A stretch of DNA of 64,000 bases from Verrucomicrobiaceae bacterium (lineage in GTDB: Bacteria > Verrucomicrobiota > Verrucomicrobiia > Chthoniobacterales > Chthoniobacteraceae): assembly GCA_005791535.1 (NCBI GenBank), contig SXWH01000157.1:1-64000 (forward strand), written 5' to 3'. The translations under genes were made by a program, and so were the position numbers. Every line of letters begins with the position of its first letter. The stretch's first letter is position 1. The notes under the pieces were generated by a model that worked only from the letters and a program-made list of their open reading frames with translations, was not told the DNA's origin and made no database searches. Below, piece by piece: positions 1-64,000 of this stretch.

Positions 1-2
1 AC

Positions 3-1289
3 CGCATGCTCGACATGGGCTTCCGCGAAGACATGGAGACAATCCTCTCCAAGGCGAAACCCGACCGCCAGACCGTCCTTTTTTCCGCCACCGTGCCGCC
101 TGCGATCAAGCGCATGATCGAGCGCTTCACCAAAGACGCCGCCTCAGTCCGCATCGAGAGCCAAACGGTCAGCGCACCGGACATCGAGCAGTTCTACTAC
201 GAAGTCCAGCGCCGCTCGAAACTCGAAGTCCTCTGCCGCGTCATCGATTTCCACGACCTCAATTACGGCATCATTTTCTGCGCGACAAAAATGATGGTCG
301 ATGAGCTCACCGAGCACCTCCTCGCGCGCGGATTCGCCGCCGACAAACTCCACGGCGACATCGCCCAGAACGCCCGCGAGCGCGTCATGCGCAAACTCAA
401 GGACCGCAAGATCGAATTCCTCGTCGCCACCGACGTCGCAGCGCGCGGCCTTGATGTCGATGACCTCGAAGTCGTCTTCAACTTCGACCTCCCGCAGGAC
501 TGCGAAGACTACGTGCACCGCAGCGGCCGCACCGGGCGCGCCGGGCGCAAAGGAAAAGCCATCACGTTTGCCGATGGGCGCGAAGTCTGGAAGCTCCAGC
601 ACCTCATGCGCTTCACAAAGAGCACCATCAAGCGCCAGGTCGTCCCCACGCTCGAACAATTGGAAACCCGCCGCGGCGATGCGCTCTTCGAGAAAGTCCG
701 CACCGTCCTCGAGGGCGGCACATTCAAGAAATACGATCAGTTTGTGGACCGCCTGCTCGACGCCGGACACACCCCGACCGACATCGCGTCCGCCCTCATC
801 TTCATGCTCGACGGCGATGCGCCCAAGCCCGCCGAAATTGCCGAGGACCGCACCCGCAAGCCGCTCCCGAAATACGAACCGCGTCCTCGCGAAGAACGTG
901 CGCCGCGTCCCGCGCCTCCCGCGAAGCCCTTCGTTGCGCCTGCGCCGAAAGCAAACATCGATCGCCCGCGCCCCGTTGCACCTCCGCGCGAAGAAAGGCC
1001 GCGCCCGATTCCCACGACGCCGCGCCCGACCGCGCCCGCGCAAGCCGTGGAGCCCGACATGGTCCGCCTCGTCCTCAACGCCGGCCACGATCGCGACGTA
1101 AAGCCCGCCGATGTCGTCGGCTTCCTGCTCAACGAAACCTCCCTGCCCCGCGAAGCCCTCGGCGCCATCCGCATCATGCCCCACGTCACACTTTTCGACG
1201 TCCATCAGGACTTCGCTCGCGACCTCGTGCTCGCCCTTCGCGGCATGCGGTTCAAAGGGCGGAAGCTCCAGGTCGGCCCGGCAGAGTAG
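3..1289 (+). CDS. DEAD-box ATP-dependent RNA helicase (5' truncated)
   Basis: C-terminal part of an RNA helicase that unwinds RNA with ATP. The open frame already runs at the window edge, and the first residues, RMLDMGF, directly follow the DEAD motif in this family, so motif II and the N-terminal half lie outside the window. Visible motifs are SAT (motif III), VATDVAARGLD (motif V) and HRSGRTGRAGR (motif VI). A basic proline-rich linker follows at about residues 285-350. The last 75 residues resemble the DbpA-type RNA-binding domain, which in DbpA targets 23S rRNA. A ribosome-assembly role is therefore plausible but inferred. The long opposite-strand open frame here is a codon-bias shadow. 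Confidence 0.93.
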   Translation, partial: RMLDMGFREDMETILSKAKPDRQTVLFSATVPPAIKRMIERFTKDAASVRIESQTVSAPDIEQFYYEVQRRSKLEVLCRVIDFHDLNYGIIFCATKMMVDELTEHLLARGFAADKLHGDIAQNARERVMRKLKDRKIEFLVATDVAARGLDVDDLEVVFNFDLPQDCEDYVHRSGRTGRAGRKGKAITFADGREVWKLQHLMRFTKSTIKRQVVPTLEQLETRRGDALFEKVRTVLEGGTFKKYDQFVDRLLDAGHTPTDIASALIFMLDGDAPKPAEIAEDRTRKPLPKYEPRPREERAPRPAPPAKPFVAPAPKANIDRPRPVAPPREERPRPIPTTPRPTAPAQAVEPDMVRLVLNAGHDRDVKPADVVGFLLNETSLPREALGAIRIMPHVTLFDVHQDFARDLVLALRGMRFKGRKLQVGPAE

Positions 1290-1680
1290 GCGCGCGAAAT
1301 GCCGGATTGCAGGTCACCTTCCCAGTAAAAGCCGGGGCGCCTTCACGCGCAATCGTGCCGGAGAGCTGGGTGCATCCGGCCAATTGCTTTCGAAATACCC
1401 TGTGCGGTTCTCCTGTTTCCCCCGAGATGGCTCATGACACCAGACCGGCCGCACATGTTTTCACAACGGACCGGATGCCCCGAATCGCCCGCCAGCAGCA
1501 TCTGAACGCCGGACCTGGAGTGCCCGTCTTGTCCATTGCGGCTGGCTGTTTTGAAACGCATGACGCCGGGGATTACTGCTTGCGGCGGAAATTGTGACAC
1601 AGGTCCGCAAAAAAATTTTCCACACCTCCCGATTCCCGGGTTCCATCGCTCGCTCTGGAGCACCCCGCTCACTTGCGCGG
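1290..1680. other. intergenic region between convergent genes
   Basis: About 390 bases between the helicase stop and the kinase stop. No convincing gene was found: the open frames on both strands have no recognisable protein character. It contains the first copy of a spaced direct repeat (1570-1600) also found just upstream of the kinase ATG. Read on the minus strand, that copy is also followed by an ATG, at 1561, after about 8 bases. The frame from this ATG encodes about 72 unrecognised residues. No clear hairpin-plus-T-run terminator was seen. Confidence 0.5.
1570..1600 (-). repeat. spaced direct repeat, copy 1 (promoter-like)
   Basis: The plus strand reads GGATTACTGC, then 10 variable bases, then AATTGTGACAC. 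Copy 2 at 4166-4196 has the same two blocks with identical spacing. On the minus strand the order is GTGTCACAATT, 10 bases, GCAGTAATCC. That has the layout of an extracytoplasmic-function sigma promoter and is followed closely by an ATG in both copies. The promoter reading is inference; the repeat is seen directly. Confidence 0.55.
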
Positions 1681-4158
1681 CTAGAAAATAATGCGAACGG
1701 CGAGCCAGCGGCTTTCACTGAAAATAAGATCCACCGTCCACTCGAAAGTCGTGTTCTCATCGCGGAGGGAAACGACGATGCGCTGGAGCGCTCCGGGCCT
1801 GCCGCCGATGATTTCGGGCGGTGCGGAGAGCACGGGCGGCATTCCGCGCGAAGCCTCCGCGCGGATGGCGGTGGCAAAGGCGGCACGGTCGTGCAGGCGT
1901 TGCTCGGTGAGGTCGGAACGCCAGCCGTTGTTAGTCTGCACCACGCGTGTATTGAGCAGCTCCGGAAGGGCCGCAGGGTCGGCATCGCGGGCGAGGGCGC
2001 CAACGAGCGCGCGCGCCCATTCCGTAGCCTCGTCACGGGTGAGCGTCCGCGGGGTGACGCTGTAAAGAGCCTCGCGGGTGATGCGTTCGGCGGTGATGGT
2101 GATGCCGCTGCCCGGATTCACGGTGCCGATGTGCGTGCGGTGAATCCATGTACCGGTCGCGGGACCGTCGGGAGGGTCGGTGAAACGCAATACGGTGGCT
2201 ACGTTCTCAAAGCGTGGGTCCGCCGGATTGCGCACGGGCCGGTTGTCGATACCCAGCAGTTCGGTCGTCTGCCGCGCTGCGCGGGCGGTGATACCCTCGG
2301 CGCGAAGCTCGGCCGCGACTTCGGAAAGGAGCGAGCGTCCGCGCGACAGGAAATCCACCTCGGGACCGTAGTGCGCGAGCAGGCGGGCGGGAAACTCCTC
2401 CCAGTCCGGTGCGGGTCCGGGGTAAAGCGTGCGGAAGATTTCGTCGGACGATGCAGTGTAGTGCAGGCGTTCATCGCGCCAGCGTTCGTGGGCGCGGAGG
2501 TGCTGTTGCTGCGGAGTCGGCGGCGGTTCGGGTGGTGAGGGCCAAAGCGCCCATGCGCCAAGCACGGAGACGCCGGAGAGAAAGCCGACGGCCCGCGCGC
2601 GCCGGTGCGGCCACCAGCGGATGGCGGCAGTCGCGCCTGTGCAGAACAGCGTGGCGCCGAGGATGGCGGCGCTGATCGCCATGACCCAGGGCGTGTATCC
2701 GGGAATGAAGGTGATGCGATCGATCTGCCGACCCAGCGCGTCCGAAGGGATGCCGGTGCGCTCGACGAGGCGGTAGTCTTTACCTCGAACGGGGGCGGAC
2801 CAGGGCGAAAGAATCTCGGTGCGTTCAAGCTCGGTGACGGCGAGTCCGTGACGCCATGGCGGGTCGCCGGGTTTGAGCCAGTCGTTGCAGACATTGAACC
2901 AGACATCGATGAGGCACAGGATGGGAATGAGGACGCAGACTATCTGTGTGACGAAGATGAGGCCGGCCGTCGTCCTAGTTGGAGGCAGCCGTATACCGAA
3001 GGGGGAAGGCAGCGATTCACGCAGCGGCACGGCGCGAAAGCGGATGAGGCGCGCTATTTGCCAGACCGCGGGCACAGCCATCAGGATGAGCAGCACCGCG
3101 AGGGCCTGGAAGCCACCCGCCCGCAAGCCGTGCGGCCCGACAAGATCGACCGGCCACGCCACGCGCGCGTGGCTGGTTTTCAGCATCACACCGAGCGCCG
3201 CGATGCAGATGAAGAGGCTCAACACAGTCCACACCGCATCGGCAACCCGAATCGGGAAAGTGAGCCGCGGTGCGCCGGCGTAGCGGGGCGGCGAGGCTTC
3301 GATTTCCCGAAGTGCGGAAACCATGGAGCCAACGGTGGGCCAGCGGTCGCATAGATCCGGCGCAAGGGCGCGGCGGATGACGTCGTCGATGCGGATATCC
3401 ACCCGCTTGCGCTCGGAGATGGAGCCCCACGCTCCCCGCGGCGGAGCGCCGGTAAGCAGGTCGTGGAGGACGACGCCGAGCGCGTAAATATCGGTGCCCG
3501 TGCCGGGGCGGTATCCCGCGTAGTAGGCCTCCGGCGGGAGATATTCGGCGGTGCCCGCAACGACGCCGGTGACAGTTACGGAGAGGCGGTGGGTGCGTTC
3601 ATGCGTGGGCCGGGCAAGGCCGAAGTCTGCAACTTTGGCGATTCCATCCTCGGAGATGAGGATATTCTGCGGCTTGAGATCGCGGTGAAGAATCCCCCGC
3701 GCGTGGGCGTGGTCCACGGCGGCGGCGATTTGATGGAAGATCGCGAGGGCGCGGTCGGCGTCCATACCCCGCGGAGGGATGCGGTGCGCGAGCGAGGAGC
3801 CGTTGACAAATTCCATCGCGAGAAAGAGGCCGCCATCCGGCAAGGCACCCGTTTCGAGAAGGCGGACGATGTTGGGGTGGTCGAGGGCGCGAAGCGCGGC
3901 GGCCTCCTCCTCGATGCGTTCGATGGTTTCGAGGTCCGACACGCCGGCAATCTTGATGGCTCCGGCGATGCCGTCCGTTTCCCTCACCGCCCGCCACACG
4001 ATCCCAAAGCCGCCCTGCCCAGCGATGCCCTCAATCGCCCAACCCGGGACCGTGGGGCGCTCGGGTGCATTGCCACCGCCGAGCACGCCGGCGAGGGAGG
4101 CCGGCTGAAGGCCCCGAAGGCTCGGAGGGACCGGTGTTGGGTTATGCTGGGACGGCAT
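1681..4158 (-). CDS. membrane-anchored serine/threonine protein kinase
   Basis: Eukaryotic-type (Hanks) kinase expected to phosphorylate Ser/Thr at the inner membrane. The kinase domain fills the first ~300 residues, with the glycine loop GQGGFG, the AIKI lysine, HRDLKPQN, DFG (VADFGLAR) and a PPEA substrate-recognition motif, so it looks catalytically complete. About five hydrophobic segments follow (roughly residues 310-550), then a ~270-residue soluble tail of unknown function. I chose the ATG at 4158 (825 aa). A TTG at 4200 would overlap the upstream sigma-factor stop as TTGA and add 14 residues. The gene sits directly downstream of an ECF sigma factor, a pairing known in PVC bacteria, which suggests sigma-kinase signalling. 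A promoter-like repeat ends 8 bases before the ATG. Confidence 0.9.
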   Translation of the reverse strand: MPSQHNPTPVPPSLRGLQPASLAGVLGGGNAPERPTVPGWAIEGIAGQGGFGIVWRAVRETDGIAGAIKIAGVSDLETIERIEEEAAALRALDHPNIVRLLETGALPDGGLFLAMEFVNGSSLAHRIPPRGMDADRALAIFHQIAAAVDHAHARGILHRDLKPQNILISEDGIAKVADFGLARPTHERTHRLSVTVTGVVAGTAEYLPPEAYYAGYRPGTGTDIYALGVVLHDLLTGAPPRGAWGSISERKRVDIRIDDVIRRALAPDLCDRWPTVGSMVSALREIEASPPRYAGAPRLTFPIRVADAVWTVLSLFICIAALGVMLKTSHARVAWPVDLVGPHGLRAGGFQALAVLLILMAVPAVWQIARLIRFRAVPLRESLPSPFGIRLPPTRTTAGLIFVTQIVCVLIPILCLIDVWFNVCNDWLKPGDPPWRHGLAVTELERTEILSPWSAPVRGKDYRLVERTGIPSDALGRQIDRITFIPGYTPWVMAISAAILGATLFCTGATAAIRWWPHRRARAVGFLSGVSVLGAWALWPSPPEPPPTPQQQHLRAHERWRDERLHYTASSDEIFRTLYPGPAPDWEEFPARLLAHYGPEVDFLSRGRSLLSEVAAELRAEGITARAARQTTELLGIDNRPVRNPADPRFENVATVLRFTDPPDGPATGTWIHRTHIGTVNPGSGITITAERITREALYSVTPRTLTRDEATEWARALVGALARDADPAALPELLNTRVVQTNNGWRSDLTEQRLHDRAAFATAIRAEASRGMPPVLSAPPEIIGGRPGALQRIVVSLRDENTTFEWTVDLIFSESRWLAVRIIF

Positions 4159-4165
4159 TGCGCTA

Positions 4166-4196
4166 GGATTACTGCGGGGACCGCAAATTGTGACAC
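4166..4196 (-). promoter_or_regulatory. spaced direct repeat, copy 2; candidate ECF promoter of the kinase
   Basis: Same two blocks as at 1570-1600, with the same 10-base variable spacer. On the minus strand it reads GTGTCACAATT-N10-GCAGTAATCC and ends about 8 bases before the kinase ATG. It begins immediately after the sigma-factor stop codon. A transcript starting just past the second block would be nearly leaderless. The promoter function, and its recognition by the neighbouring sigma factor, are inferred. Confidence 0.5.
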
Positions 4197-4961
4197 TCAA
4201 CGGCCCAGCATTGCACGGATTTCCTCAAAAAGCTGCGCCTCGCAAGTAATCCCGAGCCGCAATGCTGCGAGTTCCAACAGCGCGCGTCGGTAGCGCTCGC
4301 GAAGCCGCACAGATGCCTGCCTGACGGCGGCTCCCGTCATCCCCAGTCGCGTGGCGACGTCCTCTTACGTGTCCTCCGCCAGCGGCGATTCGAGCGCTGG
4401 GAGCAGCGCGGCGAAAAGATCCTGACGCGCCGTCTTTTCGTAATGCTTCCCGACGCGCTCCAAGGCCTCGTCGAGCAGGGTTATCGCCCAAGCGCGGGCA
4501 TAAACCCGGTCGGGTTGCGTGTCTGCAGCAAGGTCAGTGGCAAAGGCAGATTCGACATTGCCCCAGTCGATGCGCACACGCTCGGCAATGCCGCCGCGTT
4601 TCAGCCGCGTGGATTTCGTATGCTCGGTGGCGAGGTAGTTGGAGAACGAGGCGAGAAGCCAGGAACGGAGTTTGCCGCGGGTTTCATCGGCCTGCGCGAG
4701 GAGATTGCGCGCGCAGAGCTTTTCGAGGAAGCCTTGGACGCCGTCCGCCGCATCCTCCGGGGAGGCTCCACGTCCTCGCGACCACGCGTAGAGAGGATAC
4801 CAGTAAAAGCCAATCCAGTCGCCAAGCGGCCCCGCTCCGCCCGAGGCCCTGCGCACCAGCGACCAGCGCGTGCGCGGGAAAAGCGCTGCACCGGCGTGAA
4901 GTCCGGCGTCCGCATCCGCTCCGCCGAGGCTGGAGTTTGGGGAATGTTTATCGTCTGGCAT
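4197..4961 (-). pseudogene. ECF-type RNA polymerase sigma factor interrupted by an in-frame stop
   Basis: The first 198 codons (ATG at 4961) encode the region-2 part of a PVC-type ECF sigma factor, with TRWSLV near residue 31 and the SPEDAADGVQGFLEKL-like segment. Translation meets a TAA at 4365-4367, but the same frame continues with 55 codons of good region-4 helix-turn-helix sequence (EDVATRLGMTGAAVRQA, then VRLRERYRRALLELA) to a TGA at 4197-4199. The stop falls where a tyrosine would fit (EDT-Y-EDVA), so one TAC/TAT-to-TAA change explains it. As written, the protein lacks its -35-binding domain and should not work as a sigma factor. A sequencing error is the main alternative. The kinase follows directly. 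Confidence 0.85.
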
Positions 4962-5084
4962 AGCGGGGAAATGGCGATTGGGCGCGGCGGAGTCAAAACG
5001 AAATCCAACACCCGCCCACCCCGGTCGGCGGGATGAAAAAGAAGCCGATGACTCCGCCCAGAGCCGTGCGCGCGGGATTGGGGA

Positions 5085-7238
5085 TTACTTCGCGCGGAGT
5101 TTTGCGAGGGCGGCTTCGAGCATGGTGTCTTTTCCGCTGCGCAGGAAATCTGCGGGCTGGAGCTCGATGGTGATGTCGGGCGGGACGCCGTTGCCATCGT
5201 AGGTGAGGCCGGTGGTGGCGAAGGAGGCCATCTGGCAAAGGGTGAACTGGAGGCCGGCATTTGGGAGACGGTAGCCCGCCATGCGCCCGCTGCCGCCGCC
5301 GCTGGTGCTGCCCATGAGCGTGACGCCGGGGTGGCCTTTGAGCGCGCCGAGGAAGTTATCCGTGGCGCTGAAGCAGCCTTCGTCCTGCAGGACGATGACG
5401 GGCTTTTCGTAGGTGAATGCGGCGGGGTTTGTAGCGCGGCTGATGGCCATGACGTGCCAGTCGGAGAACTTCCCTGCGGGGAGTTTCCATTTGGGCTCCC
5501 AGGTTTTGAGGAAGGCGAGAATCTGCGCGCGTTGTGCGTCGTCCCAGACCTTCGAAGTCGCCGGGTGAAGACCGCGACCACCGATGCCGAGGAAGCCCTC
5601 GGGGTTCGGCCTCGGAAGCGCGAGGGGGAGCCGGTATGCGGCGACGTTCACGATCTTCATGGGGTCGCCGGGTTTCATGAAATACGGGAGCAATGTCTTG
5701 ATGGCGTCCTGCGTGCCGCCGCCGTTGCCACGCACATCGATGACGAGTCCGGCGGTGTCGCGAAATCCGGCCATCGCCTTGTCGAGCGCGCCGGTGAAGG
5801 AGCGTCCGCTGGCCATCTGCGAGATGCGGAGCACACCGATTTCGCCGGCTTTTTTCGCGCTTACGGGCGGCTCGGTTTCGCCGCGCACGCGCGCACCGAT
5901 GCGGACTTTTTCAACGCCGGTGGTTTTGCCATCCGCCGAGGCGAGGGAGAGGGAAAGCTCGTCGCCGGGCTTGACTCCGAGCTGCCACGCAAGCTCAATG
6001 CGCTGGAGTTCGCCCTCGACGAGGTGCCGCTGAAATTGGGGCGATGCGTCGGTGACGCTGTCGTTTGCGGCAGCGATCCATTTCGAGACGGGGATGCCTT
6101 CGATGGCGACGACATACGGTGCACCGGGGCGGAGGTAGTCGGAGCGATCGGGCTTTAGCGCGACGATGCGTTCGCCGTGGTGCGCGAAGACGACGGGAAT
6201 GCGCGCGGCGGGTTCGCCGGGGTTGCCGTTGAAGCGGGAATGCGGGTCGCCGAAGACGGTGAGGAATCGCTCGATGCGCCACTGAAATGCGCTGATGCCG
6301 ATGTCGCCCGCGATGCTGGCGCGAAGGGCGTCGAGCGCGCTGCGCCAATCCGCGCCACGACGGTCTGCGTAGGCATAGCAGTTGGCGATCATCTCCTCGA
6401 GGTAGTCGAGGTCGGCGAGCGCTGCGGTGCGGGTGATTTTGCGCGAGGAATCGGGCCACTTGGGGCCGTCGGCGATGAAGCGCCATTGCGCGGGAATGTC
6501 CTTCGGGATGGGGCGCGGCGTGACCTTCTCGGCAAGCCCGCTGCGTGCTTCCACGTGGGCGCGGACCCATGCGTAGGCCGTCTCCATGCCTCCGGGGTTC
6601 TCCGCATACGCGCGCTCTATCGCGGCGAGCCGGCGGTCGGCATTCCCCTTCTCCGCCGGAGGCTCGATGCCGGGCGGCCAGGCTTTGAGTTCGAGATCGA
6701 GAAACAGGTCGCTGCTGGAGGCGTAGGCCTGATGGACTTCGACGGCGATGACATTGACTCCGGCGCGCAGGGTTTCCTTCGCGGGAACGAGATGGCGGTG
6801 GACGGTGCCTTCGTCCTCGGAGTCGATCGCCGATTCGGCCTCGGTGGTGTGGGAGATTTCACCCGCGGGCATATTTTCGCGCGCGACCTCGCGACCATTG
6901 AGATAGACGACCGCTCCGTCGTCGCACTGGAGGAAGATACCGAGCGCGCCGAGTTTCGCGGGGTCCTTGACGTCAAACGTTCGACGGAACCACGCGGTGA
7001 GCGGTTTATTCTTCGGGTCCGCGCCAAACGCGAGCGTGGAGCCCAGACCGCGTTCGCCGTAGCCGAGCGGCGCAGGCCCGGACTTCCAGCCGGCGTCGGC
7101 AAAGTCGGGCGCCGTCCACTTTTCACCCGGCGGCGTGGCGGAGTCGAGGTAGCGCCATTCCGCGGCGCGCGGGATGAGTGTGTCTTGCGCCAGCGCGAGT
7201 GCGGGCGCGGCGATGAGTGCGAGGATGGCGGCTTTCAT
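5085..7238 (-). CDS. secreted S41-family peptidase with N-terminal galactose-binding-like domain
   Basis: 717 residues. A signal peptide (about residues 1-17) sends it out of the cytoplasm. Residues ~20-185 form a beta-sandwich-like module with WFRRTFDV, DDGAVVYLNGREV and NVIAVEVHQ, typical of galactose-binding-like domains attached to PVC enzymes. After a linker, a PDZ-like stretch is visible near 370-440. The S41 (C-terminal processing/tail-specific) core carries DVRGNGGGTQ at 501-510 and the expected nucleophile Ser624 in GCFSATDNF. The gene follows an S10-type peptidase on the same strand with a 69-base gap, so the two may be co-transcribed. The substrate is unknown. Confidence 0.88.
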   Translation of the reverse strand: MKAAILALIAAPALALAQDTLIPRAAEWRYLDSATPPGEKWTAPDFADAGWKSGPAPLGYGERGLGSTLAFGADPKNKPLTAWFRRTFDVKDPAKLGALGIFLQCDDGAVVYLNGREVARENMPAGEISHTTEAESAIDSEDEGTVHRHLVPAKETLRAGVNVIAVEVHQAYASSSDLFLDLELKAWPPGIEPPAEKGNADRRLAAIERAYAENPGGMETAYAWVRAHVEARSGLAEKVTPRPIPKDIPAQWRFIADGPKWPDSSRKITRTAALADLDYLEEMIANCYAYADRRGADWRSALDALRASIAGDIGISAFQWRIERFLTVFGDPHSRFNGNPGEPAARIPVVFAHHGERIVALKPDRSDYLRPGAPYVVAIEGIPVSKWIAAANDSVTDASPQFQRHLVEGELQRIELAWQLGVKPGDELSLSLASADGKTTGVEKVRIGARVRGETEPPVSAKKAGEIGVLRISQMASGRSFTGALDKAMAGFRDTAGLVIDVRGNGGGTQDAIKTLLPYFMKPGDPMKIVNVAAYRLPLALPRPNPEGFLGIGGRGLHPATSKVWDDAQRAQILAFLKTWEPKWKLPAGKFSDWHVMAISRATNPAAFTYEKPVIVLQDEGCFSATDNFLGALKGHPGVTLMGSTSGGGSGRMAGYRLPNAGLQFTLCQMASFATTGLTYDGNGVPPDITIELQPADFLRSGKDTMLEAALAKLRAK

Positions 7239-7307
7239 GGAATGCGGAATGCGAGGGCTGATTTTGCAGCCGGCTCTCCGGCCCCGGAAATGAAAACCGC
7301 GGGACGG

Positions 7308-8843
7308 TTACCGGGCCTTCAGCCAGGCGACGATGTCATCGCGCAGTTTGCGGGAGTCCTTGTCGAGCAGATACATCATGTGGCCGCTTTCGTAGTAGGC
7401 GTAGGTGATGTTCTTGCGAAGCGAATCGGGGATGTCGAGGTGGTCGATGGAATACCGCGTGGCATCGGGCGGGACGGCGAGGTCGCGCAGACCGGAGCAG
7501 ACGAGCAGACGAAAGCGGGGGTTCGTTTTCATGGCGTCGGCAAGCGCGCCATCGGTGCCGGCGTAGCGGTTCGCGTAGCGTGTGTAGTTCCACGGCAACC
7601 CGCCGAGGACGCGGTAGGGAAGGTCGGACTCCCAGCCGAGCGTGCCGCGGATGTAGGCGTTGGCCATGGCGTTAAAAGGCCCGATGACGGACGTGAAGCT
7701 GGGGTCGAATTCCGGGCCGGGCGAGGTGCGGTCGGCATCCTCGGCGGTGACGCGGCCATCGAAGCGTCCTACGATTTTTCCCTCCGCGCGGAGAAGGTAT
7801 TCGCGGAATGCAGTGGCGCTGATCCGGAGGTTGTGATTCTCGATCACCTCCACGGGGAGGGCCGTTAAGCGGGCGAGTTTCGCGGAGGTCTTCTTGCGTT
7901 CTTCGGCGGAGATAAGCCGGCCTTTGAGGAGCGCGAGGGCGTAGTCTCCAAATGCGAACGCGCGCGCTTCGGCGAGAAGCTTTTCGAGGTCGCCCTGAAT
8001 CTTTCCGTGGTAGTGCGCGGTCGCGGTGAGCGTGGGCAGGAAGGTCATGTAGGAAAGGTCGGTCTCGCCGCCGGAAAGCGTGGCGAAATTAAGCACGCCG
8101 CTGACGCAAACGAAGCCGGAAATCATCATGCCGTGCCTGTCCTGAAGGTAGTCGCTGAGTCCCGCGCCGCGGATGCCGCCGTAGCTTTCACCGCAGAGGT
8201 ATTTCGGGGACATCCAGCGGTTTTCGCGCGTGGTGAAGAGGCGGATGAATTCACCGCACGCCTCCACGTCTTCGTCGAGCCCCCAGAACTGCTCGCCCTT
8301 CTCCCCTTTCGCCGGGCGGGACGCGCCGGGGCCGACGGGATCGAGGAAGAGGAGGTCGGTGGAGTCGAGAATGGAATCGGGATTGTCGGCGATGGTTCCG
8401 ATTTCCGTGAACGTCTTGCCGTCCGGCGGGAGCGCAATTTTCTTCGGGCCGAGTCCACCAAAGTGAAGCCACACCGCAGCGCTACCGGGACCGCCGTTGA
8501 AGCAGAACATCAGCGGGCGCGAGTTGTCGGTCTCGGCGAGCGACTTGCCGTCCGCGCCGGTCGCTGCGTAGTAAACGTAAAATACATCCGCGCGAGGCGT
8601 GCCGTCATCCTTGAGCAGTGGAAGCGTGCCTGTCTTCGCGACGTAGGAGACGTCCTTGCCCGCGATCTTTACCGAGCCCTTGGTTTCCTTCGGGGCGTCT
8701 TTTTTCGCGTCCTTTTTGTCGTCTTTCTTTTCGTCCTTCTTCTCCTCTTTTTTGTCGCCGTCCTTCGGCGGCTCGGCGGGTTTGGAATCCTGTGCAAATG
8801 CGCTGAATGCGAGCGCGGCAGGGATGATAAGGTATTTGAGCAT
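7308..8843 (-). CDS. secreted S10 serine carboxypeptidase-like protein
   Basis: 511 residues. A signal peptide is followed by a very charged Lys/Asp/Glu-rich segment (about 20-57), then an alpha/beta-hydrolase of the S10 carboxypeptidase family. The oxyanion motif NGGPGSAA is at 116-123. The nucleophile is Ser220 in CGESYGG. The acid is probably the Asp in SGLRDLAVPP, and the histidine lies in YESGHMMYL. All catalytic parts are present, so it should remove C-terminal residues from peptides in the periplasm or outside. It lies 21 bases downstream of the COG0523 GTPase gene and upstream of the S41 peptidase, all on the minus strand. Joint peptide scavenging is a reasonable inference. Confidence 0.92.
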   Translation of the reverse strand: MLKYLIIPAALAFSAFAQDSKPAEPPKDGDKKEEKKDEKKDDKKDAKKDAPKETKGSVKIAGKDVSYVAKTGTLPLLKDDGTPRADVFYVYYAATGADGKSLAETDNSRPLMFCFNGGPGSAAVWLHFGGLGPKKIALPPDGKTFTEIGTIADNPDSILDSTDLLFLDPVGPGASRPAKGEKGEQFWGLDEDVEACGEFIRLFTTRENRWMSPKYLCGESYGGIRGAGLSDYLQDRHGMMISGFVCVSGVLNFATLSGGETDLSYMTFLPTLTATAHYHGKIQGDLEKLLAEARAFAFGDYALALLKGRLISAEERKKTSAKLARLTALPVEVIENHNLRISATAFREYLLRAEGKIVGRFDGRVTAEDADRTSPGPEFDPSFTSVIGPFNAMANAYIRGTLGWESDLPYRVLGGLPWNYTRYANRYAGTDGALADAMKTNPRFRLLVCSGLRDLAVPPDATRYSIDHLDIPDSLRKNITYAYYESGHMMYLLDKDSRKLRDDIVAWLKAR

Positions 8844-8864
8844 AAATGGAGATGGCAGGATGGA

Positions 8865-9818
8865 TCAGGCGAGGCAGCCGTCGAGTTCCTTGCGGATTTT
8901 CGCTTCGTTCAGGTTTTTGCCGATGAAGACGAGCTGGCTCTCGCGCTTTTCGCCTTTTTCCCAAAGGCGATCCCACAGGAGCGTGAAGCGGTTGTTCACG
9001 CCGTGGAAGATGGCGCGGCGCGGATTGCCGGCGATGTTTAGGAAGCCTTTGCTGCGATAGATTTGCTCCTTCTCGGACATGTTCTGCACGAAGTACTCAA
9101 GCTTCTCGAGGACGAACGGCTTTTCGTACGTGTAGGAAAACGAAGTGACATCGTGGTGATGCCGGTTGCGCATTTCATTCAGGAAATCCGGGTCCACGGC
9201 GAGCTTCCGGTCGAGGTCGAACGCGTGCATGTCGAGCAACTGCTTGATGTTCGTCTGCGAGTGGCTCGTGCGGATGATCTGGCAGTGCTCGTTGAGCTCC
9301 TTGATGATGCCCTCGACTTTCGCGAGTTGCGCTTCGTCCACGAGGTCCACTTTGTTGAGGAGGACATAGTCGGCATTGATGATCTGCTCTTTCGCCGTGT
9401 CCTGCGCCTTGATGTGCTTCTCCACCTGCTCGGCGTCCACAACCGTGATGATGGAATCGAGCATCACGTATTGCTGGAGTTGCGGGATGTTCAGGAACGT
9501 CTGCGCCACCGGCTGCGGGTCGGCGGCCCCGGTGGTTTCGATGAGGATGTAGTCGAACCCGCCGCGCTTCAGAAGCTTCTTCACGCCTTCCACGAGGTCC
9601 TTGCGCACCGAACAGCAGAGGCAGCCGTTGTTCAGTTCGAGGATGTCGTCCTCCGTCTTCTCCACGAGCGCTCCATCGACGCCGATGCGGCCCATCTCAT
9701 TGACGATCACGGCAAACTTGTAGCCGTGCTGCTGCTTGAGGATATAGTTCAAAAGGGTGGTCTTCCCCGCTCCGAGAAAGCCCGTGAGGATGGTGACTGG
9801 AATTCGCTTCTGGCTCAT
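8865..9818 (-). CDS. COG0523/CobW-family metal-related GTPase
   Basis: 317-residue P-loop GTPase of the COG0523 group, which includes zinc chaperones and cobalamin or nitrile hydratase metallochaperones. Walker A is GFLGAGKT at 13-20. The metal-binding CxCC motif appears as CLCC at 66-69, the base-specificity motif is NKVD, and a CobW C-terminal domain occupies roughly the last 100 residues. The ATG at 9818 starts directly before the P-loop strand; the longer frame adds only unrelated residues. The gene is close to rpmB (bL28), a neighbour often seen for zinc-stress COG0523 proteins. No Zur-like operator was recognised, so the zinc role is inferred. Confidence 0.92.
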
Positions 9819-9851
9819 GTGTGTGTAAGGAAACTGGACTGCGGTTAGCGC

Positions 9852-9896
9852 GTAAAACAAAACTGGCGGCTGGGAGACAAACTCCGAGCCGCCAGT
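9852..9896 (-). terminator. Rho-independent terminator after the bL28 operon
   Basis: Perfect 10-base arms ACTGGCGGCT (9862-9871) and AGCCGCCAGT (9887-9896), with a further GGAG/CTCC inner pairing. On the minus strand the stem is followed by TTTTGTTTTAC. It lies just downstream of the 68-residue gene and upstream of the COG0523 gene, so the latter probably has its own promoter or depends on readthrough. Confidence 0.8.
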
Positions 9897-9918
9897 CGTG
9901 AAAGATTCTTTCTCCGAA

Positions 9919-10125
9919 TTACTTCTTCTTGCGGAGCATCGGGAGACCCGTGCGCTCGTTTTCGATGACTTCCATTCCAGCAGGAACGGCGTCGAGCGAG
10001 CCCTCGGGCTTCACTTCACCAGCGAAGTAGTAGAGCGTGACTTCCTGTCCGCCTTTGAGCTTCTGGAGACGGCTGTGAAGGAAGTAGGTTTTCTTGGATT
10101 TTTTGGAGACGACTGAGAATGCCAT
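9919..10125 (-). CDS. conserved small basic protein of unknown function
   Basis: 68 residues, rich in Lys and aromatic residues, starting [19 protein letters not shown] and ending [11 protein letters not shown] recall similar short proteins (a TYxLHSR-like start, a YYFAGEV core and a VIEN..TGLPML end) annotated as hypothetical in several phyla, but know no function. No cysteines, signal peptide or membrane segment. It is the second gene after rpmB (61-base gap) and is followed by a strong terminator, so the two form a probable operon. Its size, charge and partner suggest a ribosome- or RNA-associated protein; this is inference. Confidence 0.75.
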
Positions 10126-10186
10126 GGTAGTATTTTAGTGTAGTGGTTGTTTCTGAAAGGACTTCAAATCAAACAGTAATCGGCAA

Positions 10187-10453
10187 TTAGCCGACAATGC
10201 CAGCCTTTTTCAGAGTGGAATACGCGCCGTTCTTGTTGATGGTCTTCAGAGCGCGTGCCGTGAGCTTCACGGTAACGAACTTCTTGAGCTCCGGCACCCA
10301 AATCCGCTTCGTCTTCAGATTCGGCTGGAAATAACGCGGAGTCACGGCCGTGACGTGCTGGCCGATACCGCCCTTTTTCTTGGCAAGACCACGGCGGTGA
10401 ATCTTGTTACCCCGGAGGGCCTTCGTTCCTGTAATATCGCAAATACGGCTCAT
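10187..10453 (-). CDS. rpmB: 50S ribosomal protein bL28
   Basis: 88 residues beginning MSRICDITG, followed by the bL28 pattern of small basic residues, RYFQPNLKTKRIWVPE and the C-terminal VKLTARALKTINKNG. It is a structural component of the large ribosomal subunit. The ATG at 10453 matches the family start; the longer open frame adds 20 unrelated residues. Only one cysteine (Cys5) is present, so the zinc-ribbon Cys pairs of some bL28 forms are absent. It is first in an operon with the 68-residue gene. Confidence 0.97.
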   Translation of the reverse strand: MSRICDITGTKALRGNKIHRRGLAKKKGGIGQHVTAVTPRYFQPNLKTKRIWVPELKKFVTVKLTARALKTINKNGAYSTLKKAGIVG

Positions 10454-10791
10454 AAAATTGTCTTGGAAATTCGATCGATGTTTTTTGAAAAGGGGCGGGG
10501 AACATGGGGACAACCCTGTGAATGGTCAAGGGGATTCTCCCGTTTTTTTCGGCCCTCAAACCCGCGCCCTCCCCGGACCCGGCGTAGCCCCCCCCCGTAG
10601 TAGGACAGGCATCCTGCCTGTCGGAGTGGGACGAGCTTCCATCCTGTCCCGAGACTCCCCGAAACCTTTTCACGCGTGCAACGCGACTCGAAGCCGGTCC
10701 GACCACGACAGGCTGGATGCCTGTCCCACTCCGGCGCGCGCATCACGCGTTGGCGCTTGCGGGCGCGGCGGTGTGGCGTTAGGCGAAGGGC
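10454..10791. other. intergenic region holding an inverted repeat pair
   Basis: Divergent spacer of about 340 bases between rpmB (minus) and the lipoprotein gene (plus). It must contain promoters for both. TTGACC is seen on the minus strand near 10520, but no convincing -10 partner. The middle (10600-10735) is an inverted repeat of the short REP-like type. A run of nine C lies just before it. Confidence 0.5.
10600..10735. repeat. REP-like inverted repeat pair
   Basis: The left copy contains GGACAGGCATCCTGCCTGTC followed by GGAGTGGGA. The right copy (about 10705-10733), when reverse-complemented, gives GGAGTGGGACAGGCATCCAGCCTGTC. Each copy also carries an internal hairpin (ACAGGC..GCCTGT). 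A partial third copy (CATCCTGTCCC) lies between. This looks like a BIME-type cluster of extragenic palindromes and is non-coding. Confidence 0.7.
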
Positions 10792-11433
10792 ATGATTCGT
10801 CTGCGCTCGCTCGTCGCCCTGCTGCTTTTCTGCCTCTTCGTGTCGGCGTGTTCGACGGCGCGCGATGGGCACGTGATCCGGAGCGAATCGGTGACGCCCT
10901 CCGGCGATAAAATTCAGACTGCCATCGAAAACACGTGGACCCCGAACGCGACGGCGATTGCGGACAAGGTTTATACCGGAGCGTGGGACTACTACGACCA
11001 GCGGGCGGGAGGATCGATTCTCGTGCGCCTGTCGCGCCACGACCACTCGGTCGGAAGTTTCGATGGAAACAGCTATTTCAAAATCGCATTCCAGCTTCCG
11101 GCGGACGTCGGCATTGGGAAGACGGTGAACCTCCGCGCAATTCCGCCGGACCGGAAGACGCGCAAGGCGCCGTACGATTACGACATCGCAGACATGAAGG
11201 ATGGAGAGATCACGGCGTTTCGATTCGGCAACCCGATGATGGGTTGGATGAAGCGCGCCGACGTGGCATCGGTAAAGGTGCTCTCATTGGATGCGAAGCA
11301 GGCGGTGATTCACCTGAAGCTGAAAGCCACGCTGGACCCCATGTTTGATTTCGACTTCGACCAGACGTTCACCCTCGCAGTCACGCCGGTGAAACCGACC
11401 CGCGAGCTGGAGACGCCGCCCGTGAAGCGGTGA
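10792..11433 (+). CDS. putative lipoprotein of unknown function
   Basis: 213 residues. The N-terminus has a basic start, a hydrophobic stretch and a lipobox ending VSAC (Cys20), so it should be lipid-anchored. The mature part is mostly predicted beta, with no motif I recognise; a basic PDRKTRKAPYDYD stretch lies in the middle. The ATG at 10792 is preceded by AGGCGAAGGGC, a plausible though loose ribosome-binding site. It converges on a membrane-protein gene. Confidence 0.75.
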   Translation: MIRLRSLVALLLFCLFVSACSTARDGHVIRSESVTPSGDKIQTAIENTWTPNATAIADKVYTGAWDYYDQRAGGSILVRLSRHDHSVGSFDGNSYFKIAFQLPADVGIGKTVNLRAIPPDRKTRKAPYDYDIADMKDGEITAFRFGNPMMGWMKRADVASVKVLSLDAKQAVIHLKLKATLDPMFDFDFDQTFTLAVTPVKPTRELETPPVKR

Positions 11434-11490
11434 GCAAGCAAGGTCGCTCGTCCGCGGTGCAAAGCGTGATCGCCACCGCGAAGGACTGCG

Positions 11491-12126
11491 CTATTTCCCA
11501 AGAAGATACCCCAATGCAGAAGCGATGACCGCGCAGGAGACGGCGGCGAGCCACGTCCGGCGAAGGACGCCGTAGGCCCACCATTGCGCGTCGTGAATCG
11601 GGAGGCTTCGCGCAAGCGAGCCCGCGACGACGATGTCGAGAAACGCTTCCGCAATGAGCGCGTGCGCGCCGCCGACCAATGCGAATATTCCGCCGAATGC
11701 GCCGACGACCGCCGCGATGACCAGCGCCACCGCGCAACCGGCGCCATCCGAGTCTGCGTCTGCAACGTTCCCGGTGATATCGAGCGCATTTTCGAGCGTC
11801 CTGCCCGCGCTGCTTTCCGCGCTCTTGTAGTCCTCGGAATCAAACACGTGGCCCGGAGGAACGTTGAGGTCCGTCGGCATCCAGGTGGACTCCAGCCAGA
11901 CCCAAATCCGCACGAGAGCAATAAAGACAATCCACGCACCCAGCACCGCGAGCGGATACCGAGTAGTCGCCGACTCCATCCCCCATCGCGAAAGCGCCCG
12001 CGAGCCGAAGAACGCCGCGCCCGCAGTGAGCGCGAGCACGCCGCACATCATCAAGCGCGGCATCCGCTCACGCGAAAAGTAAGCGCGCAATCGACCAAGC
12101 ATTCGTTCCCGGGCAGTGAGGTACAT
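11491..12126 (-). CDS. uncharacterised integral membrane protein
   Basis: 211 residues with a basic N-terminus and about four hydrophobic segments: near residues 24-44, 58-78, 130-155 and 190-208. A polar acidic loop (FDSEDYKSAESSAGRTLENAL) lies between the second and third. No family recognised. It is not clearly linked to the DUF4132 gene upstream on the same strand (63-base gap), although co-transcription is possible. Confidence 0.65.
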   Translation of the reverse strand: MYLTARERMLGRLRAYFSRERMPRLMMCGVLALTAGAAFFGSRALSRWGMESATTRYPLAVLGAWIVFIALVRIWVWLESTWMPTDLNVPPGHVFDSEDYKSAESSAGRTLENALDITGNVADADSDGAGCAVALVIAAVVGAFGGIFALVGGAHALIAEAFLDIVVAGSLARSLPIHDAQWWAYGVLRRTWLAAVSCAVIASALGYLLGK

Positions 12127-12189
12127 GGTCTTGAATTAGCCCGACGTCTGGAAGTGGAAACCGGAGCGAACTGCGCCCGATGACGGAGC

Positions 12190-15051
12190 TTACGCGCGAA
12201 TCTGCCTTGTGATGCTCGGGTCGGTGATTTTGTCGTCGGCGGCGAGGAGGAGCGCTTTGCTGATAATGAGCGAAAGGACGCCGTCGCCCTCGAATGGCAG
12301 GAAGAGCCCGGTGGAATCGGCCTTCCCACGCGATGGGACGATGCAGAGATACTGGTCGTTTGGCGACATGAGGATGTTGCCGCTGCCGAGGTGGATTTTG
12401 TAGGTGCGCAGTTTGCCACGGACGACGAGGAACTTTTCCTCGAACGAACACAAAGCCGCGATTTTGAGCTTCGGAACAAGGCGCTCCAGCACGTCGCGCC
12501 GGGTCTTCGCCGTCGCGGAGAGATCGCCGAATGCGAAGTGTCCCCACGCGCCGCGCTCGGCCTCGCGGCGTCCACCATCGGCCCACGCAGGGTCGTTGCC
12601 CACGCTCGCAACACCGACGAACAAATCCACATCCCGCATGATTTCCGAAAAGACCATCGCCGGAACATCCACGAGGCGCAGCGGTTCGGCTGCGGTCTCC
12701 TGCCAGCCCGGTGTGTAGCCACCGCCGCTGGCGTGTGTGGAGACCTGCGCGGCTTCCAACGGGTAGAACCGCACTTGATCGGTCGCAACGTGGAGATAGA
12801 CACCGCTTTCATTGGTGTCCGTGCCGAAGTCATCGCCCGCACTTTCGATCCAGAACTCCGCGCGCAACCCCCCTTGCGGCAGTCTCCGCGTCGGTGGCGG
12901 GTAGGAGTCGTCCACCATCAGGCGCAGCTTGTTTTTCCAGCCTCGCGTGGCGCAGAGCGAATTGAACTGGTGCTGCCGGAGCAGGTGCGCGGCGAAACGA
13001 TTGGAGTAGGTGACCGTCGCCGCCTCGGCGGGAGTGAGCAGGTAAATCTCGCGGTGCGCCTGCTTGAACGGCTGGCGGATGCGGCGTTCCTCCAAAAAGA
13101 CCCGCCACGCGAGCACGGTGTCCGCCGGTTCGCCGAGCGGATGCCAGAGCGACACGCGGGTCTGCGACGCATCAAGCGGGACGGGCACGCCGGAGCGATC
13201 GACGAATTTTCCATCGAACCATACACCCGCAGTCGTGATGCCGCCGGTCGAGAAATTCCAAATCAACCGCCGCGCGAGTGCGCCGACGAGCGGGTGTTCC
13301 GCATAGCGTTCCAGCCATGCCTCAATCGCCCATGTCTTCTGCGCGAGGAAAAGCGCATCGAGGCGCTCGGCCTGCGCCGGCAGCATTTTCTCGATGTCCT
13401 TTTTCGCCGCCGAGAGCTCTTTCAACTCTTCGCGGAACTGCTCTTTCACCGCCGCTGGCAGCGCTTTCCGCTCCTTCCCGTCAGCGCCACGGAAGATGAG
13501 CGCAACCTCGCGGCTGTCCACAATCCGAAGTTCGGCAGAGCACTCGCCCAGCGGCTCGACGAGGCTTCCCACTTCCGTGAGCCCGTAAGCGGGCACGCTC
13601 ATTTCCTCGAGTTCGTCGCGAGGAATGCCGGACTTCTCCGCGCATGCTTTGAGCGCCTTTTCGATGGCGATTTGCGCCGTGCCGAATTTCACCTTCACCT
13701 TCAGCACCGCGAGTTGTCCGACTGCATCCAGCCCGCCCATCATGGCCAGCCCGGTGATGCACGCATTGCCCACGCGCACCGCACGCGGTCCCTTGCCCGG
13801 CACCTTGCGATAAGCACTGAGCGCCAGCGTCGTCAGCGCACGCGCCAGCTCGGGACTCGGAAAAAGCCCGCAAGCCCACGCGAGTCCGCGCAGGATGTTC
13901 ATGTTCGGTTCGCTTATCAGCTTGTCTTCAGGTGCATCGTAAGGAGGCGGAGCCGGAGGAAGCTCCACGTTCGGAGGATTGGCTCCAAATGCGCTACGGA
14001 CGCTCTCAAGCAACGGGAAGTGAATGAGTTCGTCCCACGGACGCTCGGCACCCGTCACTTCTTTGACAATCTCATACCAACTTTCGTACGGCAGATGTAA
14101 CCTGCCCTCATTCAGCCGTCTGAGTTCCTCGACTGCACATCGGGATGCCCATTCCCGTTCTGACAGAACGTGGACAGTTCTCGGTTGGTTTGTGAGCGGA
14201 AACCAACGCGATACACATTGAGCGAAATCCTTTTCTCCAATGCTGTCCACGGCAGCTACCGCCGTTTTTTTCCATTTCGCGCTCGGGCTCGCAGCATCAG
14301 CCCATCGACAAGACTCAATAAACTCCGCCCAAATGGTGAGAATCGCCGGTGAACTTTTGCGGATGTCAGACATCGCACAATCAGACCAAGCCTCGCCATC
14401 GTCCAATCGGATTCGTGGCGGCAACTCCATCATATCTAAGAGCCGCTTCGAGTGGATTAATAAGTCCCTGTTCCGGTCAGATAAGACACTCAGAATTTGC
14501 TCAAACGAAATCAGTACACTCGTCCAATTCTCAGGAACTGGTTTCGGGCAAACTCGATAAAGCCATTCGACCAATGGAATGACAGATAACCACCCGCTGC
14601 ACTCCGACTTTTCTTCGGTGTACCATTTCACGAGACGAAGGACAGTTTGCCCATGTAACTCCAACTCTGTTCCGAGCAAGATTTCCAACGCGTCGACGCA
14701 AACGTGACACATGGACCAGTGGTGATCCCATTCTTCGTGGCGAATAAACGGCTTATGCCCCAACCACTCCAAGCAGCAGGCCGCGCGCACTTCCAGTGCC
14801 TGGAGCCATATGCTAAGAGCATCAACGACCCGGGATCTTGATTCGGTATCCAACTCCAAAACGCGCTTGATCACCACAGACTCTTCACAACGGAAGGAGG
14901 ATCGCTTTTTTGTGTTTACCGTGATTTGCTCCGCGAGAAGTTGGCGGATAGTCGAGATTTCCCCGCTGCCGTTGTCCGGGACTAATGACAACGCTTCGCG
15001 TTGAAGCGGTGTGGTGTTTCCTGACGCAATCAAGTCATGAACCCAATCCAT
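12190..15051 (-). CDS. DUF4132 (MolR/YehI-like) domain protein
   Basis: 953 residues. The last ~450 residues match the DUF4132 family, known from E. coli MolR/YehI, including the well-conserved end with FLVVRGKLRTYKIHLGSGNI, YLCIVP and LPFEGDGVLSLI. The N-terminal half is helical and unrecognised, with HEAT-like character. The molecular function of the family is unknown to me. The ATG at 15051 was chosen over an in-frame TTG five codons earlier because GGAGGG lies 7 bases upstream. It is translated right after a 127-residue partner gene, separated by only 4 bases. Confidence 0.82.
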   Translation of the reverse strand: MDWVHDLIASGNTTPLQREALSLVPDNGSGEISTIRQLLAEQITVNTKKRSSFRCEESVVIKRVLELDTESRSRVVDALSIWLQALEVRAACCLEWLGHKPFIRHEEWDHHWSMCHVCVDALEILLGTELELHGQTVLRLVKWYTEEKSECSGWLSVIPLVEWLYRVCPKPVPENWTSVLISFEQILSVLSDRNRDLLIHSKRLLDMMELPPRIRLDDGEAWSDCAMSDIRKSSPAILTIWAEFIESCRWADAASPSAKWKKTAVAAVDSIGEKDFAQCVSRWFPLTNQPRTVHVLSEREWASRCAVEELRRLNEGRLHLPYESWYEIVKEVTGAERPWDELIHFPLLESVRSAFGANPPNVELPPAPPPYDAPEDKLISEPNMNILRGLAWACGLFPSPELARALTTLALSAYRKVPGKGPRAVRVGNACITGLAMMGGLDAVGQLAVLKVKVKFGTAQIAIEKALKACAEKSGIPRDELEEMSVPAYGLTEVGSLVEPLGECSAELRIVDSREVALIFRGADGKERKALPAAVKEQFREELKELSAAKKDIEKMLPAQAERLDALFLAQKTWAIEAWLERYAEHPLVGALARRLIWNFSTGGITTAGVWFDGKFVDRSGVPVPLDASQTRVSLWHPLGEPADTVLAWRVFLEERRIRQPFKQAHREIYLLTPAEAATVTYSNRFAAHLLRQHQFNSLCATRGWKNKLRLMVDDSYPPPTRRLPQGGLRAEFWIESAGDDFGTDTNESGVYLHVATDQVRFYPLEAAQVSTHASGGGYTPGWQETAAEPLRLVDVPAMVFSEIMRDVDLFVGVASVGNDPAWADGGRREAERGAWGHFAFGDLSATAKTRRDVLERLVPKLKIAALCSFEEKFLVVRGKLRTYKIHLGSGNILMSPNDQYLCIVPSRGKADSTGLFLPFEGDGVLSLIISKALLLAADDKITDPSITRQIRA

Positions 15052-15055
15052 AAAT

Positions 15056-15439
15056 CTACCCTCCAATCAGTGCTACGAGTTTAACAAACTGAACCTCCGT
15101 ATCCACTCGGACCTCGAAGGATTCATCGAGCGAGTCCGCCTGACGGTCGCCGATGAGCAGGAGAAAGCCATTGTGCTCAAACGCTTCGCAGGCGCGGGCG
15201 AACTGTTGCTCCCAATCAATCACCCCGCGCTCTTTCACGCGGTATCCATTGAGTGTTCGCTCGGCGTCGGTGGGCTGAACAAGGCCGTTGAAAATCTCGC
15301 CGCACTTTTGGTTGTAGTCCGCGACTTCCTGCCAGATTCGCGCGCGGATGATTTCGCGAACGGTCATTTGTTCGGTGAGAGAATCGAGGGTGTAGCTGCG
15401 AAGCTTTTCGCCCGCGGGAGTGGCGTCGATGATGAGCAT
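15056..15439 (-). CDS. small protein partnered with the DUF4132 gene
   Basis: 127 residues from the ATG at 15439, beginning MLIIDATPAGEKLRSYTLDS. It appears soluble and mostly helical, with a hydrophobic LLLIGDRQADS strand near 93-103. No family recognised. The open frame extends far upstream, but that part lies antisense to the divergent glycine-rich gene and has no protein-like features. Its last codons contain the ribosome-binding site of the DUF4132 gene, so the two are translationally linked and probably act together. Confidence 0.7.
   Translation of the reverse strand: MLIIDATPAGEKLRSYTLDSLTEQMTVREIIRARIWQEVADYNQKCGEIFNGLVQPTDAERTLNGYRVKERGVIDWEQQFARACEAFEHNGFLLLIGDRQADSLDESFEVRVDTEVQFVKLVALIGG
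15059..15064 (-). promoter_or_regulatory. ribosome-binding site deciding the DUF4132 start
   Basis: GGAGGG on the minus strand, 7 bases before the ATG at 15051 and within the last codons of the upstream gene. It supports the ATG rather than the earlier TTG and implies translational coupling. Confidence 0.75.
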
Positions 15440-15559
15440 TTCGTGCTGCTTGGCGGACGCACGCGACAATTTCAAGCCCTCGTAAGCAGCACGTGAACTC
15501 ACGCACCATGAGCAATTCGCAGAAACTTCATCGCGCCGATTCGTAAGGATGTGGGTGCA

Positions 15560-18500
15560 ATGAAACATATCGAAATCCTTGAATCGCGCATCGCGCCTGC
15601 AGCCACTTACTTCGTCAGCCCGCTTTCCCAAGCCATCACGGTGGATGGGGACAATGCCACGGATACTGCGGCGGAAATCAGCGCACGGAATGCGGCGGGA
15701 GCGAGTTCGGCGGCGCTTTTGGAGGCAGGCGACCGGATTGTTTTTGATGCGGACTCGGATGGGGTGGCAGACGTAGGGGAGCAGGTTTTTCTGACGATCG
15801 CGGCGGGGAAGGCGATGGCGTTTTTCTACGATGAAAACGGGAGCGGCGGCATCGAGCTGAATGAGTTTTCCGGGCTGGCGGTGGGCGATGGGTTTTCCGG
15901 GGCGATCGGAACCGATGTGGGCACGGTGGTGACGATGCTGGATACGGCGGGGAATTATACGAACGGTGCGTTGCAGCCTGCGAGTATCGCAAAGCTGACG
16001 GTGAAAGGCGCGGTGTATCTGGATGTGCTGGCAGGCGGGAGCATCGCGAATGTGAGCATCGGGGAACCGCTGCATAAGAAGTATTCGAGCAGGAGCGCGG
16101 AGGCGATCGCGACGGGCACGTCGGCGGTGGGGCGCTCGTTGTTTCTGGGCGGGACGAATATGACTTCGTCGTTTTCGCTGCCGCTGGGTAGCGATGGAGG
16201 CAGCATCACGAATCTCACGATCACGGGCGGCGTGTCTTTCATCACCACGGGCAACGGCTCGAACGGCGGCGACGGCGGCGATATCTCGGGCGTGAAGCTG
16301 CGGCAGCCAACCAGCTTTCTGACAGTCCGCACCGGAAACGGCGGGACGAGCACGGCGGAGGCGGCGGGTGATGGCGGGACAATTGAGAAGTTCATGATGA
16401 TTGCGGGGTATGTGAACAATGTGGTGTTTGACGCGGGCGAAGGTGCCAACAATGCGGGCGCCGGCACCGGTGGCCACGGCGGTTCGCTGCGGGACATCAC
16501 GGCGACGATCCTGAGCCAGGGCGGATCGAACAGCGTGCAGTTCTTCGGCGGCGCGGGCGGGCCGGCGGTGTCCGGTGCGGCGGGCAGCGGCGGGAGCATC
16601 ACGAATTTGAAGCTGAACTCGATCAATGGAACGCTCGATGGTGCGGTCGTGATCGCTGGCAATGGCGCGAATTCAAACTCGGGCGCGGGCGGCAACGGTG
16701 GTGCGTTGGACAAGATTGCGCTGAGCCTCGGCGAGGTCCAAAACGCCACGGTGCTCGCGAGCGGCGAGGGAGGCAACGGTGGAACGGGCGGCGAGGGCGG
16801 AAACGTGACGGGCCTGGCGGTGAAGGCGAAATTGCTGACCGCACTGCAAATGGTCACGGGCCGCGGAGGCGATGGTGCGACACAGGTGGGGAAAGGCGGT
16901 TCTTTCATCGCGCCAAAGATCACGGTGGATGTGGCCAGCTACATTCAGTTTGAGGCAGCGCGCGGAGGTGGCTCCACGGGTGCGCCGGGCGCGACGACGG
17001 ACGGCGCAGCGGGAGGCAGCATCGTGAAGCCCGCGCTGGCGCTGAAGTTTCTGAACGGTCCGCTGGTCATGTCGGCCGGCCCCGGAGGCTCGGGCGCTAC
17101 GAACAACGGCGATGGCGGTGCGGGAGGCAGCGTGGATGCGCCGGTGATCAAAGCAACGTCGCTCGGTGGCGCGGTGGCTTTGAGCGGCGGCAACGGAGGT
17201 TCCGGTTTTGGCACGGGCGCTGGCGGAGCTGGCGGCGCGGTGAAAGGCGCGGCGATCTCGGCGGGCTTTGTGAGTTCGATTTCGCTGAACGGAGGAACAG
17301 GCGCGGGTGGGGCAAAGTCCGGCGCAGGCGGGAACGTGGAAGGACTGAAGTTTTCCGCCACGATGATGACGGGCAGCGTTGGCATCTACGGTGGCGACGG
17401 CGGCAGCGCGCAGGGCGCAAACCCCGCAGGCGCGGGCGGCAGTGTGATCAAGAACAGCATCACAGTTTCCGACTTCATAACGAGCGAGATCAGCATCGCC
17501 GGTGGCACCGGCGGCGACGCGGGCGGGACAGGCACGGGCGGCACGGGCGGAGCAATCGTGGGCAACCTGATCAAAGTCGGACGCGCAGCGGACGAGCTGA
17601 ATCTCGACGGCGGCAGCGGCGGTTTTTCAAACAACGGCGCAGGCGGAAACGCGGGCAGCGTGACGTCGAACAGCATCACCGTGACGCAATCGTTGAATGA
17701 GATGTACGTGAACTCACAAAGAAGTCGCGGCGGTGACGGACCGACCGGAGGCGGCGATGGCTCCTCGGTGAGCGGACTCACGCTGAATCTGAATCTTTTC
17801 CGCGACGTCGAAGTCAACGGCGGCAAGGGCGGCGACGGAAGCAGTGGCCCTGGCGGAGATGGCGGGAGTATGACGGGGATTTCGTTGAAAGGAAACGCAG
17901 ACGACGGAAGCATCAGTTTCTATGGCGGGCACGGGGGAGCCGCTACGCTGGCAGGTGGCGCAGGAGGCGCAGTGATGAACGCAAAAATGGCTCTGCTCGG
18001 AGGCGAGTTGGAGGGCTTTGAGGTGTACGGCGGCCAGGCCGGAAACGGAAGCAACACACCCGGCGTCGGCGGCGCGGTGGATGGCATCTCGTTCAACGGC
18101 GGGCGGGAGTTGTACACGGCCTACATCGGACTATTCGGAGGCACCGGAGGTCAGGCGACGAATGGCACCGGCGGAGATGGCGGCGCTGCGGCGCGCATCG
18201 CACTCACAACGCTCGGGTCTTTGGAATACTTCGATGTTTACGCGGGAGACGGCGGGCTGGGAACGCTCGGAACCGGCGGCGATGGCGGTGTGGTCGAAGC
18301 GGTAAATGTGACGCTAACAGGCGGCCTCACTGACGGCGCGACCATTCAGGCCGGCAACGGAGCGAACGGCGGTCTCGCAGGTGGCGATGGCGGGCAGGTG
18401 CGGAACTCCGCATTCACTATCGCACGCGGAAACGGCAGCGAGGTGGAGTTCAGCGGCGGCGGCGGCGGAAACGGTGTCGCAGGCGGCGGTGCGACTGCGG

Positions 18501-19342
18501 GAAATGGCGGCGACATTCGCGGAATCGCGGTCACCGATTCCTGGCAGACGCAGTTCCAGTTCATCCCGGGCGATGGCGGAAATGCGACCGGGCCGAACCT
18601 TGGCGGCAACGGCGGCGCGGCGAGCGGCATCACACTCAAAGCACCGAACGCCAGCGCGGAGATTTACAGCGGCGACGGCGGGAACGGCGGCACCAGCGGC
18701 GGCGGCGGAATCGGTGGCATCATTACGAAAGTCAGCGGCATCATCGCACGTGGAGTCATCCACGCAGGAAACGGTGGCGATGCGACGAACTCGGCAGGCG
18801 GCGCAGGCGGAACCGTGGAAGACAATGCACTCACCGTCACTCAATTCCTCCACCGTGTGCAGGCGGGCAACGGCGGCAACTCGACCAACGCGAGCGGTGG
18901 CTTGGGCGGCGACATCACGAAGCTCAAAATCAGCAGCGACATCGGAAATTTCAGCCGCACCTTCGGCTCGACGAACAACGACGCCGGCGGACTCGTCGCC
19001 GGACTCGGCGGGAACAACAACGCTGCGGGCAACGGCAGTGTTTCGTTCGTCACCGCCGGACGCATCGCGGCGATCTTCGCGGGCTTCCAAAGCGGCAACG
19101 GCAGCAATCAGTCCGCCGTCGCCAGCATCGCAAACATCACCGCCCGCGTCATCGGCGCGGACCTCGACGGCGATGAAACGTTCGACTTCGTGAACTCCGG
19201 AACAGCGGGCTTCCAACTCGGCACAAGCGACTTCGCGCAGGACGGTCTCGTGATCGTCTTCGCGGGTGGCCTCGATGAAGACACCGTGAAAGCCACACCG
19301 CTCAAAGTCGTGACGGTCACGCCGCCAAACATCGCAAGCTAG
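15560..19342 (+). CDS. glycine-rich tandem-repeat surface protein (LEPR-like N-terminus)
   Basis: 1260 residues. The N-terminus, MKHIEILESRIAPAA, resembles the short LEPR/LESR motif at the start of large PVC surface proteins. Residues ~30-200 form a leading domain. From ~210 to ~1150 there are about 27 repeats of 31-39 residues. Each has the form GG-x-(I/V), short hydrophobic strands, then a glycine turn such as GGxGGxxxxGxGG. This pattern suggests a beta-solenoid. A non-repeat tail contains an Asp-rich DLDGDETFDF segment. The ATG at 15560 has AAGGA about 10 bases upstream; a GTG three codons earlier is possible. An adhesive or envelope role is inferred. Confidence 0.8.
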   Translation: MKHIEILESRIAPAATYFVSPLSQAITVDGDNATDTAAEISARNAAGASSAALLEAGDRIVFDADSDGVADVGEQVFLTIAAGKAMAFFYDENGSGGIELNEFSGLAVGDGFSGAIGTDVGTVVTMLDTAGNYTNGALQPASIAKLTVKGAVYLDVLAGGSIANVSIGEPLHKKYSSRSAEAIATGTSAVGRSLFLGGTNMTSSFSLPLGSDGGSITNLTITGGVSFITTGNGSNGGDGGDISGVKLRQPTSFLTVRTGNGGTSTAEAAGDGGTIEKFMMIAGYVNNVVFDAGEGANNAGAGTGGHGGSLRDITATILSQGGSNSVQFFGGAGGPAVSGAAGSGGSITNLKLNSINGTLDGAVVIAGNGANSNSGAGGNGGALDKIALSLGEVQNATVLASGEGGNGGTGGEGGNVTGLAVKAKLLTALQMVTGRGGDGATQVGKGGSFIAPKITVDVASYIQFEAARGGGSTGAPGATTDGAAGGSIVKPALALKFLNGPLVMSAGPGGSGATNNGDGGAGGSVDAPVIKATSLGGAVALSGGNGGSGFGTGAGGAGGAVKGAAISAGFVSSISLNGGTGAGGAKSGAGGNVEGLKFSATMMTGSVGIYGGDGGSAQGANPAGAGGSVIKNSITVSDFITSEISIAGGTGGDAGGTGTGGTGGAIVGNLIKVGRAADELNLDGGSGGFSNNGAGGNAGSVTSNSITVTQSLNEMYVNSQRSRGGDGPTGGGDGSSVSGLTLNLNLFRDVEVNGGKGGDGSSGPGGDGGSMTGISLKGNADDGSISFYGGHGGAATLAGGAGGAVMNAKMALLGGELEGFEVYGGQAGNGSNTPGVGGAVDGISFNGGRELYTAYIGLFGGTGGQATNGTGGDGGAAARIALTTLGSLEYFDVYAGDGGLGTLGTGGDGGVVEAVNVTLTGGLTDGATIQAGNGANGGLAGGDGGQVRNSAFTIARGNGSEVEFSGGGGGNGVAGGGATAGNGGDIRGIAVTDSWQTQFQFIPGDGGNATGPNLGGNGGAASGITLKAPNASAEIYSGDGGNGGTSGGGGIGGIITKVSGIIARGVIHAGNGGDATNSAGGAGGTVEDNALTVTQFLHRVQAGNGGNSTNASGGLGGDITKLKISSDIGNFSRTFGSTNNDAGGLVAGLGGNNNAAGNGSVSFVTAGRIAAIFAGFQSGNGSNQSAVASIANITARVIGADLDGDETFDFVNSGTAGFQLGTSDFAQDGLVIVFAGGLDEDTVKATPLKVVTVTPPNIAS

Positions 19343-19511
19343 CGGGCGAGAGTTGCGGACGGCCCGCCCCGTATCAGGCAGTGCCGTTGAGCGTAAGCCG
19401 TTGGCGGAGAAGCTACGGAATTTCGTATGAAATGGAAGCCGCGGAACCGTTGTCAAAACGACCGGATTCGCCCTTGTCTCATGGTCGAATCGGCTTACGT
19501 TCCCGCCGCTT

Positions 19512-22500
19512 ATGACCCGGAACTTTCCCGCCGCCATCCTCGCCCTCGTATCGCTCGCGCTCCCAATGCGTGCTGCGATCGTCGCGTCCGTGGACGTCAA
19601 TGACGCCCTCGACACACCGACGGATACAGCATCCGGCTTTGCCAGCTATGTCCTGAGCGACAACACGCTGACGATTGGCGGCTACACCGTGGACATCAAC
19701 CCGGCATCCGGAGCGGCGCTCGACGATGTCCGCCGCACGACGCCCGTGAACGGCGGGTCGCTAACGCTCGGCGCGGTGTACCGCGACTCCATCTTCGCGC
19801 TCGGAGATAACACGGCGAATTTCTACCGCGTGGGACTCGACGCGGTCATTGGCGGACTTACGCCGGGGAAAAAATATACCATCACTGCCTGGAGTTTCGA
19901 CAGCGGGTCCACGGGCGCACGAACCAGCGACTGGAGCATCCTCGGGCTCGGCGGGCCGCAGTTTGCCGCGAACAACTATACGTTCGACGGCGCGACGCTG
20001 CCGACGACCGACACCGCGAACCGCTTTTCCGTGACAGCCTACGCCGACACGAATGGTACGCTGATTCTGCGCGGACGTCCCGGCCAACAGTCGGCGACGA
20101 ACAGCGTCTTCCTGAACGGATTCACTGTGGACGAACTTGCCGGCGCGCCCGTGGCGGCAGCGACCTTGCTGGCATTGGATTTTGGAGAGCGTGGCGGTGC
20201 TGGCGCAGCGGACGTCATGGCGGGATTTCAGGAGTTTTTGCTTACCGGCGCGTTCTCGGGAACAGGCACCGCAGCGAATCCGCAATCAACACCGTCTGTT
20301 CGCACATTCGGAGCGCATACAGTAACACTCACTCCGGTAAACACGACTGTTGATGACCGTCCGCGAACGACGCCCGCAAACTCCGGTGCCTTCACAGAAT
20401 CCCTCCTATTAAAAGACGTGGTATTCGCAAACACCACAACGAATCTCAATCCGGGCCTCGACGTAAGCATTGGGGGCCTAGCTGCGGGCGCAACCTATCT
20501 CGTGGAGGTTTGGTCCTTTGACAGCGGCAGCGCCGGAAGTGTTCGAACGAGCGACTGGACTGTAAACGGCGCGACGCTGTGGGATGACTACGGCTTTAAC
20601 GGCGCGAATCTTCCGACGACCAACTCGGATTACAAAATGACCGGCGCATTCGCCGCGAACGCGAGCGGGCAGCTTGTCATCAGCGCGAGAAGCGTTCTCA
20701 ACAGTCCAAACGTCTTTCTCAATGCCCTCCGCATTTCCTCACTCACAGCACCGCCGGTCGTCGATTTCGGGCGGCCAATTATCAGCGAGTTCATGGCGGA
20801 GAACTCCAACGGCATCACCGACGAGGATGGCGACACGAGCGACTGGATCGAAATCTGGAACACCACGACGAGCACGCTGAACCTAGCAGGCTGGACGCTT
20901 TCCGACGATCCGCTCCTGCCCGCGAAATGGATATTCCCAGCGGGAGCGACGGTTCCCTCGCAGGGCTTCCTGCGCGTTTGGGCTTCGACCAAGAACCGCA
21001 CAGCGAATCCCGGCGCGCTGCATACGAACTTCGCGCTCGATAAAGACCCGGGCGGTTATCTGGCGCTCCGGCAACCGGGCGGCACGATCGCCTCCGAGTT
21101 CACAAACATTCCCGGCCAGCGAGCAAATGTGAGCTACGGCGGCTTCGGCAGCACCGAGCCGCAGACCATCGGGTATTTCTCGCCATCCACTCCCCTCCTC
21201 CAAAACACGGTCGCACCGGTGCCAGGCTTTGTCGCGGATACAGTGTTCAGCGTGAAGCGCGGCTTTTTCACCACCGCGCAGAATGTGCTGATCACCTGCG
21301 CCACACCCGGCGCGACCATCTACTACACAACCGACGGCAGCGAGCCCACCACAGCGAGCGCTGTGGTACCGGGCGCCGGCATTCCGGTCACGACGACCAC
21401 AGTGCTGCGCGCGAAAGCATTCGCCCCGCCTCTAGCAGCAAGCAACACCGACACGCAGACGTACATTTTTAACGCCCACGTCCAGAACCAGCCGATCGCA
21501 CCACCGGGATGGCCGGCGACCTGGGGCACGAATAGCGAAGTGGGTACGAACAATGGCGGGAACACTACCGTCATCGCGGATTACGAAATGGATCCGAACG
21601 TGGTAAACACGACACTAGCGGGATACAGCGTGCAGGATGCCCTGGCCGCGCTTCCCGCGCTTTCGATTGTGATGAATCCTTCCGACTTCCTCGGCTCTGC
21701 AGGCATCTATCAGAACCCGCAGAGCATCGGTGCGGCATGGGAGAAAGCGTGCTCGTTTGAATATCTGGAAACGGCCGGCGGAGGAGTGAAAACAAACTGC
21801 GGAATTGCAGTTCATGGCAACTCGTCACGCCGTCCGTTCCGGATGCAGAAACACTCGTTCCGGCTCTCCTTCCGCTCGGAATACGGCGACGGACAGCTCG
21901 ACTACAAGCTGTTCGACGACACAACTGTGAAGCAGTTCAACAAGCTCGTTCTCCATGCGACGTTCCCCGATGGCTGGGGCATGGCGAGCTGGGACAATGC
22001 GCGGTATCGCCCGGAAACAGCCGTTGTTTTCCGCGACCTTTTTATGAAGGACACGCTGGCCGACATGGGCGGTCAGCGCATCAGCGGCCGATTCGTACAC
22101 CTGTACATCAACGGCCTGTATTGGGGAGTTTACGAACTCGGCGAACGCGTTGACGACAACTGGTGCGCAGATCACTTCGGCGGATTGAGCGTCGATTGGG
22201 ACGTCATCGCTCCCGATACAACGACATCGGTGCAGATCAAATCCGGGAACCTCACGGCGTGGACGAATCTCGCGAATCTCGTGCTCACTCCGGACCTCTC
22301 GATTCAGGCAAATTATGATGCCGTCGCGGCCGTCGTGGATCTCGAAAACTTCGCCGATTACTACCTTCTGCACATTCATGCCGATGCCGAGGACTGGCCG
22401 CACCACAACGGCTACGCTTATCGGAACCGCGTGCAGGCCGGCTCCAAATGGCGCTTTTTGGAATGGGATCAGGCCATCGCATTCGACCCGCTCGTTCTGG

Positions 22501-24044
22501 TGGACCGCTTCTCCGTCGGAGCGACAAATACCGCAGGAAACGCCAACGCAGCGCTGACGCTAGGCGTATTGTATCAAAAACTGCGTGCAAGCGCCGAGTT
22601 CCGCCTTCTCCTCGCGGACCGAGCACGGAAGCATCTCTTCAACGGCGGCGCCCTTGCGCTCTCCGTCGAGCAGGCGCGATGGCAGGCTCATGCCAGCCTT
22701 TTGGATAAGGCGATCGTCGCGGAAAGCGCACGTTGGGGCGACACTGCGGACACGACGCGGTATTTCAATGGGACGACCAGTTGGACTCCGATTCCGGCAA
22801 ATGCCACGCTGAAACGCGAGACACACTGGCTGCCGCAGGTGAACTTGGTGAAGGATTCCCACATGCCCGCGCTGCACAATCTGGCGAACAGCTACGCGAC
22901 CATCACCGAACTCCGGTCGCAGTCGCCGAAACTGTATCCCGCGACCAATGCACCGGATTTTGGACAGTTTGGTGGGAATGTACCGAACAACTACGCACTG
23001 ACGATCACAGCGGCCGCTGGGCAGATTTACTACACCACCAACGGGACCGACCCGCGGACCGCGTACACCGGGGCACCGGCGGGTACGCTTTACGCCGGCC
23101 CGGTCACCCTCACCGCCACAGGAGTCGTGAAGGCCCGCGCGTTAAACGGCGGCGAATGGAGCGCTCTCACAGAGGCTACATTCATCGTCGGCACTGCCGC
23201 ATCGGCGGCAAATCTCACGGTCACCGAACTGAACTACAATCCCGCGCCGGGCGACGAAGAGTTCATCGAACTTATGAACGTGAGTGGAGGAACCATCGAC
23301 CTCACCGGCGTGTCGTTCGAGGGAATCACATACACTTTCGCAAGCGGCACACTTTTGAATCCCGGCTCACGCATTTGCGTCGCGCGCGATGTGACCGCGT
23401 TCACCACGCGCTACGGAGCAGGGCCACGCGTGGTCGGACCGTATGCCGGCGCGCTCGACAACACCGGCGAGGAAATCGCCGTCATCGCCGCGAACGGTGC
23501 GGACATCATCCGCTTTTCCTATAACGACAAAGCCCCGTGGCCGACCGCAGCGGATGGCACCGGGCGTTCGCTCGTCCTCCGGCAACCATCTGCGGGAAAC
23601 AATACCACCGCATTCATGAGCGCCGGCGCAAACTGGCGGAGCAGCACGGCAAACGGAGGCAATCCGGGCGTAGGCGACAGCGTGGCATTTTCCGGAACGC
23701 CGCTCGCCGATGCCGATGGGGATGGCCTCGCTGCGATTTTTGAATACGCGCTTCTCCGCAGCGATTTCTCACCGAGCGACGGCACGATGCCTGCGGCTGT
23801 CGTTGAAACGCTCACGATCGGCGGCATTCCGGGCCAGTATCTCACGCTGACGATTCCAGTGAACCCCGCTGGCGACAGCGTCATAGTCACCGGCGAGTAT
23901 TCGGGCGACCTCACGCAGCCATGGCAGCCTGCCACATACATCGGCGAAATCGTCAATGGCGCACAGGTATCGCGGAAGTGGCGCGCACCAGTGCCGGTGA
24001 CCGGCACGCAGTTCCTGCGCATCCGAGCCACCTACACACCGTAG
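19512..24044 (+). CDS. large secreted lamin-tail / chitobiase-C / CotH domain protein
   Basis: 1510 residues with an N-terminal signal peptide. Order: two similar ~200-residue modules (about 25-215 and 218-412, each with a WSFDSGS.G.RTSDW core); a lamin-tail domain (~419-530, ISEFMAENS..DWIEIWN); a chitobiase C-terminal-like module (~571-650, TIYYTTDGSEPT); a CotH-like region (~709-1080, KHSFRLSFRSEYGDG and FLEWDQAIAFDP); a second chitobiase-like module (~1147-1225, IYYTTNGTDPRT); a second lamin-tail domain (~1229-1350); and an Asp-rich plus beta tail. CotH proteins can be protein kinases, but activity is unproven here. Probably an extracellular structural or carbohydrate-binding protein. Confidence 0.85.
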   Translation: MTRNFPAAILALVSLALPMRAAIVASVDVNDALDTPTDTASGFASYVLSDNTLTIGGYTVDINPASGAALDDVRRTTPVNGGSLTLGAVYRDSIFALGDNTANFYRVGLDAVIGGLTPGKKYTITAWSFDSGSTGARTSDWSILGLGGPQFAANNYTFDGATLPTTDTANRFSVTAYADTNGTLILRGRPGQQSATNSVFLNGFTVDELAGAPVAAATLLALDFGERGGAGAADVMAGFQEFLLTGAFSGTGTAANPQSTPSVRTFGAHTVTLTPVNTTVDDRPRTTPANSGAFTESLLLKDVVFANTTTNLNPGLDVSIGGLAAGATYLVEVWSFDSGSAGSVRTSDWTVNGATLWDDYGFNGANLPTTNSDYKMTGAFAANASGQLVISARSVLNSPNVFLNALRISSLTAPPVVDFGRPIISEFMAENSNGITDEDGDTSDWIEIWNTTTSTLNLAGWTLSDDPLLPAKWIFPAGATVPSQGFLRVWASTKNRTANPGALHTNFALDKDPGGYLALRQPGGTIASEFTNIPGQRANVSYGGFGSTEPQTIGYFSPSTPLLQNTVAPVPGFVADTVFSVKRGFFTTAQNVLITCATPGATIYYTTDGSEPTTASAVVPGAGIPVTTTTVLRAKAFAPPLAASNTDTQTYIFNAHVQNQPIAPPGWPATWGTNSEVGTNNGGNTTVIADYEMDPNVVNTTLAGYSVQDALAALPALSIVMNPSDFLGSAGIYQNPQSIGAAWEKACSFEYLETAGGGVKTNCGIAVHGNSSRRPFRMQKHSFRLSFRSEYGDGQLDYKLFDDTTVKQFNKLVLHATFPDGWGMASWDNARYRPETAVVFRDLFMKDTLADMGGQRISGRFVHLYINGLYWGVYELGERVDDNWCADHFGGLSVDWDVIAPDTTTSVQIKSGNLTAWTNLANLVLTPDLSIQANYDAVAAVVDLENFADYYLLHIHADAEDWPHHNGYAYRNRVQAGSKWRFLEWDQAIAFDPLVLVDRFSVGATNTAGNANAALTLGVLYQKLRASAEFRLLLADRARKHLFNGGALALSVEQARWQAHASLLDKAIVAESARWGDTADTTRYFNGTTSWTPIPANATLKRETHWLPQVNLVKDSHMPALHNLANSYATITELRSQSPKLYPATNAPDFGQFGGNVPNNYALTITAAAGQIYYTTNGTDPRTAYTGAPAGTLYAGPVTLTATGVVKARALNGGEWSALTEATFIVGTAASAANLTVTELNYNPAPGDEEFIELMNVSGGTIDLTGVSFEGITYTFASGTLLNPGSRICVARDVTAFTTRYGAGPRVVGPYAGALDNTGEEIAVIAANGADIIRFSYNDKAPWPTAADGTGRSLVLRQPSAGNNTTAFMSAGANWRSSTANGGNPGVGDSVAFSGTPLADADGDGLAAIFEYALLRSDFSPSDGTMPAAVVETLTIGGIPGQYLTLTIPVNPAGDSVIVTGEYSGDLTQPWQPATYIGEIVNGAQVSRKWRAPVPVTGTQFLRIRATYTP

Positions 24045-24050
24045 CAGCCG

Positions 24051-24662
24051 CTATTTCCCGAGCGCGGCGAGCTGGCGATTGTGCAGCTTCGAAAGCAAGA
24101 CAACTGCGCAGATTGCACCGACTCCTGCGAGAAACATGTCGCTTTGTGTGTCCCAGACATCGCCTTGTGTACCGAGAAACGAGTCGGACGCCTCGCCGAG
24201 AATCAACGCCGTGGCCCATTCGATCAATTCGTAGACCGCGCTGATGGCGAGACAGACGCATACAATCAAAAAGTGGAGCCATCCCCGCTTCGCAACCACG
24301 TGCAGTCGGAGGAAAATCTCCCGCGCAATCATCGCAGGCACAAAGCCCTGCGCCAGGTGCCCCAGCCGGTCATAATGATTTCGCGACAGCCCAAAGTAAT
24401 CGCGCACCCAGTCGCCCGCAGGCACGAGCGCGTACGTGTACTTCCCACCTACCGCGAGAATGATCATATGGAAGCCGATGAGCACCGTCACAAGCGGCGT
24501 GAGCGGAAACCTCCGCCATGTTGCGAACAACACGGCGAGACCAACAAATGCCGGCAACACTTCCATGAACCAAGTCAGCCTATCGAATGGAGCAACGCCC
24601 GACCAGGCCAGTACCATAAGCACCGGAACGAGCACGCAAACTTGCCATTTCTCGCGGTTCAT
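24051..24662 (-). CDS. DUF2238 (YjdF-like) inner membrane protein
   Basis: 203 residues with about six hydrophobic segments. The DUF2238 pattern is clear: GKYTYALVPAGDWV, NHYDRLGHLAQGFVPAMIAREI, YELIEWATALILG and DTQSDMFLAGVGA. The family is found in E. coli as YjdF and its function is unknown to me. The ATG at 24662 begins MNREKWQV, directly before the first membrane segment; the 35 earlier codons of the open frame overlap the toxin gene and are not membrane-like. It converges on the large CotH gene with only a few bases between stops. Confidence 0.87.
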   Translation of the reverse strand: MNREKWQVCVLVPVLMVLAWSGVAPFDRLTWFMEVLPAFVGLAVLFATWRRFPLTPLVTVLIGFHMIILAVGGKYTYALVPAGDWVRDYFGLSRNHYDRLGHLAQGFVPAMIAREIFLRLHVVAKRGWLHFLIVCVCLAISAVYELIEWATALILGEASDSFLGTQGDVWDTQSDMFLAGVGAICAVVLLSKLHNRQLAALGK

Positions 24663-24669
24663 AAGCGGC

Positions 24670-25065
24670 TCATACGATCCGGTCGGTGGCAGTGACTTCG
24701 GGGATTTGCGAAAAGTGATCATCAAGCGTGAGCACCACTGCGCCGATTCGTCGCGCGCAGCAGGCAATCACGATATCCGTGAGCGGAAGGTTGATCCCTT
24801 GCCGGTCGAGCGTCCACGCCATCCTTTCGGCCTCCAGCCAAAGCCGGTTATCGGTCGTAACATTCAGCATCACATCCCACACTTTGTGAAACTTCTTCAA
24901 GACCGACGTCTCGCGAATCCCCCGCCCCACTTCAGCACGCACAACGCCGCAGATCGCCACGTCGCGAACCAGCGCGATCGGCTCTAATTCCTTCAGCGGA
25001 TTCCGTCCACGCCGCATCGCACTGATGTACCAACAGCTATCGACGAGAACGGGGCTTGGTTGCAT
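24670..25065 (-). CDS. VapC-like PIN-domain toxin
   Basis: 131-residue PIN-domain RNase, the toxin of a type II toxin-antitoxin pair. Expected acidic residues are visible: Asp9 in VLVDSCWYI, Glu45 in RAEVGRG, Asp97 in LPLTDIVIA and Asp115/116 in TLDDHF. These would hold the metal that cleaves RNA. The ATG at 25065 overlaps the end of the antitoxin gene by 29 bases, which is typical translational coupling. The longer open frame lies inside the antitoxin and was rejected. Confidence 0.88.
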   Translation of the reverse strand: MQPSPVLVDSCWYISAMRRGRNPLKELEPIALVRDVAICGVVRAEVGRGIRETSVLKKFHKVWDVMLNVTTDNRLWLEAERMAWTLDRQGINLPLTDIVIACCARRIGAVVLTLDDHFSQIPEVTATDRIV

Positions 25066-25303
25066 ACTTCGCACGTTCCTCGGCAGCGCGGGCTGCAAGT
25101 TCTTCAACGCCGGGATCTTCCCAAGCGTTTGCAAGCTCCTCTGGAGTGAGCGAGATTTCATCACTCCGGAGGACTTCGATGAGTCTGTATCGTCGGTCCA
25201 TTTCTCTCAATGCGTTGTGGATTGCTTCGGTTTTGGTTCTGGCACCCGTGCTGCGCTGAACACGGTCGAGCAGTTTTCCATCAATATTGAGGGTGAGCTT
25301 CAT
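25037..25303 (-). CDS. VapB-like antitoxin
   Basis: 88 residues. MKLTLNIDGKLLDRVQ followed by TKTEAIHNALREMDRRYRL has the ribbon-helix-helix look of VapB-type antitoxins; the rest is an acidic helical tail (LTPEELANAWEDPGVEELAARA) expected to wrap the toxin. The ATG at 25303 is the family-like start. It precedes and overlaps the PIN toxin gene. A perfect palindrome 10 bases upstream is the probable autoregulatory operator. Confidence 0.85.
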   Translation of the reverse strand: MKLTLNIDGKLLDRVQRSTGARTKTEAIHNALREMDRRYRLIEVLRSDEISLTPEELANAWEDPGVEELAARAAEERAKYATKPRSRR

Positions 25304-25312
25304 ACGCACAAA

Positions 25313-25331
25313 ATACATATTCTATATGTAT
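25313..25331. promoter_or_regulatory. palindromic operator upstream of the toxin-antitoxin pair
   Basis: Perfect inverted repeat ATACATAT-TCT-ATATGTAT, placed 10 bases before the antitoxin ATG. Its AT-rich sequence stands out in this GC-rich region. VapB-type antitoxins commonly bind such sites to repress their own operon, so this is the likely operator and may overlap the -10 element. The palindrome is seen; binding is inferred. Confidence 0.75.
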
Positions 25332-25372
25332 GCGCAACGACATAGTTCCCACAGCTGTTTTTTCCTAGAAGC

Positions 25373-27403
25373 TCAAATCTTCCCGAGCAGATCGAAAATC
25401 GCGCCAAACTTGGCGGCCGCCTTTTCCTCGGTGACCGGCGCATTGAGGATTTCCCCCACATCCCGATGTTCAATCAGCTCCGGATCGAGTTCCTTCAAAA
25501 AGCTGCTCGAAATACAGGGCACGATGCTGCCGTACTTCGCACGCTGACGGCACCACGTGAGCGCTAGCGTCTTCTGCGCGCGGGTGATTCCGACATAGAG
25601 CAAGCGTCGCTCTTCATCCACCGTACCTTCGAGCTTCGAGCGGTCATGCGGCAGCACACCTTCCTCCACGCCCATCAGATAAACGTGGGGAAACTCCAGA
25701 CCTTTGCTCGCGTGCAGCGTGATCAGGGTGACTCCCCCGCCCTCGTCCTCATCCTCCTCCTGATCCTGACGCAGCATCATTTCGTCGATGAATCCCTGAA
25801 GCCCCTTGTCGCTGCGCCCTTCGTAGGCTTCGAAGCTGCCGATGATATCCCGCACGCTTTTCTCGCGGTCCATCCACTCCTCGGGCGTCTTGCACGTGCG
25901 CTGCAAATCCGGAAGGTAACCACTCTCCTCGATCAGCGCGCGAAGAACGGCGGGCTGGTTTGAAAGCGGTTCGTGGAGCTTCGTTTCGAACTCGTCGAGG
26001 AAGGCGGCGAACTTCTCGATCGCGTTGCGCGTCGCCGTGCGGAGCGTCATGAGAAAGTGTTCGTCGCGTAGTGCCTTGAACACGGATGTCTTCGCGCGAA
26101 TGCTGAACTCCGTTGCCTTCTCCACGGTCGCATCGGAAATTCCTCGCGCCGGGGTGTTGATAATCCGAAGCAGCGCGACGTCATCATCGACATTCAAAAG
26201 GCAGGCGGCGTAGGCAAGAACGTCCTTCACCTCGCGCCGGTCGAAAAAGCTTTTGCCACCGATGATGCGGTAAGGTACGCGCAACCGGCGGAAGTTCTCC
26301 TCCACCTGCCGGCTTTGCGCATTCATGCGGAACAGCACTGCGAAATCCTCCCACTTCAAACCTTCCGCGGTTTTGCGCGCATTGATTTCCTCCGTGATGA
26401 ATTCAGCCTCCTGCCGATCGTCGGGCATCGCGATGATCTTCACCTTTTCGCCACCGTCCTTCGCGCTCCAGAGTTTCTTCGGACGGCGGCGTGGGTTGTT
26501 TTTGATGAGCGAGTTTGCCGTACCGAGGATGATATTCGTCGAGCGGTAGTTTTGCTCCAGCTTTACGACAGTCGGACCGGGAAAATGCGCTTCGAATTCC
26601 AGGATGTTTGAGACCTCTGCGCCGCGCCATCCGTAGATGGACTGGTCGTCATCGCCCACCACGGCGACGTTCGGGCGCGCTCCGGCAAACTCGGGAGATG
26701 CCGGATGCGGTTTGGCGAGTAATGACACGAGGTCGAGCTGGAGCCGGTTCGTGTCCTGAAACTCGTCGACCATGATGTAGCGAAAGCGCCGGAACCACCG
26801 CTCCTGAACAGTCGGGTGTTCGTTGAGCAGCTTCACCGTGAGAAGAAGCAGGTCGTCGAAATCAACCGCATTGAGCGTTTTCAATTCGGCGTTGTAACGC
26901 GCGAATACCGCGCCGATTAGCGTCTTGTCGTCCTGCGGCTCGCGCCATCCGTTGTTCTTCGCCTTGCTGATCGCGTTTTTCGCCACGTGCGGATCGAGCT
27001 TCTCATCCCGCGCGGAAATGCGGGTGATGATCTTTTTGATGAGCCCCATCTGGTCGCCCTCATCGTAGATAGAGAAGTTCTTCTTGTATCCGAGCGCCTC
27101 GATATCCTGCCGGAGAATGCGCACGCACAGCGCGTGAAACGTGGACATCGTCACCTTCTTCGCCTGCTCCTCCGGCACGAGACCGGCGAGACGCTCGCGC
27201 ATTTCCGTGGCGGCTTTATTTGTAAATGTGACCGCGAGAATGCTCTCCGGCGCGATTCCCTGACTCAGCATAAATGCCGTCCGCATCGTGATGACGCGGG
27301 TCTTGCCGCTGCCCGCGCCGGCAAGAATCAGCAGCGGGCCCTCGGTGGTGCGCACCGCGAGTTCCTGCTCGGGATTTAGATCAAAGATACGGAAGCCGGC
27401 CAT
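25373..27403 (-). CDS. UvrD/PcrA-type superfamily 1 DNA helicase
   Basis: 676-residue ATP-dependent 3'-5' DNA helicase used in repair and replication-fork restart. All main SF1A motifs are visible: AGAGSGKTRVI (I), AVTFTNKAATEM (Ia), VDEFQDTN (II), GDDDQSIYGWRGA (III), LEQNYRST (IV), TLHASKGLEFPHVYL (V) and LLYVGITRAQK (VI). Length is close to PcrA/Rep. The ATG at 27403 (MAGFRIFDLNPEQ) fits the family; 15 earlier codons are unsupported. It lies downstream of the MntR-like regulator on the same strand with a 69-base gap. Confidence 0.95.
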   Translation of the reverse strand: MAGFRIFDLNPEQELAVRTTEGPLLILAGAGSGKTRVITMRTAFMLSQGIAPESILAVTFTNKAATEMRERLAGLVPEEQAKKVTMSTFHALCVRILRQDIEALGYKKNFSIYDEGDQMGLIKKIITRISARDEKLDPHVAKNAISKAKNNGWREPQDDKTLIGAVFARYNAELKTLNAVDFDDLLLLTVKLLNEHPTVQERWFRRFRYIMVDEFQDTNRLQLDLVSLLAKPHPASPEFAGARPNVAVVGDDDQSIYGWRGAEVSNILEFEAHFPGPTVVKLEQNYRSTNIILGTANSLIKNNPRRRPKKLWSAKDGGEKVKIIAMPDDRQEAEFITEEINARKTAEGLKWEDFAVLFRMNAQSRQVEENFRRLRVPYRIIGGKSFFDRREVKDVLAYAACLLNVDDDVALLRIINTPARGISDATVEKATEFSIRAKTSVFKALRDEHFLMTLRTATRNAIEKFAAFLDEFETKLHEPLSNQPAVLRALIEESGYLPDLQRTCKTPEEWMDREKSVRDIIGSFEAYEGRSDKGLQGFIDEMMLRQDQEEDEDEGGGVTLITLHASKGLEFPHVYLMGVEEGVLPHDRSKLEGTVDEERRLLYVGITRAQKTLALTWCRQRAKYGSIVPCISSSFLKELDPELIEHRDVGEILNAPVTEEKAAAKFGAIFDLLGKI

Positions 27404-27472
27404 TCGTGAAAGACCCGCGAGACAAGCGGTGCGAGCTCCCGCCCGCAAGAGAATGTTCGCCCGTTTGTGCGC

Positions 27473-27919
27473 CTACAGTTCAGCACGTAAACGGGCCATC
27501 AACGCAGGCTGGCCAACGAGCTGGATTGTGAGCGCCTCGATCGCCTTCATGGTCGGCGGGCTGATGTGGTGTTCCATGCCCTCGACGTCGTGGTAGATTA
27601 CATCCTCGTCGAGACCGAAAAGCCGGAGGAAGTCCGTCAATATCTGGTGACGCCTCGTGATGTTTTTCGCAAGAGCTTCGCCGGACGCCGTGAGCGCGAG
27701 CCCCCTGTATTTCTCATATTTCAGCAGTCCCTCCGCGTCGAGCCGCTGAATCATATTCGTCACGCTGGCCTGGGAAATTTTCAGCGACTCGGCGATGTCC
27801 ACCACGCGGGCGTAGCCCTTCGTGTTGATCAGTTCGAGAATGCGTTCGAGATAGTCCTCGACGGCCGCGGAGTTTCGCTTGGGCGAAGCCGCAGGCGATT
27901 TGCGTTTTTTCGCCGGCAT
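27473..27919 (-). CDS. MntR/DtxR-family metal-dependent transcriptional regulator
   Basis: 148 residues. A Lys-rich start is followed by a winged helix (residues ~18-80, VEDYLERILELI, VVDIAESLKISQASVTNMIQRL) and a metal-binding and dimerisation domain. Candidate metal ligands are His91, Glu113, Glu116 and His117 (DVEGMEHHIS). There is no SH3-like third domain, as in MntR. It probably represses manganese uptake when loaded with Mn(II); the target genes are not obvious in this window. Confidence 0.88.
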   Translation of the reverse strand: MPAKKRKSPAASPKRNSAAVEDYLERILELINTKGYARVVDIAESLKISQASVTNMIQRLDAEGLLKYEKYRGLALTASGEALAKNITRRHQILTDFLRLFGLDEDVIYHDVEGMEHHISPPTMKAIEALTIQLVGQPALMARLRAEL

Positions 27920-28285
27920 GGCGCGAGGCTATCTTCGCAGGCGGGCGCAGCGCAAGCACGGTGCGAAGATGGAACTTCTGTTACCATTGCGCGCTAACAG
28001 CCGCTTCACTTTTTTCCCGCTCCCGCGTGTGGGATAAATCCACCACGCCCGAAAGGGCAAATACCTTGGAAATGCTGCCGGCTTTGGGGTGGGGACCCCG
28101 GAGTTGGAAACGCGTCCGAGTTGCGGACCGGCGGATAAAGCCGTCGGCGCGAAGGAGGGCGGGAGCCTTTGTGGTGCTCTGCTGGGGTGCAGGCCAATCG
28201 GCCTGTTGCAGACATCCGGGGTGAGGCTCCCGCCCTCGACCTTCGCTGGCAAAAAAGCCCGGTTGTTTCCAAAGGGCAGAGCGAG
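27920..28285. other. intergenic region with inverted-repeat element
   Basis: About 365 bases between the mntR-like gene and the LuxR-type remnant. No gene was recognised in any frame. The promoter of the mntR-like gene should lie near 27920-28000. The most notable content is the nested inverted repeat at 28149-28246. The stretch 28020-28130 has several short GGGGACCCC-like symmetrical segments and also looks like extragenic repeat sequence. Confidence 0.5.
28149..28246. repeat. nested inverted-repeat element, about 98 bp
   Basis: The outer arms pair over 20 bases: GCGAAG plus GAGGGCGGGAGCCT (28149-28168) against AGGCTCCCGCCCTC (28224-28237), a three-base insertion, and CTTCGC (28241-28246). 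The centre contains a smaller palindrome, CAGGCC-AATC-GGCCTG (28190-28205). The structure could fold into a long cruciform. It resembles non-autonomous extragenic palindromes; no transposase is nearby. Confidence 0.7.
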
Positions 28286-28952
28286 TCAATCGACCAAACC
28301 GCGCTCTATCGCATAGCGAATGAGACCGGCGAGATTCTTGATCCGGAGTTTCCGCATCAGCTTGCCTCGGTGAACTTCCACCGTTCTTGGGCTGATGCAA
28401 AGATGTTTACCGATTTGCTTGTTCGAGAGCCCCCTCGCAAGCAACCGCGCCACTTCGAGCTCGCGCGAACTCGGTTCGTTCTTGAGTTCGGGAGGCGGCG
28501 TCTTTGTGCGACTGCCGCCGTGGCGCAGTTCCGTAATATCCACGCACACTCCAATAAAACCGATATGCGCGCCGCTCGCGTCGAACTCCTCGGTGGCCCG
28601 CCCGAGAATCCATCGCACTGTCCCATCCGGACGGAGGTATCGATACTCGCTGCAAAAAGACGCGTCGGGTCGCGGGTAGCCCGTTCCACTCCGCCATCAG
28701 CCGCTCAAAGTCATCCGGGTGAATGGCCCTCTGCCATCCCGTTCCCAAGGCCTGTTCAAAAGACAGGCCGGAAAGCTCGCACCATTTACCGTTCACCCAT
28801 GTGCAAAGTCCGTTCACATCGGTGCGATAGGCACCGGCTACTGAAGACTCTCCTATCGTAGCCAGTAACTCGGCATCCGCAGGGTTGGCGACGTTCGGCC
28901 GCCGATTTTCAACCTCCCCACCGTGATTCGTTCTGTCGCTTTTTGACCGCAT
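28286..28952 (-). pseudogene. PAS-LuxR-type transcriptional regulator broken by a frameshift
   Basis: The frame starting at 28952 (MRSKSDRTN) encodes a PAS domain up to HPDDFERLMAEWNGLPATR. The continuation expected for a PAS fold (DASFCSEYRYLRPDG, TVRWILGRATEEFD, GVCVDITEL) is in another frame, which then runs into a LuxR-type helix-turn-helix (SSRELEVARLLARGLSNKQI, SPRTVEVHRGKL) and stops at 28286. One missing base around 28664-28674 (ATR-CG[N]GACGCG) would join the two. The gene is either inactivated or carries a sequencing error. The intact product would be a ~220-residue sensor-regulator. A GTG at 28985 is another possible start. Confidence 0.8.
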
Positions 28953-29207
28953 TTGGAAACGCGGGATGAATAGATTTCGCGTCACCCGCTGTCTAGGGCA
29001 ATTCTTGAGACGCGCTCTGAATGCGAAAGGACCTCGGGAAAAGCATCCAATCGAAGCCCACGAATCGGCGGACCGATCGATAAGCGGGGTGTCGTTTCAT
29101 TGCGAAACTGTTAGGAAATTACCTTAGCGCCGGTATATCTCGCGGAGTAACGGTGTCCTGTCACGATCCCTGCTCCGAAACCAAAAATACTGATACCCCG
29201 AACTTCC

Positions 29208-32200
29208 ATGATTCTTTCGCGCCTCTCGCTACTCGCAATTCCTGTCACCACAATCGCCTTTTTTGCCTCTGCAAAAGCTGAGGTCCAGATCTCGGAGATT
29301 ATGTATCATCCGGCATCCGAAAACTCTGCCGAGGAATACATCGAGCTCTACAACCCCGACGCGGTGACCGTGAACATTTCCGGCTGGAAATTCACTTCTG
29401 GAATCAGCTTCACGATCCCCGCTGCGACCAACATCCCGCCCGGCGGTCGCCTCGTCGTCGCGGCAAACGCGGCTGCTTTTTCCGCCAAGTATCCTGCAGT
29501 TACCAACTTCGTGGCCGGGTGGACCGGACAACTTTCCAACAGCGGTAATACCATCACGCTGAAGGACGATCTGCTGGTTACACGCGATTCGGTTTCGTAT
29601 GCAGACGACGGCGACTGGGCTACCCGGCGGAAAGACGCGGTGGCGGATCTAGGATATCGCGGATGGGCCTGGTTCAGCGCAGCCGACGGCGGAGGAAAAT
29701 CACTGGAACTCATCAACCCGGCGCTGGACAATGCGAAAGCCCAAAACTGGGGAGATTCGACCACAGCCGATGGCACGCCGGGCTCGGTAAATTCTATTGC
29801 AGCGGCGAATGTGGCGCCATTTATCACCGATGTTGAGCACTTCCCGCTGCTTCCGCGCAGCACGGACCCGGTTACAATCAATGCACGGCTGCTCGACGAA
29901 TCCACTTCCGGACTCACCGCCACGCTTTTCTACAAGCTGGATGCGGCAGCGACATTCACGTCGACCCCGATGTTTGACGACGGAGCCCACAACGATGGAC
30001 TGGCGGGAGATGGACGCTACGGCGCGCAGATTCCAGCACAGGCCAACGGAGCCATCGTCGAGTTTTACGTCGAGGCAGCAGACGCAGCCGCAAACACAAG
30101 AACATGGCCGAAAGCCGCGCAGGATTACGATACCGGCACCTCTACCTACTTCACCGCACAGGTCGCAAACTGCCTCTATCAGGTCGACAACACCGTTTAC
30201 GCCGGAGCCATGCCGATTTACCGGCTCATCACAAAGGCCGCCGACCGCACAACTCTCGCCGACATCAACAACAACAGCGGCGGCACGGGCGGGAGCCACG
30301 CGAAGTTCAACATGACGTGGATCACAGTGGACGGCACCGGAAGTGAACTGCGCTACACATCTTCCGTCCGTAATCGCGGGCACGGAAGCGGTGGCCACGA
30401 TCCGCAGAGCTTCCATGTTTCATTCACGAATGACCACGACTGGAAAGGCCGGACGGGGCTGAACCTGAACACCTACTACACCTACCTCCAACTCTTCGGC
30501 AGCGCGCTCATGCGGAAGGCCGAACTGGCGTGCTTCGAGTCGCGACAGGTGCAGGTGCGCATCAACGCAACCGACCTTACCCAAGCCGGCGGTCTGAGTG
30601 CGGACGGCGGGCGCAGCTACTACTTTTACGTCGCAAACGAAAACCCCGACACCAACTACGCCGACCATCACTTCCCCACCGATAGCAGCGGAAACATCTA
30701 CAGCGTGCGCCGCGAAGATTCGCCGGGAACGCTTGAAGGCAACCTTGATTACCTCGGCGCAGATCCAAACTCGTATCGCACCGTCTATTTCAAAGATACA
30801 AACGTCTCCGAGGACAACTGGAGCGACCTTCTCGGGCTCACACTTGCGCTCTCGAAGGGAGTTTCCACCACGCTGACCAATGTCAGTTACACGCCGGACA
30901 CGGCGACTTACGCTGCGGATATCCAATCAAAAATCGATGTCGCGCAGTGGATGAAGTGGTTCGCCGCGGAGAATCTTGTCGGCAACAACGAAACGAACCT
31001 CCTTGGCGGATACGGCGACGACTACTACCTTTACTTCGGAAAGACCGATATTCGCGCGAAACTCCTGCCTCACGATCTGGACACGATTCTCGGACACGGC
31101 GACCAGAACGCAAGCGACAGCCCGGCGACATTCAGCGCCACCGACAGCATATTTCAGATGAACGTGTATCACGGCAGCGGCACCACGCCTACGCCGCTGA
31201 ACGCGTTCATTCGCCATCCCTCGTTCGCGCCGCTCTTCTATCAAGCGCACCTCGATCTCATGAATGGGCCGCTTTCGCAGGCGAACTTCGACGCGCTTGC
31301 GGATCAGGTTCTCACCGGCGTCGTCGCTGCGCCGACGATCGCAAATCGCAAGACGTGGTATGCGGCGAGGCTCGCCTATGTGTCGTCGCAGATTCCTGTT
31401 TCGATCTCCGGCATTGTCGCCGCCACGACTGGCGGAACGACGCTTACCGTGCAAAGCGGCTATTCGCGTTCGACTTCGGCAAACTGCAGACTTTCCGGCC
31501 GCTCTCACGCAGGCCGGACCCGGTCGGTGAAAGTGAACGGCACCCTCGCATCGTGGGACGCATTCAATGCGACGTGGACCGTTAACCCGCTCGCACTGAC
31601 ACCGGGAATCAACCGCATCAAAATCGAGGCGTTCGACTCCGCAGGTGCGGAATTCGACGAAGTTTACACAGACGTGTGGTACGACGACGCGAGCGTTGCC
31701 AGCGTCTCGGGCACGCTGGCAGCGGGCACCACCACTTGGACCGCAGCAGGCGGGCCTTACCAGATCACGGCAAATTTGACGGTTCCCGCAACAGGCACGC
31801 TCATCATCCAACCGGGCACGACTGTGTACGTGAACAGCGGCATCACCGTGAGCGTCGCCGGTGGCGGCAAAATCCTCGCAGAAGGAACGGAGGCAAATCC
31901 GATCCGGTTCACCCGCGCTCCCGGAGGAACGGGAAATGGCGGCACCATCACGCTCAACGGCGCTGCAGGTGCATCGGAATCGCATTTCTACTACACCTAC
32001 TTTGAGTTCGGAGGCGACCCGGCCATCACTTGTGCTGCAAACTCAAACATCGTCGTGGACCACTGTGAATTCGGTCGCACGGACGTCGCTTACATGCACC
32101 TCGATGGCGGCTCTTTTCTCATCAGCCACACCATTTTCCCAACGGCCACCGCCGGCACATATTTCGAGGGCATCCACGGCGCAAATGCCGCGCCACCGGC

Positions 32201-35200
32201 GGGCGGAAGGGCCATCATGCGCGACTGCTTTCTCGGGAAGATGCACAGCATTTCGTCCGACTACAACGACGTGTTCGATTTCACCGGAGGCAACCGCCCC
32301 GGTCCGATTCTCCAGTTTTTCAACAACGTCTGCATCGGTTCCGACGACGACATTCTCGACATCGACGGCACCGACATGTGGGTCGAGGGCAACATCTTCA
32401 TGAACGTCCACCGCAGCGGTTCGCCGGATTCGGCCAGCGCGATCTCCGGCGGAAACGACGGCGGCGGCGGCACGGGAAGCAGGCGCGCGGCCACGGCTAT
32501 CGACACCGCAACGGATCAAGTCACCTGCGGCACGCACGGATTCGCCACCGGACAGGAGGTTGTCGCCACCGCGCTCCTCGGAAACACATTCCCCGCCGCC
32601 ACACCGGCGCTCCGGAACGGCTCGTATTTCGTGCGCGTCGTGTCCACCACGGTGGTGAAACTTTACACGTCTGCGGCGGATGCGACCGCGGACACGAATG
32701 CGATTAACTTCACTGGTGGAATCGGAACCGGCGTCAGCCTCTCGTTGTGCAAACTCGATGCAATCTCGCACATCACGATTGTCGGAAATCTCTTCTACAA
32801 CCTCGATCAGGTCGCCACCGCGAAGGAGGGCAATTTTTATACGCTGCTCAACAACACCGTGGTGAACCAAACCAATGCCGGCAGCCAGGACGCGGTGACG
32901 GGCGTCGTGAACTTCGGCGACGACACCTACCACGAATCGAGCGGCATGTATCTCGAGGGGAACATCATCCACAGCGCTGCAGCGTTGACTCGAAATTACC
33001 CCGGCGCCGGCCTCGCGCAGAACGTTACATTCAATAACAATCTGCTGCCGTCGGGCATGACCTGGACCGGCGCCGGCAGCGGCAATACAAACGCCGATGC
33101 TCTGCTCAACGACGTCCGAAACAATGTGACGGGCTCATTCACAATCCCGACGCCGGGACCGCGCAACTACGAGCGCCTCGGGGCGCAAATCCGCCAGCAG
33201 TTTGGATTGAAGAACGCCTCGCCGGGAAAAGGGACGGGCCCGAATGGCACGGATAAAGGCGGCGTCCGCACGCTCGGCGTCAGCCTCTCCGGCGCACCAA
33301 CGGGCACCACGAACTCCAGTTCGGCCACAGTCAACGTCGGCACGCGGGTGAGCGAGAACGGCATAGCGAGCGGCACCGGCGCATGGGCGAATGGCGCCGG
33401 CTGGACCCACTACAAGTGGCGTCTCGACGGCGGAGCGTGGAGCGCCGAGACGGCAAACACCGCACCCATTTCGCTCACCGGACTGGCAAACGGCACACAC
33501 ACACTTGAAGTCGTCGGAAAAAACGATGCCGGCCTGTATCAGGATGACGCGGCTCTCGGAACGAGCAGTCGAATCGCAAGCGCGACGTGGACCGTCGATT
33601 CCGCCTATGTCCCGCCCGCCGCCGCTCCGATCGTACGCATCAACGAGGTTCTCGCATCGAATACCGAAACGATCGGCTTCAGCGGCGTCTTCCCGGACAT
33701 CATCGAACTGACGAACGTCGGCAACGCAACGGCTGATCTCTCGGGATGGGGAATCACTGACAACACAGCTCTGCCTTACAAATACACCATCCCTACCGGC
33801 ACGACGCTCGCGCCGGGCGCATACCTGATAATCTATGCCAGCAACAGCGGCAGCGTCACCGGCCTGAAAACAGGATTCTCGCTGAAGCAGAGCGGTGATG
33901 ATTTGACGATCACCAAATCCGCTGCACAGGGCGGAACGGTGGCGGACACGGTCGCTTGGGGGCCACAGCTCAGCGACTATTCAATCTCGCGCGCACTAGA
34001 CGGCTCGTGGGCTCTCGGGATCCCTAGCTTCGGCGCGGCAAACCGCATCGCGCCGACAGCGGATGTTTCGACCGTCCGCATCAACGAATGGCTCGCCGAT
34101 GCCGTGACACTTTTCGCGAACGATTTCGTGGAGCTCTACAATCCCAATACCCTCCCCGTCGATATCGGTGGCTGCTACCTGACGGATAACCCGGCCGAGT
34201 TCCCAAATCGCAGCCTCATCCAGCCGCTCACATTCATCGGAAACAGCGGCTACATTTCATTCAAAGCTGATGGCGACACGACACAAGGCCCTGATCACGC
34301 AAACTTCAGACTCTCGCCGTTGCAAGGCGAGATCGGCTTGATGTCCCCGGCGCAAAGCGCGATCGACGTCGTCATCTATGGACCGCAGACCACCGATATT
34401 TCGCAAGGCCGCACTCCGAACGGGTCGCTCTCGACGAACTTCTTTACGCAGCCGACGCCCGGCGCACCGAACCCATCCGTCAGCACCAGCACGAACACAG
34501 TCGTGGTCATGCCGCCGCTCCAGACTTGGAAATACTGGGCCAATGCGACCACTGCGCCGGCAAACGACGGCAGCGGAAATGCCTACACCGTTCCCGCCTA
34601 CGATGATGCCGCATGGACCGCTGCGGCGGGTCAGATTCTCCATATCGAACCTGATAATTTAACGTGGGGCTTCGGTTTCGTAAAAACCACGACCCTTCCG
34701 GGCTACGCGGCACCACGTCCGTATCAGACCTACTATTTCCGCACGCACTTCAACTACACCGGCCCAATCGCAGGAACCACCTTTACCGCGCGAATCGCGT
34801 GCGACGATGGCTGCGTTATCACCGTTAATGGAAATGAACTGCCCCGCATTCGCGTCGCCGCCGGCGCCGTCACCTTCGCCACTCAGGCAACAAACGTTAC
34901 GGACGGCACCGTCGACACAATTACCATACCGACCGCTTACATCGTGAATGGCGACAACGTCATTGCGGTTTCCGTACACCAAAGCAACACGCAGTCCGCA
35001 ACCGCAGGAAGCTCGGACGTTGTCTGGGGCATGCAACTGGAAGCAAGCTACACAACCAGCGGCGCGACGCTCGTAGTCAACGAAGTCTTCCCAATCAACG
35101 GAACCTACACCAATCCGGACACCAGCCTCCACGGATGGATCGAGCTGTACAACTCGAGCGGCGGCACCGTGAACCTGCAAGACTACAGCCTCACTGACGC

Positions 35201-36311
35201 AGTTGGTGAACCACGCAAATTCGTATTCCCCGCGGGCGCCAGTATCGCAGGAAACGGTTACTATGTAATCCAGTGCAATGGCCTTGCCGCAGCATCCGCC
35301 ACAAATACCGGCTTCAATCTCAACGGCGCAGGAGACCAGATTTATCTATTCAATCCGCCCGCGAATGGCGGAGGACTGGCGGACAGCGTCGTGTTCGGCC
35401 AGCAACTCGCCGATCACTCCGTGGCACGCATCCCGAATGCCACCGGACCATTCGCGCTCGCCGTGCCAACCCGCGCAGCACTGAATAGCGCAGCGGCCAC
35501 CAGCGCGATTACCAACGTCAAACTCAACGAGTGGCTTTCCTCGCCTCCCGTCGGTCAATCTTCGTGGCTGGAGCTTTTCAACTCCGCGGCTTCACCCGTC
35601 CTCCTGAGCGGCAACTACCTCACAGACTCGTTTGGAAACAAAACGAAGCATCTAATTCCCCCGCTGACCTACCTCGGCGCGAGCGGCAATTTCCGCTGGC
35701 TGCAACTCATTGCTGATAACGACAGCAGTGCCACCATCAACCACGTGAATTTCACCGTCGACGCCGGCGAAGGCCTCTGGCTCTTCAGCAACAGTGGCGC
35801 ACAACTCGATGCGGTGAGCGTGACCGCGCGGCCCGTGGGAGTCAGCGAAGGGCGATTTGCGGATGGAAGCGCCACGATTGTCGCTCTGACGCCGACTCCC
35901 GGCACGGCAAATCAGCAGCCAAACGCCGACAGCGACGGCGACGGAATTCCCGACGCCTACGAACTGGCAAACGGCCTCAATCCAAACAATCCCGCAGATG
36001 CCGCGCTCGACGCCGATGGCGATGGGCAGAGCAACAAAGCGGAATTCCTCGCCGGAACAAACCCTCAACTCCCGGGCAGCAGACTCACCGCCGTCGTCGC
36101 CGCTACGGGCACACCCGGACAATTTGGAATCTCGTTCACCGCCATCGCTGGAAAAACCTACACCGTCCGCTATAAAGACGACCTCAGCGCAGCAACGTGG
36201 ACAAACCTCCAGCAAATCAGCGCCCAACCGTCCGATACACTAATGACCGTAAATGACACGCCGGGAGTCCCGAAACGGTTCTATCAGGTCGTGACTCCGC
36301 AGCAGCCGTAA
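29208..36311 (+). CDS. giant secreted multi-domain protein: lamin-tail x5, CotH, beta-helix
   Basis: 2367 residues with a signal peptide. Order: lamin-tail domain 1 (~27-150, ISEIMYHPAS..EEYIELYNP); an Ig-like module (~200-310); a CotH-like region (~330-760, YYLYFGKTDIRAKLLPHDLD); a parallel beta-helix-like region (~850-1320, many short DHCEFGRTD and FFNNVCIG type turns); lamin-tail 2 (~1474) and 3 (~1620); a galactose-binding-like module (~1767-1945, CDDGCVITVNGNEL); lamin-tail 4 (~1954) and 5 (~2100); Asp-rich calcium-type repeats (~2240-2290, DSDGDGIPDAYE, DADGDGQSNKAEF); and a C-terminal beta domain. Probably a cell-surface or released structural protein. Function unknown. Confidence 0.85.
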   Translation: MILSRLSLLAIPVTTIAFFASAKAEVQISEIMYHPASENSAEEYIELYNPDAVTVNISGWKFTSGISFTIPAATNIPPGGRLVVAANAAAFSAKYPAVTNFVAGWTGQLSNSGNTITLKDDLLVTRDSVSYADDGDWATRRKDAVADLGYRGWAWFSAADGGGKSLELINPALDNAKAQNWGDSTTADGTPGSVNSIAAANVAPFITDVEHFPLLPRSTDPVTINARLLDESTSGLTATLFYKLDAAATFTSTPMFDDGAHNDGLAGDGRYGAQIPAQANGAIVEFYVEAADAAANTRTWPKAAQDYDTGTSTYFTAQVANCLYQVDNTVYAGAMPIYRLITKAADRTTLADINNNSGGTGGSHAKFNMTWITVDGTGSELRYTSSVRNRGHGSGGHDPQSFHVSFTNDHDWKGRTGLNLNTYYTYLQLFGSALMRKAELACFESRQVQVRINATDLTQAGGLSADGGRSYYFYVANENPDTNYADHHFPTDSSGNIYSVRREDSPGTLEGNLDYLGADPNSYRTVYFKDTNVSEDNWSDLLGLTLALSKGVSTTLTNVSYTPDTATYAADIQSKIDVAQWMKWFAAENLVGNNETNLLGGYGDDYYLYFGKTDIRAKLLPHDLDTILGHGDQNASDSPATFSATDSIFQMNVYHGSGTTPTPLNAFIRHPSFAPLFYQAHLDLMNGPLSQANFDALADQVLTGVVAAPTIANRKTWYAARLAYVSSQIPVSISGIVAATTGGTTLTVQSGYSRSTSANCRLSGRSHAGRTRSVKVNGTLASWDAFNATWTVNPLALTPGINRIKIEAFDSAGAEFDEVYTDVWYDDASVASVSGTLAAGTTTWTAAGGPYQITANLTVPATGTLIIQPGTTVYVNSGITVSVAGGGKILAEGTEANPIRFTRAPGGTGNGGTITLNGAAGASESHFYYTYFEFGGDPAITCAANSNIVVDHCEFGRTDVAYMHLDGGSFLISHTIFPTATAGTYFEGIHGANAAPPAGGRAIMRDCFLGKMHSISSDYNDVFDFTGGNRPGPILQFFNNVCIGSDDDILDIDGTDMWVEGNIFMNVHRSGSPDSASAISGGNDGGGGTGSRRAATAIDTATDQVTCGTHGFATGQEVVATALLGNTFPAATPALRNGSYFVRVVSTTVVKLYTSAADATADTNAINFTGGIGTGVSLSLCKLDAISHITIVGNLFYNLDQVATAKEGNFYTLLNNTVVNQTNAGSQDAVTGVVNFGDDTYHESSGMYLEGNIIHSAAALTRNYPGAGLAQNVTFNNNLLPSGMTWTGAGSGNTNADALLNDVRNNVTGSFTIPTPGPRNYERLGAQIRQQFGLKNASPGKGTGPNGTDKGGVRTLGVSLSGAPTGTTNSSSATVNVGTRVSENGIASGTGAWANGAGWTHYKWRLDGGAWSAETANTAPISLTGLANGTHTLEVVGKNDAGLYQDDAALGTSSRIASATWTVDSAYVPPAAAPIVRINEVLASNTETIGFSGVFPDIIELTNVGNATADLSGWGITDNTALPYKYTIPTGTTLAPGAYLIIYASNSGSVTGLKTGFSLKQSGDDLTITKSAAQGGTVADTVAWGPQLSDYSISRALDGSWALGIPSFGAANRIAPTADVSTVRINEWLADAVTLFANDFVELYNPNTLPVDIGGCYLTDNPAEFPNRSLIQPLTFIGNSGYISFKADGDTTQGPDHANFRLSPLQGEIGLMSPAQSAIDVVIYGPQTTDISQGRTPNGSLSTNFFTQPTPGAPNPSVSTSTNTVVVMPPLQTWKYWANATTAPANDGSGNAYTVPAYDDAAWTAAAGQILHIEPDNLTWGFGFVKTTTLPGYAAPRPYQTYYFRTHFNYTGPIAGTTFTARIACDDGCVITVNGNELPRIRVAAGAVTFATQATNVTDGTVDTITIPTAYIVNGDNVIAVSVHQSNTQSATAGSSDVVWGMQLEASYTTSGATLVVNEVFPINGTYTNPDTSLHGWIELYNSSGGTVNLQDYSLTDAVGEPRKFVFPAGASIAGNGYYVIQCNGLAAASATNTGFNLNGAGDQIYLFNPPANGGGLADSVVFGQQLADHSVARIPNATGPFALAVPTRAALNSAAATSAITNVKLNEWLSSPPVGQSSWLELFNSAASPVLLSGNYLTDSFGNKTKHLIPPLTYLGASGNFRWLQLIADNDSSATINHVNFTVDAGEGLWLFSNSGAQLDAVSVTARPVGVSEGRFADGSATIVALTPTPGTANQQPNADSDGDGIPDAYELANGLNPNNPADAALDADGDGQSNKAEFLAGTNPQLPGSRLTAVVAATGTPGQFGISFTAIAGKTYTVRYKDDLSAATWTNLQQISAQPSDTLMTVNDTPGVPKRFYQVVTPQQP

Positions 36312-36395
36312 ACCGGTTTATCCGCGAGAAAAAGCAGTGGACTGCCGGAGAACTCCGGTTTAAAAAGCGCATACTCTCAAAAGTACCGCCAATTT

Positions 36396-36971
36396 ATGAA
36401 AACACTTATCCTTGCTCTCTCCGCGTCCATCCTGATTCCCGCATTCGCAAGTGCAGGTGACGACGTCGTGCCGCTGGAAACCTCAGGCAAATCTGGAAAC
36501 CTCTACCGGATCGTGCCGCGCGGCACGATGATCCCGAACAATCGTGGCGGGCAGAATACCGTGAATTCCGGCGGATACTCGGGCAGCTACGGCTCACGCC
36601 GCGGAACTGACATCAGTTTCAAGCCGACCCAGCATTACTATACGAAGGACGCGACAATCTCGTATCGCTACTCTGAAGAGCGACGCGCATCGGGAAGCAA
36701 AAGCTACCTAGGACCCAACGCATCCTACTTCAATCCGCATCGCGAAGCTCTCGCACCGAACGTAAGCATCCGCAGCCTCGCGCACGTTGAGCCTTCCCGG
36801 CAGCCTGGCGTGCCGATGCGCTCGACCCGCTGGCGTGAGCAAAATATCAACAATTTCTACGGCGATACCTACTACCGTCGCGCCGACTCCACAAAGTACT
36901 ATCACGGTGGCGACGTGGAACCGGCCGGCCGCACCGGAACGACGACACGCGTGGAACAGGTGGACCGCTAA
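36396..36971 (+). CDS. secreted Tyr/Arg/Ser-rich protein of unknown function
   Basis: 191 residues. A clear signal peptide (MKTLILALSASILIPAFASAG). The mature part is low in hydrophobic residues and rich in Tyr, Ser, Gly, Arg and Asn (for example GGYSGSYGSRRG, DTYYRRADSTKYYHGG), suggesting a disordered or envelope-associated protein. No family recognised. It lies between the giant lamin-tail gene and rplU, on the same strand. Confidence 0.75.
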   Translation: MKTLILALSASILIPAFASAGDDVVPLETSGKSGNLYRIVPRGTMIPNNRGGQNTVNSGGYSGSYGSRRGTDISFKPTQHYYTKDATISYRYSEERRASGSKSYLGPNASYFNPHREALAPNVSIRSLAHVEPSRQPGVPMRSTRWREQNINNFYGDTYYRRADSTKYYHGGDVEPAGRTGTTTRVEQVDR

Positions 36972-37068
36972 TCACTCGGCGCGAAAAAAATGTTTCGCTC
37001 GGGCAAAATCGCCCTTGCCAGCCACCCAATCGGTGTGGCAGTCTTCGCGCCCCTTTTTCAATAATCTT

Positions 37069-37377
37069 ATGTCATACGCAATTTTCAAAACAGGCGGTAA
37101 GCAATACCGTGCAGCTACTGGTGAAATCCTCACGGTCGAAAAACTCCCCGGTGAAAAGGGTTCCGCAGTGGAATTTACCGATGTGCTAGCGGTCGGCGAA
37201 GGTGCTGATATCAAGGCCGGAAAACTCGCAGGTGCTCGCGTCACTGGCGAAATCGTCGACCAGTTCAAGGGCGACAAAGTCATCGCATACAAATATCGCC
37301 GCCGGAAAGGATACCACCGGACCGTTGGACACCGTCAAAAACTCACCCGAGTGAAGATTACAGAAATCGCACTCTAA
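37069..37377 (+). CDS. rplU: 50S ribosomal protein bL21
   Basis: 102 residues, MSYAIFKTGGKQYRA at the start, KYRRRKGYHRTVGHRQ near the end: the standard bL21 signature. Part of the large ribosomal subunit. The ATG at 37069 fits the family start exactly; an upstream in-frame extension overlaps the previous gene and is not real. Followed 33 bases later by rpmA, the usual gene order. Confidence 0.98.
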   Translation: MSYAIFKTGGKQYRAATGEILTVEKLPGEKGSAVEFTDVLAVGEGADIKAGKLAGARVTGEIVDQFKGDKVIAYKYRRRKGYHRTVGHRQKLTRVKITEIAL

Positions 37378-37410
37378 ACGACAATTACACACTAGAAGAA
37401 TACAGGCTTT

Positions 37411-37671
37411 ATGGCTCATAAGAAAGGACAAGGCAGCGTTAAGAACGGTCGCGACAGCGTATCAAAGCGCCTCGGCGTCAAGGTTTTCGGAAGTCAGACC
37501 ATTTCCGCCGGCGGAATCATCATCCGTCAGCGTGGAACGAAATATCATCCCGGCCGCAACGTCGGTCTCGGACGCGATTATACGATTTTTGCATTGGTTG
37601 ACGGCACGGTTCGTTTCGACCGTGACGGCCGCCGCGTGAATGTGGACCCGGTCACAGCTTCGGCTAACTGA
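37411..37671 (+). CDS. rpmA: 50S ribosomal protein bL27
   Basis: 86 residues, [16 protein letters not shown] with the conserved basic N-terminus that reaches the peptidyl-transferase centre, then [10 protein letters not shown] and [14 protein letters not shown]. No N-terminal extension needing protease removal is present. In an operon with rplU and followed by a strong terminator. Confidence 0.98.
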
Positions 37672-37693
37672 CCACACGCCCAAGGTTGAACCA

Positions 37694-37730
37694 CAAAAGC
37701 CCCGCTCCGAAACACGGAGCGGGGCTTTTG
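37694..37730 (+). terminator. Rho-independent terminator after rplU-rpmA
   Basis: Perfect 16-base stem CAAAAGCCCCGCTCCG / CGGAGCGGGGCTTTTG with an AAACA loop. The A-run before and T-run within the stem end make it potentially bidirectional. It lies 22 bases after the rpmA stop. Confidence 0.9.
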
Positions 37731-37839
37731 TCTTTACGCATCTCGCACTACGAATCCTGATAACACAAAGCGCCCCTCACTGCTCTCCGAACTCCGGTCA
37801 CTTCCGCGCGCGTACTGGATTCTCGTCGGCGGATGGTTC

Positions 37840-38961
37840 GTGAACCGGTTCGGCACATTCGTGATGCCATTTCTCACGCTCTTCCTCACCGGACGAGGAC
37901 ACCCGCCCACTTCCGTCGCCTGGGTGCTATCGGCAAATGGTGTGGGCCAGTTTCTATCATCGATCCTCGGCGGGTATTGGTCTGATCGAATTGGCAGGCG
38001 ACGCGTAATCGTTCTCGGAACCCTCGGAAATGCCGCGGGAATATTTGCGATGTACTTTATGCAACCGCTGTGGGCGATCGCACTGATGATGCTGATTGCC
38101 GGATTTGCATCCGGCTTCTACATGCCTGCAAGCACCGCGCTCCTCGCCGACATCGTGCCTGAACCGATGCGCCTCCGTGCGTATGCGATGCAGCGTCTGG
38201 CCATCAACGCAGGCTTTGCGTGCGGCGCGTCCGCAGCAGGCTTCTTGATCTCGATCTCCGCGTTCGCACTTTTTGCCGGCGATGCAATCACCACGGCAAT
38301 GTTTGGTCTTATAGCATGGCGCTTTCTCCCGCGCGGCCACCGCGTCGAGCGGCACGAGGCCACGTGGGCGCAGGCATGGGCACACATCCGGCACGATCGT
38401 GCATTTCGCGGACTCTTCTGGGCCACGATCTTCTCGTCGCTCGTATTTCAGCAGTTCAATTCCACATTCGGACTCGAACTGCGCCAGAGGGGCATAACGC
38501 TTCAAATCGGCCCATGGTTCTTCAATTCGGAGCAGGTCTTCGGACTTCTGCTCGGCTGGAATGGACTTATGGTCGTCCTATTTGAGCTTCCGCTCACGCG
38601 CTGGACGCAACAATTCGAGGCGCGGCGCGTGATCATCGCGGGGTATTTGCTGATCGGATTTGGGTTCGCACTCAACGCACTCGCAGGCGGCACCGCACTT
38701 TTCTTCGCCGGGATGACGCTTTTCACCATCGGCGAAATGCTCAGCCAGCCCATGCGAAATGCGTATATCGCACAAATCGCGCCGCTCCACCTGCGTGGTC
38801 GCTACATGGGTGCGCTCGCCATGGCCGGCACCGCAGCCGTAGCACTCGGGCCGCACGCGAGCCTGCGAATTCACGCGTGGAATTCGCAGGCATTATGGAT
38901 CGGATGCGCCGTGCTCGGAATCCTTTCCGCGCTTACGCTTGCACGAGCCCGGAGCCATTAG
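37840..38961 (+). CDS. MFS transporter (start uncertain)
   Basis: 373 residues from the GTG at 37840, with about 11 membrane segments and the MFS motif A region GGYWSDRIGRRRVIV between helices 2 and 3. The substrate cannot be told; drug or metabolite efflux is usual. The true protein probably begins earlier: the same frame upstream encodes SELRSLPRAYWILVGGWF, completing the first membrane helix, but no ATG, GTG or TTG is in that frame before the rpmA terminator. A CTG at 37780 is a candidate. It ends convergently with the next gene, overlapping by 4 bases. Confidence 0.85.
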   Translation: MNRFGTFVMPFLTLFLTGRGHPPTSVAWVLSANGVGQFLSSILGGYWSDRIGRRRVIVLGTLGNAAGIFAMYFMQPLWAIALMMLIAGFASGFYMPASTALLADIVPEPMRLRAYAMQRLAINAGFACGASAAGFLISISAFALFAGDAITTAMFGLIAWRFLPRGHRVERHEATWAQAWAHIRHDRAFRGLFWATIFSSLVFQQFNSTFGLELRQRGITLQIGPWFFNSEQVFGLLLGWNGLMVVLFELPLTRWTQQFEARRVIIAGYLLIGFGFALNALAGGTALFFAGMTLFTIGEMLSQPMRNAYIAQIAPLHLRGRYMGALAMAGTAAVALGPHASLRIHAWNSQALWIGCAVLGILSALTLARARSH

Positions 38962-41114
38962 CGACGGAAGAGGAACTCCTTCGAATTGAGCAATGCCCAC
39001 GCGGCATCCTCCGCTGCTGTGCGGCGATCGCCGTTTGAAAGATGCCGCGAAAATGCCCGCACTTCCGTTTCCGTCGGCACGCGGCCGAGGATTGTCCAAA
39101 CCATCGAGTCCACCGCAGCGGCGGGTTCCATCATGCTCCAAGCGGTCACTCTCGGCGAACGCGTGAGCAAATCCCGCATCACTGGGCCCGATATAAGCTG
39201 AAATGCCTGTACCACCGTAGGCTCGCCAAGGCGCTCGCAATCCGTGGCCACGAGCCGCGGCGGCTTGCCGAACGCAAGCTGGAAAAAATCCCACTCGGAA
39301 TCGAGCGGACGATAATGTTTCCGACCTTCCGGTACCTGCGAAACGCGCCCCAATCCAGGGTGCCCGGGAATTTCCAAGTTCACACCCAGCGCCTTCGCCG
39401 TGGAATCGAGAATTTGCTCGGCGCCTAGCCGTTTCACCACGGCTCGCGAAGCGTTGAATTCATCACCCGCGCCGATGCCGAGTTGGTACGTTTTCGACAG
39501 GACGATCGTGCGGATCAAGCGGCGGAGATCGAATCCATTCGAAGCGAACTCACGACCCAATGCATCGAGCAATTCCGGGTGCGACGGCGGATTGCTGGCG
39601 CGAAAGTCATCCGGCGGATCGACCAGTCCACGTCCCAGCAGATTCGCCCAAACCCGATTTGCCTGCATCCTTGCGAACTGTGGCGAACGGCTGAGCCAAT
39701 CACCAAGAGCATCGAGTTCATCCTTTCCCTGCGGCACCGGACCGCCTCCGAGGAAGCGCATCGCCGCGGCCTCGCCGGTGCGCGGATTCACAACACGCGC
39801 ATTGCCCGACATGTTCACGATTTGCTCCCCTTTGAACTCCTTCTGATCGTTTGTGTCCTTGCGTTCGTTTTTTACGATTTTGTAGTCCACGCGCCGGAAA
39901 ACCGATGTCCAGTCGTAGTAATCGGCCTGCGTCCAACGCTCGAACGGATGATTGTGGCACTGCGCGCAGTTGATCTGCGTGCCAAGAAACACGCGCGCCG
40001 TGTTTTCACCGCGCGAAACCGGGTCGCGATTTGCGCGCCACCAATTCGCCGGCGGATTCTCATACGTACTGCCGCGGGCCGAAACGAGTTCCCGTGCGAA
40101 AACGTCCATCGGCTTGTTGGCCGCAATGCTTGCGCGAATCCACGCGTGGAAAACCGACACTCCTTTTGCATCAAGCTGCCGCTCTTCGATCCGCAGCAAA
40201 TCCGCCCACTTCAGCGCCCAGAAATCCGCGAATTCCCCGCGCTGCAAGAGCGCATCCACAAGCCGCGCGCGCTTGTCGGGATTCCCATCCGCCGTGAATG
40301 CGCGCGCCGTGGCCTCCGACGGAATCACTCCAAGCAAATCCAAATACAGCCGACGCACAAAAGTCGCATCGTCACACAACGGCGCGGGATTCATTCGGAG
40401 TGAGCGGAGCTTCGCGAAAATGTGCTCATCCACAAAGCCAGCCGGCTCTGGTCCGCTCCACCGGAAATCCTCTCGTTGCGGAATGAACGCCAACCGCGCG
40501 GGTTTCTGGCGGCCAAGATACCGCACAACCACCGTCACCTCGCCCGGACCAACTGCTTCGACTCCACCCTCGATATCGACTTTCACCATCGTGTCGCTCG
40601 GCTCGTAAACAGCGAGTCGCGATACATCGCGCCGCGTCCCGTCCGGAAAAACCGCCGTTGCACGGATTCGTGTCGCGCGCCGCGGCTCGATCACCACTTC
40701 GGTTTCCGGCGTCACTTCAAGCTCCAAGGGGACCGCGGCACCGGAGGAATCGGGCGCACCAGCTCGCAACCAATCCAGCAAGATCCGGCCTTCCACCGAA
40801 TCCGCTCCAAAACGCCGCCCGCCCTCGTGCGGCACCGATCCAGTCGCCTTCAAAAGCACGAGACTTTCGGCCGGTTCAAAAACATTCACCCGGCGCCCGC
40901 CCTGCTCACGGGCAAGCGCAGCCCAGTCATCCGCCGGATCCTGACCACGAAGCGACAATTTGAACGCCCCCTTCCCCTGCCCGTTTCCATGGCACGCCCC
41001 GGAATTGCATCCCGCCTTGCTCAGGACCGCCATCACATCCGTACGAAATTCCACCGCCCGCGCACCCGCGCAAGCTGCAGCAAAAACCACCGCGAGAAAC
41101 CAGCGAAACACCAT
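38958..41114 (-). CDS. PVC cytochrome-domain protein with DUF1549 and DUF1553
   Basis: 718 residues with a signal peptide. Near the N-terminus is a CNSGACHG motif (Cys36, Cys41, His42), a variant PSCyt1-type heme site. An Ig-like module follows (~130-210), then DUF1549 (~225-430) with a canonical CxxCH heme motif, CAQCH at 383-387, and DUF1553 (~480-715) ending LLNSKEFLFRR. Such proteins are abundant in Planctomycetes and Verrucomicrobia and are often paired with sulfatase-like DUF1501 proteins; no such partner is seen here. Redox or polysaccharide-breakdown roles are proposed but unproven. The ATG at 41114 directly precedes the signal peptide. Confidence 0.9.
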   Translation of the reverse strand: MVFRWFLAVVFAAACAGARAVEFRTDVMAVLSKAGCNSGACHGNGQGKGAFKLSLRGQDPADDWAALAREQGGRRVNVFEPAESLVLLKATGSVPHEGGRRFGADSVEGRILLDWLRAGAPDSSGAAVPLELEVTPETEVVIEPRRATRIRATAVFPDGTRRDVSRLAVYEPSDTMVKVDIEGGVEAVGPGEVTVVVRYLGRQKPARLAFIPQREDFRWSGPEPAGFVDEHIFAKLRSLRMNPAPLCDDATFVRRLYLDLLGVIPSEATARAFTADGNPDKRARLVDALLQRGEFADFWALKWADLLRIEERQLDAKGVSVFHAWIRASIAANKPMDVFARELVSARGSTYENPPANWWRANRDPVSRGENTARVFLGTQINCAQCHNHPFERWTQADYYDWTSVFRRVDYKIVKNERKDTNDQKEFKGEQIVNMSGNARVVNPRTGEAAAMRFLGGGPVPQGKDELDALGDWLSRSPQFARMQANRVWANLLGRGLVDPPDDFRASNPPSHPELLDALGREFASNGFDLRRLIRTIVLSKTYQLGIGAGDEFNASRAVVKRLGAEQILDSTAKALGVNLEIPGHPGLGRVSQVPEGRKHYRPLDSEWDFFQLAFGKPPRLVATDCERLGEPTVVQAFQLISGPVMRDLLTRSPRVTAWSMMEPAAAVDSMVWTILGRVPTETEVRAFSRHLSNGDRRTAAEDAAWALLNSKEFLFRR

Positions 41115-41318
41115 CGCATGCAAAAGCCCCGAGGCCCCGGAACCTTTGATCTCGAAGTCCCTCGCGTCGCCACACTCCGCCCGGAAAAACCCGGTGAAGA
41201 TCAGACGCAGCGGGCGCAATGAGTTCCCAGTCGTCCGGACCGACGCCGAACAAACCGACGCTTGCATTCCAAACACGGCCGCGCCTAGCATTGGGTGGCT
41301 GTCCCCACGGCCATCCCA

Positions 41319-42164
41319 ATGACCAATAATACGACTGAACGCATCCTGCGCCCAACCCGGGGCCTCGTGAGCGTCAATCTCGGCGAGCTCTGGCGTTTCC
41401 GTGAGTTGCTGGGTTTGCTCGCTTGGCGGGATGTGCTTGTACGTTACAAGCAGACCTACCTTGGAATCGCCTGGGCCGTGCTGCAACCGGTGCTCACCAT
41501 GCTGGTTTTCAGCGTCATGTTTGGGAAACTGGCGAAGTTCGAGAGTCGCGGAGCACCCTACTCGATTCTCGTTCTCGCCGGACTGTTGCCATGGCAGTTT
41601 TTCTCCAGCGCGCTATCGGAGAGCAGTAATTCGCTCGTGGCGTCAGCGAGAATCATCTCGAAGGTCTATTTTCCCCGCCTGATCATCCCGATTAGTTCGG
41701 TGCTCGGCGGGCTGCTGGACATCCTTATCGCGACGGGGATTCTGCTTGTGATGATGCCTTTCTACGGCGTTGAGTTCCGCTGGCATTTGCTGCTGCTCCC
41801 CCTGTTTTTCGTAGCTGCATTCCTGCCGGCGCTTGCCGCGGGGATTTGGTTCAGTGCTTTGAATGTGCAGTATCGCGACGTGCGCTACATTGTTCCGTTC
41901 ATCACGCGACTGGGGATGTATGTGACGCCGGTGGGCTTTTTGTGGCAGACACAATTGACCGGACCGTGGGAAAAGTGGCGCCTGCTTTATCACCTGAATC
42001 CACTCGTGGGCCCCATCGATGGATTCCGCTGGTGCGTGCTCGGCGACCAATTCGCGCCGTGGTGGCCGGGCTTTTGGATGAGCGTGGGAATCACGGTTGT
42101 GCTGCTCATCGCCGGACTTGCCTACTTTCGGCAGGTTGAAAGGAACTTCGCGGATATCGTGTAA
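41319..42164 (+). CDS. ABC-2 type polysaccharide export permease (Wzm-like)
   Basis: 281 residues with about six membrane segments. The family pattern is LAWRDVLVRYKQTYLGIAWAVLQPVLTMLVF near the N-terminus, LPWQFFSSALSESSNSLV, and LNPLVGPIDGFRW before the last helix. It forms the inner-membrane channel of an O-antigen/teichoic-acid type ABC exporter together with the next gene. The ATG at 41319 is preferred to a GTG eight codons earlier. The stop TAA shares one base with the next ATG, so the pair is translationally coupled. Confidence 0.93.
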   Translation: MTNNTTERILRPTRGLVSVNLGELWRFRELLGLLAWRDVLVRYKQTYLGIAWAVLQPVLTMLVFSVMFGKLAKFESRGAPYSILVLAGLLPWQFFSSALSESSNSLVASARIISKVYFPRLIIPISSVLGGLLDILIATGILLVMMPFYGVEFRWHLLLLPLFFVAAFLPALAAGIWFSALNVQYRDVRYIVPFITRLGMYVTPVGFLWQTQLTGPWEKWRLLYHLNPLVGPIDGFRWCVLGDQFAPWWPGFWMSVGITVVLLIAGLAYFRQVERNFADIV

Positions 42165-43471
42165 TGGAGGACTACTGCATCAGCATCCGCGGAGTCGGAA
42201 AAAGGTTCAATCTCCGCGAAAGTGGCGGTCACGATACGTTGCGCGATCAGATCGCCGGACTTGCAAAACGCCTGCTCGGAAAAAGCCGGGCGCAGCGGGA
42301 GAGTGGCGAATTCTGGGCCGTGAAGGATGTATCGTTCGACGTAAAACCCGGCGATGTCGTCGGAATTGTGGGGCACAACGGCGCCGGAAAATCGACGCTG
42401 CTGAAGCTGCTCAGCCAGATTAGCGAGCCATCCGCAGGCGAAATTCGCGTGCGCGGGCGGATCGCCAGCCTGCTTGAGGTCGGCACCGGCTTTCACCCGG
42501 AACTGAGCGGCCGTGAAAACATTTTCCTCAATGGAGCGATTCTCGGAATGACGAAGGCGGAGATTCGCTCGAAGTTCGATGAGATAGTCGCATTTGCCGA
42601 GGTGGAGAAATTTCTCGATACGCCTGTTAAACGCTACAGCAGCGGCATGTATGTGCGGCTCGCGTTTGCCGTCGCAGCAAATCTGGAACCGGAGATTCTC
42701 GTCGTCGACGAAGTACTTGCCGTGGGCGACATTCAGTTCCAGAAACGCTGCCTCGGCAAAATGGCGGACGTGGCAAAGTCGGGGCGTACGATTCTGTTTG
42801 TGAGCCACAACCTCGCCGCCGTGCAGAAACTTTGCACCCGCGGCATCCTGTTGAAATCGGGCTCGCTTGTTTACGATGGCAGCACGGAGGAATGCATTAC
42901 CCGCTACCTTGCCTCCGTAAAGGAAGCGCAGGGTGAACTGACCGGCTACGCTGTGAATCAACCGCTCCTCGACAGCCAGTCGCCCGATGCGCCGATTCGC
43001 GTGACCTGTCTGGAAATGTTCGATTTGGAAGGTGCACCGCTCCACCACATGGATGTGAACGATGGTTTCCGGATTCGCATCCACTACGAGTGCACCGGCG
43101 ATTACGCAAAAGGCGCGGTGTCCGTGCTTCTGCAAATCCGCACGCACCTCGGCCAGGAACTCGTGCGCCTTTCCACGATGCCGGTGAGCGGATACGAAAT
43201 CGACCATCTTGCGCGTGTCGGCTACGTGGACCTCACGATCGACAGCCTGCCGCTCGTCGGTGGGAGATACCTGCTCGGTGTGCATTTTTACCGTCCGCAT
43301 GTGGAGGCGATGCTCATTCTTTCGGACGTGGTAACGCTGGAAGTGGCGCCGACCGACGTGTACGGCAGTGGAATCGGGATGGATCAGAATCAAGGAGTCA
43401 TCGTCGCAAACCACAAATGGCACCACCACGTCATCGTGCCGAAGGGCGGGACTCCGCCTGCAAATTTATGA
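42164..43471 (+). CDS. ABC exporter ATPase with C-terminal Wzt-like glycan-binding domain
   Basis: 435 residues. The ATPase part (1-250) has Walker A GHNGAGKST, the signature RYSSGMYVRLAFA, Walker B ILVVDEVLAVGD and the switch histidine in FVSHN. Residues ~260-435 match the Wzt C-terminal beta-sandwich, which in O9a-type systems binds the modified non-reducing end of the glycan before export. The next two genes encode methyltransferases, the kind of enzyme that adds such a cap, which fits that model. Overlaps the next gene by ATGA. Confidence 0.94.
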   Translation: MEDYCISIRGVGKRFNLRESGGHDTLRDQIAGLAKRLLGKSRAQRESGEFWAVKDVSFDVKPGDVVGIVGHNGAGKSTLLKLLSQISEPSAGEIRVRGRIASLLEVGTGFHPELSGRENIFLNGAILGMTKAEIRSKFDEIVAFAEVEKFLDTPVKRYSSGMYVRLAFAVAANLEPEILVVDEVLAVGDIQFQKRCLGKMADVAKSGRTILFVSHNLAAVQKLCTRGILLKSGSLVYDGSTEECITRYLASVKEAQGELTGYAVNQPLLDSQSPDAPIRVTCLEMFDLEGAPLHHMDVNDGFRIRIHYECTGDYAKGAVSVLLQIRTHLGQELVRLSTMPVSGYEIDHLARVGYVDLTIDSLPLVGGRYLLGVHFYRPHVEAMLILSDVVTLEVAPTDVYGSGIGMDQNQGVIVANHKWHHHVIVPKGGTPPANL

Positions 43472-44451
43472 GCAACGCTGCGAACCATTTTGCATGCAGA
43501 ATCTGCGGCGGCACCGAGGGGGGAAGCTACAAGGTGCGGGAGATGATGATGGGCCTGCGCGAGGAGTTCGATTACTTTGAGTGCGCAAGCTGCGGCTGCC
43601 TTCAAATAAAGAATATTCCCGAAGATATCGCGAAATATTACCCCGCGAACTATCGCTTCACCTTTACACCTCCGGAAGACAAGGACAGTGCGCTGACCAA
43701 ATTCATGAAGCGCAAACTCGCGCGACACTTCTTTGGGGAGCCAAACCTGCTTGGCGCTCTGCTCGCGCAGAAATACAAGCGCGGTTCGCTCCCGCCCGGC
43801 GTGGATCGAATCGGCAATCGTCTTCGGGTCGATTCACGCATTCTTGAAGTCGGCTGCGGCGTCGGCCGCCATTTGTGGCACTTGAAGGAGCGCGGCTTCC
43901 GCAATCTGCTTGGCATCGATCCATTCATCGCGGGCGATGAAGATCACAGCCCCGATTTCAAAATCCGAAAATGCTTCATCGATGAAGTTCAGGGGCACTT
44001 TGACTTCATCATGCTCCAGTATTCGTTCGAGCATCTGCCAAATCCTGCGGAGATTCTCCGCTCGATCCGCCGGTTGCTCGCACCGGGCGGCATCTCGCTC
44101 ATCCGAATCCCGGTTTCAGGCTGTTACGCGTGGAAAAAATATGGCGTAAACTGGGTTGCGCTCGACGCGCCGCGCCACCTTTTCCTCCACACCGAGAAAA
44201 GCCTCGCCATCATCGCCGCCGCGGCGGGTTTGGAGGTATTCGACAGGATGTGCGACGGCAACGCGTTTCAAATTTGGGGCAGCGAGCAGTTTCAGCAGGA
44301 CATACCGCTCATGGACCCGCGTTCGCCCTACAAGAGCGAAAAACCGACCCTCTTCAGCGCGGAACAGATGGCATCGTTTGAGGCGCGCGCGAAGGAACTC
44401 AACGCAACGGGCGAAGGCGATTCGTTCTCGTTTTATCTTCGAGCCAAATGA
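43468..44451 (+). CDS. SAM-dependent methyltransferase with N-terminal zinc ribbon
   Basis: 327 residues. Two Cys pairs (10/13 in CRIC and 39/42 in CASC) form a likely zinc ribbon. The class I methyltransferase fold starts at ILEVGCGVGRHL (126-137), with LLGIDPF as acidic strand 2 and FIMLQYSFEHLPNP as motif post-II. This layout is common among sugar C- and O-methyltransferases in nucleotide-sugar and O-antigen clusters. The start at 43468 overlaps the Wzt stop as ATGA, and its stop overlaps the next ATG in the same way. The methyl acceptor is unknown. Confidence 0.88.
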   Translation: MSNAANHFACRICGGTEGGSYKVREMMMGLREEFDYFECASCGCLQIKNIPEDIAKYYPANYRFTFTPPEDKDSALTKFMKRKLARHFFGEPNLLGALLAQKYKRGSLPPGVDRIGNRLRVDSRILEVGCGVGRHLWHLKERGFRNLLGIDPFIAGDEDHSPDFKIRKCFIDEVQGHFDFIMLQYSFEHLPNPAEILRSIRRLLAPGGISLIRIPVSGCYAWKKYGVNWVALDAPRHLFLHTEKSLAIIAAAAGLEVFDRMCDGNAFQIWGSEQFQQDIPLMDPRSPYKSEKPTLFSAEQMASFEARAKELNATGEGDSFSFYLRAK

Positions 44452-45863
44452 CTTCACCGAAGGAAAAAATTGCCGTCATTGTTCCCGTTTACGGGCAGTT
44501 GGAGTTCGTTATCCGCTGCCTCAAAAGCCTGGTGCGCCACACCTCCGACTATCGGTGCTTTATCATCGACGATGGCTCCCCGGATTGGAACGACGCATGG
44601 CTTGAAGAATTCAAGGCGATCGTTCCCGCTGAGCGGATGTACTTTGAGAAATTCGACCCGAACCGTGGCCTCACCGCCGCTTGGAATCGCGGCCTCGAAC
44701 TTGCACGCGACGCCGGCATTCCGTACGCGGCGCTCGTAAACTCCGACACCCTGTTCTCGCCGGGCTGGCTGCTGCGCACGCTCGACGCGCTCGAGAAAGT
44801 GGACCTTGTCGGACCAATGTCGAACGCCGCGGGTGACATGAAGCATCAGCAAATCGAGTTCGTCATCCGCAACTACAAGATCGACGACAACGAGGACGCG
44901 ATCAACGAACTGTCCGCAACGCTGAAACGGAAGTTCTCGGGAGTAATCAAACCGGGCTGGGTGAACGGATTCTGGATGGCGGCGAAGACCGACGTGTGGT
45001 GGGCCAACAAGTTTGACGACACCCACGTCTTCAATCCCGCGAACCGTCTCACCGGCAACGAAACCGAGTTTCAAAAACGCTTTAAAGGAAAGGTTGGCGC
45101 GGCGCAGGACATTTTCATTTTTCACTACCGGAGCGTTTCCCGCGGGCTGGAAAATGCAGAGCAGCAGTACTGCAAAGGCTGGTTCCGAATCGAGGATGGC
45201 AAAGCCTCCGGAGCCGTTCCGGACTTCAATTCCTCCTACGTTTCCCGGCGCTCGGACCTTGTGGCCTTCATCCCGGAAACAGTGAAGCGCGTACTCGATG
45301 TCGGATGCAGCGTGGGTGCACTGGGCTATCAACTCAAACAGCGGCAAGGCGCGTACGTGGCGGGAATCGAATACGATGCCGAGATGGGAAAACACGCCGC
45401 GAGCGTGCTCGACCACGTCATTGTCGGCGATGCGGAAACCGTGAGCACCACCGAGATTTCGCGCGGCGAGTTGTTCGATTGCATCGTCTTCGCGGATATT
45501 CTCGAACATCTGCGCGACCCTTGGAACACGCTCGCACGTTACGCCTCCGTGCTGAAGCCCGGCGGATACGTGGTCACCTCGCTTCCGAATATCCGGCACT
45601 TCACCACAATTTGTAATTTGCTCTTCGCCGGGTACTGGCCCTACCGGACGCGCGGAATTCACGACCGCACCCACCTCCGGAATTTCACCAAGCGCAACAT
45701 CGAGGAGCTTTTTGAGTTCGCGAATATGCACGTCAAATCCTGGCACCGCATTTTCCGAATCATCGAAAAACCGCATGATTGGAACCGATTCGCCAAGTGG
45801 TTCGCATTCCCGCCGTTTCGCGAACTAATGACCTTTCAGTATTACGTCCTCGCGCAGAAGTAG
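44448..45863 (+). CDS. fused GT2 glycosyltransferase and SAM methyltransferase
   Basis: 471 residues. Residues ~6-240 are a GT-A fold family 2 glycosyltransferase: AVIVPVYGQLEFVIRCLKSL, FIIDDGSPD, GLTAAWNRGLELA, and NSD (98-100) in place of the usual DxD, followed by GWVNGFWMA. Residues ~275-470 are a class I methyltransferase: VLDVGCSVGALG near 281-292, CIVFADILEHLRDP and LKPGGYVVTSLPN, resembling MetW-type domains. One chain may therefore add and methylate a sugar. Overlaps the previous gene by ATGA and lies 4 bases before the next. Confidence 0.9.
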   Translation: MTSPKEKIAVIVPVYGQLEFVIRCLKSLVRHTSDYRCFIIDDGSPDWNDAWLEEFKAIVPAERMYFEKFDPNRGLTAAWNRGLELARDAGIPYAALVNSDTLFSPGWLLRTLDALEKVDLVGPMSNAAGDMKHQQIEFVIRNYKIDDNEDAINELSATLKRKFSGVIKPGWVNGFWMAAKTDVWWANKFDDTHVFNPANRLTGNETEFQKRFKGKVGAAQDIFIFHYRSVSRGLENAEQQYCKGWFRIEDGKASGAVPDFNSSYVSRRSDLVAFIPETVKRVLDVGCSVGALGYQLKQRQGAYVAGIEYDAEMGKHAASVLDHVIVGDAETVSTTEISRGELFDCIVFADILEHLRDPWNTLARYASVLKPGGYVVTSLPNIRHFTTICNLLFAGYWPYRTRGIHDRTHLRNFTKRNIEELFEFANMHVKSWHRIFRIIEKPHDWNRFAKWFAFPPFRELMTFQYYVLAQK

Positions 45864-45867
45864 CCGG

Positions 45868-47427
45868 ATGAACTTGCTGACACCCATCGAACAAAGCACC
45901 GTCCAGCGCCTCCGCTTTCGCAGGCAGTTCGTTCTGGCGCCGCGTCCGCTTGAGAAGTTCGCCGACTGGCAGCAGCGCCGGGTCGCCGGAAAATGGACCA
46001 TTCACGCGCACCCCGACTTGCCACTGGCACAATCCCGAAGCGGCACGACGGAAGTGACCCTCATCGGATGCTGCCTGAATCCCGACGCCCCATCGCAGAC
46101 CGATGCGGAAATCTGCCAGTGGCTCGCTGAGGGAACGGAGACAATCGAGGACCTCGAGCGAAAGACCCGGCGACTCACCGGACGCTGGGTAGTGCTTTTT
46201 TGCAACGCGAGCGGTGATTTCCTGATGCCGGACCCGTGCGCGATGCGGCTAGTCCAGTATTTTGAGCATCATCCCGACGGCCCGTGGTGCTTCACACAAC
46301 CGGAATCGGTGAAGGACATTCTGCAACTCCGTATCAACCCGGAGGCGGAGCGCGAACTTTTCTCCACACCGTATTACCTCAACACGGTGGAACGCTGGCT
46401 GCCCGGCAGCGAGACGCATTACGAGAGCGTGAAGCATCTCAGCCCGAACCACTGGCTCGACCTCAGCACATCACGCCCCGCACGATTCTGGCCGCGGGAA
46501 AAGCTCGTGCCGGTTTCCGAAGAGGATGGCGTGGTCAAGGCGGGCGCGTTGCTGCGCGGCGGGATCGAGGCTGCAATCAAGCGCTTTCCCCTCGCCCTTC
46601 CGCTCACCGCCGGCTGGGACAGCCGGCTCTTGCTCGCTGCGGCAAAGCCGTTCGCAAAGGACATCTACTACTACACGCTGAAGTACAACTCCCACAGGCA
46701 GGACGCGTGCGACCTTTCCATTCCTGCTCGCCTTCTGGCCAAACTCGGCCTTCCACACCGCATGATTGAATGCCCCGCGGGAATGGCCGACGGTTTCGCC
46801 CGCATCTTCCACGAAAACGTAACGCTTGCCGCCTACGCGCACGGGCCGATCGTATACGGGCTTTTCCGGGAGTATCCGCAGGACCGCGTTTGCCTGAAAG
46901 GCATGTGCCTCGAAATCGCACGCTGCTTCCTTTATAAATACGACTACCCCGAGCATCTCGACGGTCGCCAACTCGCCGTGATCGCATGCGGCGCGAAACG
47001 CGTGAACGACTACATGATCCGGCATTTTGCCGGATGGCTCGCCGGGGCCCAACCGGCTGCAACAGCCGCTGGTTACGAAGTTCTGGACCTCTTTCAGTGG
47101 GAGCAGAAAGTCTCGAATCTCGTGTGCCATGTGGAGTCTTCTTTTGACATCACTTACGAGACAGTCGCGCTTTACAACAACCGCGCGCTACTCGAAACGC
47201 TGCTTGCAGTCCCGGCGAAATCGCGGCAGCACCCCGGCTACGGATTCTATCGGAAACTGATCGGACACCTCTGGCCCGAGACACTCTCCGAACCAATCAA
47301 TCCCGAATCGTTTTCCGAGTCGTTCCAGTCGCGAATCAAGACGGTGAAGCGCGATGCGAAGGCCACACTCCGGCGATTCGGTCTGCTCGCCACCGCAAAG
47401 AAACTCATCCGCCCGAAACAGCCGTGA
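45868..47427 (+). CDS. asparagine synthetase-like enzyme lacking the glutaminase cysteine
   Basis: 519 residues. The C-terminal part has the ATP-pyrophosphatase P-loop of AsnB relatives, LPLTAGWDSRLLL (TAGWDSR at 247-253, like SGGxDS). The N-terminal ~200 residues have the outline of the AsnB N-terminal domain (RWVVLFC, DPCAMRLVQY, LSPNHWLDL), but the protein starts MNLL, so the Cys2 nucleophile for glutamine hydrolysis is absent. It would have to use free ammonia or another amine, as the beta-lactam and carbapenam synthetases do. The substrate is unknown; amide formation on a glycan or amine precursor is inferred. The stop overlaps the next GTG start. Confidence 0.82.
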   Translation: MNLLTPIEQSTVQRLRFRRQFVLAPRPLEKFADWQQRRVAGKWTIHAHPDLPLAQSRSGTTEVTLIGCCLNPDAPSQTDAEICQWLAEGTETIEDLERKTRRLTGRWVVLFCNASGDFLMPDPCAMRLVQYFEHHPDGPWCFTQPESVKDILQLRINPEAERELFSTPYYLNTVERWLPGSETHYESVKHLSPNHWLDLSTSRPARFWPREKLVPVSEEDGVVKAGALLRGGIEAAIKRFPLALPLTAGWDSRLLLAAAKPFAKDIYYYTLKYNSHRQDACDLSIPARLLAKLGLPHRMIECPAGMADGFARIFHENVTLAAYAHGPIVYGLFREYPQDRVCLKGMCLEIARCFLYKYDYPEHLDGRQLAVIACGAKRVNDYMIRHFAGWLAGAQPAATAAGYEVLDLFQWEQKVSNLVCHVESSFDITYETVALYNNRALLETLLAVPAKSRQHPGYGFYRKLIGHLWPETLSEPINPESFSESFQSRIKTVKRDAKATLRRFGLLATAKKLIRPKQP

Positions 47428-48746
47428 AAAGAAACGCAACACTTCCGAAACACGGCATCGCGCCCGGCAGACTGCTCCGCGCCATGCATGCCGCGAAATC
47501 CGGTGATGCAAAGTGGAAATCCGGCCACACGTGGAGCCTCGTTTATCACCTGAGCGAGGACCACACGGAGCACCTCATCGATGTTTACCGGCTTTTCTTC
47601 GCCGAAAACGCCCTAAGCCCGACGGCATTTCCGAGCCTCAAAAAATTTGAGAGCGACGTCGTGCGCATCATGGCCCGCCTCGTCGGAGGAGGCGAACGAG
47701 CCGCGGGCACAATGACTTCCGGTGGAACGGAGAGTATCCTCCTCGGTGTGAAAACACACCGCGATTGGTTCCGCTCGCGTCACCCGAAAGCACGGCGCTG
47801 CAAACTCATCGTTCCGGCCACGGCGCATCCGGCATTTTTCAAAGCCGCCGCGTATTTCGACATGGAACCGGTGACGATTCAGACTGGACCTGACTTTCGT
47901 CTCGATTCCGCGGAAGTCGCGAAAGCGATCGACAAGAATACCGCGATGCTCGTGGGCTCCGCTCCTTCGTATCCCTACGGCATCGTTGATCCAATCCGCG
48001 AGCTCGGCGCGATTGCGCAGAGGCACGATATCGGGTTGCACGTCGATGCGTGCCTCGGCGGTGCATTCCTTCCTTTCATGCGAAAACTCGGGCACCCCAT
48101 TCCGGAATTCGATTTCTCCGTTCCCGGCGTTTCGTCGATGTCCGTGGACCTTCATAAATACGGTTTCTCATGCAAGGGAACGTCGGTCGTGCTTTACCGC
48201 GATTCAGCACTCCGGCGCCACCAGTTCTTTGTGAAACCCGATTGGCTCGGCGGAGCTTACGCCTCCGCCGCAATGCTCGGAACCCGCTCCGGTGGCGGCA
48301 TTGCATCGGCCTGGGCCGCGCTGATGATGCTCGGCGAGAATGGATACATGGATCTCGTGCGGCGGACGCTATCATACCGCGACCGGCTGTGGAAAGGCAT
48401 CCGCGCAATCGACGGTCTCGAATTGGTGGGCGAACCGGACATGAGTGTGTTTTGCTTCCGCTCCACGAAACACGACATTTTTTCGATCGGCGCAAAGCTC
48501 GAGAAACGCGGATGGCGCATCGACCGGCAGAACAATCCGCCCGCCATTCACATGATCGTCACGCCCAACCACAGGCTCGCGGTTTCCGCATTCCTGCGAG
48601 ATTTGAAGAACATCGTCGCCACTGAGCCGCTCTCGAAAGGCAAGGCACCCGCGGCGGTGGGGCTTTACGGCGTAACGAGTTCACAAACGTCGGGAGCGAA
48701 TCCCGTTGAGTCGCTCTACCGCGGCCTCGAATCGAACTACGAGTAG
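47424..48746 (+). CDS. PLP-dependent lyase/decarboxylase of the sphingosine-1-phosphate lyase type
   Basis: 440-residue fold-type I PLP enzyme. Strong family marks are GTMTSGGTESILLGVKTHRD (95-114), AHPAFFKAA, LHVDACLGGAFLPF with Asp208, and Lys245 in SVDLHKYGF, the Schiff-base lysine. This is the group II decarboxylase superfamily, closest in motifs to S1P lyase. In this glycan context a decarboxylase or aldol-lyase making an amine precursor is more likely than sphingolipid breakdown, but this is inference. Start GTG at 47424 overlaps the previous stop as GTGA, arguing for translational coupling. Confidence 0.87.
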   Translation: MKRNATLPKHGIAPGRLLRAMHAAKSGDAKWKSGHTWSLVYHLSEDHTEHLIDVYRLFFAENALSPTAFPSLKKFESDVVRIMARLVGGGERAAGTMTSGGTESILLGVKTHRDWFRSRHPKARRCKLIVPATAHPAFFKAAAYFDMEPVTIQTGPDFRLDSAEVAKAIDKNTAMLVGSAPSYPYGIVDPIRELGAIAQRHDIGLHVDACLGGAFLPFMRKLGHPIPEFDFSVPGVSSMSVDLHKYGFSCKGTSVVLYRDSALRRHQFFVKPDWLGGAYASAAMLGTRSGGGIASAWAALMMLGENGYMDLVRRTLSYRDRLWKGIRAIDGLELVGEPDMSVFCFRSTKHDIFSIGAKLEKRGWRIDRQNNPPAIHMIVTPNHRLAVSAFLRDLKNIVATEPLSKGKAPAAVGLYGVTSSQTSGANPVESLYRGLESNYE

Positions 48747-48748
48747 CG

Positions 48749-50845
48749 ATGCCAGAGCTCGTCCAGCCGCCAAACAATTCCCTGCGTCCGCTTGCAGCGC
48801 TTCGCACCGTGGAGTTTGAAGCGATGACTCCGGAGCAGCGAACCATGATCGAAGCTGCATTCGCACGCGCAGAGGTCGGGCTGTGCGGATACAAGGCGCG
48901 CTTTTCCGTGGTGCAGCACTCCAAGGAGCCGTTTGTCATCGAAGACCACTCCGTTTCGCTATGTGGAAACGCATTCATACACCCGGCGCTTCTTCGCTTC
49001 ACGTTGCGTCATGCCATTGAGGAACTGCTTTGGCGCAATCACGCGGCGGGTGCGACGATCCCGCAGTCTGCACTCCGCACGCTCGCTGCATTCGCTGCCC
49101 GCAGGTTTTTCCTGCTGACTCCCACGCAGGACCGCGAGACGATTTCCCACCTTCTTCCGGCATGGCTTGACGCCTCGCCGTGCGCGGACGAAGCAGCACT
49201 CGCATCCATCGCAAAACACTTCTCGTGCGGTGATGTTCCGTCGCTCGCCATTGTAAAACAGCACCTCGCCGTGGCGAATCCCACGGAGTTCACATTCACT
49301 CTCCAAGGCGATGAGCGCCTCTTGATTGACCCATCCACCGGCTTGAACAAGTACGGCTGCAGTCCGAAGCCGCGGCCCGAGGCCATCACGTTCTCCTCAT
49401 GCACGGCGTCGTCCGTCTCCGAGTTTGCGTACGCCGAGGGCGAATTGCTGAGACAGCGATTCATGGCTGCCATATCCGGACGTGGGCCGCAGGATTGCTT
49501 CGAAGCCGAGATCGAGCGCGTTCGTTCGGACATCGCAAAGCTCCTCGGTTTCGAGCAAGCCCACACTCACGTGTTCCTTTCCACATCGGGAACGGATGCC
49601 GAACTTTATCCCCTCGCCCTGTTTCGCTCCACCTCGCAAACGCGATTGGTAAACATTGTCGTCGCTCCGGATGAGGTTGGCAGCGGCACGGTTCTCGCCG
49701 CAGGCGGGCGGCACTTCTGCTCGGTTACGCCGCGCGGAACCGCGGTCAAACAGGGCTCGCCAGTGGAGGGCATCGACGTTGACGGCATCGAGGTCATCCT
49801 CATCCCCATTCGTCGCAAGGATAGCACCAACCTCAGTCCGGATGAGATCCACGCCGCCATTGAGAAGGCGGTCGGCGAAGCCGAAGCCCGCGCAGATCGG
49901 ATCATTCTCCACGTTGTGGATAATACGAAGACCGGCGTCGTGGTTCCGGAGGTAAGCTTTGTCAGCGCGCTCAAGGAGCGTCACCGGGAAAAACTCCGCG
50001 TACTTGTGGATGCATGCCAGTTCCGTCTCGAACGGGTAAACCTTCAGCGTTATCTCGCGCATGGATTCGCGATTCTCATCACAGGCTCCAAGTTCTTTAC
50101 CGGCCCGCCATTCAGCGGAGCGCTCTTGCTCCCGCCGGACTTCGGCGTGACGGCAGAAGGAGCGGATTTTCCTGCGGGTTTCGCAGAGTATTTCACGTTC
50201 GACGAAGTGCCGCCCTCACTCCGCGGCCGCGCAGTTCAGTTGCCGCGCACACTTAATTTCGGACTACTTTTCCGCTGGACGGGCGCACTTGCTGAAATGC
50301 GCGCGTATTTCAGCGTCCCGCAACCGCAGCGAACGAGGATTCTCTCATCGTTCCGGCACGAACTCGTCGCAAGCATTCGTGCAAATCGCGACCTTGAACT
50401 GCTCACGCCCGCGGTGCCCGTGCGGTGGAACGATGCGGACCAATCGCTATGGGACGCGCTGCCCACGATCTTTTCGTTCGCGGTCCGAAGCAACGCATCC
50501 GAGGAATGGCTCGGAATAAAGGACCTGCGCGCAATTTATCAGGCACTCAATCGCGATTGCAGCGCGTCTCTGCCTTCATCCGCAACCGACGCCGAACGCG
50601 CACTCGCTGCCCAACGCTGCCACATCGGCCAGCCAGTCGTGACATCGCGGAGTGCGGACGGCAGGGAATCCGGGGCGCTCCGAATCGCCTGCGGAGCACG
50701 CCTTGTTTACGGGATTTCGTTTGATTCGCAACTCGGAGCATCACCCGAAGAGCGCTTCACCCGCGAACTCACAGACGCGCGGACTGTGCTCACTAAGATT
50801 TCGCTCATCGTCAAATACTGGCGTTCATTTTCCGGCGCGGCCTAA
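48749..50845 (+). CDS. unusual 698-residue PLP-dependent enzyme
   Basis: Residues ~1-190 are a helical N-terminal region I do not recognise. From ~198 (GLNKYGCSPKPRP) a fold-type I PLP domain follows: FSSCTASSVSEFAY, STSGTDAELYPLALFR (278-293), VAPDEVGSGT, ILHVVDNTKTG (386-396), VLVDACQFRLE with Asp421, and Lys448 in ILITGSKFF as the likely PLP lysine, followed by TGPPFSGALLLP. The last ~190 residues form the small domain. It is much longer than usual class V aminotransferases. It begins 2 bases after the previous gene and 5 bases before the GT4 gene, so it belongs to the same operon. The reaction is unknown. Confidence 0.78.
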   Translation: MPELVQPPNNSLRPLAALRTVEFEAMTPEQRTMIEAAFARAEVGLCGYKARFSVVQHSKEPFVIEDHSVSLCGNAFIHPALLRFTLRHAIEELLWRNHAAGATIPQSALRTLAAFAARRFFLLTPTQDRETISHLLPAWLDASPCADEAALASIAKHFSCGDVPSLAIVKQHLAVANPTEFTFTLQGDERLLIDPSTGLNKYGCSPKPRPEAITFSSCTASSVSEFAYAEGELLRQRFMAAISGRGPQDCFEAEIERVRSDIAKLLGFEQAHTHVFLSTSGTDAELYPLALFRSTSQTRLVNIVVAPDEVGSGTVLAAGGRHFCSVTPRGTAVKQGSPVEGIDVDGIEVILIPIRRKDSTNLSPDEIHAAIEKAVGEAEARADRIILHVVDNTKTGVVVPEVSFVSALKERHREKLRVLVDACQFRLERVNLQRYLAHGFAILITGSKFFTGPPFSGALLLPPDFGVTAEGADFPAGFAEYFTFDEVPPSLRGRAVQLPRTLNFGLLFRWTGALAEMRAYFSVPQPQRTRILSSFRHELVASIRANRDLELLTPAVPVRWNDADQSLWDALPTIFSFAVRSNASEEWLGIKDLRAIYQALNRDCSASLPSSATDAERALAAQRCHIGQPVVTSRSADGRESGALRIACGARLVYGISFDSQLGASPEERFTRELTDARTVLTKISLIVKYWRSFSGAA

Positions 50846-50850
50846 GCACC

Positions 50851-52011
50851 ATGCACATCTGCATCATCTGCGAAGAATATCCGCCCGCCCCACACGGAGG
50901 CACCGGCGCTTCGTATCGCGACCTCGCAGAAGGCCTAGCAGCGGCGGGACACCGAGCCACCGTAATCGGGGTGTGCACAAGCGGCCCGGTGGAATCACGC
51001 ACCGATGAAATGCGGAATGGCGTGCGCGTGATTACGCTTCCCCGCGCATCCGCAAAGCTCGGCACGCGGCTTGGTGGATGGTGGGAACGGCGTGCGCTGC
51101 TCGGGGAAGTCCGCCGCCTCCACCGGCTGGCGCCCGTCGATATTCTTGAAGCCTCGGACTACAACGGATGGCTTTCGCACGGTTCTGTGTGCGGGATTCC
51201 GAGTGTCGTACGAATTCGCGGATCGAATCTTTTCTTCGACTCGGAACTGAACCGTCCTCCGAGCATCTTCGAGCACCGGCACGAGAGGGCTGCAGTTCAG
51301 AAAGCGACACACCTCGGCTCCGTTTCTCGATACGCAGCGGAGCGCACGATGAAACTATGCGGAGCCGAAGGGCGTGAGTGCACGATTCTTCCGAATGGAG
51401 TCGATGCCACACGCTTCGCGCCATCTGCGTCTATCGCTGTGGAACCCGGACTCATCGTGTTCGTGAACTCGTTGAACCCAAAAAAGGGCATCGAACAATT
51501 AATCGTTGCTGTGAACGAAATCCTTCCGTCGCGGGCGGAGGGCCGTCTGGTGGTGATTGGCGAAGACACGCAGTCAAAAGGCTCTGGACGCTATCTGGCG
51601 TCACTCAAGGAACGCGTCGCGCCCGAAATTCGCGAACGCGTGGTGTTCACGGGCCGGCTCGCGCGCGAGCAGATCATTCCGTGGCTCCAGCGCGCCGGAG
51701 TGGCGTGTTATCCATCGCACATGGAGACTTTCGGCATTGCGCCGCTGGAAGCTATGGCCGTCGGGCGCCCCACGATTTTCTCCACACTCGGTCCGGGTCC
51801 GGAGGTGGTGGAGGATGGCGTGAGCGGATTGCTGTGCGACCCGCGCGACCCGAAGGACATCGTGCGCTGCATCACGACAATTCTGGACGACGGAGCGCTC
51901 GCACAACGGCTCGGCGATGCTGCACGAAAGCGCGTGCTGGAAGTTTTTGACAGCCGCGGCTGGATTGGAAGGAACGTCGCATTTTACGAACGCTGCATTC
52001 GCAAATCGTAG
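50851..52011 (+). CDS. GT4 family glycosyltransferase
   Basis: 386-residue GT-B glycosyltransferase. The N-terminus has the glycine loop PPAPHGGTGASYRDLAEGL. The C-terminal donor-binding half contains ILPNGVDATRFAP, FVNSLNPKKGIEQLI, and the E-x7-E type motif in HMETFGIAPLEAMAVGRPT. It should transfer a sugar from a nucleotide donor with retention of configuration, in the cytoplasm. It lies 5 bases after the 698-residue PLP gene. Confidence 0.93.
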   Translation: MHICIICEEYPPAPHGGTGASYRDLAEGLAAAGHRATVIGVCTSGPVESRTDEMRNGVRVITLPRASAKLGTRLGGWWERRALLGEVRRLHRLAPVDILEASDYNGWLSHGSVCGIPSVVRIRGSNLFFDSELNRPPSIFEHRHERAAVQKATHLGSVSRYAAERTMKLCGAEGRECTILPNGVDATRFAPSASIAVEPGLIVFVNSLNPKKGIEQLIVAVNEILPSRAEGRLVVIGEDTQSKGSGRYLASLKERVAPEIRERVVFTGRLAREQIIPWLQRAGVACYPSHMETFGIAPLEAMAVGRPTIFSTLGPGPEVVEDGVSGLLCDPRDPKDIVRCITTILDDGALAQRLGDAARKRVLEVFDSRGWIGRNVAFYERCIRKS

Positions 52012-52063
52012 TTTTCACCGATTGGGGCTTTTCTGTTCCGACCCGCGAACCTAAACCAGCGGA

Positions 52064-52939
52064 ATGATTCAACCAGTTCGCAAAGCCGTAATTCCGGCCG
52101 CCGGATACGGGACTCGCTTTCTTCCAATCAGCAAAGCGGTACCGAAGGAAATGCTGCCCATCGTGGACAAGCCCGTAATCCAATATGTCGTGGAGGAAGC
52201 CGTCGCGAGCGGCATCACGGATATTCTGATTGTCATCGGTCGTAGCAAGCGCTCGATCGAAGAACACTTTTTCCCAAACTGGGAACTGGAGGAGGAACTT
52301 GCCGCGAAGAACAAGTCCGACGCACTCGCCGCCTGCCGGGCGGTGTCAAACCTCGCGCGCGTTCACTTTATCTGGCAGCACGAAATGCGCGGACTCGGCG
52401 ACGCGGTGCTCTACGCGAGGCATCATGTTGGAAACGAGCCGTTCGCGTTGTTGATGGGCGATACGATCGTCGAACCTGCCGCCGGTGCGGCACCGGTGAC
52501 TAGACAGCTTTGCGACGTTTGGGAGAAAGACGGCGGCAGCGCGATCGCGGTCGAGGAAGTCGCGCCGGAACGGGTCAGCCGCTACGGCATCGTCGGCGGC
52601 ACCGAAGTGAGCCCGGGCCTCGTAAAGGCAAGCGTGCTCGTCGAGAAACCGAAGCCTTCCGAATCGCCCGGCCGCCTTGCAATTACGAGCCGCTACGTCC
52701 TTTCGCCCGCTATTTTTGAATGCCTCGACCAGACGACGCCGGGGAAGAACGGGGAGCTTCAGCTCACTGATGCTCTCGCAAAGCTTCTGGGACGCGAGAG
52801 CGTTTTCGGCTGGCGGTACGGTGGCCGCCGCTTCGATATCGGTGACAAGCTGGGCTTCGTGAAAACGAACGTGGAGTTCGCGCTTCGCGATCCGGCCATC
52901 GCAACGGAACTACGCGATTTCCTCGCCTCCATCCGATGA
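52064..52939 (+). CDS. galU: UTP-glucose-1-phosphate uridylyltransferase
   Basis: 291 residues with the GalU pattern: IPAAGYGTRFLPISKAVPKEMLP, VDKPVIQYVVEEA, FIWQHEMRGLGDAVL, FALLMGDTIVE and EKPKPSES. It makes UDP-glucose from UTP and glucose-1-phosphate and would supply donor sugar to the glycan locus upstream (52-base gap). Its stop overlaps the next ATG as ATGA. Confidence 0.95.
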   Translation: MIQPVRKAVIPAAGYGTRFLPISKAVPKEMLPIVDKPVIQYVVEEAVASGITDILIVIGRSKRSIEEHFFPNWELEEELAAKNKSDALAACRAVSNLARVHFIWQHEMRGLGDAVLYARHHVGNEPFALLMGDTIVEPAAGAAPVTRQLCDVWEKDGGSAIAVEEVAPERVSRYGIVGGTEVSPGLVKASVLVEKPKPSESPGRLAITSRYVLSPAIFECLDQTTPGKNGELQLTDALAKLLGRESVFGWRYGGRRFDIGDKLGFVKTNVEFALRDPAIATELRDFLASIR

Positions 52940-54429
52940 GCGGCGCGGACGCAAACAAGGAGCTCTACAACGAACTTCGCAAACTCACGCCGGACGAATT
53001 GCTTCGCGACGAGATTCCACGCTTCGACCGCGCGTCGCCCCGCGAGCGTGCGCAACGAGTTTCACTCGTGCGGGCTGCCGGCGTGGTGTTCTCCGAAAGC
53101 GGAAGTAAGGCACAGAGGGAAATCGTCCGCGCCTGGCTTCGCGACCTTCTGAACGACCATGACGAAAAAATCCGCCGCTACGCAATGACCGCGCTTCCGA
53201 AGCTCGGTGCTACGGCGGAGGACGAGCGCGCGCTGCTCACGTTGATGAAAAGCAGCTCCATCGAACGCGAGAAGAAGTTCCTTGCCGAGACGCTGGAGAA
53301 GATCGGTGGCGTCGCGACACTTGAACAATTGCCGGCACTCGCGCCCCGCACGGAGCAGAAAGTGAAAGCAGCCATCGCACGCACCGAGCAACCGGGCAGA
53401 ATCCGGCTCGACCACACGCTGGCGCAGGTTTCAGGAGTTCGCATTCACCTTCGCGGTCGCGACGGTTTGGAGATGATTGTCCGGTCCGAGGTCGAGGAAG
53501 CAATTTTGCGCTCCGGAAAATTCCGCATTGTTTCGTGCACAAAAGGGCTCGTTGTTCTCGCTCCGACCGCGCCTTTCTCCCTCGGAGAAATCTACGCGCT
53601 TCGATGCTTCGGGACCCTCGCGTTTCTGATTGGCAGAACGGACATGGCTGCGCTGCCGGCAATCATCACTGCTCCAGATACGCGCAGGATTTTCGACGCG
53701 TTCACGGAAGGTACAGTTCGCTATCGCATCGAGTTTGTCGGGAAGGGCCATCAACGCGCCGCTGTGCAGCATATCGCCGAAAAAGCCTACGCACGCTGCC
53801 CGGCGATTCTGAACGATCCGCGGCAGGCGCTTTGGATGATCGAGGTCCGAACGGACACCGTGGAATTGCGCCCCCGTATCTCGCCCGACCCGCGCTTTGC
53901 ATACCGGCAGCAGGACGTCCCCGCGGCATCGCATCCGCCGCTCGCGGCGTGCATGGTTCGACTCGCCGGGCCGATGAATGATGAAGTCGTGTGGGATCCT
54001 TTTTGCGGCTCCGGCGTGGAACTCGTGGAGCGGGCCATCGCGGGCGGAGTCCGGGCTCTGCACGGAACGGATCTCAGTGCGGAGGCGCTCGATGCTGCGC
54101 GGCGCAACCTCACGGCGGCGGGGCTCGATAAAGTGCCCGCGCATTTTGCGTGCACGGATTTCCGCGCATACGGCGGATTGCGCCGCGGCGAGGCATCGCT
54201 CGTAATCTCGAATCCCCCGATGGGCCGCCGGGTTCCGATTCCCAATATGCGAGGTCTGTTTCAGGATTTACTTCAAAAGAGCACGGAAGTGCTCCGGCCC
54301 GGTGGGCGCCTCATTTTCCCAAATCCTTTGAAAATGGACGCACCGCCACGCGGACTTGTTCTGGTGAGCAGACAGCCCGTGGATATGGGCGGCTTTGAGT
54401 GCAAGCTGGAGCTCTACCGGCGGGGATAA
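52936..54429 (+). CDS. HEAT-repeat plus RlmL/UPF0020-type methyltransferase fusion
   Basis: 497 residues. The N-terminal ~150 residues look like HEAT/armadillo helices (AMTALPKLGATAEDERALL, LAETLEKIGGVATLEQL). The middle has a THUMP-like beta/alpha region. The last ~170 residues are a class I methyltransferase of the UPF0020 type: DPFCGSGVELVERA, GTDLSAEALDAARRNL and SNPPMGRR. The NPPM tetrapeptide replaces the common NPPY/NPPF of N-methylating enzymes. An RNA or protein base-methylating role is likely. The 4-base overlap with galU places it in the same transcript, but its link to the glycan pathway is unclear. Confidence 0.82.
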   Translation: MSGADANKELYNELRKLTPDELLRDEIPRFDRASPRERAQRVSLVRAAGVVFSESGSKAQREIVRAWLRDLLNDHDEKIRRYAMTALPKLGATAEDERALLTLMKSSSIEREKKFLAETLEKIGGVATLEQLPALAPRTEQKVKAAIARTEQPGRIRLDHTLAQVSGVRIHLRGRDGLEMIVRSEVEEAILRSGKFRIVSCTKGLVVLAPTAPFSLGEIYALRCFGTLAFLIGRTDMAALPAIITAPDTRRIFDAFTEGTVRYRIEFVGKGHQRAAVQHIAEKAYARCPAILNDPRQALWMIEVRTDTVELRPRISPDPRFAYRQQDVPAASHPPLAACMVRLAGPMNDEVVWDPFCGSGVELVERAIAGGVRALHGTDLSAEALDAARRNLTAAGLDKVPAHFACTDFRAYGGLRRGEASLVISNPPMGRRVPIPNMRGLFQDLLQKSTEVLRPGGRLIFPNPLKMDAPPRGLVLVSRQPVDMGGFECKLELYRRG

Positions 54430-54445
54430 CAACCGGCGGCGCGTG

Positions 54446-55315
54446 TCACACGGCCGCGCCGCTCCACTTCAGCTTCTGCCGGAGCACTTCGAAGAACGAC
54501 ATACCGGGCAGCATCGCCAACGGCAGGCGGTGCGACGCTTTCGTGATTCGAATCGAATCAGTCGCGTGAATCGCCTGCGCGATCTGCCCGTCGAGCGTGA
54601 GATAGATACTCGAACGGCTCTCGGCTGGAGTGATCAGAATCGGACTGTCATCACTCACAATCAGCGCACGATTCGTGAGAACGTGCGGGCAAATCGGGTT
54701 CACCACGAAGACTCCGCTATCGGGCGAGAGAATCGGACCGCCTGCGCTGAGACTGTACGCGGTGCTGCCTGTCGGAGTCGCGACGATGAGGCCATCGGCG
54801 TTGTATTCCGTGACAGCAGAATCGCCGATCACCACGTCGAGCCGGATCAACCGCGACAACTCGCCACGGCTGACGACTGCGTCGTTGAGCGCGCAGCGGG
54901 AGCTGATGACGACGCTATCGCGAATGATCTCGACCTTGAGCAGCGTGCGTTCGCTGAGTGTGAAGTTTCGATCGACAATTGCGTTCGCGGCACGTGCGAA
55001 CTCCGTCGATGCAACGGTCGTCAGAAAGCCCAGCGTTCCGAGATTAATCCCGAACAGCGGACGGACCCGCTCCCCCATGGCGTGAAGCACTTGAAGAATC
55101 GTTCCGTCACCCCCAAGCACGACGAGGAGTTCGCAAAGCTCGGCAAGTTCAGGCTCCGTGAGCGTGGATTCGGCGCCAATCAAACGACCGGAGCGGTGGT
55201 CGATGTGGATTTGCACAGGCTTGTGCGCAAAAGCCTCCATCAGACCGAGCACGACTTCACGGGCGCCGGGCTTGCTGTCGTTGGCGATGATTCCGATGTG
55301 GCGCGTCGTGCTCAT
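54446..55315 (-). CDS. nadK: NAD kinase
   Basis: 289 residues. It phosphorylates NAD to NADP with ATP or polyphosphate. The catalytic GGDGT motif is at 68-72. The second conserved motif is present as ALNDAVVSRG (ND where NE is usual), followed by YNADGLIVATPTGSTAYSLSAGGPI. Length is normal. It is convergent with the HEAT-methyltransferase gene (16 bases between stops) and divergent from the class V aminotransferase gene. Confidence 0.95.
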   Translation of the reverse strand: MSTTRHIGIIANDSKPGAREVVLGLMEAFAHKPVQIHIDHRSGRLIGAESTLTEPELAELCELLVVLGGDGTILQVLHAMGERVRPLFGINLGTLGFLTTVASTEFARAANAIVDRNFTLSERTLLKVEIIRDSVVISSRCALNDAVVSRGELSRLIRLDVVIGDSAVTEYNADGLIVATPTGSTAYSLSAGGPILSPDSGVFVVNPICPHVLTNRALIVSDDSPILITPAESRSSIYLTLDGQIAQAIHATDSIRITKASHRLPLAMLPGMSFFEVLRQKLKWSGAAV

Positions 55316-55450
55316 GCGGGGCAGATAGGCGGAGGCGCGGCAGTCGGCAAGCGCTCTCGCGGAAAAAACAGTTCCCCTCCCGACGCTTTTTCCCTTTTAC
55401 TTCGCGTCTTCCGCGCTGTGCGGAACGAACTCATTTCAATAAAGAAAACC

Positions 55451-56515
55451 ATGCCAAAGCTCTTCATTCCGGGTCCCATTCAAGTTTCCGACAAAACATT
55501 CCGCGCCTTTTGCAAGCCGATGATCGGCCACCGCAGCAATGATTTCAAGAAGCTCTACGGCGGTATTCAACCCAGGCTGAAAGAGCTTTTCGGGACGCAG
55601 CAGCCCGTGTTTCTGAGCACAAGCAGCGCATGGGGCGTGATGGAAGGAAGCATCCGCAATCTCGTCCACACGGGCAAGGTGCTCAATTGTATGAACGGTG
55701 CATTCTCCGACAAATGGATCGACGTATCGCGTCGATGCGGCAAGGAGGCTGTCGCGCTGCAAGTGGAGTGGGGACAGCCGATTCGCGGCGAACAGCTTCG
55801 CGCGGCGTTGAGCGCGGGCGGCTTCGATGCAGTGACTTTGATTCACAACGAAACCTCGACCGGCGTGATGAGCGACATCCGCGAAATCGCCACGGTCATG
55901 AAGGATTTCCCCGATGTCCTGCTCATCGTGGACACCGTGTCGTCGTTCAGCGTCGTTCCGATTGCGATGGATGAACTCGGAATCGATGTGTTGCTGACCG
56001 GCTCGCAAAAGGCGCTCGCAATGCCGCCGGGACTCGCACTTTTCAGCGCCAGCAAGAAGGCGATGGAACGCGCGGCAAAAGTGAACACCCGCGGATACTA
56101 TTTCGATTTCGTGGAGTTCGCGAAGAATCAGGCCGAGGACATGACGCCGAGCACTCCGAGCATCAGCCACATTTACGCGCTCGAATCGAAGCTCGAAGAC
56201 ATCTTTACGGAAGGCGTCGCGAACCGGCATGCACGGCACGCAGAGAACAACGCAATCGTCCACGAATGGGTCCGCCGGCATGGATTCGACTTTTTCGCGC
56301 CCGAGGGCTTCCGCTCGAAATCGCTTACCTGCATAGCGAACAACAAGGGAATTGACGTCGCGGAGCTCGCGAAGAAGGCCAAGGAACGCGGATTCATCAT
56401 CGATGGCGGATACGGCAAACTGAAGGGCAAGACCTTCCGCCTTTCCAACATGGGAGATGAGACGCCTGAGACGATGCGCGAATTGCTCACGGCACTCGAC
56501 GCCTCTCTGGCATAG
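55451..56515 (+). CDS. class V aminotransferase (alanine/serine-glyoxylate type)
   Basis: 354 residues of PLP fold-type I. The start FIPGPIQVSDKTF, then PMIGHRSNDF, matches the alanine-glyoxylate / serine-pyruvate / phosphoserine aminotransferase group. HNETSTGVMSDI and LIVDTVSSFSVVPI precede the PLP lysine Lys187 in LTGSQKALAMPPG. Likely substrates are serine, alanine or phosphoserine with glyoxylate or 2-oxoglutarate; the exact one cannot be told from sequence. The ATG at 55451 was chosen because the much longer upstream open frame is antisense to nadK. Confidence 0.9.
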   Translation: MPKLFIPGPIQVSDKTFRAFCKPMIGHRSNDFKKLYGGIQPRLKELFGTQQPVFLSTSSAWGVMEGSIRNLVHTGKVLNCMNGAFSDKWIDVSRRCGKEAVALQVEWGQPIRGEQLRAALSAGGFDAVTLIHNETSTGVMSDIREIATVMKDFPDVLLIVDTVSSFSVVPIAMDELGIDVLLTGSQKALAMPPGLALFSASKKAMERAAKVNTRGYYFDFVEFAKNQAEDMTPSTPSISHIYALESKLEDIFTEGVANRHARHAENNAIVHEWVRRHGFDFFAPEGFRSKSLTCIANNKGIDVAELAKKAKERGFIIDGGYGKLKGKTFRLSNMGDETPETMRELLTALDASLA

Positions 56516-56599
56516 GGGCATTGGCAACCGCGGAGCGCGGTCAGGTTACGAATTCTTCATTACAACTCCGGCTACTTTTGAGGGATGCTGGAGTTGAAG

Positions 56600-57283
56600 A
56601 TGAACACGCCTATGAACCTGCTCGTTATCGAAGACGAAAAAAAGATCGCCAACCTCATCAACAAAGGCCTTCGCGAGCAGGGTTACAACGTCGATGTCGT
56701 CCATAGCGGGGACGTCGGCTTCGAGAAGGCGACCTCGCAACCGTATGACGCGATCATTTTGGACATCATGCTACCCGGCCGGGATGGCTTGAGTCTGCTC
56801 CGGGCGCTCCGCGAGCGCAACATCAGCACCCCAGTGATGATCCTCACCGCCCGCGGCGATGTGAACGAAAAGGTCGAGGGATTGAATGCGGGTGCCGATG
56901 ATTACATGGCGAAGCCGTTTTCGATGGACGAACTCGTCGCACGCCTCCGCGCGCTTGTCCGGCGTGTGACCGGGGAATCCATCAGCCTTTATAAAGCCGG
57001 TGAGCTTTCGATGAATCTTGTCTCGCGCGAGGTCACGCGCGGCAACCGGAAGATTGAACTCACCGCACGGGAATTCCGGCTGCTGGAGTATCTCATGCGC
57101 GCGCCGAATCAGGTCCTTACCCGCACGCAAATCATCGAACGCGTCTGGGAATATCACTTCGATCCCGGCACAAATCTCGTGGACGTCTACATCCAGCGGT
57201 TGCGCCGGAAAGTGGACGACGGCGAGGAACTGAAAATGATCCAGACGATTCGCGGCGTCGGCTATAGTATTGTCTCGAAGTAG
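56600..57283 (+). CDS. OmpR-family response regulator
   Basis: 227 residues. A receiver domain (acidic pair in VIEDEKK, phospho-acceptor Asp55 in ILDIMLPG, Lys in YMAKPFS) is followed by a winged-helix DNA-binding domain (LTAREFRLLEYLMRAPNQVLTR, VDVYIQRLRRKVD, RGVGYSI). The ATG at 56600 has GGAG 6 bases upstream; an ATG five codons earlier lacks spacing for a ribosome-binding site. It acts with the histidine kinase that begins 3 bases later. The signal and targets are unknown. Confidence 0.94.
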   Translation: MNTPMNLLVIEDEKKIANLINKGLREQGYNVDVVHSGDVGFEKATSQPYDAIILDIMLPGRDGLSLLRALRERNISTPVMILTARGDVNEKVEGLNAGADDYMAKPFSMDELVARLRALVRRVTGESISLYKAGELSMNLVSREVTRGNRKIELTAREFRLLEYLMRAPNQVLTRTQIIERVWEYHFDPGTNLVDVYIQRLRRKVDDGEELKMIQTIRGVGYSIVSK

Positions 57284-57286
57284 GCG

Positions 57287-58660
57287 ATGAACGGGCGCCC
57301 GCTCCGCTTTCAGATTACCGTGCTCGCGGTGATCGTGACCGGGCTGGGAATGACGGCATTTGCGGCTATCATGCTCTACCAGCTTCGGATCACGAAGCTG
57401 CAGAATCTTGATGAGCAGCATGCAAGTCAGGCTGCTCAGTTCTTCAAAACCGTTGCCCGAAGAAGCACACCCATCGACTGGACAAACGACAATTCCGTTC
57501 GCGAGTTGTTCGATGCAGTCCAGAGCTTCCATGCAATCGAAGTCGAAGATCCGCGTGGCACAATCGTTCACCGATCGAGGACTCTCGGCTCACTCGATCT
57601 TCCGAGACTGCCGGATGGTGTGCCGCAAAGCGCATACGCTGGTGAGCGCCGCGTGCGGGTTTATTCAGTGTCCGACGGTGACATTCGCTTCCGCATCGCC
57701 ACGGACCTCGGGCCTACCCTTGCAACGGAAAGGAACATGCTAGCGCAATTCATCATCGCGGTTCCCATCATCTGTGGATTGATCGGGCTCGGTGCTCTTT
57801 GGCTGACGCGAAAGACGCTTCGCCCTGTCGAGGAACTCACCGTTCGCGCGGACGCAATCACGGCATCCAATCTCGCGGAGCGGCTGCCCGAAGTGACCGG
57901 AAACGATGAAATCGCGAATCTGAGCCAGACGCTGAACCGGATGATGGACCGCCTTCAGCGCAGCTTTGAGCAGTCGCGGCGTTTCGCTTCGGACGCATCG
58001 CACGAACTAAAAACTCCGCTCACGATCATCCGTGGTGAAACCGATGCGGCCATGCGCTCGGGCAGTCTTCCAGCCGCGGCCGAGCGATCGATTGTGAATA
58101 TTCAGGAGGAGACCGGACGTCTCGTGCACATCGTCGAGGGCCTACTCATTCTGTCGCAGGCCGACGCAGGGAAATTCCGGCTCAAACTTCAGCCAAACAA
58201 CCTTTCCGAATTCATCAGCGAAATGACCGAGGACGTGGAAATCCTGGCGTCGCCGCGCGGAATCGAGCTGAAAATCGATATTGAGGACGGCCTGATGATT
58301 GATGCCGAGCCCCATTTCCTTCGGCAGGCAGCGCTGAATCTTTTCGATAACGCAGTGAAGTACAACCGCGAGGAGGGGCACATCGAGGCCAGTCTGCACC
58401 GGAAAGGGAACGAAGCCGTCTTCCGCATCGCAAATACCACGGATCATCCGGTAACCGATGAGGACCGGCTCCGGGTGTTTGATCGATTCTTTCGAGCCGA
58501 CAAATCCCGTGATCGTGAACGCGGCGGACAAGGGCTTGGATTAAGCATCTGTGCGGAGATTATTCGCGCCCATCACGGACAAATTACGCTAATTGAAGAA
58601 CCAAGGCCGGGTTGGACGGCTTTCGAATTTCGTATTCCGATCAGCGCACACAATACATGA
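57287..58660 (+). CDS. sensor histidine kinase
   Basis: 457 residues. Two membrane segments (~9-31 and ~153-174) enclose a ~120-residue periplasmic sensor region. A HAMP domain follows, then the HisKA helix with phospho-acceptor His239 in SDASHELKTPLT, and an ATPase domain with NLFDNAVKYN (N box), VFDRFFRADKSRDRERGG (F box) and GQGLGLSI (G2). It should phosphorylate the adjacent response regulator. Its stop overlaps the next ATG as ATGA, tying the phosphatidyltransferase to the same operon. Confidence 0.95.
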   Translation: MNGRPLRFQITVLAVIVTGLGMTAFAAIMLYQLRITKLQNLDEQHASQAAQFFKTVARRSTPIDWTNDNSVRELFDAVQSFHAIEVEDPRGTIVHRSRTLGSLDLPRLPDGVPQSAYAGERRVRVYSVSDGDIRFRIATDLGPTLATERNMLAQFIIAVPIICGLIGLGALWLTRKTLRPVEELTVRADAITASNLAERLPEVTGNDEIANLSQTLNRMMDRLQRSFEQSRRFASDASHELKTPLTIIRGETDAAMRSGSLPAAAERSIVNIQEETGRLVHIVEGLLILSQADAGKFRLKLQPNNLSEFISEMTEDVEILASPRGIELKIDIEDGLMIDAEPHFLRQAALNLFDNAVKYNREEGHIEASLHRKGNEAVFRIANTTDHPVTDEDRLRVFDRFFRADKSRDRERGGQGLGLSICAEIIRAHHGQITLIEEPRPGWTAFEFRIPISAHNT

Positions 58661-59289
58661 CGACCGCAAACAAGATCACCATCACGCGAATCCTGATGAT
58701 TCCGGTATTCGTGACGATGGCTCTTTACTACGGGCGAAGCGTCTCGCACGGCGTGCCACAGGAATGGATGCGGTGGACGGCGATTGCGCTGTTTATCACT
58801 GCCGCCGCGAGCGACGGCATAGACGGCTACATTGCGCGGAAGTTCAATCAGATGAGCAAACTCGGCGTGATCTTGGATCCAATTGCCGACAAAGGCCTGC
58901 TGCTTGCCGGAATCATCACACTCAGCGTGAGCAACTGGCACTACGAATTCCCACTTTGGTTCCCAGCCCTTGTCATCTCGCGGGATGTGGTGATTCTCGC
59001 CGGGACGATTGCGCTGCATTTCATACTCGGCAGCGTAAAAGTGCAGCCGAGTTGGCTCGGGAAAACCGCGACGGTTACGCAAATGGTGGCGATTGGTTTC
59101 GTGATGCTTCAGTGGAACACGCACCTTGCGACGATCGGCGACTGGAAGGTGATGTTTCTTGATATCCCCGTCATAGTCGCCGGCGTTTTCACTCTGGTAT
59201 CCGGTCTCGGGTATGTGCGACGCGGAATCGGGCTCGTTCACTCAGCCGGCCATGGCGACCCGCAGCCTCCGTCGCAGTTGCTTCGATGA
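58657..59289 (+). CDS. CDP-alcohol phosphatidyltransferase (PgsA-like)
   Basis: 210 residues with about five membrane segments. The complete family signature is present: Asp53, Asp56-Gly57, Ala60-Arg61, Gly70, Asp74 and Asp78, in the D-x2-DG-x2-AR-x8-G-x3-D-x3-D pattern. It would transfer a phosphatidyl group from CDP-diacylglycerol to glycerol-3-phosphate or a similar alcohol in the inner membrane. PgsA is the best fit (NKITITRILMIPVFV), but the alcohol cannot be proved. The ATG overlaps the kinase stop by 4 bases. Confidence 0.9.
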   Translation: MTTANKITITRILMIPVFVTMALYYGRSVSHGVPQEWMRWTAIALFITAAASDGIDGYIARKFNQMSKLGVILDPIADKGLLLAGIITLSVSNWHYEFPLWFPALVISRDVVILAGTIALHFILGSVKVQPSWLGKTATVTQMVAIGFVMLQWNTHLATIGDWKVMFLDIPVIVAGVFTLVSGLGYVRRGIGLVHSAGHGDPQPPSQLLR

Positions 59290-59312
59290 TCGAATTACTG
59301 TAGCGCTGCGGC

Positions 59313-60050
59313 ATGCTCCGACACCTGCTCGCCACGCTACTTTTTACCGCTTCCGCATTTGCGCTCTCCGACAAGGAACTCGATTCCATCGGCGCGCGGG
59401 TTTGGAAAAACGAATGCGGCGGAACCCGCGAGGGGCTCACATCGTGGAATTCCGGCGAGCAGTTTGCATCGCTCGGGATCGGGCACTTCATCTGGTACCC
59501 GGAAGGCGTGTCCGGGCCGTATGAGGAGAGCTTTCCGTCACTCGTCGCCTTTCTCGCGAAAAACAGTGTTCGCGTTCCCGGCTGGCTCAAAGCGGGCACG
59601 CCATGCCCGTGGCGGACGAAGGCTGCCTTCGATGCAGACGCGCAATCTGAGAAAATGAAGGAGCTTCGCGGAATGCTGGCCGGTTCGATTCGCGAGCAAT
59701 CCCGCTTCCTTGCGCAGCGTATGGAAAACGCGCTGCCGAAGCTGCTCGCGGCATCAAAGAACCGCTCGGTCGTGGAATCGCGATTCAGAGCTTTGCTCGG
59801 GACCGGTTCGGGAACTTACGCGTTGATTGACTACGTTAATTTCAAGGGCGAGGGCACCAATCCAAAAGAGCGCTACAAAGGTGAAGGCTGGGGTCTGCTG
59901 CAGGTGCTCGAGGGGATGTACGGTATGAATTCAAAGGCTTTCGGCGCATCGGCGGCACGTGTGCTGACGCGCCGCGTCGAAAACTCCGACCCGGCCCGCA
60001 ATGAGAAAAAGTGGCTTCCCGGCTGGCTCAATCGTGTCCGCGGTTATTGA
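59313..60050 (+). CDS. secreted protein of an uncharacterised conserved family
   Basis: 245 residues with a signal peptide. The pattern IGARVWKNECGG, LTSWNSGEQFASLGIGHFIWYP, EESFPSLVAFL and PGWL is, as far as I recall, shared by a family of hypothetical secreted proteins. The conserved Glu near the N-terminus and the GIGHFIWYPEG segment are reminiscent of lysozyme-like enzymes. That is only a suggestion. Followed 15 bases later by a prolyl oligopeptidase gene on the same strand. Confidence 0.75.
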   Translation: MLRHLLATLLFTASAFALSDKELDSIGARVWKNECGGTREGLTSWNSGEQFASLGIGHFIWYPEGVSGPYEESFPSLVAFLAKNSVRVPGWLKAGTPCPWRTKAAFDADAQSEKMKELRGMLAGSIREQSRFLAQRMENALPKLLAASKNRSVVESRFRALLGTGSGTYALIDYVNFKGEGTNPKERYKGEGWGLLQVLEGMYGMNSKAFGASAARVLTRRVENSDPARNEKKWLPGWLNRVRGY

Positions 60051-60065
60051 TCCCAGATCCAGTTT

Positions 60066-62186
60066 ATGAAACCAACCCTGCTCATTTTTCTCGCAATGTC
60101 CTGCCTGCACGCGACGGAAGTTCGATATCCTGAATCCCGGAAGGATAGTGTGACCGACGATTATCACGGGACCATTATTTCCGATCCCTACCGCTGGCTG
60201 GAGGATGATAATTCCGCGGAAACAAAAGCGTGGGTAGCCGCGCAGAACAAAGTCACCTTTGCGTATCTGGATCAGATTCCTCAACGCGCACAAATCCGCG
60301 AGCGTCTAACAAAACTGTGGAACTACGAACGCTTCGGAGCGCCTTTTGAGCGCGGGGGACGTTTCTTTTACACGCACAATACGGGCCTTCAAAATCAAGG
60401 CGTGCTCTACGTCACCGATGCTCCTGATGAAAAGGGCCGCGTTCTTCTGGATCCAAACACGCTGAGCAAAGACGGGACCGTTTCACTGACCGAAACCTCG
60501 CCGAGCGAGGACGGCAAGCTGCTCGTCTATGGCACGAGCGGAGGAGGCAGCGACTGGCAGGAATTCCGCGTCCGCGACGTCGAGTCTGGCCGCGACCTAG
60601 AGGACGTGGTGAAATGGGTGAAGTTCAGCGGTGCATCCTGGGCCAAGGACGGCAGCGGCTTTTACTATTCCCGGTACGATGAGCCGAAGGCGGGGGACGC
60701 TTTGAAGGGCAAAAACGAATTCCAAAAGCTCTACTTCCACAAAGTCGGCACACCACAATCGGCGGACACTCTAGTCTACGAGCGGAAGGACCATGGCGAC
60801 TGGGGATTCAGTGGGCACGTCACAGACGACGGGCGTTATCTGATCATCCACGTTTCCAAAGGCACCGATCCGAAGAACCGCGTTTTCTACAAAGACCTCG
60901 CCGGGACCGAGGGAAAGATTGTCGAACTTCTGAACGACTTCGACGCCGACTACACATTCCTCGACAGTGTCGGTCCCGTGTTCTTTTTCCGCACGGACCT
61001 CGACGCCCCGCGTTACCGAGTCATCGCAATCGATATCCGCAAGCCTGCGCGAACCGACTGGCGCGAAGTCATCCCGCAGACCGCGGACAAACTCGACAGC
61101 GCGAGCTTTGTCGGCGGACGGGTCTATTGCGAATACCTGAAGGACGCACGCAGTCAGGTTGAGGTCTTCCGTGTGGTAGCGGGCGATATCCCCACCCTCG
61201 CGCCGGAAGGCGAACTCGTGCTTCCCGGCATCGGAAGCGTAGGCGGGTTCGGCGGACGGGCAAAGGATACGCATACCTTCTTCAGTTTCACGAGCTTTAC
61301 GGAGCCGGGTGCCATTTACCGGCTCGATGTCGCCTCGGGTAAGAGCACCATCTGGCGGAAACCGGCTGTGGATTTCGACAGCTCTGCCTTCGAGACAAAG
61401 CAGGTCTTTTACACCAGCAAGGATGGAACGCGCGTGCCGATGTTCATCACCCACAAACGAGGCATGGCGCTCGATGGCAGCGCGCCTACCATCCTCTACG
61501 GCTACGGCGGCTTTAACATCCCCATGACGCCCAGCTTCTCTGTGTCCCGGGCCGTCTGGCTCGAAATGGGCGGCGTTTTCGCCGTGGCAAACCTCCGCGG
61601 TGGCGGGGAGTATGGTGCTGAATGGCACAAGGCAGGCACCAAACTGAAAAAGCAAAACGTGTTCGACGACTTCATCGGCGCAGCCGAATGGCTCGTCGCG
61701 AACAAATACACCATGCCGGCAAAACTCGCCATCCAGGGTGGCAGCAACGGCGGTCTACTCGTCGGCGCATGCGTGACCCAGCGCCCCGACCTCTTCGGTG
61801 CAGCACTACCGGCCGTCGGGGTCATGGACATGCTTCGTTTCCATAAGTTCACCATTGGCTGGGCATGGAAGAGCGACTACGGCAGCAGCGAAGATCCCGA
61901 AGAGTTCAAAGCACTGCTCGCCTACAGCCCGCTGCACACCCTAAAACCGGGGGTTCGTTACCCCGCCACGATGATTACCACCGCCGACCACGACGACCGC
62001 GTCGTCCCCGCGCACTCATTCAAGTTCGCGGCACGCCTTCAAGAATGTCAATCGAAGGATGGCCCACCAGTTCTGATCCGAATTGAAACGAGCGCCGGCC
62101 ACGGCGCAGGCACCGCGCTTGCAAAAGTGATCGAACAAAACGCAGATCAAATGGCCTTTCTCGTGGATGCTTTGAATCGGAAATAG
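60066..62186 (+). CDS. prolyl oligopeptidase (S9A family), exported
   Basis: 706 residues. A short hydrophobic N-terminus (LLIFLAMSCLHA) suggests export; the Cys may be part of a lipobox-like site. A seven-bladed propeller region is followed by an alpha/beta-hydrolase with Ser560 in GGSNGGLL, an Asp in TADHDDRVVPAHSFK and a His in SAGHGAGT. The NLRGGGEYGAEWH motif before the nucleophile is typical of S9A. It cleaves short proline-containing peptides, most likely in the periplasm. Confidence 0.95.
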   Translation: MKPTLLIFLAMSCLHATEVRYPESRKDSVTDDYHGTIISDPYRWLEDDNSAETKAWVAAQNKVTFAYLDQIPQRAQIRERLTKLWNYERFGAPFERGGRFFYTHNTGLQNQGVLYVTDAPDEKGRVLLDPNTLSKDGTVSLTETSPSEDGKLLVYGTSGGGSDWQEFRVRDVESGRDLEDVVKWVKFSGASWAKDGSGFYYSRYDEPKAGDALKGKNEFQKLYFHKVGTPQSADTLVYERKDHGDWGFSGHVTDDGRYLIIHVSKGTDPKNRVFYKDLAGTEGKIVELLNDFDADYTFLDSVGPVFFFRTDLDAPRYRVIAIDIRKPARTDWREVIPQTADKLDSASFVGGRVYCEYLKDARSQVEVFRVVAGDIPTLAPEGELVLPGIGSVGGFGGRAKDTHTFFSFTSFTEPGAIYRLDVASGKSTIWRKPAVDFDSSAFETKQVFYTSKDGTRVPMFITHKRGMALDGSAPTILYGYGGFNIPMTPSFSVSRAVWLEMGGVFAVANLRGGGEYGAEWHKAGTKLKKQNVFDDFIGAAEWLVANKYTMPAKLAIQGGSNGGLLVGACVTQRPDLFGAALPAVGVMDMLRFHKFTIGWAWKSDYGSSEDPEEFKALLAYSPLHTLKPGVRYPATMITTADHDDRVVPAHSFKFAARLQECQSKDGPPVLIRIETSAGHGAGTALAKVIEQNADQMAFLVDALNRK

Positions 62187-62250
62187 AACACCACCGCACC
62201 ACTTATTCACATCCCCAATCGCCGTTACGACAGAGGAATATAGCCATCAG

Positions 62251-62266
62251 TGAATAGTTATTCACA
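62251..62266. promoter_or_regulatory. palindrome upstream of the outer-membrane protein gene
   Basis: Perfect inverted repeat GTGAATA-GT-TATTCAC about 100 bases before the ATG at 62369. The half-site TTATTCACAT also occurs at 62203-62212 in direct orientation. It may be a regulator-binding site for the porin-like gene. No matching regulator is known to me. Confidence 0.45.
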
Positions 62267-62368
62267 TTGCTGCTAAAAAAACTGTTGCGCGCCTTTCGCG
62301 GATTCTGGTATCTCCCCCAGCGTGCCGCAAGGCATCAACTAAAACACCAAAACAAACCAAACACTACC

Positions 62369-63220
62369 ATGACCAAACGTAGCATCATCACACTCGCTGC
62401 AGTCTCCGCAGTCATCGGCTCCACCGCTTTCGCAGGCCCTGTGGCCTCGAAGCCGAGCAAAGCCGTGAAAGCTCCCGCTGCAGAATCCTGCGTCACGGGC
62501 GATGTCGGATTCGACATCACCTCGGACTACTACTTCCACGGCCTGCTCCAGCAGGGCTCGGGATTCATCATCCAGCCTTACGGCAACCTCTACTTCAAGG
62601 TTGCTGAAGGTGGCGTGTTTGACTCCGTCTCCGTTGACGTCGGCATCTGGAACTCGTTCCACAGCCGCCGTGGCCTTCCTGGCCAGAACAACAACTGGTA
62701 TGAGTTCGACTTCACCGCTGGCCTCACCCTGAACAAGGGCAACTGGAGCTTCAGCCCGAAGTACATTCGCTACACCAGCCCTGGCGACTACTTCGCCAAC
62801 AGCTCGGCTGTTGCTCTCCGCATCGGCTACAATGACGCTGACCTGCTCGGCGCATTCTCGCTCCAGCCTTACCTCTGGGTTGAGTACGAAATCGACGGCA
62901 AGTCCGGCAACGGCACCGACGAAGGCTTCTACTACGAACTCGGCATCAACCCGAGCCGCACGTTCGGCGACCTCACGGTCTCCCTGCCTGTCAAGCTCGG
63001 CCTCGGCTCGAACGACTACTATGCCGGCGACGAAACCTACGGCTACGCCTCCATCGGCCTCACCGCCAGCTACGCGCTCAAGAGCATTCCTGAGTGCCTC
63101 GGCGACTGGTCCGTTTACGGCAACGTCACCTATCTCCACCTCGGCGACGCAGCGTCCCCGACCAACGGTGGCGACGAGAGCGACGTGACCTTCACGGGCG
63201 GCCTCAAGATCGCGTTCTAA
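62369..63220 (+). CDS. outer-membrane beta-barrel (porin-like) protein
   Basis: 283 residues. Signal peptide ending about AFA-GP, then alternating aromatic beta-strands (DVGFDITSDYYFHGL, IQPYGNLYFKV, FSPKYIRYTS, LQPYLWVEYEI) and a C-terminal strand ending in Phe (GGLKIAF), typical of barrel insertion. The SDYYFHG start is like the TIGR02001/TorF putative porin group. Codons are strongly biased to C and G endings with few rare codons, suggesting high expression. The ATG at 62369 directly precedes the signal peptide. Confidence 0.85.
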   Translation: MTKRSIITLAAVSAVIGSTAFAGPVASKPSKAVKAPAAESCVTGDVGFDITSDYYFHGLLQQGSGFIIQPYGNLYFKVAEGGVFDSVSVDVGIWNSFHSRRGLPGQNNNWYEFDFTAGLTLNKGNWSFSPKYIRYTSPGDYFANSSAVALRIGYNDADLLGAFSLQPYLWVEYEIDGKSGNGTDEGFYYELGINPSRTFGDLTVSLPVKLGLGSNDYYAGDETYGYASIGLTASYALKSIPECLGDWSVYGNVTYLHLGDAASPTNGGDESDVTFTGGLKIAF

Positions 63221-63248
63221 ATCTGACCGCGAGTCTTTAATGATTCAC

Positions 63249-63290
63249 AACACCCTCCGGTGGTCCGCCACCGGAGGGTGTTTGCTTTTT
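63249..63290 (+). terminator. Rho-independent terminator after the porin-like gene
   Basis: Fifteen-base stem AACACCCTCCGGTGG / CCACCGGAGGGTGTT with a TCCG loop (63249-63282), followed by TGCTTTTT. It lies 28 bases after the stop codon. Confidence 0.9.
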
Positions 63291-63352
63291 CCATCATTGC
63301 CCCCGTTCTCCCCATCCATGGCACACCGCCCGCTACCCCGCCTGTCTGGCTC

Positions 63353-64000
63353 ATGCCCGAAAACCAACCACTAACAACTCCGGCCGCTCCCCGGTTCAGC
63401 CTCGTCATCGCGACCTACGAGCGCGCCGACGAACTCGCCATCACCTTCGCCGGCATCGAAACACAAACCCGCAAACCCCTCGAAATCCTCGTCGTCGACA
63501 GCTCCCGCGACGACCGCGCGCGAACCGTCTGTGAACAATGGGCCGCCCGCATCCCCGTCCGCTACATCTTCTCCAACGCCAGGAGCGCCGCAAAACAACG
63601 CAACGAAGGCGCCGACCTCGTCTCCCAATCCAGCTCCGTCATCGGCTTCATGGACGACGACATCACCCTCCGCCCCGACACCTGCGAGAAAATCCTCACC
63701 GTCTTCCAGCACGACATCGACCAAAAAACCGGCGGCATCTCCGTCCGCATCGACGACGTCCATCGCCCCATCCCCTCCCGCCTCACCCGCCTCTACTACC
63801 GCATCCAAGCCGGCTACCCACACCCCACCTACGGCGGCCGGCTCTTCGGCCCCGGAATCAACTGCCTCCCCACCTACCTCGAACCCGCCGAACAAAACGG
63901 CACCCTCATCCCCGCCGACTGGCTAAACTCCGGCTGCGTCTTCTACCGGCGCGAACCCTTCCTCCGCGAACGCTTCCCCGCCTTCGAAGGCTACAGCTTC
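63353..64000 (+). CDS. GT2 family glycosyltransferase (3' truncated)
   Basis: 216 codons are open to the window end with no stop. The start MPENQPLTTPAAPRFS is followed by LVIATYERADELAITFAGI, ILVVDSSRDD, NARSAAKQRNEGAD and FMDDDITLRPD, the donor/metal motif of GT2 enzymes, then WLNSGCVFYRRE. The C-terminal part lies outside the window. Codon use is unusually C-rich (many CCC, CTC, ATC), stronger than in most neighbours. The acceptor is unknown. Confidence 0.85.
   Translation, partial: MPENQPLTTPAAPRFSLVIATYERADELAITFAGIETQTRKPLEILVVDSSRDDRARTVCEQWAARIPVRYIFSNARSAAKQRNEGADLVSQSSSVIGFMDDDITLRPDTCEKILTVFQHDIDQKTGGISVRIDDVHRPIPSRLTRLYYRIQAGYPHPTYGGRLFGPGINCLPTYLEPAEQNGTLIPADWLNSGCVFYRREPFLRERFPAFEGYSF

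Follow-up and report, generated by a model that had tools for sequence, protein, structure and literature searches.

A bipartite repeat on both sides of a Ser/Thr kinase gene in a Verrucomicrobiaceae bacterium: likely promoters of the adjacent ECF sigma factor

A Ser/Thr kinase gene in the genome of a Verrucomicrobiaceae bacterium is bracketed by two copies of the same gapped sequence, which raises the question of what reads them. We examined this in a 64,000-nucleotide stretch of the genome (the window). The gene order on its minus strand is S41 peptidase (7238-5085), ECF sigma factor (4961-4197), copy A of the repeat, kinase (4158-1681), and copy B. About 280 bp with no gene separate copy B from a convergent DEAD-box helicase gene on the plus strand, whose 3' end is at 1289. 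The gap between the sigma and kinase genes is 38 bp. The kinase is of the Hanks type and has 825 amino acids (ATG at 4158), with an N-terminal kinase domain (PF00069, E 3e-41) followed by segments that appear hydrophobic by eye.

Read on the minus strand, copy A (4196-4166) and copy B (1600-1570) both have the form GTGTCACAATT-N10-GCAGTAATCC. An initial annotation of this DNA had reported these positions, 21 identical fixed positions, an unrelated 10-base spacer, and an ATG about 8 bases after each copy. It had concluded that a protein recognizes the repeat, for example as a promoter of the ECF type that the neighboring sigma factor reads. The descriptive part of this was borne out. The copies agree at 21/21 fixed positions, and 100 dinucleotide shuffles of the window produced no match with three or fewer mismatches. 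Block 1 is the same over 11 nt (12 if the first spacer base is counted) and block 2 over 10 nt, whereas the spacers agree at 4/10 bases. Parsed in the style of a promoter, each copy is TGTCACA-N16-GTAATCC. The -35-like TGTCACA is at 4195-4189 in copy A and 1599-1593 in copy B, and the -10-like GTAATCC is at 4172-4166 and 1576-1570, respectively. Copy A follows the stop codon of the sigma gene with no base in between, and 7 nt separate its other end from the kinase ATG. Copy B comes about 80 nt after the stop codon of the kinase gene, and an ATG follows it after 8 nt (1561). Counted from the -35 core, the A of the ATG is at a distance of 37-38 nt in both cases.

Two direct repeats around a single gene are also what target-site or site-specific repeats would look like, so they might be the footprint of a mobile element or of a simple duplication. 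We regard this as highly improbable, and the initial annotation had also rejected duplication. A duplication would have carried the spacer and flanks along, but outside the blocks the copies agree only at the background level (12/40 positions in the upstream flanks and 13/40 in the downstream flanks). Furthermore, no transposase or recombinase was recognized between the copies, and relatives have different sequences at the equivalent positions.

We scanned the draft genome by patterns (5.16 Mb in 294 contigs, 87% complete). With a relaxed gapped pattern, copies A and B were the sole two sites. The single match elsewhere in the genome with three mismatches (C85) was rejected as a third site, being within a long autotransporter-like ORF. 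Another genome (G028, locus L004) also has a three-mismatch match, and neither a sigma nor a kinase gene was seen beside it. The initial annotation had suggested such a scan and had named a lack of further copies as evidence against its proposal. Formally, that is the outcome, although both known copies are at the sigma-kinase cassette. The family comparison below gives the reason, namely that a cassette can use a motif of its own, present at very few sites.

If the copies are promoters, then the obvious candidate to read them is the sigma factor encoded immediately upstream of copy A. Its reading frame (4197-4961, minus strand, 254 codons) has 198 codons, an in-frame TAA (4367-4365), and then 55 in-frame codons that complete region 4. 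The stop is just before the region 4.2 helices and aligns with a Tyr of most relatives, so the ORF is not intact through region 4 in this assembly. A pseudogene and a one-base assembly error are equally plausible explanations. If the TAA is real, it would abolish -35 recognition. Many ECF sigma proteins that adjoin kinases share 35-39% identity with the read-through protein, which also aligns along its length with relatives that match TIGR02937, as expected of a group 4 (ECF) factor, a class with sigma2 and sigma4 domains only. The match of the window protein itself to TIGR02937 (sigma70-ECF) is weak and below the cut-off (E 0.014), compared with E 1e-12, above the cut-off, for the sigma factor of locus L060. 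The profile of the window protein matched solved structures of ECF SigE at no better than E about 7e-4. No close orthologues were found among the genome contigs searched, and the best relative in the order is 39% identical. Therefore, no relative is close enough to give a footprint of the exact window motif, and the comparison is with equivalent positions in more distant relatives.

Pairs of such sigma and kinase genes are a large family in the Chthoniobacterales; this genome alone has at least 11 sigma and 17 kinase matches of this kind. The best relatives of the helicase are from Chthoniobacteraceae and Spartobacteria, and the family sizes likewise point to this order. We retrieved sixty loci around sigma genes of the family. 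Of 32 sigma-kinase gaps, 18 contain the sequence GTAAC. In 300 dinucleotide shuffles, the mean was 1.5 and the maximum was 6, and even when any 5-mer could score, the shuffled gaps reached no more than 14. GTAAC either coincides with the sigma stop codon or follows it by tens of bases at most, which is the place of copy A. In locus L060 the motif is GTAACAATT-N10-GCTTCTG, with block length and spacer equal to GTCACAATT-N10-GCAGTAA of the window. A conserved bipartite motif precedes sigma-linked genes in relatives, as expected of an ECF promoter. The sigma-kinase pairs of the window's own genome that were scored have no GTAAC in their gaps.

The window motif departs from the family consensus in its -10 block and in the third base of its -35 element, which is GTCAC in both copies compared with GTAAC in most of the family. 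The recognition helix of the sigma factor differs as well (TGAAVRQASVRLRERY in the window and SEGAVRVAVHRLRLRY in L060). In a phylogenetic tree, the window sigma factor is on a long branch beside those of L047 and L051 (support 92/84, not starred), in which no matching motif was evident by eye, and it does not form a well-supported clade with any sigma factor that has GTAAC. A reasonable reading, drawn from a single lineage with a long branch, is that the recognition helix and its site changed jointly.

Three other features of the gaps and their surroundings were apparent. L063 has two copies of the motif (1054 and 2210), one before a unit of an FHA-domain-like gene and a sigma gene and one before a kinase gene. 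In L082 and L092, GTAAC-N-GGTAAGAAAG is upstream of the sigma gene, about 750-780 nt before its stop codon, which suggests sigma autoregulation in that clade. Finally, several loci of both this family and a sister family of the order (L053 and L285 among them) have GTGAAC around the expected transcript start, at a distance of about 32-33 nt from the G of GTAAC; it does not occur in the window.

Copy B also has counterparts, found past the kinase genes of relatives. In L081, from the same genus, GCTAACCTTT...CCCCAACT is in the sigma-kinase gap, and GCTCACCTTT...CCCCAACT is 800 bp past the kinase gene, where it precedes a gene for a large exported repeat protein. L145, an 87% homologue of L081 in that genus, has GCTGACCTTTT at both places with unrelated spacers. 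In the related cassette of L070, again from that genus, GTAACCTT...AATCC...TATCC is repeated before another exported repeat protein. When second copies were scored within loci, 6/45 loci reached the score, compared with about 1 expected from a cross-locus comparison, a background that itself includes real shared promoters. The window was outside these 45 scored pairs because no ORF follows copy B.

The sister family has a longer motif, CGTAAC-N9-AAT-N7-AGTAC. It gave 68 matches in 29 of 210 genomes, compared with 2 for the reversed pattern. We looked at what follows 30 of these sites. For 18 of them, a kinase ORF comes next, at a distance of about 60 nt; 2 precede a broken ORF with a zinc-ribbon start like those of the kinases, and 10 precede a protein with an N-terminal segment that resembles a signal by eye, often at about 106 nt. 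Therefore, 30/30 are upstream of a kinase or an exported protein. The order sigma-site-kinase-site-exported protein, all on one strand, was found in L275, L276, L277, L278, L280, L282, L158, L150, L148, and L156. This is the arrangement of the window, except that these loci have a gene where the window has none. In all, the layout of copy B matches second copies in L081, L145, L070, L156, L150, L148, and others.

Targets for exported proteins in the sister family (L285 at 2123-2200, L280, L278, L150, L148, and others) also have a structured 5' leader after the motif, of the form GTGAACGGCCAGAAATGA, a variable hairpin, and then AAAGAAGGCC. A consensus fold of 23 such leaders has 11 pairs, 6 of them with compensatory changes, and three sources gave no Rfam match. 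The leader is possibly an undescribed RNA element.

The initial proposal, that a protein recognizes the repeat and that the repeat is an ECF promoter for the neighboring sigma factor, is supported by this comparison of relatives: by GTAAC in the gaps, by second copies with unrelated spacers, and by the consistent targets of the sister-family sites. It is also supported by the occurrence of TGTCACA-n16 in promoters of ECF41 factors (PMC3426412). Even so, a bipartite motif with a free spacer also suits a dimeric or two-domain regulator, and the last block is just 7-8 nt before an ATG. The repeat might then be the operator of a conventional DNA-binding repressor or activator. We consider this improbable. 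Neither block repeats the other, in direct or in inverted orientation, and the cassette has no regulator gene besides that of the sigma factor. Furthermore, the equivalent motif of relatives goes together with sigma genes and is spaced like -35 and -10 elements, and TGTCACA-n16 is an arrangement proven for ECF promoters.

A different sigma factor of the same genome might instead read both copies, for example one of the ECF41 type. ECF41 promoters share the -35 heptamer (PMC3426412), at least 10 other sigma relatives of the family are encoded in the genome, and a factor could be missing from an assembly that is 87% complete. However, no ECF41 factor scored above the TIGR02957 cut-off in this genome (the best match, 60.8 versus 323 bits, covers the sigma core only). 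ECF41 promoters have CGTC/TGTT at -10 rather than GTAA, and both genomic copies of the motif are at one sigma gene. This explanation is about as doubtful as an operator. We think it very likely that copies A and B are promoters of one dedicated ECF sigma factor, the one encoded immediately upstream of copy A.

We then asked what copy B might transcribe. The initial annotation had noted the ATG that follows it, but as a gene start this ATG fails. It opens an ORF of 72 amino acids with a codon score of -0.14, compared with a mean of 0.34 in real gene segments of that length, and the score is about equal in all three frames, so copy B as the start of a small-protein gene was rejected. The whole stretch downstream (1290-1569, minus strand) has no recognizable gene and no coding signal in any frame. 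A strongly structured or known RNA found no support either: the structure z score of -0.86 is not unusual, and there was no credible Rfam match. In 40 genomes, the stretch had no homologue beyond short matches of 26-27 nt. The helicase is conserved in the genus and its downstream neighborhood is not; in an empty-site test, none of the neighbor genes of the window were found beside the helicase in relatives from the genus.

These observations bear on another explanation, that the cassette has decayed. The copies would be former sigma-dependent promoters, the sigma gene a pseudogene, and copy B the relic of a lost target gene. The in-frame TAA, the missing gene downstream of copy B, and the lack of a homologue of that region in the genus would all fit. 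However, the copies are still perfectly identical, and the kinase ORF is unbroken over 825 codons with normal codon usage. Single internal stops also occur in two other members of the sigma family, both from draft genomes (G027 and G150), and an assembly error is an equally plausible source of the TAA. Therefore, decay is a real possibility but a minority one, and our preferred interpretation is still that copies A and B are promoters of the adjacent sigma factor, at a locus that may be active now or have been so recently, despite the TAA.

On that interpretation, RNA polymerase with the sigma factor would bind each copy, with region 4 reading TGTCACA and region 2 reading GTAATCC. Copy A, at the end of the sigma gene, would drive the kinase gene. 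Because the kinase ATG is only 37-38 nt from the -35 core, the transcript would start at the ATG or within a few nucleotides of it, giving a near-leaderless mRNA. Copy B would be a second target promoter that starts a second transcript past the kinase gene. At the same position in relatives, the motif would drive a gene for an exported protein, and here that gene was presumably lost or never present. By analogy to ECF43 pairs, the kinase might act on the sigma factor in a feedback.

More speculatively, the Chthoniobacterales might have a set of parallel circuits, in each of which a sigma factor activates its own kinase and exported proteins. Some could be insulated from the others by a change of GTAAC to GTCAC along with the recognition helix, and some could be activated by phosphorylation of a region 2.2 Ser that replaces an acidic residue. 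In the window, copy B might make an untranslated or leaderless short RNA that runs toward the 3' end of the helicase gene. We offer this extended picture only tentatively. The main interest of the locus is in the family-wide view, in which one sigma factor would control a kinase and exported proteins. If the promoter is at fixed positions, then the regulon of a Verrucomicrobiota family, a kinase and exported proteins, becomes predictable from sequence. Variants of sigma region 4 that are paired in nature with -35 variants would also be material for studying how promoter specificity changes.

We found no description of these promoters in Verrucomicrobia in the open-access papers that were searched. 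ECF groups that are genetically linked to Ser/Thr kinases include ECF43, ECF59, ECF61, ECF62, ECF217, and ECF283 (PMC8999054). Like them, the window has an ECF sigma gene beside a Hanks-type kinase gene and no anti-sigma gene was seen, and the kinase is the presumed activator. Unlike them, it has one sigma-like promoter in the sigma-kinase gap and another beyond the kinase gene, and the first of these makes the kinase itself a proposed target. Kinase linkage is a prediction for several groups, and in the reviews consulted, mechanisms have been tested only for ECF43 members; kinase feedback on the sigma factor was demonstrated for ECF43 pairs (PMC8999054 and PMC13147305). In ECF43, uncharged residues, including a Thr that can be phosphorylated, take the place of the acidic DAED of region 2.2 (PMC8999054 and PMC13147305). 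The window sigma factor has DAAD rather than the uncharged STTA/QTTA of ECF43. It keeps two acidic residues, so the ECF43 mechanism is not assured for it. The sigma factors of L070, L081, and L147, all with an adjoining kinase gene, have SAAD for the usual DAED, with Ser replacing Asp, which recalls the ECF43 phospho-switch.

Experimentally mapped ECF41 promoters are TGTCACA-n16-CGTC (PMC3426412). Their -35 heptamer and 16-nt spacer are identical to those of the window motif, but the -10 element is CGTC/TGTT in ECF41 and GTAA (GTAATCC) in the window. ECF41 factors have a C-terminal regulatory extension. The read-through window sigma factor appears to lack it, ending shortly after region 4 in the alignment with relatives, and a direct domain search detected no such extension. 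Also, the ECF41 partner is a COE gene rather than a kinase gene. Since no ECF41 factor was found in this genome, the resemblance would be one of DNA readout and not of membership.

Very probably, copies A and B belong to a locus-specific variant of the known ECF/kinase circuit. Compared with the Chthoniobacterales GTAAC cassettes, the window has GTCAC, its -10 block is nearer to that element than in the sister-family type, its kinase does not have the usual N-terminal zinc-ribbon, its sigma gene has a TAA, and an exported-protein gene is absent after copy B. What it shares with them is the architecture: a motif located at the stop codon of the sigma gene or directly downstream of it, the kinase gene next, and an equally spaced copy of the motif past the kinase gene.
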